In this document: positions 1 to 64,000 of the stretch, in pieces
How positions within the stretch are numbered: the first letter of the stretch is position 1
How the letters are laid out: every line of letters starts with the position of its first letter
Assembly: GCF_031624495.1 (NCBI RefSeq)
Contig: NZ_JAMQOP010000001.1
Span: 62,001-126,000 of the forward strand
DNA from: Halogeometricum sp. S1BR25-6
GTDB lineage: Archaea; Halobacteriota; Halobacteria; Halobacteriales; Haloferacaceae
DNA length: 64,000 bases
Direction: 5' to 3'
Notes under the pieces: generated by a model
What the model was told of the DNA's origin: nothing
What the model saw: the letters and a program-made list of their open reading frames with translations, nothing else
Databases searched by the model: none
Translations under genes and position numbers: made by a program

Positions 1-1
1 C

Positions 2-604
2 GGCGACGACGAGGACGAATCGGCCCACGGTGAAACGGCCGACGTCGACGACGACGGGAGCAGAGCGACGTCAAGCGAGGAGACGAGCGACGAGGAGACG
101 TTCGGGGACCGACCGGCCGAGGACTACGAGGTCGACGAGGAGACGGTAGCCGAAGAGACGGAGGCCGCGACGGACGCCGAGACTCCGGCCGCGACGGAGG
201 ACGGCGCTCCGACGGCCGACGAGGAGCGTCGGGATGAGACGAGCGACGAAGAGACGTTCGGGGACCGACCGGCCGAAGACTACGAAGTCGACGACGCCGA
301 CAGGCGGCAGTCCGCCGACGGCGACCCCGCCGAGGACTACGAAGTCGAAGACGACGTGAGAGAAGAAGTGGCGGCGGCGAGCGAGGAGCTAGACGACGCG
401 GAGGCCATCGAGGCCGAACCGGAGAAGTTCCGGCGGGTGATGCGCCTCCTGAACAACCGCGACCTCCCGGTCGACCGCGACGAGTTCGCCGACGTCGCCG
501 CCGGCGCGTACGAACTCGACCGCTCCGAGGTCGACGCCATCATCGACTACGCGGTTCGGCGCGACGTGCTGGAAGAAGAAGACGGACGGCTTCAGAAGGC
601 CTGA
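2..604 (+). CDS. C-terminal part of a large acidic repeat protein
   Basis: The reading frame is open from the left edge, so the start is missing; about 200 residues are visible. The first 120 residues are extremely acidic, low-complexity and probably disordered. They contain an 18-residue block (TSDEETFGDRPAEDYEVD) at 83-136 and again at 239-292, 52 codons apart, and a shorter third copy (PAEDYEVE) at 326-349. The last 70 residues look folded, with helices around RRVMRLLNNRDLPVDRDEF and a region ending in RRDVLEEEDGRL. That tail could be a small helical or winged-helix-like domain, but I do not recognise it. The gene ends 8 bases before the convergent hisB stop. The function is unknown. Reality as coding is near certain because of the uninterrupted frame and in-frame repeats. 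Confidence 0.85.
   Translation, partial: GDDEDESAHGETADVDDDGSRATSSEETSDEETFGDRPAEDYEVDEETVAEETEAATDAETPAATEDGAPTADEERRDETSDEETFGDRPAEDYEVDDADRRQSADGDPAEDYEVEDDVREEVAAASEELDDAEAIEAEPEKFRRVMRLLNNRDLPVDRDEFADVAAGAYELDRSEVDAIIDYAVRRDVLEEEDGRLQKA
83..349 (+). repeat. In-frame tandem acidic motif (three copies, last one partial)
   Basis: Two nearly identical 54-base units encode TSDEETFGDRPAEDYEVD at 83-136 and 239-292. A reduced copy encoding PAEDYEVE follows at 326-349. The two full copies differ at synonymous positions (for example gag/gaa), which suggests they are kept at the protein level and are not a recent slippage product. Confidence 0.8.
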
Positions 605-612
605 GCGGGGGG

Positions 613-1242
613 CTACAGCGCCCCTTTCGTGCTCGGGGTGTCGCTGCGACGCGGGTCCACGCGCGTCGCGTCGTCCAAGGCGCGGGCGAGAGCCTTGAAC
701 AGCGCCTCGACCTCGTGGTGGGCGTTGTCGCCCTCGATTTCGGTGTGCAACGTCAGACCGGCGTGCATCGCCAGCGAGTAGCCGAAGTGCCGGGCCATGT
801 CGCTGGTGAAGTCGCCGATTTCGTCCTGCGAGAACGCGCCGTCGAAATCGAAGTACGGGCGACCGCTCACGTCCACGACGACGCCGGCGACGGCCTCGTC
901 CAAGGGGACCTTCCGGTCGGCGTAGCGGACGATGCCGCGTTTGTCGCCGAGGGCCTCGTCGAAGGCGTCGCCGAGGACGATGGCCACGTCCTCGACGGTG
1001 TGGTGGTCGTCGATGTGCAGGTCGCCGTCGCACTGGACGGTCAGGTCGAACAGGCCGTGCTTGGCGAACGCTTCGAGCATGTGGTCGAAGAACCCGACGC
1101 CGGTGTCGACGGCGCTGTCCCCGTCGCCGTCGACGGTCAGCGTCACGTCGATGGTCGTCTCGGCCGTCTCGCGGGAGATGGCGGCGGTGCGCGAGGCGGC
1201 CTCTCTCCGTTCGTCGGCGTCCCCGTCGGCGTCGTCGGTCAT
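613..1242 (-). CDS. hisB: Imidazoleglycerol-phosphate dehydratase
   Basis: This cytoplasmic enzyme of histidine synthesis dehydrates imidazole glycerol phosphate to imidazole acetol phosphate. The 209-residue protein carries both family signatures: [13 protein letters not shown] at residues 51-63 with [12 protein letters not shown] at 74-85, and the second metal-binding half [15 protein letters not shown] from about residue 175. The His and Asp/Glu ligands of the Mn cluster are therefore present. The first 30 residues are an acidic extension typical of halophiles. It is a monofunctional enzyme, with no HAD phosphatase domain as in the enterobacterial fusion. hisA and hisI lie on the same strand further along, but unrelated genes separate them. 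Confidence 0.96.
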
Positions 1243-1288
1243 ACCGGCGTGTCGTCGCGGGGCGGTATCACGGTTGCGCTCTCGCGCC

Positions 1289-2143
1289 TCACGACGCGTC
1301 CGAACTGCCCCCGTCCGCGGCCGGGTCCGCGTACGGGTCGTCGACGGGAAACAGCCCCGTCGACATCAATCGGCGGACGATGGTGACGAGTCCGTTCTCG
1401 AACCCGCGGCCGAAGACGGCCTGTTCGGACTGCTCGCCCGTCGCGCCGCCCGAGTGAGTCGTGCTCACGAGGATGGTGGTTCTGTCGACCAAGAGCAGTC
1501 GCGTTATCTCCGTGGCGTCGTCTGCCGCCGTCGACCGCAACCACTCCAACTCGGAGACGAACGCCTCCGCCCCCGGAAGCACCGCGCGCACGTCCTCGTG
1601 CAGCGACTCCGACACCGTACCGACGACGACGGAGACGCCGCGGTCCTGCGCCGATTCGAGCCGTTCCACCAAGTCGTCCGTCAGCGCCGACTCGTGGCCG
1701 ACGATGAGGACGACTTCCGACTCCGCCTCGTCGACGAGTTGCGTCGTGCGGGTCGCTATCGCCGCGCTTCCCGAGAGCGCCCACACCTCGTGGGAGACGT
1801 CCACCTCGTCGTCAACGGTGGCCGCCTCGACTCCCTGCAACGTCTCCCGGAGCGACTCGGTCCGCGACTCGTACTCGCTCCGGAGCGTCTGCGCCGCCTC
1901 GTCGATGGAGACGGCGCGGAACCGCTGCGGGTTCGCGTGCTGAATCTCGACGAGCCCCTGCGTTTCGAGCACGCGGACGGCGTCGTACACGCGCGTGCGC
2001 GGCACCTCCGATATCTCGCTGATGTGTTTCGCTGTGCCGCTCGGAAGCTGCGTGAGTGCGACGAAGCACTTTGCTTCGTACTCTTTCAATCCGAGTTTCT
2101 GGAGCAGTTCGACCGCTCGTTCAACGTTCGTTAGGTCTTCCAT
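1289..2143 (-). CDS. TrmB-family transcriptional regulator
   Basis: The N-terminal 80 residues form a TrmB-type winged helix ([19 protein letters not shown], then [19 protein letters not shown] as recognition helix and wing). A coiled segment follows ([15 protein letters not shown]). The C-terminal domain of about 170 residues resembles the sensor/PLD-like half of haloarchaeal TrmB relatives. I place the start at the ATG at 2143, giving [15 protein letters not shown] nine bases upstream is possible, but GAGGT sits at good Shine-Dalgarno distance from the ATG. The gene is divergent from a paralogue at 2528-3382. The target is unknown; the divergent arrangement suggests autoregulation or shared control. 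TrmB proteins commonly regulate sugar metabolism, but no sugar gene is adjacent. Confidence 0.88.
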
Positions 2144-2464
2144 GGGTCCCAACCTCTTTGACCGGCTACTCAGTCGTCACAGTGGAGTTGACGCGCCCGA
2201 GGAAAGACGCTTCCGCTCCGAAGCACTCGTCGAGACGAGCGAAACGGGAGAGCGAGACGCGGCCGTTCCGTCGACCGAAGGGCGGCGTTCGACGGCCTCT
2301 GAGGCAGTCACTCAGTTACTCACAGTATCGCTTTCGAGACTGATAGACTCCGCGCCGCTATTGGGGGGGGGGATGGAGTTGTTCACTCGGTTAATCACAA
2401 CACAAATATATCGGTGGAGGATAGAACGACGAACGGCACGCCGACAGAATGGGTCCCAACCTCT
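2142..2464. repeat. 16-base direct repeat between two TrmB-like genes
   Basis: The sequence ATGGGTCCCAACCTCT occurs at 2142-2157 and again at 2449-2464. On the minus strand the first copy is the Shine-Dalgarno and start region of the TrmB gene ending at 1289. The second copy keeps the same GAGGTTGGGACC but is followed by ATT instead of ATG. It lies 64 bases before the start of the divergent paralogue. It could be an operator or the remnant of a duplicated start region. Confidence 0.7.
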
Positions 2465-2527
2465 CTGCGGCGGCGTGCTGCGACTGCCCCCTCGGGGCAG
2501 TTTCCGACCGCGGAGTCCGCTCTCATT
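2144..2527. other. Divergent intergenic region with promoter elements
   Basis: This 384-base spacer separates two divergent TrmB-like regulators. It holds a run of eight G's near 2364 and an A+T-rich stretch with a TATA-like sequence (ACAAATATAT, 2402-2411), about 115 bases before the plus-strand start. It also holds the second copy of the 16-base repeat. No convincing gene is seen. Confidence 0.6.
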
Positions 2528-3382
2528 ATGTCTTCAGACCCGTCCGACGACCCCCACGCCGTCGCCGTCGAACAGCTCGAAGCGCTCGGGTTGAGCGTCT
2601 ACGCCGCCCGGACGCTCGTCGCGCTCGACAGTCTCGAACGGGGGACGGCCCAGGAGGTCAGCGAGGTGTCCGAGGTCCCGCGGACGCGCGTGTACGACGC
2701 CGTCGAGGAACTCCGAGAGCGGGGACTCGTCGACGTCCAGCAATCCTCGCCCAAGCAGTTCTGGGCCGTCTCGGCGGAGACGGTGAGACGCCGGTTCGAG
2801 CGCGAGTACACGAACCGGCTGGACGCCCTGTTGGAAGCCCTCGACGCTGTCGACTCCCCGCCGCGGACGACGGAGCAGCGGGGGGTGTGGACCGTCACGG
2901 GTCGCGAGTCGGTCACCGACCGCCTCCTCGAGTTCATCGACGAGGCGACCGAGGAGATCGTGTTCATGACCGTCGACGAACTGCTCTCCGAGGAGGTGCT
3001 CGACCGACTCCGCGCCGCCAGCCGACGCGGCGTCTCCATCAAAGTGGCCGGCCTCTCGCAGCCCGTTCGGGACGACGTCCGCGAGGAGGTGCCGGGGGCC
3101 GACCCGTTCGAGTCGCTGTGGGCGTGGTCGGAGACCCCCGCCGGCCGACTCTTGATGGTCGACCGGGAGAAGACACTCGTGAGCGTGCTCGTGCAGGGGA
3201 ACGGCGACCACCCGCCGGAACCTCGCGACGAGACGGCGATATGGGGGGCGGGCGAGACCAACGGACTGGTCGTCGTGCTGAAGGCGATGTTCACCTGGGA
3301 ACTCGACGCGAAGTCGGACGCGAATCCGGGGTCGAATCCGAATCCGGATTCGGACCCGAGCGACGGCGACCCGTCGCGGTGA
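2528..3382 (+). CDS. TrmB-family transcriptional regulator (paralogue)
   Basis: The 284-residue protein has the same architecture as its divergent neighbour: an N-terminal TrmB winged helix ([37 protein letters not shown]), a short coiled linker (REYTNRLDALLEALDAV) and a C-terminal domain with a matching pattern (VTGRESVTDRLLEFIDEA). It ends in a low-complexity acidic tail (DANPGSNPNPDSDPSDGD). The ATG at 2528 is preferred because upstream in-frame sequence is not protein-like and homology starts just after it. The identical [12 protein letters not shown] helix in both proteins suggests related DNA targets. Its ligand and regulon are unknown. Confidence 0.88.
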   Translation: MSSDPSDDPHAVAVEQLEALGLSVYAARTLVALDSLERGTAQEVSEVSEVPRTRVYDAVEELRERGLVDVQQSSPKQFWAVSAETVRRRFEREYTNRLDALLEALDAVDSPPRTTEQRGVWTVTGRESVTDRLLEFIDEATEEIVFMTVDELLSEEVLDRLRAASRRGVSIKVAGLSQPVRDDVREEVPGADPFESLWAWSETPAGRLLMVDREKTLVSVLVQGNGDHPPEPRDETAIWGAGETNGLVVVLKAMFTWELDAKSDANPGSNPNPDSDPSDGDPSR

Positions 3383-3400
3383 CCGTCGAAATCCCTCTCG

Positions 3401-4066
3401 TCAGAGGGGCCGCTTCGAGGGAGTGGCGCCGTCCGAACCTCGGAGGTACGCGTCGAGGAGGGTGGCGGTACCGCGCCGCAGCGCCCGCGACGCCGCGGTC
3501 TCTGAGATATCCATCTCCTCGGCGAGTTCCGCCAGCGATAGCTGTTGCGGCACCTCGAAGTAACCGCCCTCCCACGCGCATCGAAGCACCCCCCGTTGCG
3601 TCTCGGTCACGCCGTTTCCTCCGGTCGAGGGCGTCGGGTCCGACGCGCCGACGCGGTGGATAGTCAGCGGGTGCTCGGGGTCGTCGTACGCCGTGTGGAA
3701 GTGCGACATCGCTCCTCTGTCCGAGAACCGGAGCGTGAGGCGCCACTCCCGGTCGCGCAACTCGGCCCGGAGGAGTGTCCCGCCGGTCTCCCGGAGACAC
3801 GCTAACAGTTGCGGGAGCGTCTCGGTCCACGAGAGCCAGTAGATCGCCTCGCCGTCCGTCTCGCCGACGCGGACCGCCTCTTCGAGGACGGGGCTGGCGC
3901 GGAACTCGGCCGCCGCCGAGCGGGCGCCGTCACCGCTCACGACGACCAGCGAGGGCGCCTCGACGCCGAACGCGGTGCGTTCGAATTCGACGGCGACCGT
4001 CGGCGGGAGACCGTTCGAGCGGACTAATCCCAGTCCCCCGACCGGCACCGAGAGTTCGAGGCGCAT
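3401..4066 (-). CDS. Bat-type HTH_10 transcriptional regulator
   Basis: The 221-residue protein has the layout of small haloarchaeal bacterio-opsin-activator relatives. A sensor-like alpha/beta N-terminal domain of about 150 residues opens MRLELSVPVGGLGL. An HTH_10 helix-turn-helix follows at about 153-205 (VTETQRGVLRCAWEGGYF, then LAELAEEMDISETAASRAL). It is convergent with the TrmB paralogue, with 18 bases between stops. The signal sensed is not evident. The HTH assignment is strong; the regulated genes are not deducible from position. Confidence 0.9.
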   Translation of the reverse strand: MRLELSVPVGGLGLVRSNGLPPTVAVEFERTAFGVEAPSLVVVSGDGARSAAAEFRASPVLEEAVRVGETDGEAIYWLSWTETLPQLLACLRETGGTLLRAELRDREWRLTLRFSDRGAMSHFHTAYDDPEHPLTIHRVGASDPTPSTGGNGVTETQRGVLRCAWEGGYFEVPQQLSLAELAEEMDISETAASRALRRGTATLLDAYLRGSDGATPSKRPL

Positions 4067-4426
4067 CTCAGGACGGCCCCTCGGGCCGGGGGCCGGAGGC
4101 GAACCGGGCCCGGGCGGCGGCGATGGTCGCGTGCGACTCGTCCTGGCTGTAGGGAGTAGCTCGCCGTTTCACGTCGGCGGTCGGTCGATTCGACGATTCG
4201 GTCGTGGATAGTGTGATTTCGAAGAACATCTGTGTTGCGTTCGTGCGGTCGAAATCCCGACGAACGTGGTCTAGAGGAGGCAAGGTACGCCGGAAACCTT
4301 GTCGTTACTTCGCATCCTCACACTATCGCTCCGCAAATCCGACACACCGTGCATTCCGTTTTCATACCGTCTGACGGGTGTCTGCCGGATATTCATGCCT
4401 CTCGCGCGGCCAAAGAACAGGTAGCC
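4067..4426. other. Gene-free spacer
   Basis: About 360 bases between the Bat-type regulator and a small membrane protein. Possible frames read as Arg-rich shadows without haloarchaeal codon character. The part from 4200 to 4400 is lower in G+C and presumably holds the two divergent promoters. No RNA gene or repeat is seen. Confidence 0.5.
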
Positions 4427-4612
4427 ATGCGCTTGAAGGGAACGGCAGTGGCGCTGTACACGCTGACGCTCGGGTGCCTCCTGCTGTTCGCGCAGTCCGG
4501 GACCGGGACCGCACTCGGGGTCGCGCTGATAGCGCTCGTATCGACGGCCGCGGTGGCGAGAGTCACCACCGACCGGGCGGCGCGCGGGAAGCGACGACGG
4601 GACGCGGAGTGA
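4427..4612 (+). CDS. Small two-helix membrane protein
   Basis: A 61-residue hypothetical starting at the ATG at 4427. It contains two predicted membrane helices (VALYTLTLGCLLLFAQS and ALGVALIALVSTAAVARV) and a basic, cytoplasmic-looking C-terminus (RAARGKRRRDAE). It lies alone between divergent or convergent neighbours, so context gives no function. Hydrophobicity and length fit a genuine small haloarchaeal membrane protein, but I recognise no family. Confidence 0.6.
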   Translation: MRLKGTAVALYTLTLGCLLLFAQSGTGTALGVALIALVSTAAVARVTTDRAARGKRRRDAE

Positions 4613-4695
4613 CCGGGTACGAGCGGAACGGGTGTCACGGGACCGTCGACGCGACGCTCCCGAACGCGCCGCGAGCGACGAGGACGCGACGAACG

Positions 4696-5430
4696 CTACT
4701 CGCGGACCGCCTCTTGGGCTTCTCCGAGCGTAAACGCGCCCTCGTAGAGGGCTGTCCCGACGACGACGGCCGCCGCGCCAGCCTCCTTCAGCGCCCGAAT
4801 ATCGGGGAGCGACGCGACGCCCCCGGAGGCGACCACCGGGATGTCGACCGCATCGACGACGCGGCGAGTCACGTCGGTCTGAACGCCCTCTAACTGTCCT
4901 TCCACGTCCACGTCGGTAAACAGTATCGCGCCCGCGCCGAGGTCCTCGTAGCGCGCGGCGGCCTCGGCGGGGTCCAGCCCCGTCCCCTCGGTCCACCCCG
5001 AGACGACGACTTCGCCGTCCTTGGCGTCGAGGCTCACCATCACCGACCCCGGGTGCGACTCGCTTATCTCGCTCACGACGTCGGGGTTCTCGACGGCCGC
5101 GGTGCCGAGGATGACGCGTTCGACGCCGAGTTCGAGCAGTTCGACCGCGTCGTCGGCCGACCGGATACCGCCGCCCAACTGGACGGGCACGTCGACGGCG
5201 TCCACGACGGCCTCCACCGCCTCGGCGTTCTTTCTATCGCCCTCGAACGCGCCGTCGAGGTCGACGAGGTGGAGCGTCTCCGCGCCCTCGTCGACCCAGC
5301 GCTCGGCGGCCTCGACCGGGTCGCCGTAGCGCGTCTCGGTGCCGCGTTCGCCCTGCACCAACTGGACGACTTCGCCGTCCTGCATGTCGACCGCGGGCAC
5401 CACCTCGAACGTCGGGAACGCCTCCGTCAT
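4696..5430 (-). CDS. hisA: ProFAR isomerase (HisA)
   Basis: The 244-residue TIM barrel catalyses the Amadori rearrangement of ProFAR to PRFAR in histidine synthesis. The catalytic aspartates are in VVPAVDMQDG (residue 15) and in FTDVDVEG. The phosphate-binding loops LGGGIRS and VASGGVAS are intact, and the length is normal. The ATG at 5430 is chosen because family similarity begins immediately; the upstream extension is low-quality. It is monocistronic here, not adjacent to other his genes, and divergent from the phosphomutase gene at 5648. Confidence 0.96.
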   Translation of the reverse strand: MTEAFPTFEVVPAVDMQDGEVVQLVQGERGTETRYGDPVEAAERWVDEGAETLHLVDLDGAFEGDRKNAEAVEAVVDAVDVPVQLGGGIRSADDAVELLELGVERVILGTAAVENPDVVSEISESHPGSVMVSLDAKDGEVVVSGWTEGTGLDPAEAAARYEDLGAGAILFTDVDVEGQLEGVQTDVTRRVVDAVDIPVVASGGVASLPDIRALKEAGAAAVVVGTALYEGAFTLGEAQEAVRE

Positions 5431-5647
5431 ACCGGAGCGTGGACGCCCGCGGCGCGTAAAGTCACCGGAGACGGCGGATTTGCCGCGCGGGTCGGGCCCG
5501 GAATCGGCGCGGCCGACGGAGGGAGAAGCGAACCCCGAACCGTCAGTTCCAGGGGGCGAAAACGTGGGCATCGTTCGGGAGAAACGCGAGCGATTCGAAG
5601 GACACGATTCGCAACCGCTTTGACGCCGGACGAATCAAAAAGAGGTA

Positions 5648-7012
5648 ATGAAACTGTTCGGTTCGAGCGGGACCCGGGGCGTGGTGGGTGACGGTCTCAC
5701 GCCCGAGTTCGTCCTGCGCGTCGCGAAGGCGGCCGGGACAGTCTGGGCGTCGGACCGTGTGGTGGTCGCGCGCGACACCCGAACGACGGGCGAGATGTTC
5801 TCCAACGCGGCGACCAGCGGCCTCGCCAGCGTCGGCGTCAACGTGGACGTGCTCGGTCCGGTTCCGACGCCGGGCGTCGTCCGCTACTGCGAGACGGAGG
5901 AGGTGCCCGCGGTCGTCATCACCGCCTCGCACAACCCGCCGGAGTACAACGGCATCAAACTCGTCGGCGACGACGGCGTCGAACTCTCGGTCGCCGACTT
6001 AGAGCGCATCGAAGAGCACATCCTCGCGGAGGATTTCGCCACCGCCGCGTGGGACGAGGTGGGCGAGATACGCGAGGTCGACTCCGCGAACCGCGAGTAC
6101 GTCGAGGACCTGCTCTCGGCCGTCGACCGCGAAGCCATCTCCGAGGCGAACCTGACCGTCGCCCTCGACCCCGGCCACGGCGCCGGTTGTCTCACCAGCC
6201 CCGAGTTCTTCCGCGAACTCGGCTGTGATGTCGTGACCGTCAACGCCAACCCCGACGGCCGCTTCCCCGGCCGCGAGTCCGAACCGGTCGGCAGCAAACT
6301 GGGCGACCTCTGCCGCCTCGTGAAGGCCAGCGACGCCGACGTCGGCGTCGCCCACGACGGGGACGCGGACCGGGCCGTCTTCGTCGACGAACACGGCGAG
6401 TTCGTCGCCGGCGAGGCGTCGCTGGCCGCCCTCGCCGCCGCCCACCTCGGACCGAACGATACCACCGTCGCCGCGGTGAACGTCTCTCAGCGACTCGTCG
6501 ACGTCTGCGAGGAGACGGGCGCGGACCTCGAACTGACGCCCATCGGCGCGACGAACATCATCACTCGAATCCGGGACCTGTGGGCACGGGGCGAAACCGT
6601 CCCCGTCGCCGGCGAGGGCAACGGCGGCATCTTCTTCCCGAACTACCGCCTCGTCCGCGACGGCGCCTACACCGCCGCGAAGTTCCTCGAACTCGTCGCC
6701 GAGCGTCCGACCAGCGAGGTGGTCGCCCCCTACTCCGACTACGTGAACGTGCGCATCAACCTCAAGTACGAGAGCGACGCGGAACTCGAAGCGATGCTCG
6801 ACGCCGCTCACGAGTACGCCGAAGCGTCCGAGGCGACGCCGAACACCACGGACGGCTACCGCCTCGACTACGGCGACGCGTGGGTGCTCGTGCGCCCCTC
6901 CGGCACCGAACCGAAAGTCCGCGTCTACGCGGAAGCGCGGAACGAAGAGCGGGCCGCGGAACTCGCCGCGGGCGCCGAAGAGGCGCTCAAGGACGCGCTC
7001 GACCGAATCTGA
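5648..7012 (+). CDS. glmM: Phosphoglucosamine/phosphomannose mutase family enzyme
   Basis: The 454-residue alpha-D-phosphohexomutase has all four active-site elements: the phosphoserine loop TASHNPPEYNGIKL (Ser at about 94), the Mg loop DGDADR near 236-242, the sugar loop GEGNGG, and the phosphate-binding RPSGTEPKVRVY near 416-427. It interconverts 1- and 6-phosphosugars; archaeal members of this clade are often annotated GlmM-like. It probably supplies amino-sugar precursors for glycoconjugates, although the exact substrate (glucosamine or mannose phosphate) cannot be read from the sequence. A Shine-Dalgarno-like AGAGGT precedes the start. No partner genes are linked. Confidence 0.9.
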   Translation: MKLFGSSGTRGVVGDGLTPEFVLRVAKAAGTVWASDRVVVARDTRTTGEMFSNAATSGLASVGVNVDVLGPVPTPGVVRYCETEEVPAVVITASHNPPEYNGIKLVGDDGVELSVADLERIEEHILAEDFATAAWDEVGEIREVDSANREYVEDLLSAVDREAISEANLTVALDPGHGAGCLTSPEFFRELGCDVVTVNANPDGRFPGRESEPVGSKLGDLCRLVKASDADVGVAHDGDADRAVFVDEHGEFVAGEASLAALAAAHLGPNDTTVAAVNVSQRLVDVCEETGADLELTPIGATNIITRIRDLWARGETVPVAGEGNGGIFFPNYRLVRDGAYTAAKFLELVAERPTSEVVAPYSDYVNVRINLKYESDAELEAMLDAAHEYAEASEATPNTTDGYRLDYGDAWVLVRPSGTEPKVRVYAEARNEERAAELAAGAEEALKDALDRI

Positions 7013-7179
7013 ACGGAATCGACGCCGGCCCCGTCTCGACTCCCGACTGGCTCACCCGCAGACCTGTCACTTCGATATCTGTTTTGTCGTCGCTCCCGGC
7101 GGCCGACGTTCCCGCGGACCGACACGACCACGAGCGAGCGACGGCGCGACCCGAGACGAGGAGTTCGTCCCGACGCGGG

Positions 7180-8319
7180 TCAGTCCTCGTCGAGTTCGGC
7201 GGTCAGGTTCTCGCGCGCCTCGCGGAGTTCGCGCAGGTCCGTCTCGACGGCGCCCGAGCGCAGTCTGTCGACTTCGTCGTCGGTCAGTTCCGTGCGGGCG
7301 CGCGCCGCCGTCCGGAGGCGGTCGTAGTCGTCCAGTCGCGTCAGTTTCCGTACCTCGCGCAGGCGGGCGACCGCCTCCTCGCTCGCGAAGCGGTCCAGCA
7401 CCGAGACGAGTTCGTTCGCGCGGCGGCGGAGCGTCTCGGCCGGCGGCGGCGGGAACGACACGCGCAGGGGGCCGGCGTCGAGTCGTTCGAGGTAGGTCCG
7501 GTGGACGGCGACGGCCGTCTGGAGGGCCGCCGGGTCCTCGGCGTAGTGGTCGAGTTTCGACCCCGTGTAGTCGGCGAACTCCAGCAGTTTCGGAATCGGT
7601 TCGTCGGCGTCAGGGCTCTCGCGGACGAACGACCGGAGGTCCCGCGGCGGCGTCCGGTAGTCGACGAGCGAGTACCACTCGGCGGCCTCGATGGCCGTGA
7701 CGACCTCGTAGGCCGACTCCTCGCGCTTGTACGTCCGGAACTCCTCGGTGACGGCGTCGTTGTACGTCTTCACGGGGTCGCGGAGGCGTTCGACCGGCGC
7801 GTCCACGTCCGCCTCGCCGAGTTCGAGCAGTCGCTGCAGTTCCTCGAGGCGGGCGTCGATGTCCTTCCGTCGGAGTTTCGCGTCACGCCGCGCGGCAGCC
7901 AGGTCCTCGCGCGTCTCGCGTCTGCGGTCGAGTCGGTCGACGGCCGCGGCGGCGGGTTCGAGGTCCTCGCGCGCGCCCTCGAAGTCGCGTTCGCGGAGGC
8001 GGCGGCGGTCGAGTCGGTCGGCCGCGGCCTCGAACGCGTCGCGGTGCGGCAGGTCCTCGGGGAGGTCCTCGACGAGTCCGAGGAACTTGTCCTGGAACTC
8101 GACGTACGCCTGGAAGTCGCCGGACCCGACGGCCGAGTCCTCGTAGCGGTCGAGGAGGCGCGTCGCCTTCCGGTAGGCGTCGGCGGCGGCGACGACGGAC
8201 TCCTCGCCCGTCTCCGCGACCGCCGACTCGGCCTCGTCGCGGGCCGCGCGCGCCTCGACGAGTCGTTCCCGCAGGTCGTCGGCGTCGGCCGCGGTCGGAG
8301 TCGAGTTCTCGTCTGTCAT
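7180..8319 (-). CDS. Coiled-coil haloarchaeal conserved protein
   Basis: A 379-residue acidic protein dominated by long helices rich in Arg, Asp and Glu (LRERLVEARAARDEAESAV, then RRRETREDLAAARRDAKLRR) that should form coiled coils. A central region without coiled coil (about 190-290; EWYSLVDYRTPPRDL, SKLDHYAEDPAAL) may be globular. It lacks membrane helices and signal peptide, so it is probably cytoplasmic. It sits six bases after the hisI stop on the same strand, so it overlaps no gene but is likely cotranscribed with hisI or its neighbours. I associate the family with uncharacterised haloarchaeal proteins; no function is known to me. Confidence 0.85.
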   Translation of the reverse strand: MTDENSTPTAADADDLRERLVEARAARDEAESAVAETGEESVVAAADAYRKATRLLDRYEDSAVGSGDFQAYVEFQDKFLGLVEDLPEDLPHRDAFEAAADRLDRRRLRERDFEGAREDLEPAAAAVDRLDRRRETREDLAAARRDAKLRRKDIDARLEELQRLLELGEADVDAPVERLRDPVKTYNDAVTEEFRTYKREESAYEVVTAIEAAEWYSLVDYRTPPRDLRSFVRESPDADEPIPKLLEFADYTGSKLDHYAEDPAALQTAVAVHRTYLERLDAGPLRVSFPPPPAETLRRRANELVSVLDRFASEEAVARLREVRKLTRLDDYDRLRTAARARTELTDDEVDRLRSGAVETDLRELREARENLTAELDED

Positions 8320-8325
8320 CTCGAA

Positions 8326-8691
8326 TCAGTAGACGTCGTCGGGGTCGAACACCGTCTCGCCGACCTCCTCGCCGTCGACGGTGCGGTAGAAACACGAGCG
8401 GTGGCCCGTGTGACACGCGCCGCCGGTCTGGTCGACGAGGTAGAGGAGAGTGTCGGCGTCGCAGTCGACGCGCACCTCCTCGACGGACTGGGTGTGTCCG
8501 CTCGTCGCCCCCTTCTCCCAGAGTTCGTCCCGACTGCGGGAGTAGTAGTGCGCGCGGCCCGTCTCGCGGGTGCGTTCGAGGGCCTCGGGCGAGACGTACG
8601 CGAGCATCAGCACCTCGCCGGAGTCGGCGTCCTGCGCCACCGCGGGGACGAGACCGTCCGCCCCGAAGTCGACCTCGACGTCGTCTGTCAT
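8326..8691 (-). CDS. hisI: Phosphoribosyl-AMP cyclohydrolase
   Basis: This 121-residue zinc enzyme opens the purine ring of PR-AMP in histidine synthesis. Family motifs are present: [32 protein letters not shown], then [16 protein letters not shown] with the metal-binding Asp/Cys, and [13 protein letters not shown] with the two zinc cysteines. It is monofunctional (no HisE pyrophosphohydrolase fused). The ATG at 8691 begins right at the conserved part. The downstream coiled-coil gene follows after six bases, indicating a shared transcript. Confidence 0.96.
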
Positions 8692-8765
8692 CGACTGAGG
8701 ACACGTGATTCCGGCCGATATGTCTTGTGTACCGGTGACAGCCGTCGAGTCGCGGACTATCGGTC

Positions 8766-9164
8766 TCAGTCCGCGCCGTCGCTCTCTCCGCCGCCGGATT
8801 CGGCCGTCGAACCGGATGCGGCGGCCCCCCGGCGTCCGAGGCCGATGCCGGCGGCGACGGCGGCGAGGACGGCGCCGAAGACGAGGGCGACCAGCGCCCA
8901 CCGGAGCGAATCGGGGAGCGGAAGGCCGGCGTGGACGCCCATCGTCCCGACGGTGGAGAGGAGGACGGCCGGGACGGCGTTCGCGAGGGAGACGTCCTCG
9001 GACCCCCGTGTCCACGTCTCACGCTCCCGGTATGTGAGCGCACCCGCGACGCCCCACGAGAACGCGGCCGTCGCTGCGAGCAACAGGTCGGGGTACAGGA
9101 GGTACGAGACGACGCCGCCGAGCAGACCGCCGACGAGTGCGACGGCGCGGGTGGTTCGGGACAC
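8766..9164 (-). CDS. Small polytopic membrane protein
   Basis: About 132 residues with four likely membrane helices ([72 protein letters not shown]) and a Ser/Gly/Asp-rich tail. No ATG is available. I chose the GTG at 9164 (reading [13 protein letters not shown]); a TTG at 9191 would add nine residues. It lies between pibD and hisI on the same strand, so it could belong to either transcript. No family is recognised. Confidence 0.65.
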
Positions 9165-9215
9165 GCGCGACCGTTCGTCTGTGCGGTCCAAAAGTGTCGC
9201 GTCGGCGAAACGTAC

Positions 9216-10175
9216 TCAGACCAGACCGAGTGCGCCGACGACGCCGAAGACGATGTCGCCGTAGGTGAACGCGACGACGGTGCCGAGGAACATCGGGACG
9301 AGGAACGGGATGCCCGGCGATATCCACACCTCCTCGCGGGCGGCGACCACTTGGAGGCCGTCGCGGAGTTTCTCCGGCGTCGTCCCGTATGCCGTCGAGT
9401 CGATGTCTTCGAGGAACGCCTCGGCACCCCAGGGGTCCTCAGCCGCGACCGAACCGCCGTCGACGGCCATCCCGTCGCCGACGGCGCCGTCCGTCGGGTC
9501 GTGCGTCTCGGTGATGCTGTTCGGGTCGCGGAGTCGGTCCGGTCGCTCGCGCAGTTCCGCCAGCGTCGTCCCCCGCCAGCGGAGGTACATCCGCAGGGCG
9601 TCGATGTCGAGGCCGTTTCTGGTGTACCCCGTCGTCGTCTCGAACAGGCGACCGTGCGCCGTCGATAGCGAGGCGACGGACACCCGGCGACCGAGGAGCA
9701 TGAGGGGGAGTTCGGCGTGCCCGTCGAAGAGGTTCCGGACGCCGAGGGCGAGCGGATACCCCACCGCGAGCACGACGGTGTTCGTCAGGACGGTCATCGA
9801 GAACACGCCGAGCGTCGTCCTGACGACGGGGAGTCCGAACCCCGGCAGGAGGTACTGCGGGAACGTCGGCAGCAGTATCGAGATGGTGATGAGCGCCTTC
9901 GCGTCGGCGCCGCCGAACCCGCCGAGTCGCCAGAACACGTACGAGAGGGGCGCGACGAACAGGAGGCTGATACCGACGCGCAGGAAGTACAACTGGTCGA
10001 CGGGTCGGAAGGCGAGATGTCCGAGCGACTCCCACGCGAGGAGCACCGCGCCGAGGGCGACGAGGGGATACCACACGACGGAGGGAACCCGTCGCGTTTC
10101 GATGTCCCGCCACGCCGCCCATCCCAGAAGGGGCAGGACGACGAGTCGGAGGAGGTCCGGTACGGAGGCGACCAT
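9216..10175 (-). CDS. pibD: Type IV prepilin/prearchaellin peptidase
   Basis: This 319-residue A24-family aspartic protease cuts the class III signal peptides of pilins and archaellins at the membrane. The first catalytic Asp is in WRDIETRRVP (about residue 24) and the second in the GGADAK motif near residue 89, with membrane helices on both sides. A hydrophilic insertion of roughly 115 residues (about 170-290) separates the first six helices from the last hydrophobic segments; it contains an acidic, Asp/Thr-rich stretch (THDPTDGAVGDGMAVDG). This cytosolic loop is larger than in bacterial TadV/CpaA. The substrates (pilins, archaellins) are not encoded in this window. The gene is probably solitary. 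Confidence 0.92.
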   Translation of the reverse strand: MVASVPDLLRLVVLPLLGWAAWRDIETRRVPSVVWYPLVALGAVLLAWESLGHLAFRPVDQLYFLRVGISLLFVAPLSYVFWRLGGFGGADAKALITISILLPTFPQYLLPGFGLPVVRTTLGVFSMTVLTNTVVLAVGYPLALGVRNLFDGHAELPLMLLGRRVSVASLSTAHGRLFETTTGYTRNGLDIDALRMYLRWRGTTLAELRERPDRLRDPNSITETHDPTDGAVGDGMAVDGGSVAAEDPWGAEAFLEDIDSTAYGTTPEKLRDGLQVVAAREEVWISPGIPFLVPMFLGTVVAFTYGDIVFGVVGALGLV

Positions 10176-10332
10176 ACAGGTCGAACGAGTCCGGGGGGAG
10201 TTATCGTTTTGGAATATTGAAACGCCGCGACCGAAGACGGAGGCGCGCCTCCGGGCGCGACGTTCGGAGAGTAAGTGTTCAGGTCAGTCTGTCGACGCTT
10301 CGACGTTCGGGGAGCGGCTCACGCCGTCGCCG

Positions 10333-10485
10333 TCACGGTTCGACGGGGACGTGCAGCGTCGACTGAATCCACGCGTGGTGGTTCTCGGTGTCTTGGATGA
10401 CGGTGAGAGTGCCGCCGTCGTCGGTGTACTGGATGTATCTGTAGCGGTCGGTGCTCCCCCGTTTCGAATCGGTGTTGGTGGACAT
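10333..10485 (-). CDS. 50-residue DUF7331-like protein
   Basis: The frame reads MSTNTDSKRGSTDRYRYIQY, then a middle of the type DDGGTLTVIQDTENHHAWIQ, and ends LHVPVEP. This matches the pattern of the very small haloarchaeal proteins I know as DUF7331 (short polar N-terminus, YDDG-type core, then a DxxxxxAWIQS motif). It starts at the ATG at 10485. The function is unknown. The gene lies beside other tiny haloarchaeal genes (10539-11223). Confidence 0.72.
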   Translation of the reverse strand: MSTNTDSKRGSTDRYRYIQYTDDGGTLTVIQDTENHHAWIQSTLHVPVEP

Positions 10486-10538
10486 GTATCAGGTGTGCGG
10501 TCGTGGTCGTGGTCGTGGTCGAAACGCGCTGTTCCCCG

Positions 10539-10886
10539 TTAGCCGTCGCGTCGGCCATGCTCGCCGTCGTCTATCCACGCTGTCCTGCAGACCGCGCTGC
10601 AGAACAGGTAGACCGTCGAGGGGTCCGCCGGCGCGACGGCGGCCGGATGGCGGCGCGTCGGGTCGACCGCCTCCCCACAGGCGGCGCACAGTTTCCCGTT
10701 CGCGTCGGCGTCCGAGCGGTGACACTCCTCGGCAACTTCGTCGTCCCGGCGACGGCTCTCGTCGGGGGCTTCGTCGTCCGGATACCGCATCAGCGTCCAC
10801 CTGCCGACGGTGACGCGCCCGACGCGGAACTCCGTCGACGCCGGTTCGCCGGCGGGACGGTCGGTCGGATTACCGCGAGTCGGCAT
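10539..10886 (-). CDS. Small zinc-binding protein (DUF7576-like)
   Basis: A 115-residue protein with a C-terminal treble-clef-like zinc site: LCAACGEAVDPTRRH, then LFCSAVCRTAW (CxxC plus CxxxC). The N-terminal half is polar and probably disordered. The ATG at 10886 overlaps the end of the upstream HalOD1 gene by 17 bases, suggesting coexpression. Internal ATGs (for example MRYPDDEAPD) could be the true start. I link the zinc site to a small haloarchaeal family tentatively numbered DUF7576; function unknown. A regulatory or adaptor role is plausible for such proteins. Confidence 0.72.
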   Translation of the reverse strand: MPTRGNPTDRPAGEPASTEFRVGRVTVGRWTLMRYPDDEAPDESRRRDDEVAEECHRSDADANGKLCAACGEAVDPTRRHPAAVAPADPSTVYLFCSAVCRTAWIDDGEHGRRDG

Positions 10887-11223
10887 CGCCTCGGCCGCCC
10901 GCCGCCGTCTCCACGTCGGCGGCAGCGCTGGGGTGCTCGGACTCGAACCCCGCCGCCGTCGACGGCGCGCGCGTGGCCGAGACGGTTCCGTCGTTCTCGA
11001 CGGTCACGTCGCAGCCCTCGTACCGGAACGACAGGTCGGCGTCGTGTCGGACGGTCCCGGACGGGGCCGAACCGAACAGCGTCTCAACGGCGTCGGTGTC
11101 GACGACGGTCCCCAGCGGTTCGAGTTCGAGCGGATCGGTGGCCGTGAGTTCGGACACGGCATCGACCACGGCGAAACAGACGTCCCCCTCCGAACTAACG
11201 CAGATAGTTTGACACTCACTCAT
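10870..11223 (-). CDS. HalOD1 output-domain protein
   Basis: A 117-residue protein matching the haloarchaeal output domain HalOD1, found alone or attached to sensors in halophile signalling. It has an N-terminal strand (CVSSEGDVCFAVVDAVSEL), a central LEPLGTVVDTDAVETLF and the core VRHDADLSFRYEGCDVTV. The C-terminal 30 residues are low-complexity. It starts with ATG at 11223, overlaps the zinc-protein gene downstream, and stands 79 bases from the 3' end of the large Bat regulator on the same strand. The proximity suggests they act in one signalling pathway, but this is inference. Confidence 0.82.
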   Translation of the reverse strand: MSECQTICVSSEGDVCFAVVDAVSELTATDPLELEPLGTVVDTDAVETLFGSAPSGTVRHDADLSFRYEGCDVTVENDGTVSATRAPSTAAGFESEHPSAAADVETAAGGRGDADSR

Positions 11224-11301
11224 GTTCTGACGACATACAGTATCGCGGCTAGCCCTATGGGGCTGTGGCGTATCCGGATATCCCCCCCGGAGGTCCGACC
11301 G

Positions 11302-14223
11302 CTATACTGATTCATCGTCCGGTCGCTCCTCCCCGAAGACGAGCGAGAACAGTTCGTACTCGCCTTTCCGGACGTGTCGGTTCACCGTCGGTTGCGAGAC
11401 GTCGAGCAGTTCGGCGACCTGTTTTCCGGTCGCCTTCCGCGGCCAGTCGAAAAAGCCCGCGAAGTACGCCGTCCGGAGCACCTCTTCCTGCCGGTCCGTG
11501 AGCCGCTTGCGGTAGCGCGCGCGGAACTCCGATTCGGTCTGGATGGGCCGTTCGAGTTCGCGGCGGGCGACGAGTTCGACCCCCTCGTACGTCCGGAGAA
11601 GCATGTCCAGGAACGCCCGGATATCCCCGGTCCGCGGGAGTTCGACGGTGAGCGTCGCGCTCTCGGGCGTCGCGGTGAACCCGGTGGGGTGCGCGCCGTA
11701 GTCGAGGAGCGAGCCGAAGAAGTTGCCCTCTTCGAGCGTCGCCTCGAACAGGTGGCCCTCGTCGCGTTCGGAGATGAGACTCGGGTCGCTGATGGTCGTC
11801 GACTGCGAGGCGACGGAGAGCGCCTGGTCGGGGTCGATGCCGGCGACGGCGAAGAAGATGCGGACCTCGCCGTCGCCCCGTTCGACCAGCGCGTCGAGTT
11901 CGAACGTGCTCCCCGTCTCCGACGCCAGCGTGACGGGCGCGATGTCCACGCCGTCCATGCGGAACTCCAGTTCCACGGCCCGGTCGCTGACGAGCGCCTT
12001 CCGTCGTTCGAGGGCGTTGATGGCGAAGCCGATGGTCTTGCCGAGTTCCGCCAGCACGTTCACCTCCAGTTCGTCGAAGACGCCGGGTTCGCCCGCGTAC
12101 AGATTCAACACGCCGTACATGGTCTCTTTGTACACGAGCGGAACGGAGATGGACGCGCGGAACCCCCGCTGGAGCGCCTTCGCGCGCCACGGTTCGAAGG
12201 GCGGGTCGGTGTGGAGGTTGTTCTGCACCTGCGGTTCGCGCGTTCGGACCGCTCGGCCGGCCGGCCCCCGCCCCGTCGGACTGTCGTCGGCGGTGACGGT
12301 TATCTCGTCCAGGTAGCCGCGGCCGACGCCGGCGGACGTCCGGGAGACGAGGTCGCCGCCGACGGTCTCCTGTTCGCCGATCCAGACGAACCGGTAGGGG
12401 TCCGCGTTGGCCAACTGCGTGCAGACGACCTGCTCTATCTCCTCGCGCGAGGTGGCCTCCGTGAGCGCCCGCGTCAGGTCGCGGATGACGGTGTTGATTC
12501 GGTTCACGCGCTCTAAGGAGGCCGTCCGCGCCTCCAACTCCTCCTTCTGCTCGCGGAGCGTCTGCTCTCTGTCCGTGCGCTCCAAGGCGGCGCGCACGTT
12601 CGCGACGAGGATGTTCGCCAGGATGACGTCCGTCTCGGAGAACGCGTTCGGCTCCGTCCGGCCGCTGACGAAGACGCCGTACTTGCCGATGGGGAGGACG
12701 ACGGCGCTCCGGAGCGGCGACTCCGAGGACTCCTCGGCGGCCAGGTCGTCGAACACCGCGCTGGTGCTGCTGGCGTACACCTGCCACGGGATATCGGAGT
12801 CGGGGCCGAACAGCGACCCGTCGCCGACGTACGCCTCGGCGGCCTCGGTGCGCGCGGTGACGACGAGTTCGCCCGCCTCGTCGTACAGTTTGATGTTCGA
12901 GAGGGGGAACTCGAGCGTCTCCGCGGCCGCCCGGGCGGCCAGTTCGCACACCTCCTCGGCAGTCTCGGCAGTCGTCAGCGCCTGCGCCGTCTCGTTGAGC
13001 GAAGCGAGTTGCGCCTCCCTACGCTGTCGTTCGGTGACGTCGCGGACGACGCCGACGCGGCCGTACGTCCCGTCGCCCAGCGGGAACGGCGAGATGCGCG
13101 TCTCCGTGGGGACGTCGCCGTGCGGCGTCGGCACCGTCGTCTCGTAGGTGACGACGTTCTCGTCGTTCCGGAGCAGTTCCGCCAGCAACGATTCGACCTC
13201 CTCGTTGGTCTCTTCGTCGGACACGGTCGTCGCCGGTTCGCCGAGCAGTTCCTCCTCGGACCGCCCGACCAGTTCGGTGTACGCCCGGTTGACCGCGACG
13301 AACCGGCTCCGGTCGTCGAGGACGTACACGCCGTCCTGAACCGTCTGAACCATCGCCTCGTACCGCTCTAGCTCTCGCTCGCGGCGCTTGCGTTCGGAGA
13401 CGTCGCGGGCGACGCCGACGAAGCGGCGCCCGTTCGCCGAGCGGAACTCGTTGAACGCGAGGCTCAGTTGGACCTCGTGGCCGTCGCGGTGGAGGGCGGG
13501 GAGTTCGACCTCCCCCCAGTCGAGGCGGCGTTCGCCCGTCGCGAGGTAGCGGGCCAGTCCGCGCCTGTGGCGGGCCCCCATCTCCTCGGGCACGATGACG
13601 TCCAACGACTCGCCCACGAGGTCCTCCGGCGGGTAGCCGAGGATGTCCTCGACGGCCGGGTTCACGAACCGGATGACGTTCTCCTCGTCGATGGAGAGGA
13701 TGAGGTCCGAGGAGACGCCGAGAAGCGTTTCGAGCGTCTCCCGGGCTTCTCCGTCCGTCCGCTCGGATGGTGCCGTCCGAGCGGCGACGGCGTAGTCGCC
13801 GAGGACGGCGGCGCCGTCGGGACCGGTGTCCGGGACGTACTCGTCGACGCCGGCCTCGCGGACCCGACCGAGGAGTTCGGGCGAGTGGGCGGCGTCGAAC
13901 AGGACCGTCGTGACCGACGGATACCGCGCGGCGACGGACGCGAGGAAGCCGACGCCGTCGGCGGCGAACGAGGCGTCTCCGTCGGTGTCGGGAGGCGCGT
14001 CGTCGTCGGGCGGGGGACCACCGGAGGATTCGACGGTCGGAAGTTCGAACCGAGCGACCACGCAGTCGACCGACGACTCCGAGAGCGCCGTCTCGGCGGC
14101 CGAGACGGTTGCGACGGTCCGGAGTCGGAGGTTCGGGTGCGACTCCCGGAGGGTCGCACGAAGGGCGTCAGTGCGGTCCCGGTCAGGGTCGACGTAGAGG
14201 GCGAGGGGTTCGTCTGAGGACAT
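11302..14223 (-). CDS. Multi-sensor Bat-type transcriptional regulator
   Basis: The 973-residue cytoplasmic protein has, in order: a receiver-like domain (about 8-140), PAS domain 1 (163-285, SSDLILSIDEENVIRFVNPA), PAS domain 2 (288-405, DDRSRFVAVNRAYTELVGRS), GAF 1 (410-560), a coiled linker, GAF 2 (575-735), a bacterio-opsin-activator domain (about 740-900) and a C-terminal HTH_10 (from 908, LTDRQEEVLRTAYFAGFF, then QVAELLDVSQPTVNRHV). It resembles haloarchaeal relatives of Bat, which regulate transcription directly and carry no kinase domain. In the receiver the phospho-accepting Asp appears replaced by Arg (VDCVVARFELP), so it is likely a pseudo-receiver. Ligands are unknown. A TATA-like GATAAATG at 14277-14284 may drive it. 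Confidence 0.92.
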   Translation of the reverse strand: MSSDEPLALYVDPDRDRTDALRATLRESHPNLRLRTVATVSAAETALSESSVDCVVARFELPTVESSGGPPPDDDAPPDTDGDASFAADGVGFLASVAARYPSVTTVLFDAAHSPELLGRVREAGVDEYVPDTGPDGAAVLGDYAVAARTAPSERTDGEARETLETLLGVSSDLILSIDEENVIRFVNPAVEDILGYPPEDLVGESLDVIVPEEMGARHRRGLARYLATGERRLDWGEVELPALHRDGHEVQLSLAFNEFRSANGRRFVGVARDVSERKRRERELERYEAMVQTVQDGVYVLDDRSRFVAVNRAYTELVGRSEEELLGEPATTVSDEETNEEVESLLAELLRNDENVVTYETTVPTPHGDVPTETRISPFPLGDGTYGRVGVVRDVTERQRREAQLASLNETAQALTTAETAEEVCELAARAAAETLEFPLSNIKLYDEAGELVVTARTEAAEAYVGDGSLFGPDSDIPWQVYASSTSAVFDDLAAEESSESPLRSAVVLPIGKYGVFVSGRTEPNAFSETDVILANILVANVRAALERTDREQTLREQKEELEARTASLERVNRINTVIRDLTRALTEATSREEIEQVVCTQLANADPYRFVWIGEQETVGGDLVSRTSAGVGRGYLDEITVTADDSPTGRGPAGRAVRTREPQVQNNLHTDPPFEPWRAKALQRGFRASISVPLVYKETMYGVLNLYAGEPGVFDELEVNVLAELGKTIGFAINALERRKALVSDRAVELEFRMDGVDIAPVTLASETGSTFELDALVERGDGEVRIFFAVAGIDPDQALSVASQSTTISDPSLISERDEGHLFEATLEEGNFFGSLLDYGAHPTGFTATPESATLTVELPRTGDIRAFLDMLLRTYEGVELVARRELERPIQTESEFRARYRKRLTDRQEEVLRTAYFAGFFDWPRKATGKQVAELLDVSQPTVNRHVRKGEYELFSLVFGEERPDDESV

Positions 14224-14628
14224 GGAAGGCGGGCGAGAGGTAGGCGGCGTTAGCGAATCTATGTGTCTGGCTATCTGATAAATGACTCGGCCGCGGCGAA
14301 CGGTGCTGCGGAGGCGGCCGGAGACGGCGTATCGACGGCGCCGGGCCGCGGTTCGAACGGTATATCTCTGTCACGTCCGCTCGCCGCCGGGTCGACGTCG
14401 CGGTCGGTGATTCGTCGGAGTGCGGACCCGCTGCGGTCGCCCTCGGAGAAGAGGGCAATCGAGTTGCTAAGGTACGCTCGCCGTACTAGTCATGGACAGT
14501 TAATTTCCGATAAGCATAGATGATGTAAAAAGAGGTTTCAACGGCAGCGTGTAAACATATCATCGAAGTTATCGTCTTACGGTACGCCGGCGAGCGGTGC
14601 TCCCTCGACCGCTCGTCGTCCCCCATCC
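14224..14628. other. Gene-free spacer with divergent promoters
   Basis: This 405-base region separates the multi-sensor regulator from the zinc-ribbon gene. It has a TATA-like GATAAATG at 14277-14284 for the minus-strand gene. The stretch around 14495-14570 is A+T-rich, including TGTAAACATATC, and may serve the plus-strand gene. I see no protein or RNA gene. Confidence 0.5.
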
Positions 14629-14850
14629 ATGACAAGCAGACAGTCCAGCGACCCGTCCGGCGTCACCGAATCTACACTCAGACACTGCGAGAACTGCGGC
14701 GGTCGTCGAGAGCACACGGTCCACCTCGAGTTGCACCAATGCAAGACGAGAGACGACGTCCGAGTCGAGAACAAGCACTACGCGAAGAAACCGTACCGAA
14801 TCGCGACGTGCGTCTACTGCGGTGAATCGTCGAGAGAGAAGATCATCTGA
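14629..14850 (+). CDS. Small zinc-ribbon protein (DUF7835-like)
   Basis: The 73-residue protein has two CxxC knuckles, HCENCGGRREHTV and CVYCGESSREK, separated by about 40 residues with a KKPYRIATC motif. This is the pattern of the haloarchaeal putative zinc beta-ribbon family DUF7835. The ATG at 14629 begins MTSRQSSDPSG, a polar tail before the first knuckle. It is a single-gene unit with no partner. The function is unknown; it is probably nucleic-acid- or protein-binding. Confidence 0.82.
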   Translation: MTSRQSSDPSGVTESTLRHCENCGGRREHTVHLELHQCKTRDDVRVENKHYAKKPYRIATCVYCGESSREKII

Positions 14851-15015
14851 CGAACGGTTCGCGCCGGATAGAAATCGGAGCACGCAGGTTTCGTCGGGAC
14901 GTTCCGCGCGCCGTCCACAGTTCTCCCGGACGCGGGAACGGAGAGAGTCGAGGCAACGGCTGGTAGCACGGAGTATGTGAAAAAATCGGATCGGGAGTCG
15001 CCCGCAGTTCGCGGT

Positions 15016-15036
15016 CGTATATCCGTCGGATATACG
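15016..15036 (-). terminator. Hairpin just after the ferredoxin stop
   Basis: CGTATATCC, three bases, then GGATATACG form a perfect 9-bp stem beginning eight bases after the ferredoxin stop codon. There is no long T run. It may be a processing or stability hairpin and not a classic terminator. Confidence 0.5.
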
Positions 15037-15044
15037 GTCCGCGT

Positions 15045-15434
15045 TTAGATGACGCGGTTCTGGAGGTAGTCGAGGTGCTTCGCGTTGTAGACGATTTTGA
15101 CCTCGTCTGCCTCCGGCGACCCGATGCAAGTGAGACGGACGTTCTTGTCAGAGACCTCCTCGTCGGAGAGAATCTGCTGCATGTCCATCTCGATTTCGCC
15201 CTCTTTCAGGATGGCCGCGCAGTTCGCGCAGGCGCCCGCGCGGCACGAGAAGGGCCAGTCGTAGCCCTGCGCCTCGGCCGCTTCGAGGATGTACTCGCCC
15301 TGGTTGACTTCGAGAGAGCCGTAGTCTTCGTCGTCGAAGTCCGCGTCTGCGGCCTTCTCGAAGAGGTCGTTGTCGTCGATTTCCCAGCCGTTGTCGTCGA
15401 GTACTTCGTAGTTGAGGTATTCTACCGTGGGCAT
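15045..15434 (-). CDS. fer: Halophilic 2Fe-2S ferredoxin
   Basis: This 129-residue plant-type ferredoxin has the haloarchaeal N-terminal acidic domain inserted before the cluster fold ([18 protein letters not shown]). The four cluster cysteines are in [14 protein letters not shown] and LTCIGSP. It serves as electron carrier for the 2-oxoacid:ferredoxin oxidoreductases and related enzymes. The start at 15434 matches the known mature N-terminus (PTVEYLNYE) of halobacterial ferredoxins; a longer frame upstream is unlikely to be translated. It is abundant in halophiles and probably monocistronic, ending with a hairpin. Confidence 0.95.
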
Positions 15435-15544
15435 CACCGCTTGGTTCACGACGCACGCCATTAGACTTTGCTGTTCTTCGCCGAAAATCGGACCCCCGGA
15501 TCGGCCGAATTTCGGTTATTTGGCCCGCCTAAACCCAATCGCGG

Positions 15545-16738
15545 TCACAGCGCCGTGACCGAGAACAGCGCGTAGGAGGCGACGGCCGACAGCGACGGCG
15601 TGAGCAACCAAAAGAAGATGACGCGACCGGTCGTCCCCGGGTCGAACAGGTCTGACCCGGCGAGGTCCGTCTCCGATTCCTCGCCGACCGGCGGCACGTC
15701 CTCGCGCGTCTCGGCGGTCAGCGCGTTCACCGACATGCCGGGGGACTTCCCGCCGATGGCCTCGCCGATAGTCACCGTGCGGGTCGCCCGCCCCCAGCCG
15801 AGTCCGACGATGCACATCGTCGCCGAGACGGCGAGGCTGGCGGGGATGCCGATGTACGAGAGGAACGTGATGAGCGACGCCGACACCGTCTCGACGATGA
15901 GCGCCGCGAGGATGGGCAGTTCGGTGAGGTCGTTGCCGACGGTGTCGAGCGTCCTGCGGGCGATGGTGAACGCGCCGAGACCGATGGCGCCCGCGCCGAG
16001 GAGGATACCCTCGTTGATTCCGAGGGCGCCGTTGCCGACGAGGGGGGCGACGGCGTTGGCGGCGTTCGACGCGCCCGCGGAGTAGGCCATGTAGCAGGCG
16101 ATGACGACGACGAGGACAGTGCTGGCCGCCTCGCGGACGGTCGTGTTCGGACCGAGTTTCGGCGTCGGGACGCCGTAGCTGTCTATCTCGACGAGCGGTC
16201 CCGGCGAACTGTCGAGTTTGAGTTTCGCGTCGAGATGCGGGTAGACGTACCGGCCCACCATGGCGCAGGTCCAGAAGGCGATGACGGGGGCGACGATCCA
16301 CCACGAGACGATTTCGAGCATCACGCCCTCGTCGAGCGTCCCCGTCGCGACGCCGAGACCGGCGATGGCGCCGACGGCGGTCATCGAGGTGGAGGCGGGG
16401 ACGCCGAACGTGTTCGAGATGAGAAGCGCGAGGCCGACGAAGAAGAGGACGGCGACGCTCGCCGCGAGCGTGAACTCCGACTGCGGGACGATCTGACCGC
16501 CCATCGTCTTGATAACCTCCCGCCCGGCGGTCCACGCGCCGAACAGGGCGAACGCGGTCATCAGCGCGGCCGCTGCGAGTTTGCTGAGGAGGCCGCTGCC
16601 GACGGCCGGGCCGAAGGCGACGCCGGTGGAGGAACCGCCGATGTTGAAGCCGACGAAGACGGCGACCAACAGACCGACGACGAGGAGTATTTCGACCACG
16701 GAAAAGCGTTCGTGAGTGCGGTGGATAAGCCTCATCAT
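15545..16738 (-). CDS. pitA: Pit-family inorganic phosphate transporter
   Basis: The 397-residue membrane protein has about 10 helices and the duplicated Pit signature. The first copy reads GGSSTGVAFGPAVGSG followed by SNTFGVPASTSMT. The second reads SAGASNAANAVAPLVGN followed by SYIGIPASLAVSATM. Haloarchaeal Pit proteins move phosphate with protons or sodium and serve as low-affinity uptake. A hydrophilic segment near 340-365 (TAETREDVPPVGEESETDL) precedes the last helix. The ATG used, at 16738, is one codon before another ATG. No PhoU-like gene adjoins it. Confidence 0.9.
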   Translation of the reverse strand: MMRLIHRTHERFSVVEILLVVGLLVAVFVGFNIGGSSTGVAFGPAVGSGLLSKLAAAALMTAFALFGAWTAGREVIKTMGGQIVPQSEFTLAASVAVLFFVGLALLISNTFGVPASTSMTAVGAIAGLGVATGTLDEGVMLEIVSWWIVAPVIAFWTCAMVGRYVYPHLDAKLKLDSSPGPLVEIDSYGVPTPKLGPNTTVREAASTVLVVVIACYMAYSAGASNAANAVAPLVGNGALGINEGILLGAGAIGLGAFTIARRTLDTVGNDLTELPILAALIVETVSASLITFLSYIGIPASLAVSATMCIVGLGWGRATRTVTIGEAIGGKSPGMSVNALTAETREDVPPVGEESETDLAGSDLFDPGTTGRVIFFWLLTPSLSAVASYALFSVTAL

Positions 16739-16863
16739 CCGGCTCGACCGTCGCGGCGCGACAGATAGTACGAAAGGAGCGGGTCGGCCACGTCCGAACC
16801 GAGGGTCGGGGCGTCGAACCGCCTACTCCCCCGTTCGACCGATTTCGGAAGCCGGGGGCCCTC

Positions 16864-18201
16864 TCAGTCCGTCGCCGTCTCGATGGCCTGTTCGAGGTCC
16901 GCGACGATGTCCGCGGCGTCCTCGACGCCGACGGAGAGACGGACCATGTCGGGCGTCACGCCCGCGGCCGCCTGTTCGTCTTCCGTGAGCTGCTGGTGGG
17001 TCGTCGACGCCGGGTGGATGACGAGCGTCTTCGCGTCGCCCACGTTGGCGAGGAGCGAGGCGAGTTCTACCTCGTTGACGGTCCCTCTGGCGGCCTCATA
17101 GCCCTCGGCGAGGCCGAACGTGATCATCCCGCCGTAGCCGCCGTCCAAATACTTCGAGGCCTCCTCGTGCGTCTCGTGGGATTCGAGGCCGGGGTAGTTC
17201 ACCCACGAGACGGCGTCGTGGTCCTCCAGGAACTCCGCGACGGCCATCGCGTTCTCGCAGTGGCGGTCCATCCGCAGCGGGAGCGACTCTATCTTCTCGA
17301 GGGTGGTCCAAGCGTCGAACGGTGACTGGGCGTTACCCAAATCGCGCAGACCCCGGGCGATGGCCGCGTAGGTGAACGCCGCCTCGCCGAACCGCTCGGA
17401 GAAGTCGACGCCGTGGTACGCCGGGTTCGGCTTCGCTATCTCGGAGTACTTCTCGGCGTGTTCGGTCCACGGGAACGACCCGCCGTCGACGAGGACGCCG
17501 CCGACCGTCGTGCCCGCGCCGTGTATCCACTTCGTCGTCGACTCCCACACCAAGTCGGCGCCGTGTTCGAGCGGTCGGCACAGGTAGGGCGTGGCGAACG
17601 TGTTGTCGACGAACAGAGGGACGCCGTTGTCGTGCGCTACCTCCGAGAGACGCTCGAAGTCGGGCGTCACGAGCGCCGGGTTGCCGATGGTCTCGACGTG
17701 GACGAACGCGGTGTCCTCGTCGATGGCCTCGTCGTAGGCGTCGTAATCCAGCGTGTCGACGAACTTCGTCGTGACGCCGCGTCGCTCGACGGTGTGCGTG
17801 AGGTAGGTGTACGTCCCGCCGTACAGCGAGGACGCCGAGACGATGTTGTCGCCCGCCTCTGCGAGGAGAAACGTGGCGAGGTCGAACGCCGCCATCCCGG
17901 AGGCGGTGGCCGCCGCGCCCACGCCACCTTCGAGTGAGGCGAGGCGTTCCTGCAGCATCGCGACGGTGGGGTTCATCAGCCGCGAGTAGATGTAGCCCTC
18001 TTTTTCGAGGGCGAACTGCCCCGCGGCGTCCTCGGCGTCGTCGAAGACGTAGGAGGTGGTCTGGTAGATGGGCGGCGCGCGCGACCCGGTGGCCGCGTCC
18101 GGTTCCTGTCCGGCGTGGAGGCTCCTCGTGCTGAACCCCTGCGTTCCGTTCGCTTCGTTCCCGTCGGTTCCGTCGTCCGCGTTGTCTGTCTCGTCCGCCA
18201 T
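16864..18201 (-). CDS. metY: O-acetylhomoserine sulfhydrylase (copy 1)
   Basis: This 445-residue PLP enzyme of the Cys/Met-metabolism family replaces the acetyl group of O-acetylhomoserine with sulfide to form homocysteine. It has [15 protein letters not shown] near the N-terminus and [20 protein letters not shown] with the PLP-stacking region. The Schiff-base lysine is in [16 protein letters not shown]. The first 25 residues are an acidic extension (DETDNADDGTDGNEANG). A second, clearly paralogous copy lies at 20252-21535 with metX and two membrane genes between them. Whether the copies differ in substrate (sulfide, methanethiol, cysteine) cannot be told here. Confidence 0.9.
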   Translation of the reverse strand: MADETDNADDGTDGNEANGTQGFSTRSLHAGQEPDAATGSRAPPIYQTTSYVFDDAEDAAGQFALEKEGYIYSRLMNPTVAMLQERLASLEGGVGAAATASGMAAFDLATFLLAEAGDNIVSASSLYGGTYTYLTHTVERRGVTTKFVDTLDYDAYDEAIDEDTAFVHVETIGNPALVTPDFERLSEVAHDNGVPLFVDNTFATPYLCRPLEHGADLVWESTTKWIHGAGTTVGGVLVDGGSFPWTEHAEKYSEIAKPNPAYHGVDFSERFGEAAFTYAAIARGLRDLGNAQSPFDAWTTLEKIESLPLRMDRHCENAMAVAEFLEDHDAVSWVNYPGLESHETHEEASKYLDGGYGGMITFGLAEGYEAARGTVNEVELASLLANVGDAKTLVIHPASTTHQQLTEDEQAAAGVTPDMVRLSVGVEDAADIVADLEQAIETATD

Positions 18202-18256
18202 GCGCGTGAGGACGCGTGACGGGGTGTTAAAACGAGGCGGCGCGCGGCGGGCGGCG

Positions 18257-18634
18257 CTACGTCGCGTCGCCCCGCGGCCCGTTCAGCGACGCCCCCGAGA
18301 AGAACAGGAGGAGACCGACGACGCCCGCGATAACGACGACGAGCGGCGAGAACGCGTACAGGACGAGTCCGAGGGCCGCGACGGCGACCAAGAGCGTGCC
18401 GACGGTGATGGCCCAGGACCGACCGCGACCCGCGACGAGCGCCAGACCGACGAGGGCGACGACGGCGCCCGCGAGGCCGACGACGACGAAGACGTTTATC
18501 TCGCCCACGAGGAGCGCATCGAGACCTCTCGGGACCGTCGCGGACCCGACGAGCAGGCCGTAGTAGGCGACGAAGGCGCCGACGGCAGCGGCGACGAGGC
18601 CGCCGAGTCGACCGAAGAGACGAGCGAACGACAT
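18257..18634 (-). CDS. Four-helix membrane protein, paralogue A
   Basis: A 125-residue protein of four membrane helices (GGLVAAAVGAFVAYYGLL, VFVVVGLAGAVVALVGLALV, WAITVGTLLVAVAALGLVL, VVVIAGVVGLLLFFSGASL). It lies in the met locus after a 45-base gap and resembles the next gene in length, helix order and opening (RLxGRLGGL versus [10 protein letters not shown]). I suggest a tandem duplication. It has no catalytic motif that I recognise. The position suggests a role tied to methionine or sulfur metabolism, but it may just be linked by chance. Confidence 0.75.
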   Translation of the reverse strand: MSFARLFGRLGGLVAAAVGAFVAYYGLLVGSATVPRGLDALLVGEINVFVVVGLAGAVVALVGLALVAGRGRSWAITVGTLLVAVAALGLVLYAFSPLVVVIAGVVGLLLFFSGASLNGPRGDAT

Positions 18635-18679
18635 ACGAACGCCGTCGTTCGGCGACGGGAAAGTCGCTTCGGGTCCCGT

Positions 18680-19045
18680 TCACGTTCCGTCTCGACGACC
18701 GACCGATGCCGCCGCGAACAGCAGACAGAGACCGGTACAGCCGACGAGGACGACACTCTGTGTCGAGTTCGTGCCGACGGCGAGGAGGGCGACGGCGGCG
18801 AAGGCGACGACTCCGCCGACCGAGATACCGAGCGCTCGGCCGCGCCCGGCCGCGACCGCGAGACCGCCGACGAGAAACCCGAGACCGCAGAGTCCGGCGG
18901 CGACGAGGATGTTCAGCGGGTTGCCGCGGACGAGAAGCGCGAGCCCCGTCCCCCCGGCCACGCGAGCGAAGAATCCACCTCCGACGAGGACGGCGCCGAC
19001 GACCGCGACGGCGAGACCGGCGAGTCGAGCGACGAGGCGAATCAC
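18680..19045 (-). CDS. Four-helix membrane protein, paralogue B
   Basis: A 121-residue membrane protein with helices [58 protein letters not shown] and [18 protein letters not shown]. The GTG start at 19045 overlaps the metX stop (GTGA at 19042-19045), so translation is probably coupled to metX. The much longer open frame upstream in this phase is a shadow of metX. The similarity to paralogue A in layout supports both as real. Function unknown. Confidence 0.75.
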
Positions 19046-20250
19046 CGACTGAACAGCGAGGAGTGCACCGGCGCGAAATCCCGGTCGTCCGGCAGCGACT
19101 CGGGTTCCTCCTCCGTGTCGTGAATCGCGCGGCCCTCCACGCCCGCGTCGAGGAAGTCCCGGAGCGGCGGGCCGACCTTCTCGGGTTCGACGAGGAAGGC
19201 GTCGTGGCCGTGGTCGGACTCGACGACGTGGTGGGCGACGGGGGCGTCGAGGTCGCGGAGCGACTCGGCCAGCGACTCGGACTGCTCGCTCGTGAAGTGC
19301 CAATCGCCCGTGAAGGAGAGCAGCAGCGTGTCCCCCTCGAAGGCGGCGAGGGCGTCGGCGTCGTCCTCGTAGCCCTCCGCGAGGTCGTAGTCGTCCATCG
19401 CGCGCGTGAGGTAGAGGTAGGAGTTCGCGTCGAATCGCTCGACGAACTTCTCGGCCTGGTAGTCGAGGTACGACTCCACGTCGCGGTAGGGGAAGTACGC
19501 GGCGGCGGGGTCCGTCGGGAACGACTCCCGTTGGGCGTCGCGGCCGGCGGCGCGCCGGCCGAACTTCCGCTCCATCGACGCCTTCGAGAGGTACATGACG
19601 TGTCCGAGTTGGCGCGCGAGGGCGAGGCCGTCCGTCGGGGGGTCCGAATCGTAGTAGTCGCCGCCGTTCCAGTCCGGGTCGGTGGTGATGGCGCGCCGGG
19701 CGATGGCGTCGAGGGCGAGACACTGCGGGTCGAGGCGGCCGGCGGCGGCGACGACGGCGAGGTGGCGCACGTCGTCCGGGTAGCGCTGCGCCCAGTCGAG
19801 GGCGTTCATCCCGCCGACGCTGCCGCCGACGACGGCGTGCAGGCGGCCGACGCCGAGTTCGTCGAGGAGGAGACGCTGGGCGCGCGTCCAGTCGCCGACC
19901 GTGACCGGAGGAAAGTCGGTGCCGTAGGGGTCGCCGTCCGGACCGGGCGAGGCGGGGCCGGTCGTCCCGTAGCAGGACCCGGGGACGTTCGCGCAGACGA
20001 CGTAGTAGTCGTTCGTGTCGATGGCCTTCCCCGCGCCGACGATGTCGTTCCACCACGCGCGGGCCTGGCCGGCCGTGTTCGTCCCGTATCCGGCGACGTT
20101 CTGGCTGCCGGTGAGGGCGTGGCAGACGAGGACGGCGTTGTCGCCATCGAACTCGCCGTAGGACTCGTAGGCGACTTCGAGAGAAGGAATGTCCGCGCCG
20201 CACTCGAAGTCGAACGCGCCCACATCGACGGTGCCGTTGTCGGTCTGCAT
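19042..20250 (-). CDS. metX: Homoserine O-acetyltransferase
   Basis: The 402-residue alpha/beta hydrolase transfers acetyl from acetyl-CoA to homoserine, the first committed step of the methionine branch using sulfhydrylation. The nucleophile serine is in [19 protein letters not shown] (GxSxGG). The catalytic His is in [12 protein letters not shown], and [11 protein letters not shown] is the oxyanion region. It forms a compact gene string with the sulfhydrylase copy 2 (one base between stop and start) and the membrane paralogue B (GTGA overlap). Its product is the substrate for both neighbouring sulfhydrylases. Confidence 0.95.
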
Positions 20251-20251
20251 C

Positions 20252-21535
20252 TTACCGTGTCGCCTCCGCGGCCCGGCGAATCGACCCGTCCAGGTCGGCG
20301 ACGATGTCTTCTGCGTCCTCGATGCCGACCGAGAGGCGGAGCATGTCGGGACCGACGCCCGCCGCCCGCTGTTCGTCGGCGCTCAACTGCGCGTGCGTCG
20401 TGGAGGCGGGGTGGATGAGGAGCGTCTTCGCGTCGCCAATGTTGGCGAGGAAGGAGGCGAGGTCGGTGTTCTCGCAGGTGCGCTTGGCCGCCTCGTAGCC
20501 GTCCGCGAGGCCGAAGGTGACCATCCCGCCGAATCCGTGTTGGAGGTATTCGCTCGCGTTTCCGTGCGTCGGGTGGTCCTCGAAGCCCGGATACGAGACC
20601 CACGCCACGTCCTCGTGGTCGCGGAGGGCCTCGGCCACCGCGCGGGCGTTCGCGCAGTGTTTCTCCATCCGAAGCGGGAGGGTCTCGACGCCCTGAATCG
20701 TCTGCCAGGCGTCGAACGGCGACTGCTGATTTCCCAAGGTTCGGAGCGAGCGCTGGCGGGCGGCCATCGCGAACGCTCGGTCGCCGAACCGCTCGACGAA
20801 GTCGACGCCGAACGCGGGGTTCTCCCCGGAGAGTTCGTCGTAGTCGGCGCGCTTCCACGGGAACGTCCCGCCGTCGACGAGGACGCCACCGACCGTCGTT
20901 CCCGACCCGTGTATCCACTTCGTCGTCGACTCCCAGACGATGTCGGCGCCGTGTTCGATGGGGCGGCACAGGTAGGGCGTCGCGAACGTGTTGTCGACGA
21001 CCAAGGGGGCGCGCGCCTCGTGGGCGATGTCGGCCAGACGCTCGAAGTCCGGCGTCTTCAGCGAGGGGTTGGCGATGGTCTCGACGTGGACGAACGCGGT
21101 GTCCTCGTCGACGGCTTCCTCGTAGGCGTCGTAGTCGAGGGTGTCCACGACGCGCGTCTCGACGCCGCGGCGCGAGGCCATCTTCGTGAGGTACGTGGAG
21201 GTGCCGCCGTACATGTCCGCGGAGGCGACGACGTTGTCGCCGACGGAGGCGAGGATGCTCGCGGCGGCGTCGAAGGCGGCCATGCCCGAGGCGGTGGCGA
21301 CGGCGCCGACGCCCGATTCGAGCGCCGCCAACCGGTTTTCGAGCACGCGCGTCGTCGGGTTCGAGATGCGCGAGTAGACGTCGCCCTCGGCGTCCAGCGA
21401 GTAGAGGTCCGCGGCGCGGTCGGCGTCCTCGAACAGGTACGAGGTGGTTTGGTAGATGGGCGGCGCGCGCGACCCGGTGGCCGAATCCGGCTCCTGCCCG
21501 GCGTGGAGGCTCCGGGTGTGGAACCCGTGTGTCAT
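20252..21535 (-). CDS. metY: O-acetylhomoserine sulfhydrylase (copy 2)
   Basis: A 427-residue paralogue of copy 1 with the same motifs ([32 protein letters not shown], active Lys in TTKW). It opens [20 protein letters not shown] without the acidic N-terminal extension of copy 1. The gene heads the probable operon copy2-metX-membrane B: the metX start is only one base after its stop. A TATA box at 21560-21571 gives an almost leaderless transcript. It likely makes homocysteine; a cystathionine-type reaction is a less likely alternative for this family. Confidence 0.9.
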
Positions 21536-21559
21536 GTACTACACGCATATTCCCCGTGA

Positions 21560-21571
21560 GAGATATAACCT
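21560..21571 (-). promoter_or_regulatory. TATA box of the met operon
   Basis: On the minus strand the sequence reads GGTTATATCT, about 28-35 bases upstream of the sulfhydrylase copy 2 start at 21535. Transcription should begin near the ATG, typical for haloarchaeal leaderless mRNAs. Confidence 0.65.
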
Positions 21572-21644
21572 GCGGTTACGGTAGCCGGCGGCGGGGGTCG
21601 GGCGCACCGAAGTGTTTTTTCGCTCCGCAGAACGTCTCCGACTC

Positions 21645-24035
21645 ATGTCGAATCAGACGGGCGCGGCGGACGCCCGAATCGAGGTGGGGTACGACGCCGC
21701 GGTGTACGAGCGATTCCGCGGCGGGGAGTCGAATCCCGACGCGGCCGTGCGAGTGCTGGCCGGCGGTCGGGAACTGGTACGGGGGCGCGACGGACTTCGC
21801 CGGTACTGCGACCGACTGCTCGACGCCGCGGAGTCGGTGCTCGCCGGAACCGCCGCGACCGTCGAGTGCTACGGCGGCGGCGGGCGATACCGCCTCGTCC
21901 CCGCGGGCGAGACGCTCCGAATCGTCCCGGACGCCGAACGGTGGCCGGGGGCGGGCGCGGACGACGAAGCGGAGGCGAGTGGAGAGATAGACGCGGATAC
22001 GAGCGCGGACGGAGACAAGGACCGGGACGTGGCCGTCGCCGTCGACCGCGAGGAGTTCGTGACCGAGATACTGCGGACGGCCGAGACGTTCTGCGACGTG
22101 GCCGTGGGAGCGAACCCGGCGCTGGGGGCGGACGTCGCTCCGGTGCGCGAACGCGTCGGTGCCGTCCGCGTCGCCGCCGCGGGGTTCGGGGAGTGGGGCC
22201 TGCCCGTCCGCCTGCTCGACGCCGTCCCGGAGACGGCGTACGGCGGGACGGTGTACGCCCAGACGGCCGTCGTCGCCGCCGGCGACGCTCGCTTCGGCGC
22301 CTTCGACGGCGACACGCTTGCCGACGACACCGCGCGCGACGCGCCGGCCGCGGCCCGAATCTGGCTCTCGGACGTCGAGGCGGTCGCCCGCGGCGACGGC
22401 GTCGGGCGGTACATCGAACCCAACCCGGACGCCCTCGTCTGGCACGACCACGCCTTCGCCGGCGAGGTGGTCTCGGTCGGTCCGGTGCCGACGTCGGCGC
22501 GCACGCCCGCCGACCGCGCCCCCGAGCGGTACGCGCTGTTGGACGTCGGGGCGGGCACGGTGGCGTTCGACCCCGACGAGGTGGCGACGGGCGACGGAAA
22601 CAGCGGAAACGGCGAAAGCGACGGTTCGGTCGCCGTCGGCGACCGTCTCCGACTTCGAGCCTCGCGCGTCCACCTGAGCGACATCGCCGTCACCGACGCG
22701 CCGTCGCTGAGCGACCGGTCGGACGCGTCGCTCCGCGACTCGCTGTCCGACCCCGCGCGCCGCGGCGCCGCCGCCGCGGAACTCGCCCGGCGCGGGGCCG
22801 ACGACGCCGCGGCCGCCCTCGTCGACTGTCTGCGTTCCGACCCGCCGGTGGCGGACCGCCGCGCCCTCGTCCGCGCACTGGACGTGTTGGACGACCGAGC
22901 GGCCGTTCCGGGACTGGTCGACCGACTGGGCGACCCCGACCCCGACGTGCGCCGGGCCGTCGCGGGCGCCCTCGCCACCATCGGCGACCCCGAGGCGACG
23001 GACCCCTTGTTGGCCGCCGTGCGCTCGGAGTCCGACGCCGCCACGCGCCGCGCCGTCGCCCGCGCGGCCCGCGACGTCGACCCCACGGGCGCTCTCGACT
23101 ACTTCGCCGGTCTCGTCCGCACCGACACCGACCCCGAGGTACGCGAGACGGTGGTCCGCGTGCTCAGCGGAACGCGGAGCGTCCACGCCGAGGCGCTGGT
23201 CGTGGAGGCCCTCGACGACCCGGACACCGCCGTCGCCTGCGAGGCCATCGACGCGGTCCGGTGGCTCACCGACGAACGGCCCGTCGGCGGCCTCCTGCGG
23301 CGTCTCATGGACGACGACCCGACCGTCAGGGCCGCCGCCGCCGGCGCCTTCGTCGAACTCGGCGCGCGCACCCCGGACTACCACGGCGAGGGGGCGTTCG
23401 GCCCGGAGACGCGGACGCGCGTGGTCCGCGGGCTACTCGAACGGTTGGACGACGAGCACGTCGCCGTCAGGACGACGGCGATAGAGGCGCTCGGGTCGCA
23501 GGCGCACCCCGAGTCGGTCGCCCCCCTGTGCGACGCCTACGACCGGGACGAGGAGTGTCGGCCAAGCGTCGTCGACGCCCTCGGCCGCATCGGCGACCCG
23601 CGGGCCATCCCCACCGTCGTCGCCGCGTTGGACGACGACCGGGCGGGCGTCCGCCGCCGCGCCTGCCGCGCCTGCGCCCGCCTCGGCACCGCCGCGGGCG
23701 TCTCCCGCCTCAGTCACCTCGCCCGCGAAGACCCCCGGCCGGCCGTTCGCGTCGAGGCCGTGGAGGCGCTGGGCCGCATCGGCGACGACCGCGACGAGGT
23801 GTTCGACGCGTTGGAGGCCATCCTCGACGTCCGGGAGGCGGGCGTCGACGCCCGCGGGGTCGAGCGCGACCGCTCCTCGGCGTTCGGCGGCGCGGAGAAC
23901 GCGGACCTCCGCTGGGAGGCGGTGACGGCCCTCGGCCGACTCGACCACCCGCGCTCGCGCTTTCTCCTCCGGTGGGTGGCCGAGGAGGACCCCGACGACT
24001 CGGTCAGAGACCGGGCGCGCAGCCGATTGGAGTAA
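21645..24035 (+). CDS. HEAT-repeat protein with unknown N-terminal domain
   Basis: A 796-residue acidic protein. Residues 1-370 are not a repeat: a globular start (IEVGYDAAVYERFRGGES), an acidic linker near 105-130 (EASGEIDADTSADGDKD) and a beta-rich part with LWHD-like turns. The remainder consists of at least ten HEAT/PBS-lyase-type repeats (for example VPGLVDRLGDPDPDVRRAVA, ALATIGDPEATDPLLAAV, ALGRIGDPRAIPTVVAAL). HEAT arrays bind partner proteins or scaffolds. There is no membrane helix or signal. The ATG at 21645 (MSNQTG) is preferred to an upstream frame. It is convergent with a membrane protein, stop touching stop. Confidence 0.88.
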   Translation: MSNQTGAADARIEVGYDAAVYERFRGGESNPDAAVRVLAGGRELVRGRDGLRRYCDRLLDAAESVLAGTAATVECYGGGGRYRLVPAGETLRIVPDAERWPGAGADDEAEASGEIDADTSADGDKDRDVAVAVDREEFVTEILRTAETFCDVAVGANPALGADVAPVRERVGAVRVAAAGFGEWGLPVRLLDAVPETAYGGTVYAQTAVVAAGDARFGAFDGDTLADDTARDAPAAARIWLSDVEAVARGDGVGRYIEPNPDALVWHDHAFAGEVVSVGPVPTSARTPADRAPERYALLDVGAGTVAFDPDEVATGDGNSGNGESDGSVAVGDRLRLRASRVHLSDIAVTDAPSLSDRSDASLRDSLSDPARRGAAAAELARRGADDAAAALVDCLRSDPPVADRRALVRALDVLDDRAAVPGLVDRLGDPDPDVRRAVAGALATIGDPEATDPLLAAVRSESDAATRRAVARAARDVDPTGALDYFAGLVRTDTDPEVRETVVRVLSGTRSVHAEALVVEALDDPDTAVACEAIDAVRWLTDERPVGGLLRRLMDDDPTVRAAAAGAFVELGARTPDYHGEGAFGPETRTRVVRGLLERLDDEHVAVRTTAIEALGSQAHPESVAPLCDAYDRDEECRPSVVDALGRIGDPRAIPTVVAALDDDRAGVRRRACRACARLGTAAGVSRLSHLAREDPRPAVRVEAVEALGRIGDDRDEVFDALEAILDVREAGVDARGVERDRSSAFGGAENADLRWEAVTALGRLDHPRSRFLLRWVAEEDPDDSVRDRARSRLE

Positions 24036-24473
24036 TCACCCGGCGGCGTCCGCGTTCTCGTCGTCTTCGTCCCCGCCGCGGCCGAGTATCCGGTCGCCCG
24101 CGAACGCGAGCGCCGCGCAGACGGTGAGGAGCGCGAACGGGGAGACGAATCCGCCGATACTGAACCCCGTGAGGACGGCGAACGCCGCGACGAGCACCGC
24201 CAGCGCACTGAGCGCACCGAGCGCCTCGTCGACGACGGCGTTCCAGACGAGGAGCGCGAGGACGGCGAGGACCCCGGCCCAGAACGCCACGGTGGGCGCG
24301 TTCTCGGCGCCCAATCCGCCGCGGTCGACGAGGGAAACGCCGGACGGGGAGACGGAGACGTACGGGAGGACGAGATAGACGAGGAGTCCGACCGCACCCG
24401 CCAGTCCGGCGAGCGTCGCGAGCAGACCGAGTCCGCGGCCGAGCGACGCGAGACGCGTTCGCGAACTGTTCAC
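24036..24473 (-). CDS. Membrane protein of unknown function
   Basis: A 145-residue protein with a GTG start at 24473 (reading MNSSRTRLASLGRGL). About four hydrophobic helices: GLLATLAGLAGAVGLLVYLV, VAFWAGVLAVLALLVWNAVV, LSALAVLVAAFAVLTGFSI, PFALLTVCAALAFAGD. The short loop after helix 1 (SPSGVSLVDRGGLGAENAP) is probably exported. Its C-terminus is acidic (DEDDENADAAG). The stop codon abuts the HEAT gene stop. No family recognised. Confidence 0.72.
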   Translation of the reverse strand: MNSSRTRLASLGRGLGLLATLAGLAGAVGLLVYLVLPYVSVSPSGVSLVDRGGLGAENAPTVAFWAGVLAVLALLVWNAVVDEALGALSALAVLVAAFAVLTGFSIGGFVSPFALLTVCAALAFAGDRILGRGGDEDDENADAAG

Positions 24474-24554
24474 GCGAGTAAATAGTTCTGTTCTGACAAA
24501 AGTTCGGCGAGCGCAAAGTGGGCGAACGAGGGCGGTGTCAGTCTGTTCGCGTAG

Positions 24555-28031
<3,477 letters not shown>

Positions 28032-28140
28032 CCGTCCGGACCGCCCGACCGAGACGCTAAGTTCTCACGAGACGACGGGTTTCGGTGGTTTGAAGCGTGC
28101 TGACAGCCCACATACAACTTGGTCTTCCGACCGAGTAGAC

Positions 28141-28545
28141 ATGATCGACGATGATTCGGCTCTCGCGGAGTACGAGGGGTACGACTGGGAGCACCTCTCG
28201 GGCGTCCCCTCGCCCGACGCGCTGTTCCGCGTGCTTTCGCACCGACGGCGGCGGCGCGTCCTCTGGTTTCTCCTCGAACGGCCGGAGACGACTCTCGGGG
28301 AGGTGGCCGACGTCCTCGTGGGGTGGGAACTGAAAGACGGCGACGACGCCGCCGGCCCCGACGACCACCGGCGGGTACTGATTGCGCTCCACCACCGTCA
28401 CCTCCCGATACTCGAAGGCAGCGGCCTCGTGGAGTACGACGTCGAGACGGGGTCGATACGCTTCTCCTCGCCGCCGGAGCCGGTCACGGTGCTCATCAAG
28501 TTCAGCTACCAGTACGAGCGGGCCGTCGCGGGCCGGGGTGCATGA
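28141..28545 (+). CDS. DUF7344-type winged-helix regulator
   Basis: A 134-residue haloarchaeal protein with the DUF7344 pattern: PDALFRVLSHRRRRRVLWFL, a recognition part (TTLGEVADVLVGWEL), RVLIALHHRHLPILEGSG and a wing LVEYDVETGSIRF. It probably binds DNA. Its start, ATG 28141, opens MIDDDSALAEYEGYDWEH. It is followed after seven bases by the DICT-domain gene on the same strand, so the two probably form one sensing unit. Target genes are unknown. Confidence 0.8.
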   Translation: MIDDDSALAEYEGYDWEHLSGVPSPDALFRVLSHRRRRRVLWFLLERPETTLGEVADVLVGWELKDGDDAAGPDDHRRVLIALHHRHLPILEGSGLVEYDVETGSIRFSSPPEPVTVLIKFSYQYERAVAGRGA

Positions 28546-28552
28546 GGTAGGT

Positions 28553-29287
28553 ATGGAAAGCGGCGAGGACGGTCTGGGGGCGATACTGGCGGCCGCCGAG
28601 CGGCGCCGCAAGACCGTCACGTACTACGCGCCGGAGACCGGCGACCTCGCGGAGCGATTGGACACCCGAAATCTCGACGTCGAGTTCCGGCCGACGCCGC
28701 CGGGGGGACCCGAACCGTTCCTCGTCGTCCGGGACGAGGGGGGGTTCCGGGGGGCGATGCCCGTCAGCGCCCTCCGCGAGCACGTGGTCGCTCGGAACCG
28801 GCGCGGGGCGGCGGCCGAGGACTCCGAGGCGCGCGCCATCGCCGTCGAACTGCTGGACGACACGGTGTTCGCGTCGCTGACCAAACGGCAACTGCTGCGG
28901 ACCACGCGGGAGTTCGAGGACCGCGCGTGGCGAGTGGGAACCGGGGCGTTGCACGCGGGGTTCCAGTCGGCGGCGGCGTTCGCACCCCAGCGAGAGCTGT
29001 ACCGCGCGTTGGCGGCCGAGACGGCGCTGGACCTGCACGTCTACGTCGCGGATGGAGACGGGGTCGAACCGCTCTCGGAACCGAACGCGACGCTGCACAC
29101 CGACCCCGCCGCGGAGGTCGGCCGCTACTGGTTCTTCGTGTTCGACGGCGGGGAGGAACCCGAGCAGGCGGTGACGCTCGTCGCCGAAGAGCAATCCGAC
29201 GGCTCCTTCCGCGGCGTCTGGACGTACGACCCGGACCTCGTCGACCGAGCGCTGTCGCTCCTCCCGTCGGTCGAGGGGGAGCGGTGA
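28553..29287 (+). CDS. DICT-domain sensory protein
   Basis: A 244-residue protein matching the haloarchaeal DICT sensory domain: LGAILAAAERRRKTVTYYAP at the start, a middle containing LTKRQLLRTTREFEDRAWRV and LHAGFQSAAAFAPQRELYRAL, then a beta-rich half (ALDLHVYVADGDGVEPL, RYWFFVFDGGEEPEQAVTL, GVWTYDPDLVDRAL). DICT domains occur near histidine kinases, GGDEF or HTH modules and probably sense small molecules or light-related signals. It lies seven bases after a DUF7344 regulator. Partner identity is an inference. Confidence 0.8.
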   Translation: MESGEDGLGAILAAAERRRKTVTYYAPETGDLAERLDTRNLDVEFRPTPPGGPEPFLVVRDEGGFRGAMPVSALREHVVARNRRGAAAEDSEARAIAVELLDDTVFASLTKRQLLRTTREFEDRAWRVGTGALHAGFQSAAAFAPQRELYRALAAETALDLHVYVADGDGVEPLSEPNATLHTDPAAEVGRYWFFVFDGGEEPEQAVTLVAEEQSDGSFRGVWTYDPDLVDRALSLLPSVEGER

Positions 29288-29328
29288 AGGAGGCGGGTCG
29301 AAAAAATCGCGGCGGCCGACGAACCCGG

Positions 29329-30258
29329 TTACAGGTCCCGTTCGCGGAAGACGTAGTAGCCGACGACGGTGGGGACGACGACCCAGGCGAGGAATATCAG
29401 CAGCATCACGCCTCCCGAGAGGTAGACGGGGACGCCGCCCTGCGCGGGCGCGAACTGGTTGCCGACGACGAACGCCTCGCCCGTCGTGGCGCCGGTGAGG
29501 CGGGCCTGCGCGGGTCCGTAGTACACCTGCGCGACGAGCGTCTCGTACGTCCGGAGCGGGTTGAGATACTTGAGGAACAGCCCGATTTTCACCCGCGTGA
29601 AGTCCGCTAAGGCGCCCGCGCCGGCTTCCTCGGCGGCGTAGTTGAGGAGTTTGGGGATGCCCTCGGCGATGGGCTTCCAGAGGATGCCGAAGATGAGGTA
29701 CAGTCCCAGCGTCGCGAGCGTCGCCTCGCGGTTGGAGTCGGCGACGGCGGAGATGCCGAGACCGACGGAGACGAACGCGAGACCGAGGAGCACCGTCAGC
29801 GCGACGACGGGCGCCAGCGACTCGACGCTCATCGTCGTCCCCGTCGCGAGGAAGACGACGAACGCCGCGAGGAAACCGACGAGGAGGGAGGCGGCGACGA
29901 CGGCGCCGCGGCCGAGGAACTTCCCGGCCATCAGGTCGCGCCGCGAGTTCGGCAGCGACAGCGCGAGTTTAATCGTCCCGGTCTCCCGCTCTTCAGTGAT
30001 CGACCCGTACGACGTCGACAGCGCGACGAAACCGAGCACGAGGGCGAGCAGACCGGGGAACGAGAGCCTGAATATCCCGAGGTCGGCGAAGAAGCCGAAC
30101 AGGTTGGAGGTGTCGTTCAACTGCGGGGGGAGGAGGACGCCGAACATGAGGAACGACGCGCCGCCGACGAACAGGACGAAAAAGAGCGTCGCCCCGTGGA
30201 GCCACCGCGAGCGGACGGAGTCGTCGAACTCCTTCCGGGCGACCGCTTGCCACGTCAT
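29329..30258 (-). CDS. ABC transporter permease
   Basis: A 309-residue membrane protein with six helices resembling the ABC-2/NosY exporter permease class: LHGATLFFVLFVGGASFLMF, FPGLLALVLGFVALSTSYGS, AVVAASLLVGFLAAFVVFL, VVALTVLLGLAFVSVGLGIS, EATLATLGLYLIFGILWKP and VMLLIFLAWVVVPTVVGYYV. Motif TEERETGTIKLALSLPNSR is the usual cytoplasmic coupling part. Its start overlaps the end of the ATP-binding gene (ATGA), so both are produced together. Substrate unknown; such haloarchaeal pairs are often near stress or drug-type exporters. Confidence 0.88.
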   Translation of the reverse strand: MTWQAVARKEFDDSVRSRWLHGATLFFVLFVGGASFLMFGVLLPPQLNDTSNLFGFFADLGIFRLSFPGLLALVLGFVALSTSYGSITEERETGTIKLALSLPNSRRDLMAGKFLGRGAVVAASLLVGFLAAFVVFLATGTTMSVESLAPVVALTVLLGLAFVSVGLGISAVADSNREATLATLGLYLIFGILWKPIAEGIPKLLNYAAEEAGAGALADFTRVKIGLFLKYLNPLRTYETLVAQVYYGPAQARLTGATTGEAFVVGNQFAPAQGGVPVYLSGGVMLLIFLAWVVVPTVVGYYVFRERDL

Positions 30259-31292
30259 GCGCGCGCCTCCTGTCCGTCGGCCGACTCGTCGGACGTCTCG
30301 TCGGTCCCGTCGACTCCGTGGCCGGTGTACGAGAGGAACAGGTCTTCGAGCGACGCCTCGCGCGTCTCGAAGTCGGTCACGTCGAGTCCCTGGGACTCCA
30401 ACTCGTCGATGACGGCCATCTTGGCGTCGCCGACGCAGGAGACGGTGAGCGAGTCGGCGGCGTCGTCGACGGTGACGGAGTGGACGCCGTCGAGGGCGGT
30501 GACCGCCTCGGCGTTCAGCGCCGAGACGTCCCCGGACACTTCGACTCGGAGCGTGGCGTCGGCGTCGGACTTCTCGCGCAGGCTATCGACGCTGTCGACG
30601 GCGACGAGTTCGCCCTCGCGCATGATGCCGACGCGGTCGCAGACGGCGTCGACCTGTTCGAGAATGTGACTGGAGAAGAACACGGTCGTGCCGCGTTCGG
30701 CCTCCTCGGCGACGATGTCGCGCATCTCCTTGGCCCCGGCCGGGTCGAGGCCGGAGGAGGGTTCGTCGAGGACGAGCAGGTCCGGGTCGCCGACGAGCGC
30801 CATCGCCAGGGCGAGGCGCTGGCGCATCCCCTTCGAGTAGCCGCCGGCCTTCCGGTCGGCGGCGTCGGCGATGCCGACCCGTTCGAGGACGGCGTCTATC
30901 TCGGCCTCGTTCTCGTCGAGTCGCTTGGAGGAGGCGGCGAACTCGACGTGCTGCCGCCCGGTGAGGCGGTCGTACACGTCGAATCCTTCGGGGAGGACGC
31001 CGGTCCGCGCGCGGACGTCGACGCTCTCGGCGCGGGCGTCGAAACCGAGGACGCGAATCGCGCCCTCGGTGGGGCGGACAAAGTCGAGGAGCATGTTGAT
31101 GGTGGTCGATTTCCCCGCCCCGTTGGGACCGAGGAACCCGAACACTTCGCCCTCCTCGACCGTCAGCGAGAGGTTTCTGACTGCGGTAACGTCGTCGGAA
31201 CGCTCGGCGTTCCGAACGGAGTCGAGGAGGCGCGAGAGTCTCCCGCCCTCCTCGAATCGTTTCGTTACCCCGTCGAGTTCGATGGCGGCCAT
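30255..31292 (-). CDS. ABC transporter ATP-binding protein
   Basis: A 345-residue nucleotide-binding subunit with Walker A GPNGAGKSTTI, Q-loop near GVLPEGFDVYDRL, signature YSKGMRQRLALAMAL, Walker B LLVLDEPSSGLDP and the switch His in FFSSHIL. A C-terminal extension (residues 225-345; VEVSGDVSALNAEAVTAL, VSCVGDAKMAVIDELES) resembles the DUF4162-type tail of exporter ATPases and ends acidic (GTDETSDESADGQEARA). It powers the permease at 29329-30258. No accessory protein accompanies the pair. Confidence 0.92.
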   Translation of the reverse strand: MAAIELDGVTKRFEEGGRLSRLLDSVRNAERSDDVTAVRNLSLTVEEGEVFGFLGPNGAGKSTTINMLLDFVRPTEGAIRVLGFDARAESVDVRARTGVLPEGFDVYDRLTGRQHVEFAASSKRLDENEAEIDAVLERVGIADAADRKAGGYSKGMRQRLALAMALVGDPDLLVLDEPSSGLDPAGAKEMRDIVAEEAERGTTVFFSSHILEQVDAVCDRVGIMREGELVAVDSVDSLREKSDADATLRVEVSGDVSALNAEAVTALDGVHSVTVDDAADSLTVSCVGDAKMAVIDELESQGLDVTDFETREASLEDLFLSYTGHGVDGTDETSDESADGQEARA

Positions 31293-31390
31293 GGGCGTGG
31301 GTAGTCCGTTCTCGGGATAAAGCGTTTGGTGCGAAAATCAGCGTTGAGATTGGGAGCGGCTCTGGGGAGGTTTCGGGTCGGTAGCCGCGC

Positions 31391-31702
31391 TTAGAGTTCG
31401 TCGTCGGGGGCGTACTGCTCGCGGACGCGTTCGACCTCGCTTCGGTAGCGCTCGCGCGTCTCGGCGTCGTCGACGGGTTCGAGGTCCGCGGCCGCCACCG
31501 CCGTCGCTGCGGTGGCCTCGGTGCCGCGCTGGCGCATTATGGTCGCCGAAATCTGTTTGCGCCGCACCCTGTCGCCCGTCGGCGTCGCGTACACGAGGTC
31601 GATGAGGCCGCGGTCGGTGTAGGTCCGTTCGACGAGCCAACACCGGACGCTCTCGCCGGCGTCGGCGGAGTCAGGGTCGGGGTCGGAATCGGAGTCGCCC
31701 AT
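31391..31702 (-). CDS. Small acidic haloarchaeal protein
   Basis: A 103-residue hypothetical. The N-terminus is low-complexity acidic (GDSDSDPDPDSADAGES). The core runs VRCWLVERTYTDRGLIDLVY, ATPTGDRVRRKQISATIM and the Ala-rich ATAATAVAAADLEPV, ending REQYAPDDEL. The fold looks like a small beta-sheet plus helix. I recognise the style of a conserved haloarchaeal family but no function. I start at the ATG at 31702 because upstream in-frame sequence is not acidic and not conserved-looking. Confidence 0.72.
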   Translation of the reverse strand: MGDSDSDPDPDSADAGESVRCWLVERTYTDRGLIDLVYATPTGDRVRRKQISATIMRQRGTEATAATAVAAADLEPVDDAETRERYRSEVERVREQYAPDDEL

Positions 31703-31828
31703 GCCGACGCCTCGGACAGCGGACGCTTGACGCTGTCGACTAAGTGGCTTCCGAACAGTCTCGAAGTCGATCCGAGGGCAGCGCCGAGAAGTGAGTAACC
31801 CGCGACGCCCTCGGCCCCGAATTGTCAT

Positions 31829-31838
31829 ATTATAAATG
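31829..31838 (+). promoter_or_regulatory. TATA box for the DUF7344-like gene
   Basis: ATTATAAATG near 31828-31837 lies about 50 bases upstream of the ATG at 31886. The surroundings (31825-31870) are strongly A+T-rich compared with the rest of the locus. A short leader of about 25 bases would result. Confidence 0.55.
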
Positions 31839-31885
31839 TAATCTCAGAAAGTATTAACTTGTATCAAAACAGTCGTCCAGATAGC

Positions 31886-32260
31886 ATGGGGCGGGAAGAT
31901 ATCGGAACACTGTACGAGATGCTATCGACCGACCGACGACGGCGTGCGCTCGCGGCGTTGAAGGAAGCGGAGGGACCGCTGGACCGCGGTGAGTTAGCGC
32001 GGCGAATCGTCGCCCGCCGTTCGGCCGACGGGCCGGGCGGCGCCGGACCGACCGAGGCGCCGGCGAGGAAGGTCGAGATATCCCTCAGTCACGTCCACCT
32101 GCCGAAACTGGAGGCGGGTGGGGTGGTGGAACGGACCGGAGAGGAGGAGTATGACGTGACCCCGCTGGGGCACGACCTCGAACGCGCCGCGCGGGCCTTC
32201 GAGACACGTCTCGACGCCGAGACGTGGGAAGTCGAAGACGGCCCGGCACCGACGAACTAG
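31886..32260 (+). CDS. DUF7344-like winged-helix regulator
   Basis: A 124-residue protein of the same fold as the gene at 28141: IGTLYEMLSTDRRRRALAAL, GELARRIVARR, VEISLSHVHLPKLEAGGVVE and YDVTPLGHDLERAARAFETRL. The DR-RR-RAL and HLPKLE motifs are those of DUF7344. An insert of Ala/Gly/Pro residues (DGPGGAGPTEAPAR) replaces the longer loop of the other copy. It is a single-gene unit with its own TATA box; the target is unknown. I start at ATG 31886; a TTG at 31859 is less likely. Confidence 0.76.
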   Translation: MGREDIGTLYEMLSTDRRRRALAALKEAEGPLDRGELARRIVARRSADGPGGAGPTEAPARKVEISLSHVHLPKLEAGGVVERTGEEEYDVTPLGHDLERAARAFETRLDAETWEVEDGPAPTN

Positions 32261-32416
32261 TCGCTAGTCGGGCCGTCGCGCCCGCCAACGACGCGACGGC
32301 GAGCGGCCGCGGCCGCCGCGAATAACCCGATTTTCCGCGCGGTCGCCGCGCTTCGAGAGCGTCGCGTCCGAACCCGCGCGTCAACCTCAAGCCGTTCGGG
32401 GCGTAACCTCGCGTAG

Positions 32417-34150
32417 ATGGATGCGAGCGACGTCCGCGAGCGAGCGAGCGACCTCCCGACGGGGCCCGGCGTCTACCAGTTCCTCGACGGCGACACCGTG
32501 CTGTACGTCGGCAAGGCCGTCGACATCCGCGCGCGGGTCCGGTCGTACGCCGACCCGCGTGGCGAGCGCATCCGGCGGATGGTCGACCACGCTGCGACCA
32601 TCGACTTCGCCGTCACGGACACCGAAACGCAGGCGCTCCTCCTCGAAGCCAACCTCATCAAGCGGCACCAACCGCGGTACAACGTTCGCCTGAAGGACGA
32701 CAAGTCCTACCCGCTCGTCCAACTGACGGACCACTCCGTCCCGAGAATCGACGTGACGCGCGACCCGGAGGAAGGGTCGACGGTGTTCGGACCGTACACC
32801 GACAAGGGCCGGGTCGAAACCGTGGTGAAGGCCTTGCGGGAATACTACGGCATCCGCGGCTGTTCGGACCACAAGTACGCCAACCGCGACCGCCCCTGTC
32901 TGGACTACGAGATGGGACTCTGCACGGCCCCCTGTACCGGCGAGATATCCGAAGAGAACTACCTCGCGGACGTAGAGTCGGTCGTCCGTTTCTTCGAGGG
33001 CGAGACGGGCGTCCTCGCGGACCCCCTCCGCCGGACGATGGAGGAGGCCGCCCAAGAGGAGAACTTCGAGCGCGCCGCCAACGCCCGCGACAGACTCGAA
33101 GCGGTGGAGTCGTTCCACGGCGCGGGCGAGGAGGCGGTCTCCTCACAGTCCGACGAGCGCGCCGTCGACGTCCTCGGCGTCGCCATCGAGGGCGACGCGG
33201 CCACCGTCGCGCGCCTGCACAGCAAGCGCGGTCAACTGGTCGACCGCTCCCGCCACCGCCTCGACGCCCCCGAAGGCGGCGAGCGTTCCGCCGCCGTCCT
33301 CTCGGCCTTTCTGCCCCAGTACTACGCCGAACGCGAGTTGCCCGACGCCGTCCTCCTCTCGGAACGCCCGGACGACGAGGACGTGCTGGAGTGGTTGCGC
33401 GTCGAGGGCGTAAACGTGCGCGTTCCGGGCGCCGGCCGCGAGGCTAAACTGGTCGAACTCGCGCTGAAGAACGCCCGACGCGGCCCGGCCCGAAACGACG
33501 AACTCGGCGCGCTCTCGGACGCGTTAGGCCTTCCCGGGATTTCCCGCATCGAGGGGTTCGACGTGAGCCACGCGCAGGGAAAGGCCGTCGTCGGCAGCGA
33601 CGTCTGCTTCGTCGACGGCGACGCCGTGAAAGCCGACTACCGACGGAAGAAGTTACCAGAACGAAACGACGACTACGACAACATGCGGGCGCTGATCCGC
33701 TGGCGGGCCGAGCGCGCCGTCGAAGGGCGGGACGACAGGCCGGACCCCGACCTGCTGCTCATCGACGGCGGGGACGGTCAACTCGGCGCGGCGACGGACG
33801 CCTTGGAGGAAGTCGGCTGGGACGTGCCCGTCGTCGCCCTCGCGAAGGACCGCGAGTTGGTCATCACGCCCGACCGGGTGCACGACTGGCCCGCCGACTC
33901 GCCGCACCTGCACGTCCTGCAACGCGTCCGCGACGAGTCGCACCGCTTCGCCGTCCAGTACCACCAGACGCTCCGCGACGACGTGCGGACCGTCCTCGAC
34001 GACGTGCCGGGCATCGGCGAGAAGACGCGGCGCGCGCTCTTACGTCGGTTCGGCAGCGTCGAGAACGTCCGCGGCGCGACGGTGTCGGACCTGACGGACG
34101 TGCCGGGCGTCGGCGAGAAGACGGCGGCGACGCTCAAAGAGCGGCTGTAG
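32417..34150 (+). CDS. uvrC: Excinuclease ABC subunit C
   Basis: A 577-residue DNA repair endonuclease of the UvrABC pathway. The N-terminal GIY-YIG nuclease ([39 protein letters not shown]) makes the 3' incision. A UVR helix pair ([21 protein letters not shown]) binds UvrB. The C-terminal RNase H-like nuclease ([20 protein letters not shown] and [14 protein letters not shown]) makes the 5' incision. Two HhH motifs end the protein ([35 protein letters not shown]). Haloarchaea have a bacterial-type UvrABC system. uvrA and uvrB are not in the window. Confidence 0.96.
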
Positions 34151-34165
34151 GAACCGAGTCTCCAC

Positions 34166-34537
34166 TCAGGGTTCGAGGCCCCGCGCCCAGTCCACCGCGT
34201 CCTGCGGCGTGTCGGGCGTCTCGACGACGGCGTTCGTGCCGCGGAGGCGCCCGCGGAGCGCAACCTGCTTGGCCGTCGGACCGACGAACGCCACGCGCCG
34301 GATGCCGAACTCGTCTATCTCGGCCGCGAGCGCGTCGAAGCGCTCGAAGAACCACTTGCTGATTCCGCCGCCGTCGGCGAGGACGAACACCGACGCGTCC
34401 ACGTCGGGGCGCGAGTAGACGGCCGTGACCGTGTCAAAGAACCGTTCGAGGAGGACGCCGCCCCCGACCGAGAACTCGGTGAGGTCGAACAGGGCGACGC
34501 CGTCGACGATGTCGTATCGGTACACGTCTGCGCTCAT
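34166..34537 (-). CDS. Conserved STAS-like haloarchaeal protein
   Basis: A 123-residue alpha/beta protein: RYDIVDGVALFDLTEFSVGG, LLERFFDTVTAVYSRPDVD, SVFVLADGGGISKWFFERFD, IRRVAFVGPTAKQVALRG. The alternation of strand and helix is reminiscent of STAS/SpoIIAA-like domains. It converges on uvrC with 15 bases between. A 16-base palindrome lies about 60 bases upstream of its start and could regulate it. No function is known to me. Confidence 0.8.
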   Translation of the reverse strand: MSADVYRYDIVDGVALFDLTEFSVGGGVLLERFFDTVTAVYSRPDVDASVFVLADGGGISKWFFERFDALAAEIDEFGIRRVAFVGPTAKQVALRGRLRGTNAVVETPDTPQDAVDWARGLEP

Positions 34538-34598
34538 ACCGCACAGGACCCCCCGTTCGGACCTAACTACGCGGGGGCTACCGGAGCCGTAACCGGGA

Positions 34599-34614
34599 GT
34601 TAACCGCGGTTAAC
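34599..34614. promoter_or_regulatory. Perfect 16-base palindrome GTTAACCGCGGTTAAC
   Basis: A perfect inverted repeat without spacer, 62 bases upstream of the minus-strand start at 34537. In this GC-rich genome it stands out by its central CCGCGG flanked by GTTAA/TTAAC. It could be an operator for a dimeric regulator. The rest of the spacer 34538-34813 shows no gene. Confidence 0.5.
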
Positions 34615-34813
34615 GGGGTTCTCACTCGCGGTACGCGGACCGTACCGTTTCGTCTCGCTCGTCTTTTCGGCGGCGACGCGGATGGCGCCCGAACCTCGAA
34701 TACCTGCCGATAGAGACAGTCTCGGTCGCCGTTATTCGCACCATACGCGGCGGCGAGCGTCCGCGTGACTGCCGTGCAGTTCCGCGACCGGCACGAACGG
34801 AAGCGTCCGGCGT

Positions 34814-35725
34814 TCACGACGCGAACACGTCGGCCCGAGCGAGCAACCACGCCGCGAGCGCCAGCCACGGGAGCGCCGCGAGCACGCCGACCGGCGCGGG
34901 GCCGAGCAGCGAGTGGGGACGGCCGAGAACGAACAGCGTTCCGAGTCCTGCCACGGCGTTTATCGCGCCGTGGCCTATCGCCGCGGGCCAGACGCTGTCG
35001 GTCCGGAGCGTCGCCCACGCGAGGAAGACGCCGGTGGCGACGGTGAACACGCACATGGCGAGAAAGCCCGTCCACGGCGCGCCGACGTAATCGAAGCCGT
35101 AGTTGTACCCCATGACGATGACGGGCCAGTGCCAGACGCCCCAGACGACGCCGACGAGGAGCGTCGCACGCGTCGCGCCGAGGGGCAGGAGGTTCGGCAG
35201 CAGGTAGGCCCGCCAGCCGAACTCCTCGCCGAAGGCGAATATCGCGTTGATAAGCGGCGCGACCGTGAGCGCAGCGACGACCTGAACGCCGACGAGCGTC
35301 CACGGGTCGACCGGCACGCCGCCCGCGGCGGCCTCCAGCGCCGACCGATACGCCGACAGCGCGGGGTCGAACTGGCCGGGGAAGACCGCGAAGTACAGCG
35401 CCGCGCCGAGAAGCGTGAGGAGGGCGGGGGCGACCCACGCGGCGGCGTAGACGCGAAGCGACCCCGAAAGCCGCGGGCGGACGCGGAGGTCCGACCGACC
35501 CTGACCCGTGAGGAGTCGCGCGACGACGTTGCCGACGGCCGGCGCGAACATGTACGCCGTCGGCAGGAGGAGGGACGCGAGCGTGAGACCGAGACCGGGA
35601 ACGACGACCGGACTGCTCGCGAGGCCGCCGGTGGCGTAGATGACGGCCGCGGTGGCCCACGCGAGGCCGAAGGCGACGGCGAGAAAAACGCCGACGCGGC
35701 GCGTCCGAACCGGTTCGGGAGGCAT
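34814..35725 (-). CDS. CPBP family intramembrane metalloprotease
   Basis: The 303-residue membrane protein has about eight helices and the CPBP (Abi/CAAX protease) motifs: FAFGEEFGWRAYLLPNLLP (EExxxR) and VVWGVWHWPVIVMGY (the conserved H), followed by a third catalytic region (ALRTDSVWPAAIGHGAINAV, another H). In bacteria relatives process prenylated peptides or are linked to bacteriocin immunity; in haloarchaea the function is largely unknown. It is divergent from or neighbour to mdh without overlap. Confidence 0.9.
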   Translation of the reverse strand: MPPEPVRTRRVGVFLAVAFGLAWATAAVIYATGGLASSPVVVPGLGLTLASLLLPTAYMFAPAVGNVVARLLTGQGRSDLRVRPRLSGSLRVYAAAWVAPALLTLLGAALYFAVFPGQFDPALSAYRSALEAAAGGVPVDPWTLVGVQVVAALTVAPLINAIFAFGEEFGWRAYLLPNLLPLGATRATLLVGVVWGVWHWPVIVMGYNYGFDYVGAPWTGFLAMCVFTVATGVFLAWATLRTDSVWPAAIGHGAINAVAGLGTLFVLGRPHSLLGPAPVGVLAALPWLALAAWLLARADVFAS

Positions 35726-35826
35726 GACTCATCGTTCGCCGGGTGAGCGCAAAAAGGAATGGTGGTCGTACCGCCGTCGCGTCCGAGGCGCGTCGACGTC
35801 GGCGTCGGCGCCAGCGCGGGCGTCGA

Positions 35827-36741
35827 TTACGAGATCTCGTCGTACTGGTCGCTCAGTTTCTCGGCGGCGTCGTCCATGAGGTCCTGCTCGTAATCGTCGA
35901 GGTCCCACTCGACGACCTCCTCGATGCCGTCCGAGCCGAGTCTGACCGGAACGCCGAAGGCGGTGTCCTCGTAGCCGTACTCGCCGTCGAGGACGAGCGA
36001 CCCCGGCAGCACCTCGCCGGTGTCGTCGAGGATAGCCTCGACCATGTGGGCGACGCCCGTCGCGGGGCCCCACTGCGTCGCGCCCTTGCGCGAGATGACG
36101 TCCATGGCGGATTCCTGGAGGTCCGAGAGGATCTCCTCGCGTTCGTCGGCGGTGAACTCGGGGTCGGCGCCGTCGACGCGCACCTTCGAGAACGCGGGCA
36201 CCTGCGCATCGCCGTGTTCGCCGAGGATGGTCGCCTCGACGTTCTTCACGGGCGTGTCGAAGCGCTGGCTGAGGACGTAGCGGAACCGCGCGGAGTCGAG
36301 TCGGCCGCCGAAGCCGACCACTTTGTGTCGGTCGCGGTCGCCCGCCTCGTACAGGTGGCGGTTCAGGAGGTCCACCGGGTTCGAGGTGGTGACCGAGACG
36401 AAGTCGTCGTTATGCTCGGCCAGAGACGAGCCGATGTCGGCCATGATGGGCGCGTTGTCGCCCGCGAGGTCGATTCGGGTCTGTCCCTCCTGCCGCGGGA
36501 TTCCGGCCGTGATGACGACAACGTCGGACCCCGCCGTGTCCTCGTAGCCGCCCTGATACACCTCCGTGTTCGAGTCGTAGGCGATGCCGTGGTTCGTGTC
36601 GGCCGCCTGCCCGATCGTCTTGTCCTCCATGTCCGGGATGTCGACGAAGACGAGTTCGTCGACGACGTCCCGAAGCGCGAGATTGTATCCGGCGGCTGCG
36701 CCGACCGTCCCGGCCGCACCGACCACGCTAACTTTCGTCAT
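35827..36741 (-). CDS. mdh: Malate dehydrogenase
   Basis: A 304-residue lactate/malate dehydrogenase-like enzyme of the citric acid cycle. It opens [20 protein letters not shown] (NAD-binding GxxGxxG), with LVFVDIPD giving an acidic residue that prefers NAD. Substrate arginines are in [13 protein letters not shown] and [11 protein letters not shown], and the catalytic His in [14 protein letters not shown]. Closely related to the well-studied tetrameric halophilic MDH. Minus-strand TATA (CGTTTAATC, 36768-36776) about 30 bases upstream would make a leaderless mRNA. Confidence 0.96.
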
Positions 36742-36767
36742 ACCACGTAAACGACGCGTCGGATTCC

Positions 36768-36776
36768 GATTAAACG
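36768..36776 (-). promoter_or_regulatory. Promoter of mdh (TATA)
   Basis: CGTTTAATC on the minus strand, 27-35 bases before the mdh ATG, the usual haloarchaeal distance for a nearly leaderless transcript. Confidence 0.5.
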
Positions 36777-36929
36777 CTTCGGAACCGGCTCCTCCGACGC
36801 TCTATCGTCGTATTAGTGTTCGTCGTCTGTCGAAAACGGTGGCGAGACGGGGGTGGGACACGGTCCGCCGGGTCGACCGAGTCGTCGGGTCCCGGTGGGT
36901 TTTTCGACGCACGTCCCCTCCGTCGAGGT

Positions 36930-37655
36930 ATGAGCGACTTCGACAAGGAGGCGGAGCGACAGCGCCTCCGCGAGAAGTACGAGAAGGACACGGAGCGACG
37001 CGAGGAGACCCAGCGGATGAGCGAACTCCTCCTGCAGGGGGCGACGATGACGAACAAACACTGCAACCAGTGCGGAACGCCCATCTTCCGCTATCAGGGG
37101 ACGGAGTTCTGTCCGAACTGCCAGAACAAGCAGGCGAACGCGGCGGCCGAGACGGCCGACGCCGCCGCCGCGGAGGTGGCTAACGGGGAGGCCGGCGAGG
37201 CCCCGGCCGAGGCCGCCTCGGGAGCGACGGAGGACGGCGAGGCGACCGACCAGGCGAGGCAGTCGGTGCCGACGCCGGAACCCGAACGGGACGTGCCGTC
37301 GGAAGTCGCCGACGCGGGCGGCGCGTCCGGCACGGGCGCGGTGAACGCGCAGGCCGCAGAACCGAGCCGCGAGTCCGCCGCGCCCGAGCGGACGACGTCG
37401 ACCGAATCCGGACCCGAAGCGGTCGCCGGGAAGCCGTCGACCGCGTCGGCGAGCGAGTCGGATAACTCCGCGGGAGAAGCTGTCAGCGCGGCGAGCGCGT
37501 CAGACGGGTCGATGCAGGGCGCGCGCGAGTCGCTCCTGCAGGCGATAACGGAGCACGCGCGACGGTCGACCGCGACGGAGGAGCCCCAACAGGCGACGGC
37601 GCACCTCGAAGCGGCCCGCGAGGCGGCCGAGGCGCTGGACGCGCTGGACCGGTAG
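36930..37655 (+). CDS. Sjogren/scleroderma autoantigen 1-like zinc protein
   Basis: A 241-residue protein that matches the archaeal relatives of SSSCA1 (autoantigen p27). The N-terminal helix (FDKEAERQRLREKYEKDTER) precedes MSELLLQGATMTNKHCNQCG and a zinc ribbon with cysteines HCNQCGTPIF and FCPNCQNKQ. The rest is a long acidic, Ala/Ser-rich low-complexity linker and a C-terminal helix pair (SLLQAITEHARRSTATEE, LEAAREAAEALDALD). Role unknown, possibly in translation or chromosome biology. The ATG at 36930 follows an A+T-poor leader. Confidence 0.88.
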   Translation: MSDFDKEAERQRLREKYEKDTERREETQRMSELLLQGATMTNKHCNQCGTPIFRYQGTEFCPNCQNKQANAAAETADAAAAEVANGEAGEAPAEAASGATEDGEATDQARQSVPTPEPERDVPSEVADAGGASGTGAVNAQAAEPSRESAAPERTTSTESGPEAVAGKPSTASASESDNSAGEAVSAASASDGSMQGARESLLQAITEHARRSTATEEPQQATAHLEAAREAAEALDALDR

Positions 37656-37696
37656 ACGGACTGCACCCTTTCTCGGTCGCTCTGAGAGGCGCGCAC

Positions 37697-38063
37697 GTGT
37701 TGTTCTCGCGCCCGTCGACGTCCGGCCGCAGCGACCGCCCCGTGGCGTTCACCGCTGAGCGTATCGCCCGGTTCGAGGCCGGCCTCCCCGTCGTCTACTT
37801 CGTCGACTCCGACGTCCGAATCCGGCGCCGACGCCGACGTCGACGCTGCACTCGACTCGCGACCGAAGCCCTCGGCTCTGGAGATGGCGTCACGTACCCG
37901 GTAACGAAGTCGACCGGGAGGTACTCGGTTTAGTCGAAGGACGAGGAGTTCGACCGCATGGTGACGGGCGACGCGGCTCCGGCGCCGTCGAGCGCGCTAT
38001 TCCCGGAGCGCCGCCGACATCGTGGTTCGCGACGAGGGCGTGTCCGTCACCATCGCACCATGA
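37697..38063 (+). pseudogene. Probable degenerate gene with frameshifts and a stop
   Basis: The plus strand between two genes reads as coding-like pieces in shifting frames. First is a start-like segment (IARFEAGLPVVYFVDSDVRI, frame of 37697). Then comes GADADVDAALDSRPKPSALE in another frame from 37824, then VTYPVTKSTGRYSV back in the first frame, a TAG at 37931-37933, then SKDEEFDRMVTGDAAPAPSS in the same frame. Last is ADIVVRDEGVSVTIAP followed by TGA at 38061-38063. The acidic haloarchaeal amino-acid composition of the pieces, which shadows lack, makes decay of a real gene likely. Family unknown. Alternatively sequencing errors could be involved. Confidence 0.4.
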
Positions 38064-38319
38064 CGCCGCGCGGGCCGGGAGGCGACGCGGGCGAGGCCTC
38101 CTCGCTGCGCTCCCGTTCGGCGCGCCGGCGGAGCGCCTCGGCCAGGGCGCGTCTCCGCTCAGCGCTCGACTGCTTCGCGTACGAGCGCAGTTCGCGGTCG
38201 CTCGGCGGGGACGGCGCGGTAACGACGCGCGCTTCCTCCGGGTCGCAGGGCGGTCGCGTCTCGTGTTGCGGGGTCCCGTAGAACGCCCGCACCGCACCGG
38301 GGGGAAGTTCGGCGCTCAT
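38047..38319 (-). CDS. Small hypothetical protein
   Basis: A 90-residue polar protein: SAELPPGAVRAFYGTPQHET, then EARVVTAPSPPSDRELRSY and a charged helix AERRRALAEALRRRAERERS. No cysteines, no membrane segment. It starts with ATG at 38319 and is separated from hef by about 100 bases; the strands are the same. It partly overlaps the proposed pseudogene end. I recognise no family; the Arg/Glu-rich helix suggests a coiled-coil or nucleic-acid contact. Confidence 0.6.
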   Translation of the reverse strand: MSAELPPGAVRAFYGTPQHETRPPCDPEEARVVTAPSPPSDRELRSYAKQSSAERRRALAEALRRRAERERSEEASPASPPGPRGVMVRW

Positions 38320-38420
38320 ACGTCCTGTATACGCGCTGTGAGGTAATAGTAATTGCTCCGACAGCTCAGAAAACGGACAGTCCGTCCACCGAACGTGTCT
38401 CGAACGTGCGCTTCGTCGAA

Positions 38421-40919
38421 CTATTCGTACTCCGATCCGACCACGTCGCGGATTCGTTCGGCGGTTACCTCTCCGATACCGGACACCTCCAGTAGGTCGT
38501 CCTCGCGGGCGGTCATCACCGCCTCGACGGTGCCGAACGTCTCGAGGAGGGTGCGCGCGGTGACGGGGCCGATGTCGGCGATGGCGGAGACGACGTACTC
38601 CTGCTGTTCGCCGAGCGTCTTCGTGCTCTTCCCGCCGTGGACGCTCACCGACCGCTCCCGTTCGGTCTGCTCGCGGGAGGCGACGGTCAACAGCAGTTCG
38701 GCCGTGTCCGCCTCGTCGCGCGTCTGCAGGACGCTCACGTCGAAGTCGACGGCGAGGGAGGCGAGGGCGCCGCGGATGGCGCCGGGATGGATGTTCCGCT
38801 CCTCGTAGAGTCCCTCGCCCTCCAGAATCAGAAGCGGCCGCGCGTACGCCCGCGAGAGGTCGCCCACCTGCTCGAACAGCGACCGGTCGCCGCCGGTGAG
38901 CGTGTCGAGGAAGTCGGAGACGGACTTGCGCTCGACGGCGACGCGGTCCGAGAGCACGTAGTCGCCCACCGCGAGCGTTTCCAGTCGTGTCTCGACGCCG
39001 TCGCGCGTCGAGAGGTCCTTCGCGATGGAGGAGTCGAGTTCACGCTGGTCGACGACGATTTCGACCACGTCGTCGTCGCGCCCGGCGGTGGCGACGGTTC
39101 CCTCCGAATCGTTCGCGTCGGTGTCGGCATCGTCGCTTTCATCGCCGTCGTCTTCGGCCCGCGCTAACTCCTCGTCCGTCGCGGAGAACTCCGTGAGTCC
39201 GGACTGGCCGTCGGTTTCGGCGGATGCGGCGTCCGCGCTTTCGACGCCGCCGTTCGTCGACGCGGCCGCGGCGTGCGCCTCGCCGTTCGTCGCCTCGCCG
39301 GCGGACGCGGCCGAATCGCCGGACGCGCCGCCGAACGCGTCCAACCCCTTCTGGGAGTCGTCGAGTTCCGCCTCCACCTCGTCGGCGACGCCCTTCAGGT
39401 CGCGCAGTTCGGACTCCATCTCCTTTTCGCGACGCCGGGAGATCCAGAAGTACGCCTCGTCGCGCGTGTCCTCGGCCATCAGAACGACGACGCGCCCCTC
39501 GGCCTGCCGGCCGGTCCGCCCCTTCCGCTGGATGGAGCGAATCGCCGTCGGCACGGGTTCGAAAAAGAGGACCAGGTCGACTTCGGGCACGTCCAACCCC
39601 TCCTCGGCAACGGAGGTGGAGACGAGCACCTCGAACTCGCCGTTCCGGAACTCGTTCAGCGTCTCCTGTTGCTCCTTCTGGGTCATCCCGTCGGAGCCGT
39701 CCTTGTCGCCCTGACCGACGAACCGCCGGACGTCGAACGACGCCGAGAGGAAATCGGTGAGCGCCTCGGCCGTGTCGCGCGATTCGGTGAAGACGATGAC
39801 GCGCTGGCCGCCCTCGATGCCGAGCGTCTGCGCGAGGAGGATTCGCGTGCGGGAGAACTTGGGGTGGAGTTCGTCGAACGACTCGGCCTTCCGCATCGCC
39901 TCTCGCACCTTGGGTTCGGAGACGAGTCGCTGACTCGCCTTCGACGCCCCCGACGACCGGGCGGCGTTGCGCTGCCGTTCGAAGTAGCGCCGGACCGATT
40001 CGACGGACTGCGTCTCGACCAGTTCGACCGCCCGCCGGAGCTTCATCACCTCCGCGTGCGTGGACATCCCCTTGTAGCCCTCCGACTTGTCGTTGTTTAT
40101 CAGCTTCTGCAACTCCGCGCGCATCCCGTTCAACTGCTTCTGCGAGACGTCCGGACTCGTCGTGTTCGTCACGCCGAGCGACTTCAGTTTCTCCAGTCTG
40201 TCCTTGATGACGTCGTTGAGCGCGTCCCGAATCGCCAGGATGTCGTCGGGCAGGTCGATGCGCTCCCACTCCACGTCGGTGTCGTAGGTGTACTCGTCGA
40301 CGTCGGCGTCCTCTTCGGTCATCACCTCGACTTCGGAGAGGCCGAGGTTCTCACAGACTTCGAGGATGGACTCCTCGTCGCCGCCGGGCGAGGCGCTCAT
40401 TCCCGTGACGAGGGGGTGCTCGGCGTCAGCGTGGTAGCGCTCCGCGATGTAGACGTAAGCGTAGTCGCCCGTGCCGCGGTGGCACTCGTCGAACGTGAGG
40501 TGCGTCACGTCGCGCAGGGAGATGCGGTTGCCGATGAGGTCGTTCTCCACGACTTGCGGCGTGGCGATGACGATGCGGGCGTCCTCCCACAGCGCCGCCC
40601 GGTCGTCCGGGCGCACGTCGCCCGTGAAGACGACTATCTCGTCGTCCGGTATCGTCAGCGCCTCGCGGTAGAAGTCGGCGTGCTGTTGGACGAGCGGTTT
40701 CGTCGGCGCGAGAAACAGGGCCTTGCCGCCGACTTCGTTGAGTCGCTCCGCCGTGACGAGGAGGCTGACCGTCGTCTTGCCGAGACCCGTCGGGAGGCAG
40801 ACGAGCGTGTCCGCCTCGCGGGCGGCGCTCGCCAATCGGAGTTGGTACAGACGTCGTTCGATGAACGACGGACTCAGGAGAGGGTGATCGACGTGCGAGG
40901 GGTCGTCGGCGGCCGCCAT
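38421..40919 (-). CDS. hef: Hef helicase/nuclease
   Basis: The 832-residue archaeal XPF/FANCM homologue processes stalled replication forks. The N-terminal superfamily 2 helicase has Walker A CLPTGLGKTT (42-50), motif II DECH (144-147) and motif VI QRKGRTGRQAEGRV. An acidic linker of about 110 residues (around 510-615) joins it to the ERCC4 nuclease (VEIVVDQREL from 619, VERKSVSDFLDT with the ERK active site at 663-665) and a C-terminal HhH pair (IADIGPVTARTLLETFG, LEVSGIGEVTAERI). Both activities look intact. Haloarchaeal Hef is known to be involved in fork restart. Gene starts ATG 40919. Confidence 0.96.
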   Translation of the reverse strand: MAAADDPSHVDHPLLSPSFIERRLYQLRLASAAREADTLVCLPTGLGKTTVSLLVTAERLNEVGGKALFLAPTKPLVQQHADFYREALTIPDDEIVVFTGDVRPDDRAALWEDARIVIATPQVVENDLIGNRISLRDVTHLTFDECHRGTGDYAYVYIAERYHADAEHPLVTGMSASPGGDEESILEVCENLGLSEVEVMTEEDADVDEYTYDTDVEWERIDLPDDILAIRDALNDVIKDRLEKLKSLGVTNTTSPDVSQKQLNGMRAELQKLINNDKSEGYKGMSTHAEVMKLRRAVELVETQSVESVRRYFERQRNAARSSGASKASQRLVSEPKVREAMRKAESFDELHPKFSRTRILLAQTLGIEGGQRVIVFTESRDTAEALTDFLSASFDVRRFVGQGDKDGSDGMTQKEQQETLNEFRNGEFEVLVSTSVAEEGLDVPEVDLVLFFEPVPTAIRSIQRKGRTGRQAEGRVVVLMAEDTRDEAYFWISRRREKEMESELRDLKGVADEVEAELDDSQKGLDAFGGASGDSAASAGEATNGEAHAAAASTNGGVESADAASAETDGQSGLTEFSATDEELARAEDDGDESDDADTDANDSEGTVATAGRDDDVVEIVVDQRELDSSIAKDLSTRDGVETRLETLAVGDYVLSDRVAVERKSVSDFLDTLTGGDRSLFEQVGDLSRAYARPLLILEGEGLYEERNIHPGAIRGALASLAVDFDVSVLQTRDEADTAELLLTVASREQTERERSVSVHGGKSTKTLGEQQEYVVSAIADIGPVTARTLLETFGTVEAVMTAREDDLLEVSGIGEVTAERIRDVVGSEYE

Positions 40920-41022
40920 TGGGCCTCGCTTGGGCGCGATGCGGGTTAAGGCTTAGCGAACCGGGGTGAAAGTGTATCTTCGGTCGTAGGCGGTGCCCGT
41001 CGGCGGGTATCGCCGTCGGCCG

Positions 41023-41160
41023 TCACCGTCGGTCGGCGTCGCGGTCACTTCCCGGGTCGCGTGTCCGTCGTTCCGTCGCGTCGGCGACGCCGTCCGGGAC
41101 GGACTCGCCGACGAGATCTGCCCATTCGACGACGCGATGGCCGCGGGTGTCTTGGGTCAT
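41023..41160 (-). CDS. Possible 45-residue protein
   Basis: Frame opening MTQDTRGHRVVEWADLVGES and ending in a charged tail (ERRTRDPGSDRDADRR). A minus-strand TATATA-type box at 41190-41199 lies about 30 bases upstream, as expected for a leaderless haloarchaeal transcript. The peptide core RGHRVVEWADLVGESVPDGV looks protein-like. No family known to me. Confidence 0.45.
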   Translation of the reverse strand: MTQDTRGHRVVEWADLVGESVPDGVADATERRTRDPGSDRDADRR

Positions 41161-41189
41161 ATGCTCTCGGCCGTCACATCTCCTCAGAC

Positions 41190-41199
41190 GTATATAACG
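41190..41199 (-). promoter_or_regulatory. TATA-like box upstream of a 45-residue frame
   Basis: On the minus strand the sequence CGTTATATAC lies about 30 bases before the ATG at 41160. Confidence 0.5.
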
Positions 41200-41323
41200 A
41201 TTGTGCAAACCCCTCAGATAAGAGAACAGACAATAGATTAGCGAATGTCAGGGTATCGGAACCGGAGATACCGCGTCGTCACCGCGTTCGGGCCGTCGTC
41301 GGCGACGGCGGAGACGGTGTCGG

Positions 41324-41566
41324 CTAGACGACTTGTTCGCCGTCGTCGTCGTACAGTTCGATGGCGTCGACGGGGCAGACCCGCGCGGAGAACTCGGCGT
41401 CGAACTCCTCGTCTTCCGGGACTTCGACCTCGAAGATACCGTCTTCGACCTCCTCGGCGCCCGCCAGGTCGGCCTTGCCGTCGTCGAGGTCCTTCTCGAA
41501 GGCGTCCCACTCGTCGACGCACTGGAACATGCCGATGCAGGTGTCGCGGTCGTAGCGAATCTTCAT
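41324..41566 (-). CDS. Small ferredoxin with 3Fe-4S-type Cys pattern
   Basis: An 80-residue acidic ferredoxin. The cluster motif is CIGMFQC followed later by RVCPVDAIEL. The second cysteine of the usual CxxCxxC...CP is replaced by Met, so only three ligands remain, as in 3Fe-4S ferredoxins that serve cytochrome P450s and other oxidoreductases. A long acidic insertion (DDGKADLAGAEEVEDGIFEVEVPEDEEFDAEF) separates the halves; only one cluster is expected. It is divergent from hel308 with 112 bases between. Partner unknown. Confidence 0.85.
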   Translation of the reverse strand: MKIRYDRDTCIGMFQCVDEWDAFEKDLDDGKADLAGAEEVEDGIFEVEVPEDEEFDAEFSARVCPVDAIELYDDDGEQVV

Positions 41567-41678
41567 GCCGGTCGTTCGGCCAGGGCGTACAAAGCGGTGA
41601 CGACGCCACGGGACCGGCGCCGCCGGCCTCGGTGCCGGGTCCGACCATTTAAACCGGGTGACGGCTTACTCCGCGCCA

Positions 41679-44180
41679 ATGAGACCGGAGGACGTGCCGG
41701 GCCTGCCGGAGGGGGTGCCCGAACGACTGCAGTCGGAGGGTATCGAGGAACTGTACCCCCCGCAGGCCGAGGCGGTGGAGGCGGGCGTGACGGAGGGCGA
41801 GAGCGTTCTCGCCTCCGTTCCGACCGCGTCCGGGAAGACGTTTATCGCCGAGTTAGCGATGCTGTCGAGCGTGCAACGGGGCGGGAAGGCGCTGTACATC
41901 GTGCCGCTCCGCGCCCTCGCCTCCGAGAAGAAGGCCGAGTTCGAGCGCTGGGAGGAGTTCGGTATCGACGTGGGCGTCTCGACGGGCAACTACGAGTCCA
42001 GCGGCGAGTGGCTTGCCTCCAGAGACATCATCGTCGCCACTTCGGAGAAGGTGGACTCGCTCATCCGCAACAACGCGGGATGGGTGAGCAACCTCTCCTG
42101 CGTCGTCGCCGACGAGGTGCACCTCGTAAACGACGGCCACCGCGGCCCGACGCTGGAAGTCATGCTGGGCAAACTGCGGAAGATAAACGCCGGCCTCCAA
42201 GTCGTCGCCCTCTCGGCGACGGTGGGCAACGCCGAGGAGGTGGCCGAATGGTTGGACGCGACGCTCGTGCAGTCGGAGTGGCGGCCCATCGACCTGAAGA
42301 TGGGCGTCCACTACGGCAACGCCATCTCGTTCGACGACGGGTCCCAAAGAGAGGTTCCGGTCGGGAAGGGCGACAGACAGACGTCGGCGCTCGTCGCCGA
42401 CACCCTCGACGAGGAGGGCTCCTCGCTCGTGTTCGTCAACTCCCGGCGGAACGCCGAGGCGGCCGCAAAGCGCCTGAAGAACGTGACCGCCGAGTACCTC
42501 ACGGGCGAGGAGCGAAGCGAGTTGGCCGAACTGGCGGGGGAGATACGCGACGTCTCCGACGCCGAAACGAGCGACACGTTAGCGAACTGCGTGGCGAAGG
42601 GGGCCGCGTTCCACCACGCCGGTCTGGCCGCCGAGCACCGCCGGTTGGTCGAGGAAGCGTTTCGCGATCGATTAGTAAAGACCGTCTCGGCGACGCCGAC
42701 GCTCGCGGCGGGCGTCAACACGCCGAGTCGGCGCGTCATCGTCCGCGACTGGCAGCGCTACGACGGCGAGTTCGGCGGCATGAAACCGCTGGACGTGCTC
42801 GAAGTCCACCAGATGATGGGGCGGGCGGGCCGGCCCGGACTCGACCCCTACGGCGAGGCCGTCCTCCTGGCGAAGGACTCGGAGACGCGCGACGAACTGT
42901 TCGAGCGCTACATCTGGGCCGACGCCGAACCGGTCCGCTCGAAACTCGCCGCCGAACCCGCCCTTCGGACGCACCTGCTCGCCACCGTCGCCTCCGGATT
43001 CGCACATACGCGCGACGGACTGTTGGAGTTCCTCGACCGGACGCTGTACGCGACGCAGACCGACGAACCCGGACGGTTGGAACGGGTGACCGACACGGTG
43101 CTGCAGTACCTCGAAGTGAACGGATTCGTCGAGATGGACGGAGAGAACATCTCCGCGACGAGCATCGGACACACCGTCTCCCGACTCTACCTCGACCCCA
43201 TGAGCGCCGCCGAGATACTCGACGGCCTGCGCTGGGGCGCCGACCACCGCGAGGAGAAACTCCGCGAACTGGCGGGCGTCTCCGACGCGGACGCTCGACG
43301 CGCGGCGAGCGACGCCGAGAGCGAGGAGTCCGCCGGGTTCCGGCGGGCCAGCGAGATGGCCTCGGCGGCGGACGGCGAGGGTGAGAGCGAGAGCGAGGAC
43401 GGGGATGGGGACGAAGCAGACGCGACGAGTACGGAACCCGTCGAGACCGAGCGTACCTACCCCACGGCGCTCGGACTGTTCCACCTCGTCTCGCGCACGC
43501 CCGACATGTACCAACTCTACCTCAAATCGGGCGACCGCGAGACGTACACCGAGGAGTGCTACGAGCGCGAACCCGAACTGCTCGGAAACGTCCCCTCGGA
43601 GTACGAGGACGTGCGCTTCGAGGAGTGGCTGTCCGCCCTCAAAACCGCCCGACTGCTCGAAGACTGGGCGGGCGAGGTGGACGAGGACCGCATCACCGAA
43701 CGCTACGGCGTCGGACCCGGCGACATCCGGGGGAAAGTCGAGACGGCGCAGTGGTTGCTCGGCGCGGCCGAGCGACTCGCCGGGGAGTTGGACCTGTCCT
43801 CGACCGTGGCCGTCCGCGAGGCGAAAAAGCGCGTCGAGTACGGCGTCCGCGACGAACTGCTCGATTTGGCGGGCGTCCGCGGCGTCGGTCGCAAGCGCGC
43901 CCGCCGCTTATTCGAGGCCGGCATCGAGACGCGGAACGACCTCAGAGAGGCCGACAAGTCCGTCGTTCTCGCCGCCCTGCGAGGGCGGCGCAAGACGGCC
44001 GAAAACGTCCTCGAAGCCGCCGGGCGGCGCGACCCGTCGATGGACGACGTCGACGAGGACGAGGCCGACGTGCCCGAGGCGACGTTCGAGCGAGCGAGCG
44101 ACCGGACCGACCGCGGCGGCGACGGAAGCGGCGACGCGGACGACCCGCAGGAGCAGGCCAGCCTGGGTGATTTCGGGTGA
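41679..44180 (+). CDS. hel308: Hel308 family DNA helicase
   Basis: An 833-residue superfamily 2 helicase that unwinds lagging-strand forks, homologous to HelQ. It has the Q-motif region ([13 protein letters not shown]), Walker [11 protein letters not shown] (46-55), motif II DEVH (about 144), motif [12 protein letters not shown] near 378-386, a winged helix and a ratchet helix, and a C-terminal HhH ([19 protein letters not shown]). An unusually acidic insertion of about 50 residues ([18 protein letters not shown]) interrupts the ratchet domain near 560-600. The ATG at 41679 begins [13 protein letters not shown]. Its stop overlaps the cgi121 start. Confidence 0.96.
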
Positions 44181-44665
44181 GATTCGTCGAGGGCGTCGCC
44201 GACGTGGAGAGCGTCGACGCGTTCGTCGCCGCCGTCGGCGAGGTGGCCGAGGAGACGGGCGCGACGGTGCAGGTGTTCGACGCGCGGTACGTCGCGGACG
44301 AGGAGCACCTCCGCCGGGCGGTCGAACTGGCGGACCGCGCCATCGACCGCGGGGAGAACGTCGCCCGCGACAGGGCCGTCGAGATTCTCCTGTACGCCGC
44401 GGGCCGCCGGCAGATAGACGACGCGCTGACGATGGGCGTCTCGGCGGGCGAGACACCCGCCGTCGCCCTCGTCGACGGCGGCGACGAGGCGGCGGCGGCG
44501 ACCCGGCTACGCGAGATGCTGGGCGACGAACCGACGCTCGGGCGGGTCGGAGACGACCGCCTGCGCGAGTTCTTCGACGTGGGCGACGCCGAACTCGCGA
44601 CCGTCGACGGCGACGTCGGGTCGCTCGTCCGCGAACGCGTCGCGCTGCTGAACGTCGAGAAGTAG
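44177..44665 (+). CDS. cgi121: KEOPS complex subunit Cgi121
   Basis: A 162-residue subunit of the KEOPS complex that, with Kae1, Bud32 and Pcc1, makes t6A at position 37 of tRNAs; Cgi121 binds the tRNA CCA end. Motifs: [60 protein letters not shown] and [15 protein letters not shown]. The start is GTG at 44177 within GTGA, overlapping the hel308 stop, so the two are translationally coupled. Other KEOPS genes are outside the window. Confidence 0.94.
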
Positions 44666-45329
44666 CTCAGGAACCCCTCCGTTTCGTGTGGAGATTCGAA
44701 CCGTTTTTCGACGCGTCGAACCCCATTGTTTCGACTGGAAAACGCAGGACTGAACGGCGACGGAACGTCGAGATGAAATTCCGAGCGACGGTGCCGCTCG
44801 GACGACTGGGTTACCGAGTAGCGGCGAGAGCCACTAAAGTGATTCGAATCGAGGGGCCGGCCGATACGGCGGCGGAGGAGAGCGACGGGTGGTGGAGTAC
44901 TCGTCGCCAGTAGCGGATACTAGCACGGCGATACCACCGACCAGGCCCCCTTGCGCCCTATCACCGACGTGCGGAGCACGAACCTCCGGGACCGAATCGA
45001 CCGGTGGGAGCCTACTGTCCGAGAGACGCGCGAATCCGAGCGAAAAGTTCACTTCGAGACGTACAAATCGATAGGTCGACGCAGACTTAGCGTTTTCATC
45101 TCTATATGGCCTACTTAGAATTATAGAAGACAACTAGAGAATCGTATATTCGTCTTTTGGCTCTGTTTTAGTTGATATAAACCTGCACCTGTGCAACTGT
45201 TCTCAAGTTCTCCGTCAATACAGCGGACGAAGGGATGAGAGAACGGCTATTTCGGATTCTCAGGGCGCGCCCGAGGAAAAAATGAGCGGCGAATAGCCGG
45301 ATTTTGAATCGAAGAGATGCTTTTTAGAG
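44666..45329. other. Long poorly coding spacer, part 1
   Basis: About 660 bases after cgi121. A 46-residue plus-strand frame (44773-44913, opening MKFRATVPLGRLGYRVAARA) is the only protein-like reading; I do not call it. From 45080 to 45320 the sequence turns A+T-rich. GGCTCTGTTTTAGTTG at 45160-45175 resembles ends of some IS6-type elements, but no second end or transposase was found. Confidence 0.5.
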
Positions 45330-45533
45330 TCAAATCTCGATTATCGTACGGCTCTCGGTGGCGGTACCCAATTCTCGTTTTCCGACGCCGGTGTCCTCGG
45401 GATGAACCCCGAACTGCACGTCGAAACCGCGGACCGCAGTGTCCACATCTTTGAAACGACGTTCGAGGACGAACCCGTCACGAGCGTAGAACTCGGTGCC
45501 GGGTTTCCTTTTGAACGGGTCCGCGAACCTCAC
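45330..45533 (-). CDS. Orphan small protein or gene fragment
   Basis: A 67-residue frame with GTG start and an in-frame stop shortly upstream: MRFADPFKRKPGTEFYARDG, then LERRFKDVDTAVRGFDVQFG and GVGKRELGTATESRTIIEI. Residue composition is protein-like, with Asp/Glu but fewer acids than average. It stands alone in a low-coding stretch, so it may be a small real gene or the tail of a decayed larger one. No family recognised. Confidence 0.4.
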   Translation of the reverse strand: MRFADPFKRKPGTEFYARDGFVLERRFKDVDTAVRGFDVQFGVHPEDTGVGKRELGTATESRTIIEI

Positions 45534-45833
45534 AGTTCCACCCTACTTCCAATCGTAGCGGATTGACGATAGAGAGCCATGATGAGAACAGTACTATAAG
45601 CGTAATGCTCTCGCAGTGGGCCTGAAAAGTGTTCTCGAGTGAGTTGCTGCGGCGTTCGTCGCAGACGCCGAAGCGGGGGACGAGAGAAGGCTAGCGGGAC
45701 GACCGCTGAACTCGATTGATCGGACCGCTTCGAGGGAGATACGTCGCGTTCAACGCGAAGCGACGGTGCGAGAGCACGTCATCCGACGAATCGGGATTCC
45801 CGACCGAAATCGCGAACACGGCGCTGTCGGCGC
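45534..45833. other. Long poorly coding spacer, part 2
   Basis: 300 bases up to the mannonate dehydratase stop. No gene, RNA or repeat is seen. Base composition is lower in G+C than the coding neighbours. Confidence 0.5.
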
Positions 45834-46898
45834 TCAGGACGACCGGACGGTGTCGATGACGCCTCGGAGGTATCCGACAGTGAACCCGCGCGCGCGGTGG
45901 CGCCAGTCGTCGTCACCCTCCATCTTCGGGACGTGGTCGGGGATGACTGCCCCCTCGAACCCGACGTCGTGTAAGGTCCGAATCGCTCCGGCGGTGTCGA
46001 AGTTCCCCTCGTCGACGAACGTCTCGTTGAACTTCGGGACGGTCCCGACGACGTCTCGGAAGTGGATGAACACGATCTGATCTTTCTCGGCGAACCGGCG
46101 CAGCACGTCGTTGACGTCCTCGCCCATCTGCGAGAAGCAGCCGAGACAGAGCTTCAGGCCGTGGTTGTCGCTCGGAACCGTCTCCATCGCGCGCTCGAAG
46201 TTCTCGACGTTGCGGAACAGACGGGGGATGCCGCCCATCGATTCGAGGACGGGCGGGTCCACCGGGTGCAGCGCCATCCGCACGCCCGCCTCCTCGGCGA
46301 CGGGGACGATTTCCCGCAGGAACGCCTCGTAGTTCTCCCAGAACTCCGCCTCGGTGTACGCCCGGTCGAGACCGGGTGCGAGCGCGTCCGGGTCCTCGAC
46401 CTCCTCGAGGTCGAACGCGGTGCCCTCCGCCCCGCCGCGCAGTTCGGCCGGCGTCGTCCGCATGGGAACGACGCCCCGAGGGTTCCACTGGTAGCCCAGA
46501 ATCGGGATGCCGGCCTCGCCGAGGTTGCGAAGCAGCGTTCGTATCTGTTCGAGGGCCTCCTCTTTCCCCTCGCGGTCGAACATGATGTCGCCGTATAGGG
46601 AGTACGGAAGCGACTGGATGCCGGTGAGAGACAGCCCTTGCGACTCGACGCGTTCGCGGGCCGCCGCCAACCGCTCGACCGACGGAATCGAATCGCGCCC
46701 CACCGCGACCGTCGCCGCGCCGTCCCGGTCGTTGAACTCGTCGGGTTCCTCGTCGGTATCGGCGTGGTCGACGAAGACGTCCGTCGCACCCAACTGACGG
46801 ATGTATCGAAGGCGTGACTCCGAGAGCGTACGCGTCCGGACGCCCACACGAACGTCGCTGTCGACGCCGGCGTCGGCGTCTGTGGTCTGCTCAGCCAT
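45834..46898 (-). CDS. uxuA: Mannonate dehydratase family protein
   Basis: A 354-residue TIM-barrel related to UxuA, which dehydrates D-mannonate to 2-keto-3-deoxy-gluconate. Diagnostic pieces are RYIRQLGATDVFVDH, LGYQWNPRGVVPMRT, VRMALHPVDPP (metal His), LKLCLGCFSQMGEDV (conserved Cys) and IVFIHFRDVVGTVPKFNETFVDEGN. The first 15 residues are a polar acidic extension. It stands alone with spacers of more than 400 bases on both sides; a TATA box is visible upstream. Whether the real substrate is mannonate or another sugar acid is unproven. An SDR and a zinc ADH with possibly related functions lie 7-9 kb away. Confidence 0.85.
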   Translation of the reverse strand: MAEQTTDADAGVDSDVRVGVRTRTLSESRLRYIRQLGATDVFVDHADTDEEPDEFNDRDGAATVAVGRDSIPSVERLAAARERVESQGLSLTGIQSLPYSLYGDIMFDREGKEEALEQIRTLLRNLGEAGIPILGYQWNPRGVVPMRTTPAELRGGAEGTAFDLEEVEDPDALAPGLDRAYTEAEFWENYEAFLREIVPVAEEAGVRMALHPVDPPVLESMGGIPRLFRNVENFERAMETVPSDNHGLKLCLGCFSQMGEDVNDVLRRFAEKDQIVFIHFRDVVGTVPKFNETFVDEGNFDTAGAIRTLHDVGFEGAVIPDHVPKMEGDDDWRHRARGFTVGYLRGVIDTVRSS

Positions 46899-46918
46899 AC
46901 CAGCATTGTCGGAGGCGA

Positions 46919-46930
46919 CGATATAAAAAC
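46919..46930 (-). promoter_or_regulatory. TATA box upstream of the mannonate dehydratase gene
   Basis: GTTTTTATATCG on the minus strand ends 21-32 bases before the ATG at 46898, predicting a leaderless transcript. Confidence 0.65.
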
Positions 46931-47351
46931 CGGGGTCGGGGCGTTGCGCTACCTGAATCGAGGAGAGAGCACCTCAGATTACATGCGGACGGAGGAAACT
47001 ACTACGGAGAGGATACCCACCGGAGAGGCGACGAACCATGGAATACGCTTCTCCTCGTATCGGCATCGACTCTTCGACGCGTCACACCTCCTGCCAAGTC
47101 AGAGTAAAATAGTCGGTTTCGAACCTACTCTTCTAATTTATGTGTGTATAGTCGATCTATTCGTCTTTTTAGTTTCGTTCAAACATGTATATACATCCAT
47201 CTGCGAAATTAGAACCTATATCTGCCGTATATTGAATTCTATATGCCGGCGTAGAGATGTTATTCGCATATGGAATTGTATCGAGCGTCGAGAATCAAGT
47301 CAGGGCCGGAAGCACCGGCGGTCTCTCGGTCGATTACCCGTCGGCGAACGC
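46931..47351. other. A+T-rich gene-free spacer
   Basis: About 420 bases between the dehydratase promoter and the end of the PQQ-propeller gene. The part 47100-47270 is unusually A+T-rich for this genome. Frames here have no haloarchaeal codon or amino-acid character. No repeats or RNA found. Confidence 0.55.
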
Positions 47352-48587
47352 TCACAGTCCGAAGCGCGCGACCGCGCCGTCGTCGAGATACGACACGTAG
47401 AGTCGGTCGTCGGTCGCCGAAATGTCTAACCGACTGTACGACTCGGGTTCGTGCGACCAACGCGTCCCGCCGGACGCGCGGTCGAGTACCACCGCCTGGC
47501 GCCCGCCGGAGACGACGACGGCGTCGACGCTGACGTGGAGTTCTTCAACGTCCGGCGCCTCCGTCACCGTTCGCCAGCGGCGCACACCGTCCGAGTCGAA
47601 TCGGTCGACACGGCCGAGTATCCCGCCGTCGGGGTCGTCGACGCGGCTTCCGACGAACACGGCATCGTTCGCCGGCGTCACCTGTCGGATGTCGTACCCG
47701 GCGGTGTGCCGCCACGCGACCGACCCGTCGCGTCGGTCGAGAGCGATCAGTTCGTCGCTCGAATCCGACCGTTCGTTCCGGAGGTACACCTGCGGACCGA
47801 GCGTCGGGTCCCGGTAGGAGTCCGCGTCGACCGTCGATTCCCACCGGACGGCGCCGGTCCGGGGGTCGTACGCCCGAACGGTCGACTCGTGGACGGAGAC
47901 GGCCAGACGCTCGTCGACCGCGAGGCCGGGATACCACTCGCTCGCGTCCGTTCGCCACAGCGGGCGCCCGTCGTCCGTCGAGAGTGCGACGAGGCGCGTT
48001 CGGTCCTCGCTCACCGCCTCGCGGAAGACGAACGTCTCGTCGAGCAACCCCGTCAGCCGGTAGCCGGCGACCGCACGGCCGAACCGCCTCGCTCCGGACT
48101 CGGCATCGAACCCCCGGACGTCGCCCGTGTGGCGGTCGAGACGTGCGAGCAGCGACCCGTTGCTGGCTATCGTCCCGCGTTCGTGCAGTCCCTCCTCGCG
48201 CCACCGCAAGTCGCCGGCCGCGTCGACGGTGTAGACGTCGCCGTCGGTGCTGTGGACGTGGAACGGGCCGCCGTCGCCGGACGCCGCGGGACGCGCTTCG
48301 ACGGGGCCGCCCGTTTCGTACCGGAACGCGGTCTCCCCGTCGTCGAGACAGAGTCCGTACAGCGCCTTGTCCTGCGCGCCGACGAGAACGTGCGCCGCCG
48401 AGACGGCGAGCGGACTCGCGGCGCTGGCGTCCGCGAACTCGCGTCGCCACTCCGGGTCGACGCCGCCGAGTCGAGGAAGGGAGCTACACCCCGCGAGCGC
48501 GAGGCTTCCGAGCGCCGCGATGCCGCCCAACGCGCGCCGACGCGAAACGTCCCGACACCTATCGCCGCCCGCACGCTCACGCCGCAT
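47352..48587 (-). CDS. PQQ-type beta-propeller lipoprotein (A)
   Basis: A 411-residue extracellular lipoprotein. The N-terminus has a twin-arginine Tat signal (SRRRALGGIAALGSLALAGCS) with the lipobox LAGC, so it is likely exported folded and lipid-anchored. The rest consists of PQQ/quinoprotein propeller blades (FDAESGARRFGRAVAGYRL, VRAYDPRTGAVRWESTVDAD, LIALDRRDGSVAWRHTAGYD). Such proteins in halophiles have unknown roles; some act in outer-surface assembly. It overlaps the neighbouring propeller gene by 11 bases. The ATG at 48587 begins MRRERAGGDRCRDVSRRRAL; Met is followed by the RR motif. Confidence 0.85.
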   Translation of the reverse strand: MRRERAGGDRCRDVSRRRALGGIAALGSLALAGCSSLPRLGGVDPEWRREFADASAASPLAVSAAHVLVGAQDKALYGLCLDDGETAFRYETGGPVEARPAASGDGGPFHVHSTDGDVYTVDAAGDLRWREEGLHERGTIASNGSLLARLDRHTGDVRGFDAESGARRFGRAVAGYRLTGLLDETFVFREAVSEDRTRLVALSTDDGRPLWRTDASEWYPGLAVDERLAVSVHESTVRAYDPRTGAVRWESTVDADSYRDPTLGPQVYLRNERSDSSDELIALDRRDGSVAWRHTAGYDIRQVTPANDAVFVGSRVDDPDGGILGRVDRFDSDGVRRWRTVTEAPDVEELHVSVDAVVVSGGRQAVVLDRASGGTRWSHEPESYSRLDISATDDRLYVSYLDDGAVARFGL

Positions 48588-49755
48588 CCAGTACCTCCGG
48601 GGCGAGTCGGGCCACCTGCCACTCCTGACCCAGGTAGACGCCCTCGCCGATGGCCGCCGCCCAACTTAGTTGTCCGCCGCTCTGGTACCCCTCGAATCGC
48701 TGTTCCGTAATCTGCGTCCCGTCGGTGTCGTGGACCGAGAGGACCGTCGGCGCGAAGGGGACGGTGCCGCTCGCCCCGCGGACGCGGGCGTCGCCGCCCG
48801 ACAGCGTCACCAACTTGCCGTCGACGGTCGTCGGTCCGGCGGTGACGGCGTTCGGCGTCTCCGTCCGCCAGCGCCGTTCCCCGGAGTCGGCGTCGAACGC
48901 GTACAGGTAGTAGTCCGCCGCGCCGACGAACACGCGCCCGTCGGCGACGAGCGGTCGGGTGAAAACGGTGTTTTCGAGGTCCGCTCGCCACCGTATCTCG
49001 CCGGTCGCCACGTCGACCGCCAGCACCGACTCGGTCGCGCTTCCGACGTAGACCGTCCCGTCGTCGACGGCGACGTCCGACATCGCGGCGCCGACGTCAA
49101 GGCGCCAAGCGTCGATGCCGGTGCCGTCGGTCCCGACGCGGCGGAGCGTCCCGTCCAACAGTGCGAAGACGACCCCTTCCCCGTGGCTCGCCGGAGCGCC
49201 GGCGAGAGAGGCCGGGAGGTCAACGCTGAACCGCTCGGCTCCGTCCGAACGCGCGAACCCGACGAGTCTGTCGGGGACGTCGTCCTCCGTTCCGGAGACG
49301 GGCACGACGACCGTCTCGCCGGCGACGACCGGCGCGAACTGCACGACCCCCGGGTCGGCCCGGTTCACCGCCGGAATCGACGCCTCCCAGACCGGCGCGC
49401 CCGTTTCGTGCTCGAACGCGAAGACCGCGCCCGTCTTCGAGAAGACATAGACGCGGCGCCCGTCCGTCGCGGCCGGCGAACACCGCTCATCGGGACCGGA
49501 GACGGACCACGTCGTCTCCCCGACGTCCGCGTCGACGGCGCTGAGCATCGGGTCGTTCGAGAACGGACTCCGGGAGGCGAAGACGACCACTCCCTCGATC
49601 GGTCGAATGCCGGTCGTCGTCTCCCGCAGTCCCGCGACCCACGCCGTCGGGAGCGGTAGGTCGTCCTCGTCGTCCGAGAGCGCACTGCACCCGGACAGCC
49701 CGACTGCGAGCGCGGGAAGCGACCGGAGGGCGGCGCGTCGCGTGTAGGAGCCCAT
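48577..49755 (-). CDS. PQQ-type beta-propeller lipoprotein (B)
   Basis: A 392-residue paralogue. The signal reads SYTRRAALRSLPALAVGLSGCSA, Tat-type with LSGC lipobox. Blades contain LSAVDADVGETTWSVSG, FAFEHETGAPVWEASIP, VLAVDVATGEIRWRADLEN and LYAFDADSGERRWRTETPN. Its stop codon overlaps the next gene by 11 bases, so both are probably translated in tandem. Both propellers carry the repeated D-x-x-T-G-x-x-x-W signature of PQQ-like repeats, which here likely is structural; no quinone-binding claim is made. Confidence 0.85.
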   Translation of the reverse strand: MGSYTRRAALRSLPALAVGLSGCSALSDDEDDLPLPTAWVAGLRETTTGIRPIEGVVVFASRSPFSNDPMLSAVDADVGETTWSVSGPDERCSPAATDGRRVYVFSKTGAVFAFEHETGAPVWEASIPAVNRADPGVVQFAPVVAGETVVVPVSGTEDDVPDRLVGFARSDGAERFSVDLPASLAGAPASHGEGVVFALLDGTLRRVGTDGTGIDAWRLDVGAAMSDVAVDDGTVYVGSATESVLAVDVATGEIRWRADLENTVFTRPLVADGRVFVGAADYYLYAFDADSGERRWRTETPNAVTAGPTTVDGKLVTLSGGDARVRGASGTVPFAPTVLSVHDTDGTQITEQRFEGYQSGGQLSWAAAIGEGVYLGQEWQVARLAPEVLDAA

Positions 49756-49878
49756 CGGTCGCCGCTTTCGAGTCGGTCGGCATCAGTCTTGTCACTCGTT
49801 CGGAGTGAGTTGTTCGCTGTCGTGTTTTGTGTCCCCACCGCCGTAACTTCTACTCGCGTGAGCGACCTGGCTACGGGT

Positions 49879-50685
49879 ATGACTCTGGACCTCCCGCCCG
49901 TCGGGTTCGGCACGCTCGGAATCACCGACGTCGACCTCCTGACGACCGGTATCGAGATGGGCTACGAGTACGTCGACACGGCCCAGTTTTACGGGAACGA
50001 GTCGGAAGTCGGCGACGCCATCGAACGCGCGGACGTCGACCGCAAAGAGTTCACGCTGGCGACGAAAATCTGGTACGACAAACTCGGCTACGACGACGTA
50101 CACGAGGCGGTCGAGGGAAGCCTCGACCGACTCGGCGTCGACACCATCGACTTACTGTACGTCCACTGGCCGCTGGGCGACTACGACCCCGAGGAGACGC
50201 TCCGGGCGTACAACGAACTCGTCGCGGAGGGGACCGTCTCGAACATCGGCGTGAGCAACTTCTCGCCGGAGATTCTCGATACGGCTTTAGAGCACGCCGA
50301 CCCGACGGTCGCCGCGAACCAGATCGAACTCCACCCGCTCCTCCAACAGGAACGCTCGCGCGAGTTCCACCGCGAGCACGGCGTCGAAACCCTCGCGTAC
50401 GGACCGCTGCTCGGCGGTCGAACGGAGATGATTCCCGAACTCGAACCGATCGCGGAGAAACACGACGCGAGCACGAGTTCGGTTGCGCTCGCGTGGAGTC
50501 AGCGACTCGACGGCGTCACGCCCATCGCGGGCGCGGAGACCGAATCGCACCTCCGCGAGAACCTCGATTCGGTCGACCTCGAACTCGACGACGAGGACGT
50601 CGAAACCATCGAGACGCTCGGCCGCGAGATCAACGCCTACGGGAGCAACGGCGTGAGCATCGACCCGGGCGTCGACCGTCTGTAA
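49879..50685 (+). CDS. Aldo/keto reductase
   Basis: A 268-residue NADP-dependent aldo/keto reductase: YVDTAQFYGNESEVGDAI (Asp and Tyr of the tetrad), LATKIWYD (Lys), LYVHWPLGDYDPE (His), VSNIGVSNFSPE, QIELHPLLQQ and the C-terminal coenzyme site VTPIAGAETESHL. It reduces aldehydes or sugar-derived ketones; the substrate is unknown. The ATG at 49879 starts MTLDLPPVGFGTLGI; upstream codons are not conserved-looking. It is followed by tRNA-Gln on the opposite strand. Confidence 0.9.
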   Translation: MTLDLPPVGFGTLGITDVDLLTTGIEMGYEYVDTAQFYGNESEVGDAIERADVDRKEFTLATKIWYDKLGYDDVHEAVEGSLDRLGVDTIDLLYVHWPLGDYDPEETLRAYNELVAEGTVSNIGVSNFSPEILDTALEHADPTVAANQIELHPLLQQERSREFHREHGVETLAYGPLLGGRTEMIPELEPIAEKHDASTSSVALAWSQRLDGVTPIAGAETESHLRENLDSVDLELDDEDVETIETLGREINAYGSNGVSIDPGVDRL

Positions 50686-50866
50686 CGACGGTTCTCACGG
50701 TGATTTGGGCGCCTCGAACACGCGTTTTCGGACGACGCAACCGAGGCCTGTGGCGAACTGTCGTGTAGCAGTCAGTGTGAGTAATCCGACAGACGTTCGT
50801 TCCGCTCTATCTACTCGCAGAAGCCGAGCGGGTAGCAGAGGTGCTCGAAGGCGTGAAATTGAAGAA

Positions 50867-50939
50867 TAGTCCCACCAGGATTCGAACCTGGGTCGTTGCC
50901 CCCAGAAGGCAACAGGATTGGCCACTACCCCATGGGACT
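50867..50939 (-). tRNA. tRNA-Gln (anticodon CTG)
   Basis: The minus strand folds as a tRNA. The acceptor stem AGTCCCA pairs with TGGGACT, then the discriminator A. The anticodon stem TTGCC/GGCAA has loop TTCTGGG (anticodon CTG, position 33 T) and the T arm is CCAGG-TTCGAAT-CCTGG. There is no intron; CCA is not encoded. Length 73. Confidence 0.92.
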
Positions 50940-51972
50940 GACATGTATGTCGGCAGTCATCCGCCGGCTCGTACCAACGGGACATTCACACCTACCTCCC
51001 GATAGCGTATCAATGTTGCGAAACGGCACGACGGCGGCTGTCGAATCATGTGAACAGCTATCGGACTCGACTGATAGTTCGACGCCGCGGCCTCTCAGTC
51101 GACGTCGGCACGTTTGCCCGAAACGCAACCGAACGCGGCCCGACTTAAATTGAGCGCGGCTACCGCGACGGCTGAGACGCGCGCCCAGAATCGAGATTTG
51201 AGCTGAGAGATATCGACAGAGCGCTGCCCCCCCTCTTTCGGGCATTCCGAGGAAAGCGTGGAGTGGAAACGATGGGGCCGACGCTGACATATCAACTCTT
51301 AGACACTGAAGAGTAGGACCGAAATCGGCCTACACCCCCGAATTTCCCGGGGTGTGTCCCGCTGTGACGGATGTAGCGGGTACGTCGCGTCGATTCGGCC
51401 GTGTGTCCGTTTCGACGTGAAACGGTGATTTCGTCTACGTCGATTTCGGTCTCTCATCGATTCTCGCGACCGTTCAGGGAGACGTAGAGATTACACAGAT
51501 GAAAGACGAATCGGTCTGCACCGGCGCTCGAAATCGAATTCCTACGATACACCCCCGATTCATCGGAGTGTACCGGGTTTTCAGCGTCTGTAGAAGCGTT
51601 ACTTCCGACGAGAGGGACGAACCCTCTCAGCCAGTGCTGTTCACAAACCCGGTTGAGAGCCCGTTTATCGACGGATTCGAGGTTGTCTGGGAGCAGTTCG
51701 ATGTCGATAGCGTACCGACCGAACGCGTCGTCACCGAGGCCAGTTCTACACCCCGAAGACACGTCTTCCTTCCGGAGGGGGATGTAGATGTACTCCGCCG
51801 GATAGCGGATTCGGATGCCTCGTAGCGGTGAGATGCTCGCACAGAGGGGTGTACGGCGAACTTGCCGCGAAACTATATCAGATTTCGTACGTCCGGCCCT
51901 CGAGAGTCCGTACGGATATCACCCGTCCACTCGGGCAGTCGTTTCTTAAGTCGCCGCCGTGTCGACGCGAGC
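50940..51972. other. Long poorly coding spacer with repeated TACACCCC motif
   Basis: About 1 kb between tRNA-Gln and ppaC. Frames of 100 residues occur on both strands at 51454-51762 and 51499-51825, but neither shows a recognisable domain and they overlap each other. The motif TACACCCCCGA appears at 51331 and 51548, TACACCCCGA at 51747, and its reverse complement (GAGGGGTGTA) near 51844. Hairpin-like arms flank the first two. The G+C content is lower than elsewhere. It may hold decayed mobile DNA, but nothing is diagnostic. Confidence 0.5.
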
Positions 51973-52899
51973 ATGCCGGAGCAAACGTACGTCATCGGAC
52001 ACCGAAAACCGGACACAGACACCGTCTGCGCCGCGCTGGCGTACGCCGAGTTGAAACGGGAACAAGGCGAAGAGGGCGTCTCCCCGGCCAGAGCCGGGAA
52101 CCCGAACCCGGAGACGGAGTTCGTACTGGACTACTGGGACGTCGAGCCACCCGCCCTTCTCGAAGACGCGGCGGGGACGCAGGTAATCCTCGTCGACCAC
52201 AACGAGTACAGTCAGACTGTATCTGGAGCGCGAGAGGCCGAAATCGTCGAAATCGTCGATCACCACCGTATCGGCGACGTGGAGACGAGCGCTCCGATCC
52301 CGTTCCGGAACGAGCCGGTGGGGTCGACGGCGACGATTCTGGTCGGTCTGTTCGACGAGGCCGGCGTGACAATCGACGCGCGAACCGCCGGTCTCCTCCT
52401 GAGCGGACTGCTCAGCGACACGGTCGTTCTGCGCTCGCCGACGACGACCGAGCGCGACCGGACGGTCGCCGAACGACTGGCCGAGACGGCCGGCGTCGAC
52501 GTCGAGGAGTACGGCCAAAAGCTCCTCGCACACAAGAGCAAACTCGGCGAGAAGATCCCTCGCGAGATGGTGCTGGGCGACTTCAAGGAGTTCGAGTTCG
52601 GGTCCGGTCGCGTCGGCATCGGACAGGTCGAAACGGTGGAACCCAGCGTCGTCCTGGACCGACGCGAGGCGGTCTTCGACGCGATGGACGATGTCGTCTC
52701 CGAACGAGGGTACGACGCGTTGTTGCTGCTCGTGACCGACCTGCTCGAAGAGGAGTCGACGGTCCTCGTAGCCGGCGACGAAATCGCGACGGTCGAATCG
52801 GGACTCGGCGCGACGTTCTCGGACCGGGAGGCGTTCCTTCCCGGGGTGATGTCCCGGAAGAAGCAGGTCGTTCCGCCGCTCGAATCGGCGTTCGAGTAA
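51973..52899 (+). CDS. ppaC: Manganese-dependent inorganic pyrophosphatase
   Basis: A 308-residue DHH-family enzyme hydrolysing pyrophosphate to phosphate. Motifs: YVIGHRKPDTDTVCAALAYA (metal His/Asp), ILVDHNEYSQ, IVEIVDHHRIGD (DHH), then PVGSTATILVGLF, HKSKLGEKIPREMV and the C-terminal SRKKQVVPPLE (substrate Lys). No CBS domains. Family II enzymes are common in Firmicutes; haloarchaea have both families. The ATG at 51973 begins MPEQTYVIGHRKPD. It probably removes pyrophosphate from biosynthesis; a nearby partner is not seen. Confidence 0.92.
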   Translation: MPEQTYVIGHRKPDTDTVCAALAYAELKREQGEEGVSPARAGNPNPETEFVLDYWDVEPPALLEDAAGTQVILVDHNEYSQTVSGAREAEIVEIVDHHRIGDVETSAPIPFRNEPVGSTATILVGLFDEAGVTIDARTAGLLLSGLLSDTVVLRSPTTTERDRTVAERLAETAGVDVEEYGQKLLAHKSKLGEKIPREMVLGDFKEFEFGSGRVGIGQVETVEPSVVLDRREAVFDAMDDVVSERGYDALLLLVTDLLEEESTVLVAGDEIATVESGLGATFSDREAFLPGVMSRKKQVVPPLESAFE

Positions 52900-53643
52900 C
52901 GGATCGAAAGAAAGACCACTACGTTCGGTGTCCGGGTCCGGCGTATCAGTGGACGAACGTTTCCTCTTCGTTCCCGAAATAGCTGCCATCTTAGGCGCCA
53001 CCGCTTGAGATGTGCAATCGTCGTATCCATCCGTTCTCTGCGCTATTTGGTTTGTCTTACCCTAAAGAGAGACCATATATGGAGCTTATGAACCTCTATT
53101 TAGGATTTCGAATTTAACTTCTCGCTTTACCGTAATAAATTGAAACGAATGGTTCTATTTCTCATTATTCTATACTCATATCCCAAGCAGAGCCTCTATT
53201 TCGACGCGGTGTTTCACGTGAATCACTGTTCGATTTTGATCTTCCCGTCGCGTCGAACGATACGCCAGTGCGCTTTCATTACAAGCGTACGCCTGTAATC
53301 TGAATCCGATGAAAATCGGACTCGTCCGGGGAGGCGTCGGCATCGAGTAACGAGCCAGTTCGTCGTTCGAGTTCTCGCCGTTGCGGGCGAGAGCGATATC
53401 GGAGGCACCCGTAGTAGAGGATGCCGTCCGAACGATTCCACCTTTGAGACCGGGAAGGAAGCAGACGGGAGCGCGGCCGGAGTACGTCTACTACCAACGA
53501 ATCCATGCGCCGAACGCTAAGACCGCGCCTTAGTCCGAAAAGCATCGCGCCTTGTTGATTTCCAATCGACCCTCGACCATCGGGTTGCGTCCAAGGGGTG
53601 GGACCGAAAGAGTAACCATTCCTCGTTCGGTTGATAGCACCGT
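52900..53643. other. A+T-rich spacer
   Basis: About 740 bases between ppaC and the SDR gene. The part 53041-53220 is strongly A+T-rich. A 10-base palindrome TTCACGTGAA lies at 53213-53222. A possible peptide end (MKAHWRIVRRDGKIKIEQ, minus strand, stop at 53223) is too short to call. Nothing else supported. Confidence 0.5.
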
Positions 53644-54414
53644 ATGAGCGAAGCATCAGACTCCACCGTCACGCTCTCGAATCGGTCCGCGGTCGTCATC
53701 GGCGGGACCAGCGGCATCGGACGCGCTATCGCACTGCAGTTCGCCGAGAGCGGCGCCGACGTTGTTGCGACGAGTCGACGGACCGAGGCGGTCGAGGATG
53801 TCGCCGAGGAACTCTCGTCCCGCGGCGCGGAGACGGCGTCCGTGACGTGCGACGTCCGCGACGAGGACTCGATAGAGAATCTCTACGAAACGGCGTCGGA
53901 CGCGATCGGCGACATCGACGTGTTGGTCAACTCCGCGGGGTCGGTGGCGAAGGCCCCGGTCACGGAGATGACGATGGAAGACTGGGAGCGCGACATCGAC
54001 GTCAACCTCACGGGCGTGTTCCGGGCGTGTCAGGTGTTCGGCCGGAACATGTCGTCCGGCAGCATCGTGAACATCTCCTCGATGTCGGCGAACCAAGCAC
54101 GGGAGGAGCGTCCCGCCTACTGCGCCTCGAAGAGCGGCGTGAACGGCCTCACGCGGGCGGCGGCCGCCGACCTCGGACCGGAGGTTCGCGTCAACGCCAT
54201 CGAACCCGGTTTCGTCGACACGCCGCTCGCCGGCGACGCGTTCGCGGAGGGGACCGACTTGCGGGAGGAGATCGACGAGCGGACGCCGCTCGAACGGGTC
54301 GCCGAACCCGACGACATCGCGGGCGCGGCGGTCTACCTCGCGAGCGACGCCGCCTCGTTCACGACGGGCGAGATACTCACCGTCGACGGCGGGTACGACC
54401 GAAGCTCGCTATGA
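53644..54414 (+). CDS. Short-chain dehydrogenase/reductase
   Basis: A 256-residue classical SDR: cofactor loop VIGGTSGIGRAIALQF, SRRTEAVEDVA (Arg suggests NADP), INVLVNSAG-type NSAGSVAKAPV, and the catalytic Ser/Tyr/Lys: SIVNISSMSANQ and AYCASKSGVNGL. The C-terminal DPDDIAGAAVYLASDAASF and LTVDGGYDR are typical of sugar or sugar-acid reductases. Its stop (TGA, 54412-54414) overlaps the convergent zinc ADH by six bases. Probably acts on a sugar-derived alcohol such as gluconate or fructuronate; the substrate is not proven. Confidence 0.9.
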   Translation: MSEASDSTVTLSNRSAVVIGGTSGIGRAIALQFAESGADVVATSRRTEAVEDVAEELSSRGAETASVTCDVRDEDSIENLYETASDAIGDIDVLVNSAGSVAKAPVTEMTMEDWERDIDVNLTGVFRACQVFGRNMSSGSIVNISSMSANQAREERPAYCASKSGVNGLTRAAAADLGPEVRVNAIEPGFVDTPLAGDAFAEGTDLREEIDERTPLERVAEPDDIAGAAVYLASDAASFTTGEILTVDGGYDRSSL

Positions 54415-55449
54415 GTCGTCGCTGACTCGGACGACGCCTTTCACGCCGGCCGGTTCGGCCGCGCGGTCGAACGCAGTCTGTGCGTCGGAGAGCGGATACT
54501 CGAAGCTCACGATGTCGTCTACGTTCAACGCTCCCGCGTCGATTCCCTCGATGGCGTCGGGGTAGGTGCCGCTGAACCGGAACGACCCCTTCAGTTCGTA
54601 CTCCTCGCCGATCATGCCGTTCACGTCGGTGGGGACGGACGCGTCTATCGGGATGCCCACGAAGACGACCGTGCCGCCGCGTCTGACCGCCTCGGTCGTC
54701 GTTCGGATGGCGGTCTCGGCGCCGGAACTCTCCAAGACCACGTCGACGCCGTCGGGGTTGACCTCCTCGCGGACGACGCGAATCGGGTCGTCGGATTCGA
54801 CGTTGACGGCGTAGTCGACGCCGCGCCGCTCCGCCAACTCCAGTTTCTCCGGGACGACGTCCGTCAGGATGGTCGTCTCGGCGCCCCGCCACATGGCGAC
54901 TTCGGAGACGAGTTGGCCGATGGGGCCGCCCCCGGTGACGAGAACGCTGTCCCCTTCCGAGACGTTCCCGCGCTCGCAGGCGTGCATCGCCACGCTCAGC
55001 GGTTCGACGAGCGCTCCCTCGCGAAGCGAGACGCCGTCCGGAAGCGCGTAGAGGAGGTCGGCCGGCCACGCGACGTACTCCGTGAGCGCACCGTCGACGG
55101 GGGGCGACGACATGTACTCCATCTCTTTGCAGAGGTGGTACTCACCCTCGGTCCGACAGTACGAACACTCCCCGCACGGGATTCCCGGTTCGATGGCGAC
55201 TCTGTCGTCCGCGGCGAGGCCCGTCACCGCTTCGCCCGTCTCAACGACCGTACCGGCCGCCTCGTGCCCCAACACGTGCGGGAAGTCGACGACGTTGCCG
55301 CCGTTCTCGCCGTTCAGGTAGTAGTGGATGTCCGAACCACAGATACCGACTCTGTCCACCCGCACCAACGCCTCGTCGGCGCCGACGGTCGGTTTCTCTT
55401 GGTCTGTCAGCGTAAGCGCTCCCACGTCGGATAGCACGCACGTTCGCAT
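54409..55449 (-). CDS. Zinc-dependent alcohol/polyol dehydrogenase
   Basis: A 346-residue medium-chain dehydrogenase of the sorbitol/threonine class. It has VDRVGICGSDIHYYL (catalytic zinc Cys), FPHVLGHEAAGTVVETG (His/Glu), the structural zinc loop PCGECSYCRTEGEYHLCKE with four Cys, and the coenzyme fold VLVTGGGPIGQLVSEVAM. It oxidises sugar alcohols or sugar acids with NAD. The ATG at 55449 starts MRTCVLSDVGALTL; longer in-frame sequence is not conserved. Convergent with the SDR, it may be part of a sugar-catabolic set. Confidence 0.9.
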   Translation of the reverse strand: MRTCVLSDVGALTLTDQEKPTVGADEALVRVDRVGICGSDIHYYLNGENGGNVVDFPHVLGHEAAGTVVETGEAVTGLAADDRVAIEPGIPCGECSYCRTEGEYHLCKEMEYMSSPPVDGALTEYVAWPADLLYALPDGVSLREGALVEPLSVAMHACERGNVSEGDSVLVTGGGPIGQLVSEVAMWRGAETTILTDVVPEKLELAERRGVDYAVNVESDDPIRVVREEVNPDGVDVVLESSGAETAIRTTTEAVRRGGTVVFVGIPIDASVPTDVNGMIGEEYELKGSFRFSGTYPDAIEGIDAGALNVDDIVSFEYPLSDAQTAFDRAAEPAGVKGVVRVSDDS

Positions 55450-55788
55450 ACCATAACGTGGGCGAAACCGAGCATGTATCTTGCGGTGGAGAGGGTGACC
55501 GTCCGGGTCTCCGAGGTGCGAAACTCGATACATTTCCGGCTGGATACGATACTATCTCGTCGCCACTTTCGAGCGTATCGCGCACTCATATCTAGATACG
55601 GTTTCTTACAGCGGATTTTTGTCGACAGGTTTCGCCTTTTGAATTCACTTTTCGTCTTTTCAGGGAAAGAGTAGGCTATTCAGAATCATATGTCGGGAGA
55701 GTTCTGGTCGTCCCCGATATTAGACACGCCGAACGGGGATCGGTCCGTCGCACGCCCTCGAACGCTGTCGTCGCGACCTCGGGGGCGT
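55450..55788. other. Spacer between the zinc ADH and the HTTM gene
   Basis: 339 bases without a plausible gene. Oligo-T-rich DNA (around 55610-55660) lies near the HTTM gene's 3' side. A TATA-like AAGATACATG near 55475 on the minus strand may serve the ADH. Confidence 0.5.
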
Positions 55789-57081
55789 CTACTCCTCCGT
55801 CGCGGACGTGTCGGCGTCTGCGTCCACCGCGCAGGTGAAGTGACGCGACCGGTTCTCGGCGACGTAGCGGTAGACTCGGCGGCCGACGCGGGCGACCGGG
55901 CCGAGGCTCATCACCCACGAGAGCGGAACGAGGACGGGGAACTGTTTCGCGAGCCGTCGAAACGCGTCGTAGCCGGCGTAGGCGTCCTCGCCGTCGAACG
56001 CGTACATCGCGTCCTCGAAGCTCACGTCCTCCCGCCCGCGGTACCGGTCGGGGACGGTGTACTGCGAGTGGAACCGAACCGCGTTCGTGAAGTCGAGCAG
56101 TTTGAACGAGTAGAGACTCCGCGCGCAGAAGTAGCAGTGCTCGTCGTACACGAGGTCGATCGTCTCGTCCTCGTCGGGGCCGAGGTATCGGAAGAGCGAG
56201 TCCCACGGGAGGAGGAGCGCGAGGAAGACGTACTGGTCGAAGAAGAACGGGCCGAGCGAGAGGGCGATGACCGTGTGCATCCCGAGCGTTCCGAGGAGGA
56301 GGGGTGTGATGGGCAACCCGACCAGCACGGCGACGAGCAATCCGAGTTCGAAAACGATGGTTCCCAGCGCGGCGCCCGTCAGGAGAAGCGGATACCGGAG
56401 CATGAACTCGCCGAGTTGCGTCGGCGGGTCCCAGTAGACCAGGGCGGACGTCGCCCACCGTCCCAGCGCGGTCGCGCTGATCCAATCCAAGGAGAGGTCG
56501 GACCCGAAGACGAGTTTCGTCCACGCGGACCCGAAGTAGAGGATTGCGATCGTCAGCAGCACTAACTGGAGGATGCGCATGCTGTGCTCGCCGGTGTTCG
56601 GCGAGCGGAGCGTCTCGTTCAGGTCGTCGATGCTCTCGGAGAGCGCGCGCCGAACGGTGTCGACGTTCAGCCGGTCGGTCTCCGCGTAGAGCCCGAAGAA
56701 AATCAGGAAGAAGCCGGCGATGAACATCGAGTTCACCCGACCGGAGTCGACGTAAGCGTTCATCACCGTCGCCAGGTGCGCCACCAACAGCGCGCTCACC
56801 AGCGCCGTGAGTCGCTGTCTGTACCCGACGAGGAACGCCAGCAGAAACACCACCAGCACGGCCTTCTCGACCGGGAGGTACTGCTGGACGACCGGCGGCT
56901 GAAAGAGCAGATACTCCCCCGCTCCGGGCATCAGGTGCCACTCGTCGATGGCGCCGAAGTCCATCGAACCGAAGTTCCAGAGGAGGTACGTCCCGAAGAT
57001 GACCCGCGCGACGCCGACGTTGATGGGCGAGTCACGCCGCGGGTTGCGGACGTAGTTCACGAACAGTTCGGGGACTCTCAT
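55789..57081 (-). CDS. HTTM/DCC-family membrane protein
   Basis: A 430-residue membrane protein with two parts. Residues 1-300 form an HTTM (horizontally transferred transmembrane) domain with about eight helices (LLWNFGSMDFGAIDEWHL, VVFLLAFLVGYRQRLTALVS, FFLIFFGLYAETDRLN, WTKLVFGSDLSLDWI). HTTM is related to vitamin K gamma-carboxylase. Residues 300-430 form a DCC (DUF393) thioredoxin-like domain with LVYDEHCYFCARSLYSF (DxxCxxC). Its start overlaps the stop of the upstream gene by ATGA, indicating coupling. Function is unknown; the DCC motif suggests redox or quinone chemistry at the membrane. Confidence 0.85.
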   Translation of the reverse strand: MRVPELFVNYVRNPRRDSPINVGVARVIFGTYLLWNFGSMDFGAIDEWHLMPGAGEYLLFQPPVVQQYLPVEKAVLVVFLLAFLVGYRQRLTALVSALLVAHLATVMNAYVDSGRVNSMFIAGFFLIFFGLYAETDRLNVDTVRRALSESIDDLNETLRSPNTGEHSMRILQLVLLTIAILYFGSAWTKLVFGSDLSLDWISATALGRWATSALVYWDPPTQLGEFMLRYPLLLTGAALGTIVFELGLLVAVLVGLPITPLLLGTLGMHTVIALSLGPFFFDQYVFLALLLPWDSLFRYLGPDEDETIDLVYDEHCYFCARSLYSFKLLDFTNAVRFHSQYTVPDRYRGREDVSFEDAMYAFDGEDAYAGYDAFRRLAKQFPVLVPLSWVMSLGPVARVGRRVYRYVAENRSRHFTCAVDADADTSATEE

Positions 57082-57764
57082 AGGCACCGCTCCTCGAAGG
57101 TGTACTCGACGTCGGACGCCGTCGCGTTCGCCGGAAGGCTGACCTCGAAGGCCAGTTCGCGCTCGGTGGAGGTTAGCTCGTAGCCCCCCTCCTCGAAGTG
57201 GAGGTGGAGTGCGTAGACTTTCAGCGTGACGAACTCACCGTATCCGTCCAGTTCGCTCTCGGTCCAGCGGTAGTCCTGTTGGTGCCGCGGGAAGTCCACC
57301 CGCTCTACGAGCGACGGAGCACCCGCTTCGATTCGCTCGCGGTACTCGTGGGACCTGTGCAACAGATACCGCCCCGCGGCCTCCGATTCCTCCCGCGAAC
57401 AGTACGCGAGCGCGCGAGCGACGTCGTCGTTCGGGCTGACGGTCGGAACGACGCGCCGGTCGAGCCGAATCTCCCGCCCTGCGGAGTCCTCGACGTAGAT
57501 GAGGTAGTTCACCTTCTCCTCGGACGGAATACCCGTGAACTTGTGGAGGTCCTCCATCGGTCGGATTTCGTACCCCGACGGCGAGAGGTTGACCAAGAGG
57601 AGACAGGCGAAAAACACCGCCAGATAGCTCGAGCGAACGTACCGGTGTCGGTAGAAGAACGCCGCCGCGAACGTGCCGAGGAAGAAGAGACCGAAGAAGA
57701 ACGGAACCACGAGGTCCTTGTACGCGATGATCGATCGGACGAGGTCGTCCAAAACTAGATACAT
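57078..57764 (-). CDS. Partner membrane/exported protein of the HTTM gene
   Basis: A 228-residue protein opening MYLVLDDLVRSIIAYKDLVV, with two membrane helices (PFFFGLFFLGTFAAAFFY and RSSYLAVFFACLLLVNLS). A long hydrophilic, probably outer domain follows (EEKVNYLIYVEDSAGREIRL, RVVPTVSPNDDVARAL, VTLKVYALHLHFEEGG). It is translated in ATGA overlap with the HTTM/DCC gene. I recognise no family for the outer domain. The fixed pair likely acts as one unit at the cell surface. Start chosen at ATG 57764. Confidence 0.78.
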   Translation of the reverse strand: MYLVLDDLVRSIIAYKDLVVPFFFGLFFLGTFAAAFFYRHRYVRSSYLAVFFACLLLVNLSPSGYEIRPMEDLHKFTGIPSEEKVNYLIYVEDSAGREIRLDRRVVPTVSPNDDVARALAYCSREESEAAGRYLLHRSHEYRERIEAGAPSLVERVDFPRHQQDYRWTESELDGYGEFVTLKVYALHLHFEEGGYELTSTERELAFEVSLPANATASDVEYTFEERCL

Positions 57765-57980
57765 GAGTCGTGATTTGTCGGAAGCGCAATAGTATTTCTG
57801 TCCGATCATCGTCTAATTAACTCCCGTCGCGAGTGAGCGGATATTCGGGACGGGGGCGACGCGGACGGTTCGACCCGTTCGGTCCCTCTCCACCTGGCGA
57901 ACGAATCGCGTTTCTCATCGACGTCGAGTACATACTACCACTTGAGAATGTATTTTAATCAAGTAAATAATGCCAAAAGA

Positions 57981-57990
57981 CATTTACATA
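57981..57990 (+). promoter_or_regulatory. TATA box for the FxLYD lipoprotein
   Basis: CATTTACATA, with the centre about 26 bases upstream of the ATG at 58013. A leaderless mRNA is expected. Confidence 0.65.
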
Positions 57991-58012
57991 CGTCAGCGAT
58001 ATTATAGCATAG

Positions 58013-58891
58013 ATGTTCAGACGAAAATTTCTCAAAGCGGCGGGCGCGTCGGGCGTAGCCGGTCTCGCCGCCGGTTGTATGGGCGGCGAGCAGAGCGAAG
58101 CGACGGAAGCGGCCGGCGGGACGACCAGCGGCGGAGAGACCGCGACGGAAACTGCGACCGAAACCGAGACGGAAACCACGGAGTCGACGGCTGACGGAAC
58201 CGAGAGCGGTCTCGGCGACGTCACCGGAGAGGTCGGAGACACCCCCGAGGGTCTCGAAGTCGCGTCGCACAACCTGTACGCGGAACAGAGCGCCGTCGGA
58301 CTTCGAGGGACCGTCGAAAACACCAGCGAGGAGGGCTACCGATACGTCCAAGCGCAGGTGACGCTTCAAGACGACCAAGGGGACGTCCTCTACGAGTTCT
58401 TCGACGAGACCGAGCAAGCGGACACGGTCACGCTTCAGGCGGGCGAATCCTGGGACTTCGACGTGCTGTTCGAGGAAGCGGACGACCTGAGCGCGGTCAC
58501 GGCCTACACGGTCGACCTCGCCGCGAGCACGGCGGGAACCGGAACCGAAACCGGATCGGGTTCGCTGGACGACATCACGGGCGAGACCGACCAGCAGGAC
58601 CCCAACCTCGAAATCACGAGCCACGAACTGACGCGCGAGGAGTCGACGACGTACGTCACCGGGACGGTCGAGAACGCCGGGGAGGAGGATATCGAGTCGG
58701 TCGAGGTGTCGGTCACGCTCTACGACGCCGAGGACCAGGAGCTGTTCGACTTCAGAAACACCGTCGAAGAGGAAGAAGACGTCCAGCGACTCGCCCCCGG
58801 CGAGTCGTGGAACTTCCGCGTGCAGTTCCCGGACATCGACATGCAACGTATCAGCCGATACGTTATCAGCGCCGACAGCGACATCGTATAA
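58013..58891 (+). CDS. FxLYD-domain lipoprotein
   Basis: A 292-residue surface lipoprotein. Signal FRRKFLKAAGASGVAGLAAGC, Tat type (RRKFLK) with lipobox AAGC; a Thr/Glu-rich linker (ETATETATETETETTEST) follows, then two FxLYD beta-sandwich domains (approx. 75-165 and 190-290; LTREESTTYVTGTVENAGEE, VSVTLYDAEDQELFDF). FxLYD proteins in halophiles are abundant cell-surface proteins without known enzymatic role. Near neighbours give no clue. Confidence 0.85.
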   Translation: MFRRKFLKAAGASGVAGLAAGCMGGEQSEATEAAGGTTSGGETATETATETETETTESTADGTESGLGDVTGEVGDTPEGLEVASHNLYAEQSAVGLRGTVENTSEEGYRYVQAQVTLQDDQGDVLYEFFDETEQADTVTLQAGESWDFDVLFEEADDLSAVTAYTVDLAASTAGTGTETGSGSLDDITGETDQQDPNLEITSHELTREESTTYVTGTVENAGEEDIESVEVSVTLYDAEDQELFDFRNTVEEEEDVQRLAPGESWNFRVQFPDIDMQRISRYVISADSDIV

Positions 58892-58996
58892 CGCCTCGTT
58901 CGAGAGGCGAGTGAGAGAACGGCGTCCCGTCGGCGACTGACCGCTCGTCCGGCCGCGCGACGTCGCGAGGGCGGACGGCCGAGAGTGTGACCGGGT

Positions 58997-60343
58997 TCAG
59001 TCCGCGTGTTCGGCCTGTCCGCCGCCGCCGACGGCGTCGCGAGCGTTCGAGAGCGTGCGACCGAGGAGTTCGTGGAGGCTCTCGCGCCGCTTGAAGAAGA
59101 GCGCGAACCCGAGAACGAGGTAGACGGCGGTGTAGGCGTAGAGAATCATCATGCTGAGTTCCGTCGCGGCCGGTTCCGGGACGGTCTGGATGACGTAGAA
59201 CTCCGCGAGCACCTGCGTGACGAACAGGGCGAGAAGCGTCACCGCCTCTCGCGTGCTTATCTCGAAGTTGGTCAGGATGGCGATGGCGAAGAGGCTCTGG
59301 GCGGCGGTGATCCAGATTTCGGCGGCCTGCTTCGAGTCGAACGGCAGCGTCCCGACCGCGCCCGCGGAGATGGAGTAGACGACGGCGAGCGTCCCGATGA
59401 GCAGCGTCCACTGGTTCAGTTTCGAGGAGATCAAGGCGTTGAATCCCGCCGTCGAGCGCGCTTTGTTCACGAGATAGGCGACGACGATGAGTTCGGGGCT
59501 CTCAGAAGCCAGCGGCGCCAGCCACTGGATCATGAAGAACTCGGGGATGCCGTACTGGAGGCCGAGCGTCTCCAACCCCTCGGCGAACGGATGGACCGCG
59601 GTGAAGATGATGGCGCCGGAGAAGGCGAATCCGATGAGGACGGCTGCGATTCGCACGCCCTTCGATTTCGCCTGGAAGTACGCCGGGACGCCGACGTTCT
59701 CCTCGTGTTCGTCGACGCCGCCGCGGATGATGACGAAGAGGTAGAGCACGTAGAGACCGACGAGAAACAGCGTGTCGACGGGACCGATACCGCCGCTGAG
59801 GGGGACGAAGAAGGCGAACGCCGTGGCCGCGAGGAGGAACGTTATCTCGGTGGCGATGCCGCGGTCGAGGCTGACCACGTCCGCGAGGAAGCCCGAACGG
59901 TGTTCGACCGCCGGGTCGGAACCGCTCTTCGCGCGGAAGACGGTGAACAGAGCGATGCCGGACCAGCCGAGACCGATGAGGATGCGGTTGGCGCCGGTCA
60001 TGTTCGCGACGGCGAGGTTACCCGCCTGGGCGGACCCGGCGCCGGCCTGCCAGGCGTAGAGGGCGTCGACGGCGTACTCGGGGGCGACGGCGAGGACGGC
60101 CAGCACGGCGATGGCGAACGCCTGCGGAACGTCCTTCTCGGCGGTCTCCGCGGCCCACGCGAGGAGGAACGACGCTCCCAGGATAGCGAGTCCGGCGATG
60201 ACGACGGCCGTCGCGGGCGCGATGTTCTCGCCGGGGTGGACGGTGCCGTACCCCCCGTACGAGAAGAACAGTCCGATCCAGGGAACCGTCAACAACAGCG
60301 TAAGGACGACGGCGACGAGCGGGTGACGAAGCCTGTCAAGCAT
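58997..60343 (-). CDS. CaCA-family sodium/calcium antiporter
   Basis: A 448-residue membrane protein, about 12 helices. The two alpha repeats of the family are seen as NLAVANMTGANRILIGLGW with PEYAVDALYAW, and IQWLAPLASESPELIVVAYL with NALISSKLNQWTLLIG. The acidic PE residues of each repeat are in place. Exchanges Ca2+ or another divalent cation against Na+ or H+. The cation is not proven. Start at ATG 60343 gives LDRLRHPLVAVVLTLLLTV, the first helix. The much longer frame upstream is a shadow. Confidence 0.88.
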   Translation of the reverse strand: MLDRLRHPLVAVVLTLLLTVPWIGLFFSYGGYGTVHPGENIAPATAVVIAGLAILGASFLLAWAAETAEKDVPQAFAIAVLAVLAVAPEYAVDALYAWQAGAGSAQAGNLAVANMTGANRILIGLGWSGIALFTVFRAKSGSDPAVEHRSGFLADVVSLDRGIATEITFLLAATAFAFFVPLSGGIGPVDTLFLVGLYVLYLFVIIRGGVDEHEENVGVPAYFQAKSKGVRIAAVLIGFAFSGAIIFTAVHPFAEGLETLGLQYGIPEFFMIQWLAPLASESPELIVVAYLVNKARSTAGFNALISSKLNQWTLLIGTLAVVYSISAGAVGTLPFDSKQAAEIWITAAQSLFAIAILTNFEISTREAVTLLALFVTQVLAEFYVIQTVPEPAATELSMMILYAYTAVYLVLGFALFFKRRESLHELLGRTLSNARDAVGGGGQAEHAD

Positions 60344-60594
60344 TAGTTGGTAGTCGTAGAACAGGCACCTACCTCTTTTGTCTGTCGGCTTCCTATCGCG
60401 CGGTTCTCCCGGCTGTTTTCCACTCTCTGCGGTCGGTTGGGCGGGACGCGCGATACGCGTCCGTGTGGCTGAGTAGCAGGGACACAGAGCGAAGAAGTCT
60501 CCCCGACGCGCGTTCGAGATGAGGCGGCGCATCGAACAGGAATCGACGGCCCACCCGACCACAGGGTTATCCCTCTCATCCGCCTGTGGACGGT

Positions 60595-60948
60595 ATGGCA
60601 GACACCAAGAAAGGGCGAGAGAAGCAGGCCCGCGACGCGGAGACCCGCCAGCAGGAGCGAGACGTCGCCGAATCCCGCGAGCGCGCCGACGAACCCGAAC
60701 CGCCGCGCTCCGAGGAGGACGTCGAGGGGGCGGACGACGACGTCCCCACGTGTCACCGCCGCGGGTGCGAGGAACCGGCGGCGTTCGTCGTCCTCGAACG
60801 CTATCAGGAGGACACCGGGTACGGGGCCGTCGAAGCCGAAGCGTACCTCTGCCGGGAACACACCGAAGAAGAGAGTCCGGTGAACCTCGAGGGCGCCTAC
60901 GACGAGTACGTGTTCCGCGTCGAACCCCTCTCCTCCCGGTCGGTCTGA
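60595..60948 (+). CDS. Small zinc-binding haloarchaeal protein
   Basis: A 117-residue protein. N-terminal half is charged and disordered (DTKKGREKQARDAETRQQER); the C-terminal half has a zinc-site pattern TCHRRGCEEPAAFVVLERY with LCREHTEEE (C, C, C, H). Start ATG 60595 (MADTKKGREKQ); an upstream GTG or ATG three codons earlier is possible. Function unknown. It is a single-gene unit in front of purO. Confidence 0.75.
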   Translation: MADTKKGREKQARDAETRQQERDVAESRERADEPEPPRSEEDVEGADDDVPTCHRRGCEEPAAFVVLERYQEDTGYGAVEAEAYLCREHTEEESPVNLEGAYDEYVFRVEPLSSRSV

Positions 60949-61038
60949 GCGGGGCGCGGCGACCCGGTCGTCCGTTCTCGGGCGGAAGAACGTGCACAAA
61001 TCACCATCTATTTAGCTCCCGTCTATGCACTCTCGTGT

Positions 61039-61617
61039 ATGTACGTCGGACGGTTCATCGTCGTCGGTCCCGACTTCGGAGCGTATCGCGTCTCCTCCCG
61101 GTCGTTTCCCAACCGCCGGGTCGTCGAACGCGACGGCACTCTGACCGTCGCACCGACGCCGGACGCCCCCGAGAGCGACAACCCCTACATCTCCTACAAC
61201 TGCGTCCGCGAGGGCGGTGACGGCGTCGTCGTCGGCAACGGGTCGCACGTCGACCCCATCGCGGAGAAACTCGACATCGGCTACCCGGCCCGCGACGCCC
61301 TCGCAGCGTCGCTGCTGGCACTCGACTACGAGAAGGACGACTACGACACGCCGCGAATCGCGGGCGTTGTCGGGGAGCAATCGTACGTCGGTATCGTCCG
61401 AAAGGACGCCCTCCTCGTCCGCCCCGTCGAGGAGGACCCGCTTCTCGTCGCCACCTACGAGGAGGACGACCCCGCGCCGGTCACCTTCGACGGAAGCGGG
61501 TCGCCCGCCGACATCGCAGAACGGGCCTACGGGATGGCGTACGAACACGCCGTCTGCGCCGCGGGCGTCACCTACGACGACGGAGCGGTGGACATCGGCT
61601 TCCACAACGGCGAGTGA
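61039..61617 (+). CDS. purO: Archaeal IMP cyclohydrolase
   Basis: A 192-residue archaeal enzyme for the last step of purine synthesis (FAICAR to IMP), replacing the C-terminal part of bacterial PurH. Diagnostic: [49 protein letters not shown], and [18 protein letters not shown]. Length and all core motifs are as in family members. Its TATA-like sequence (CTATTTAG near 61008-61015) lies about 28 bases upstream, giving a leaderless transcript. No purine genes adjoin it. Confidence 0.95.
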
Positions 61618-61651
61618 GCGACGGGTGAGTCGCCGCGGTCGCCGGCGCCGG

Positions 61652-62878
61652 TCACCCTGACGGCGACGCGGACGGCGATTTCGGGAGTCGGAGCGTGAGG
61701 AGGACGACGACGGCGAGCACCGCGGCCAGGAGAACGTATCCCTCGTCGAAGTAGCCGCGGTCGGCCAGTCCGCCGAACAGCACCGGTCCCGCCGCGCCGA
61801 GCGTCGCCACCGTCGTCCTGACGACGCCGAGGCCGGTGCCGCGGACCTCCTCGGAGAAGGCGTCCGAGAGGAACGACTGCGTGACGGCGCCCGACCCGAG
61901 CATCGTGCTCACGACGGCGGTGAGGGCGGCGAGCGGCCAGAACCCCTCGACGACCGGCAGCAGCGCCAGCCCCGCGACCGGTCCGACGAGGACGGCGACG
62001 AGCGTCTTCCGCATCCCGATGCGGTCGTACGCCGCACCCGCGACCGGTTTGACGACGACGCCGAACGCGAAGAACGCGCTGAACAGCGTGCCCGCGGCGG
62101 CGGAGGACAGCCCCTTCTGCTCGACGAGGTAGGTGGGATACAGCCCCGTGAACGACTGCCAGATGAGGATGTAGAGGAAGAGGATGAACGAGACGAACCC
62201 GAGATTCGAGTCTCGAAGCTCGGCGAGCACGTCGCGCAGGCTCTCGGTCGGGAGCGGGTCCGCGGACGCGGCGTCATCGTCGGCGCCGGCCGGGAGCGTC
62301 ACCCGGACGACGAGTCCGGCCACGAGGAGCAGAGGAACGACGAACAGCAGACCCGCCTGCCAGGCGATAGCCGCCGCGAGCACCCCCGCGACGGGCGGGA
62401 GGACCGTCTGTCCGAGGTCGCCCGTCGCCATCGTCACGCCGAGGGCGCTCCCGATGCGGTCCGGATATATCTCCGAGAGCATCGTGATGCGCGCGATGGG
62501 GTACAGCGACTGGCCGAGTCCGACCAGGGCCGTCGCGGCGAACAGGACGAACGCCGTCGGGGCGACGGCGACGAGGACTAAGGCCGCCGCGACGACGACG
62601 GTGCCGACGCTCATCACCGACCGCTCGCTGTAGCGGTCGGCGAGGAGGCCGCCCGGAAGTTGCCCGACGGCCGACCCGAGCCACAGAACCGTCACGAGGA
62701 GGCCGGCGACGGTGAGGCTGATGTCGAAGGCGTCCCGCAGGTACGGCAGTAGAACGGGATAGATCATGCGCGCGCCGAGCAGCGTTCCCCACCCGCCCGC
62801 GATGACGACGAGCGACGTCCCCCGGCCGCCGCCCCACAGCGCTCTGACTTCGCGCAGGACGGACTGGAGGACGCTCAT
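61652..62878 (-). CDS. MFS transporter
   Basis: A 408-residue carrier with 12 predicted helices: SLVVIAGGWGTLLGARMIYP at the first, ...VGQLPGGLLADRYSERSVMS as the MFS loop 2-3 motif (GxLADRxxxR), and AAYDRIGMRKTLVAVL as the equivalent loop 8-9. The central loop (VTLPAGADDDAASADPLPTE) is acidic. It is probably an uptake or efflux carrier of organic molecules; substrate unknown. Convergent with purO, 34 bases apart. Confidence 0.88.
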   Translation of the reverse strand: MSVLQSVLREVRALWGGGRGTSLVVIAGGWGTLLGARMIYPVLLPYLRDAFDISLTVAGLLVTVLWLGSAVGQLPGGLLADRYSERSVMSVGTVVVAAALVLVAVAPTAFVLFAATALVGLGQSLYPIARITMLSEIYPDRIGSALGVTMATGDLGQTVLPPVAGVLAAAIAWQAGLLFVVPLLLVAGLVVRVTLPAGADDDAASADPLPTESLRDVLAELRDSNLGFVSFILFLYILIWQSFTGLYPTYLVEQKGLSSAAAGTLFSAFFAFGVVVKPVAGAAYDRIGMRKTLVAVLVGPVAGLALLPVVEGFWPLAALTAVVSTMLGSGAVTQSFLSDAFSEEVRGTGLGVVRTTVATLGAAGPVLFGGLADRGYFDEGYVLLAAVLAVVVLLTLRLPKSPSASPSG

Positions 62879-63034
62879 TGGTGTCGGTGAGAGTTCCCGC
62901 GAGCGGCGGATAAGCGTTCACGTACCCGTCCTCGCTCACCGCCTGTAGGCGCGACCCGTGCGGGAGTAGGAACGGCGGGGGTAGCAATGCGAGTCCGCGG
63001 GTCGTTTTTCAGGCTTCCTCCCGTAGGTCGGCGT

Positions 63035-63694
63035 ATGCGAGTCGCCGTCATCTCGGACGTGCACGGGAACCGGGTCGCACTCGACGCCGTCCTCTCGGAT
63101 ATGCCCGAGGTGAACGGAATCGTCTGCGCCGGCGACGTGGTGGGTTACAACCCCTGGCCCGCCGAGTGCGTCGCCGAACTCCGCGACCGGGACGTGCCGA
63201 CGGTGATGGGCAACCACGACAGGGCCGTCGCCTCCGGGACGGCGTTCCGGTTCAACGGGATGGCCGCCGCGGGCGTCGAGTACACCCGGAATGTGCTCGA
63301 CGACGACGCGATGCGGTGGCTCTCGGAGTTACCCGACGAGCGGACCGAGTTTGACGGACGCATCAAACTCGTCCACGACCACCCGTGGGAACGGGACAAG
63401 TACACCTACCCCGAGGAGTTCGACGCCGACTTCATCGAGGAGGAGGACGTCCTCGTCCTCGGGCACACCCACGTGCAGGACCACCGCGTGTTCGAGGAGG
63501 GCATCGTGATGAATCCGGGGAGCGTCGGGCAACCCCGCGACGGCGACCACCGCGCGGCGTACGCGCTACTGGATTTAGAGGACCTGACAGTCAAGGAACG
63601 CCGCGTCGACTACGACATCGAGGCGGTCGTCGAGGCGGTGAACGAGGCTGGGTTGCCCGAACGCATCGGGACGCGACTGTACGACGGACGGTAG
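63035..63694 (+). CDS. Metallophosphoesterase (YfcE/MJ0936-like)
   Basis: A 219-residue binuclear-metal phosphoesterase: VAVISDVHGN (DxH), VCAGDVVGYNPWP (GDxxGY), VMGNHDRAVASG (GNHD), KLVHDHPWERDKY and VLGHTHVQDHRVF (GHTH), VMNPGSVGQPRD. These are complete calcineurin-like metal sites. Similar to the archaeal phosphodiesterase MJ0936; substrate unknown. Start ATG 63035 (MRVAVISDVHGN); the longer frame upstream is not conserved. Confidence 0.92.
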   Translation: MRVAVISDVHGNRVALDAVLSDMPEVNGIVCAGDVVGYNPWPAECVAELRDRDVPTVMGNHDRAVASGTAFRFNGMAAAGVEYTRNVLDDDAMRWLSELPDERTEFDGRIKLVHDHPWERDKYTYPEEFDADFIEEEDVLVLGHTHVQDHRVFEEGIVMNPGSVGQPRDGDHRAAYALLDLEDLTVKERRVDYDIEAVVEAVNEAGLPERIGTRLYDGR

Positions 63695-63798
63695 TCGGCC
63701 GGTAGCCGACGCCGCGCGGCCGACAGGGATTACCCCATCGGCGTTAACGTGGTCTCAGCGGCGTTCGCGCGACGCCGCGCCGAACGCCGGAAGACATC

Positions 63799-64000
63799 AT
63801 GTCTCTATCACTCGTCTCGGTCGTAGCCGCCGGACTCGCCCTCCCCGGGTTCGGGGACGGCGTCGTCGCCGAAGCGGTTCGGGCGGCGAGCGGGTGGGGC
63901 GGACTGCTCCTCATCTTCGTCTACTCGGTGCTCATCGCCGTCGTCCTGCCGCTTCCGGGCGAGGCGGTGTTGGTTCCGGCGGTGGAGGGAACGCTGAAAC
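63799..64000 (+). CDS. Start of a membrane protein (right edge)
   Basis: The gene runs off the window after 67 residues. It opens MSLSLVSVVAAGLALPGFGD and contains the hydrophobic helix LLLIFVYSVLIAVVLPLPGE, with VLVPAVEGTLK at the edge. The LPLPGE turn recalls DedA/VTT-type or small multidrug-export-like membrane proteins. With so little sequence the family is tentative. Confidence 0.65.
   Translation, partial: MSLSLVSVVAAGLALPGFGDGVVAEAVRAASGWGGLLLIFVYSVLIAVVLPLPGEAVLVPAVEGTLK

Follow-up and report, generated by a model that had tools for sequence, protein, structure and literature searches.

The window, which is the whole stretch of 64,000 nucleotides of Halogeometricum sp. S1BR25-6 analysed here, carries two overlapping genes on its reverse strand (Table 1). 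The downstream gene encodes an HTTM-DCC membrane protein (P0001) and the upstream gene a smaller membrane protein, here called the partner (P0002). The genome carrying the window (G000) has 4.5 Mb. Existing annotation of such a pair goes no further than 'DUF393 domain-containing protein' and 'hypothetical protein'. The original prediction had described an HTTM/DCC gene overlapped through ATGA by an upstream two-helix gene, with a DCC domain containing a CxxC motif fused to the HTTM part. Both open reading frames were found in this arrangement, and the DCC1-like family PF04134 matched P0001 with an E-value of 1e-12 (49.7 bits at a cut-off of 27.8), covering positions 1-111 of the 113 of the model, with the motif CYFC at residues 316-319. 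The protein thus shares the CxxC motif and a match over nearly the full domain with the DCC1-like family and differs from it by the fusion to an HTTM core. A scan for sigma-70-type promoters was set aside as inapplicable to archaeal promoters.

Table 1. Features of the gene pair in the window (residue numbers refer to the respective protein)
Feature	Position	Strand	Remark
P0001, HTTM-DCC protein, 430 aa	55789..57081	-	ATG at 57081
P0001, N-terminal membrane domain, predicted VKGC fold			residues ~12-301
P0001, C-terminal DCC domain			residues 310-415
P0002, partner, 228 aa	57078..57764	-	ATG at 57764
P0002, membrane helices			residues 16-36 and 41-60, then outer domain
ATGA overlap, P0002 stop / P0001 start	57078..57081	-	
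Lys189 codon of P0001	56515..56517	-	computed from ATG 57081, read in the sequence
CxxC of the DCC domain of P0001 (Cys316-Tyr-Phe-Cys319)	56125..56136	-	computed from ATG 57081, read in the sequence

Two further observations were made close to the pair. The gene at 58013-58891 on the forward strand, divergent from the pair, encodes a product in which NCBIfam models recognise a twin-arginine signal and two FxLYD-type stretches; it is weakly similar to the archaellum stator ArlF (E 7e-4). Moreover, an SDR gene (53644-54414, forward strand) and a zinc alcohol dehydrogenase gene (54409-55533, reverse strand) overlap tail-to-tail by the six bases 54409-54414.

Distribution and gene order of the pair

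Homologues of the partner were present in 12 of 147 genomes and homologues of the HTTM-DCC protein in 14, with all 12 falling within the 14 (hypergeometric p 7e-16, a statistic that ignores relatedness). The association of the two proteins exceeds chance. In the HTTM-DCC genomes without a partner, the match was weak and about 80 residues long (G017, E 9e-4) or belonged to a shorter HTTM protein of 289 aa from which DCC is absent (G030). For the comparison of gene order 19 pair loci were used, 14 of them from G000 and 11 other genomes (three in G065) and the others from a Natronococcus contig, a Halobaculum halobium plasmid, G369 (two copies) and G424; the loci of G369 and G424 were found via the partner search and are not independent evidence of co-occurrence. 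The partner gene lies upstream of the HTTM gene at every one of the 19 loci, and with the start codons chosen in the analysis the two genes overlap by 1-11 bases at 18 of them. The exception is L040, where a DDE transposase gene is located between partner and HTTM-DCC gene. The expectation that the partner recurs beside HTTM genes in other genomes was therefore borne out for the HTTM-DCC type, in 12 of 14 genomes and with constant order, but does not extend to HTTM genes generally, the common one-piece type having a helix and an ectodomain of its own.

The pair is patchily distributed: a partner search in a phylum-wide sample found it in 5 of 392 genomes, with identical gene order in all. Between the two proteins, pairwise distances show a correlation of 0.88 (15 pairs), a value that shared descent alone could explain. 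In the comparison of 14 of the 19 loci, no third gene cluster was common to more than three of six genera, and no conserved substrate gene was found near the pair; gene calling relied on a home-made script, which a short or divergent precursor could escape. No description of the pair was found among the matches listed from the open-licence literature for the topics HTTM, DCC/DUF393, SdpB-family and archaeal/bacterial VKGC.

Genes associated with sugar transfer were observed beside some of the loci. The DDE transposase gene of L040 (7773-8765), which splits one of the three copies in G065, is accompanied by asparagine synthase-like and glycosyltransferase genes, and in Natronococcus a sugar-transfer-associated ATP-grasp gene (PF14397) is located near the pair (L033, 432-1532). 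In G369, too, PF14397 occurs near the pair, together with a TupA-like ATP-grasp and a family 2 glycosyltransferase (genes at L085 9246-10352, 10466-11392 and 1845-2810). These neighbours hint at a surface-polysaccharide setting in these three loci.

The HTTM core and the DCC domain of P0001

The Pfam family HTTM (PF05090) did not match any of the 15 HTTM-DCC family members, even at E<1. A fragment of a decayed copy at L085 (8202-8843) scored 27.2 bits at a cut-off of 27.7. The relationship of the HTTM part to vitamin K carboxylase, which had been part of the original prediction, was instead established by fold and by profile-profile comparison. The AlphaFold2 model of P0001 has a pLDDT of 82 and a pTM of 0.81; when it was compared by VIA-align, the 16 best rows were all human GGCX (Z 11.0-15.2 over 191-265 residues) and the next row reached 6.6, and with Foldseek GGCX took ranks 1-13 (E 0.05-0.26). 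The HTTM-DCC profile aligned with that of one-piece haloarchaeal HTTM proteins over 247 columns (prob 97, E 5e-11), and a domain-split version of this comparison gave prob 96.9, the reversed query 0.1. Direct sequence searches of the PDB with the HTTM-DCC and partner profiles gave nothing better than E 0.15. The membrane half of P0001 almost certainly has the VKGC/HTTM fold, and because fold and profile agree in this the protein is placed in the HTTM/VKGC superfamily, yet outside the Pfam family as drawn.

The one-piece proteins used for comparison are about 500 aa long and were gathered by their match to PF05090, which lies over the cut-off in 81 of 145 genomes of the class Halobacteria; one is encoded elsewhere in the genome that carries the window. 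They match GGCX in the PDB by sequence (E 6e-4) and share with the pair the core, an invariant lysine and the order of C-terminal helix (here a hydrophobic stretch) and ectodomain. Unlike the pair they are single chains, and the three that were scanned all match PF05090 directly and have no DCC match. Their invariant lysine (K177, 23 of 23 proteins) stands opposite GGCX K218, with residue numbers derived by reading the printed alignment. In a two-step alignment via these proteins, Lys189 of P0001, invariant in all 15 HTTM-DCC members, aligns with the same GGCX residue. Moreover, an aromatic residue (W/F/Y) occupies the position of GGCX W223 in all 15 members, and the family has two invariant aspartates, D282 and D294.

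According to PMC12589487 and PMC9146348, vitamin K hydroquinone is deprotonated in GGCX by K218, and H160 has its function in the Glu pocket. No conserved histidine was found at the H160 position in either the HTTM-DCC or the one-piece family (mapped by hand on printed alignments), which makes classical Glu carboxylation unlikely. A true gamma-glutamyl carboxylase encoded in two pieces, which the GGCX fold and the K218-aligned lysine would suit, is accordingly very improbable, given the missing histidine in both archaeal families and the fact that no substrate was found.

With regard to topology, lysine and arginine counts come to 6.1 for the loop that precedes helix 5 and to 0-0.5 for loops 1 and 3, but to 2.1 for the outer loop behind helix 5. 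Judged from the sequence, these counts broadly fit an eight-helix core with its N-terminus inside, a cytosolic DCC domain and a partner domain on the outside. The DCC domain would then sit where the one-piece proteins continue into their last helix, i.e. after helix 8.

PF04134 was matched by 14 of the 15 HTTM-DCC members (E<1), and both CxxC cysteines are kept in 14 of the 15. At L046 the HTTM part and the partner are kept and both DCC cysteines are lost, and at L085 (G369) a DCC-less HTTM gene directly follows the partner. The order at L085 (6449-9124) is partner, DCC-less HTTM gene, transposase, and a second HTTM half with a DCC remnant; this arrangement is a degraded duplicate or a decayed HTTM-DCC gene. 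The DCC domain can thus be lost.

These losses bear on a reading in which the pair is in essence a thiol-redox device, in which DCC is the active part and passes electrons between cytosolic thiols and the quinone pool of the membrane, HTTM binds quinone and anchors the device, and the partner senses on the outer side. The retention of CxxC in nearly all members speaks for it, as does the fact that 10 of the 12 genomes with the pair, among them G000, have no match to VKOR (PF07884, E<=0.001). The two loci that keep HTTM and partner with a damaged or missing DCC domain argue against it, and VKOR proved about equally frequent without the pair: the counts are 2 among the 12 genomes with the pair (including one match under the cut-off) and 27 among the other 135, which shows no association. 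Since VKOR is similarly rare where the pair is absent, its distribution lends no support to a replacement of VKOR by DCC, and the device reading appears improbable. A coupling of DCC to quinone or thiol recycling is a rather doubtful proposition.

A side observation concerns the one-piece proteins. At G000:C1:1208630-1209421 (L088, outside the window), the one-piece HTTM gene of the genome lies immediately downstream of a gene for a pyridine nucleotide-disulphide oxidoreductase (PF07992), and the same order was seen in two of four neighbourhoods (L088-L091), namely L088 and L091 (G080). From this neighbour, a thiol link is possible for one-piece HTTM proteins, too.

The partner and the C-terminal part of one-piece HTTM proteins

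The partner had been described as a two-helix protein with a large unrecognised domain. The two helices and the large outer domain were recovered, and P0002 gave nothing better than E 0.13 in Pfam and no match in NCBIfam; the designation as unknown does not hold to the same extent, as the protein is probably a detached VKGC-type piece. The weak hits of partners, DUF4131 and PTS IIC among them, probably reflect membrane helices and were discounted. The model of P0002 is of moderate quality (pLDDT 76, pTM 0.57) and comprises two main membrane helices and a mixed ectodomain. Foldseek returned nothing usable for it (best E 0.36). When the Foldseek candidates were aligned by VIA-align, the highest ectodomain rows were GGCX residues ~400-499 (Z 2.3-3.2), with unrelated ectodomain rows reaching up to 2.5; this weak match of a predicted model proves nothing by itself.

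The one-piece proteins for the profile comparison were taken from 31 HTTM loci (L001 and L055-L084) among the best matches, of which 27 were kept (L001, L061, L067 and L071 dropped); alignment A3 further leaves out L056, L070, L079 and L082. Against 23 full-length one-piece proteins, the partner profile gave prob 31, E 5e-4 and a score of 36.0, with partner columns 46-213 aligned in order to one-piece columns 333-492, which hold the C-terminal helix and the ectodomain. This score was reached by none of 120 ectodomain shuffles (best 25.2), and the reversed target gave prob 0.3. A profile built from 19 partners performed similarly (prob 39, E 3e-4), and helix 2 of the partner together with its ectodomain scored 35.2, a value that none of 100 shuffles attained (best 22.0). 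By itself, the ectodomain was borderline against the full-length proteins, with scores of 26.0 (1 of 100 shuffles) or 25.4 (0 of 100) and alignment to the correct region; against a target cut down to the ectodomain it scored 16.8, inside the range of 100 shuffles (maximum 18.7, mean 11.6). In the version with 27 proteins the partner gave prob 8.7 when the target was the C-terminal part and 0.7 when it was this cut ectodomain; two controls were run for that version, each with 1 shuffle in 150 attaining the score. When a too strict filter left five one-piece proteins, prob was 0.4. These profile comparisons point to a modest homology between partner and one-piece ectodomain.

In GGCX, according to PMC12589487, TM9 is followed by a membrane-embedded linker and the lumenal propeptide-binding domain. 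The partner is probably the counterpart of this last helix and lumenal domain of a VKGC-type protein, detached and separately encoded.

A weak match to DUF5819 (PF19136), under the cut-off at a best E of 5.7e-5, was seen in the ectodomain of archaeal one-piece HTTM proteins, and none was found among 15 partners. Genes for DUF5819 proteins neighbour HTTM genes in actinobacteria.

A second two-gene system with an HTTM protein has to be weighed here. In Bacillus subtilis, SdpA and SdpB are jointly needed for SdpC processing, according to PMC6818787. An SdpAB-like maturation pair, in which an SdpB-like HTTM protein and an SdpA-like small subunit process a secreted peptide with DCC aiding disulfide chemistry, would account for the similar layout of two separate proteins acting together, and of four haloarchaeal one-piece HTTM proteins scanned, three matched the SdpB model TIGR04033, at best with 38 bits (E 1.4e-9) and so well short of the cut-off of 178. 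The same model, however, was matched neither by P0001 nor by the HTTM-DCC protein of L086 or the DCC-less HTTM protein of L085. None of the 15 partners matched SdpA in Pfam at E<1, and SdpA (PF17418) was found in 0 of 145 genomes of the class at E<=0.1. With no third gene conserved across genera and no SdpC-like neighbour found among the genes called in the 14 loci compared, and with DCC as an addition to the Bacillus layout, such a maturation pair is unlikely.

A candidate two-subunit VKGC-type enzyme

Considering the pair as a whole, it resembles VKGC in its core and SdpA-SdpB in its layout and equals neither, because a counterpart of H160 is missing, the protein is not one chain and an SdpA match was not obtained. 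The likeness to GGCX/VKGC comprises the helical-bundle fold of the model, the lysine aligned with K218, the aromatic residue at the W223 position and, weakly, the lumenal domain of GGCX as source of the highest ectodomain rows of the partner. GGCX differs in being one chain, whereas core and lumenal part of the pair are distributed over two genes and P0001 ends in DCC, placed after helix 8.

The explanation that is, on balance, narrowly favoured is that the products of both genes are subunits of a single VKGC/GGCX-like membrane enzyme that carries DCC on its cytosolic side. In P0001, the HTTM half would form an eight-helix, quinone-binding catalytic core, in which Lys189 may stand in for the catalytic base K218. 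The partner would supply those parts that GGCX has on its single chain, namely helix 9, the linker embedded in the membrane and the lumenal domain for substrate binding, and the thioredoxin-like DCC domain, predicted to be cytosolic, would fill the slot after helix 8 in P0001.

Haloarchaea use menaquinone. In the proposed enzyme, K189 would deprotonate menaquinol, which with O2 could give rise to a strong base or oxidant; its target would be a substrate, either secreted or in the membrane, that the partner binds. The DCC domain might handle electrons of thiols in connection with the recycling of quinone or with regulation. Such quinol-driven chemistry in the HTTM-DCC pair is a tentative proposal of a little less than even standing. 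The full version of it, a self-contained two-subunit archaeal relative of VKGC that combines quinol superbase chemistry with a built-in DCC replacing a separate VKOR and carries out a reaction other than Glu carboxylation on an exported substrate, is unlikely to be correct in all its parts. Of the suggested undescribed membrane redox or lipid-modifying unit, the redox unit is plausible, while no result points to lipid modification.

HTTM proteins are widespread in the haloarchaea (over the cut-off in 81 of the 145 genomes of the class), and we know of no archaeal HTTM protein with a known reaction. The pair would offer a natural split, in which the catalytic core is set apart from the substrate-binding domain and each can be separately deleted, swapped or purified. 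Moreover, the fusion to DCC hints at a connection between thiols and quinone chemistry, comparable to the one that VKOR gives in animals. If the two-subunit explanation is true, the vague annotation as DUF393 and hypothetical proteins would become a testable enzyme.
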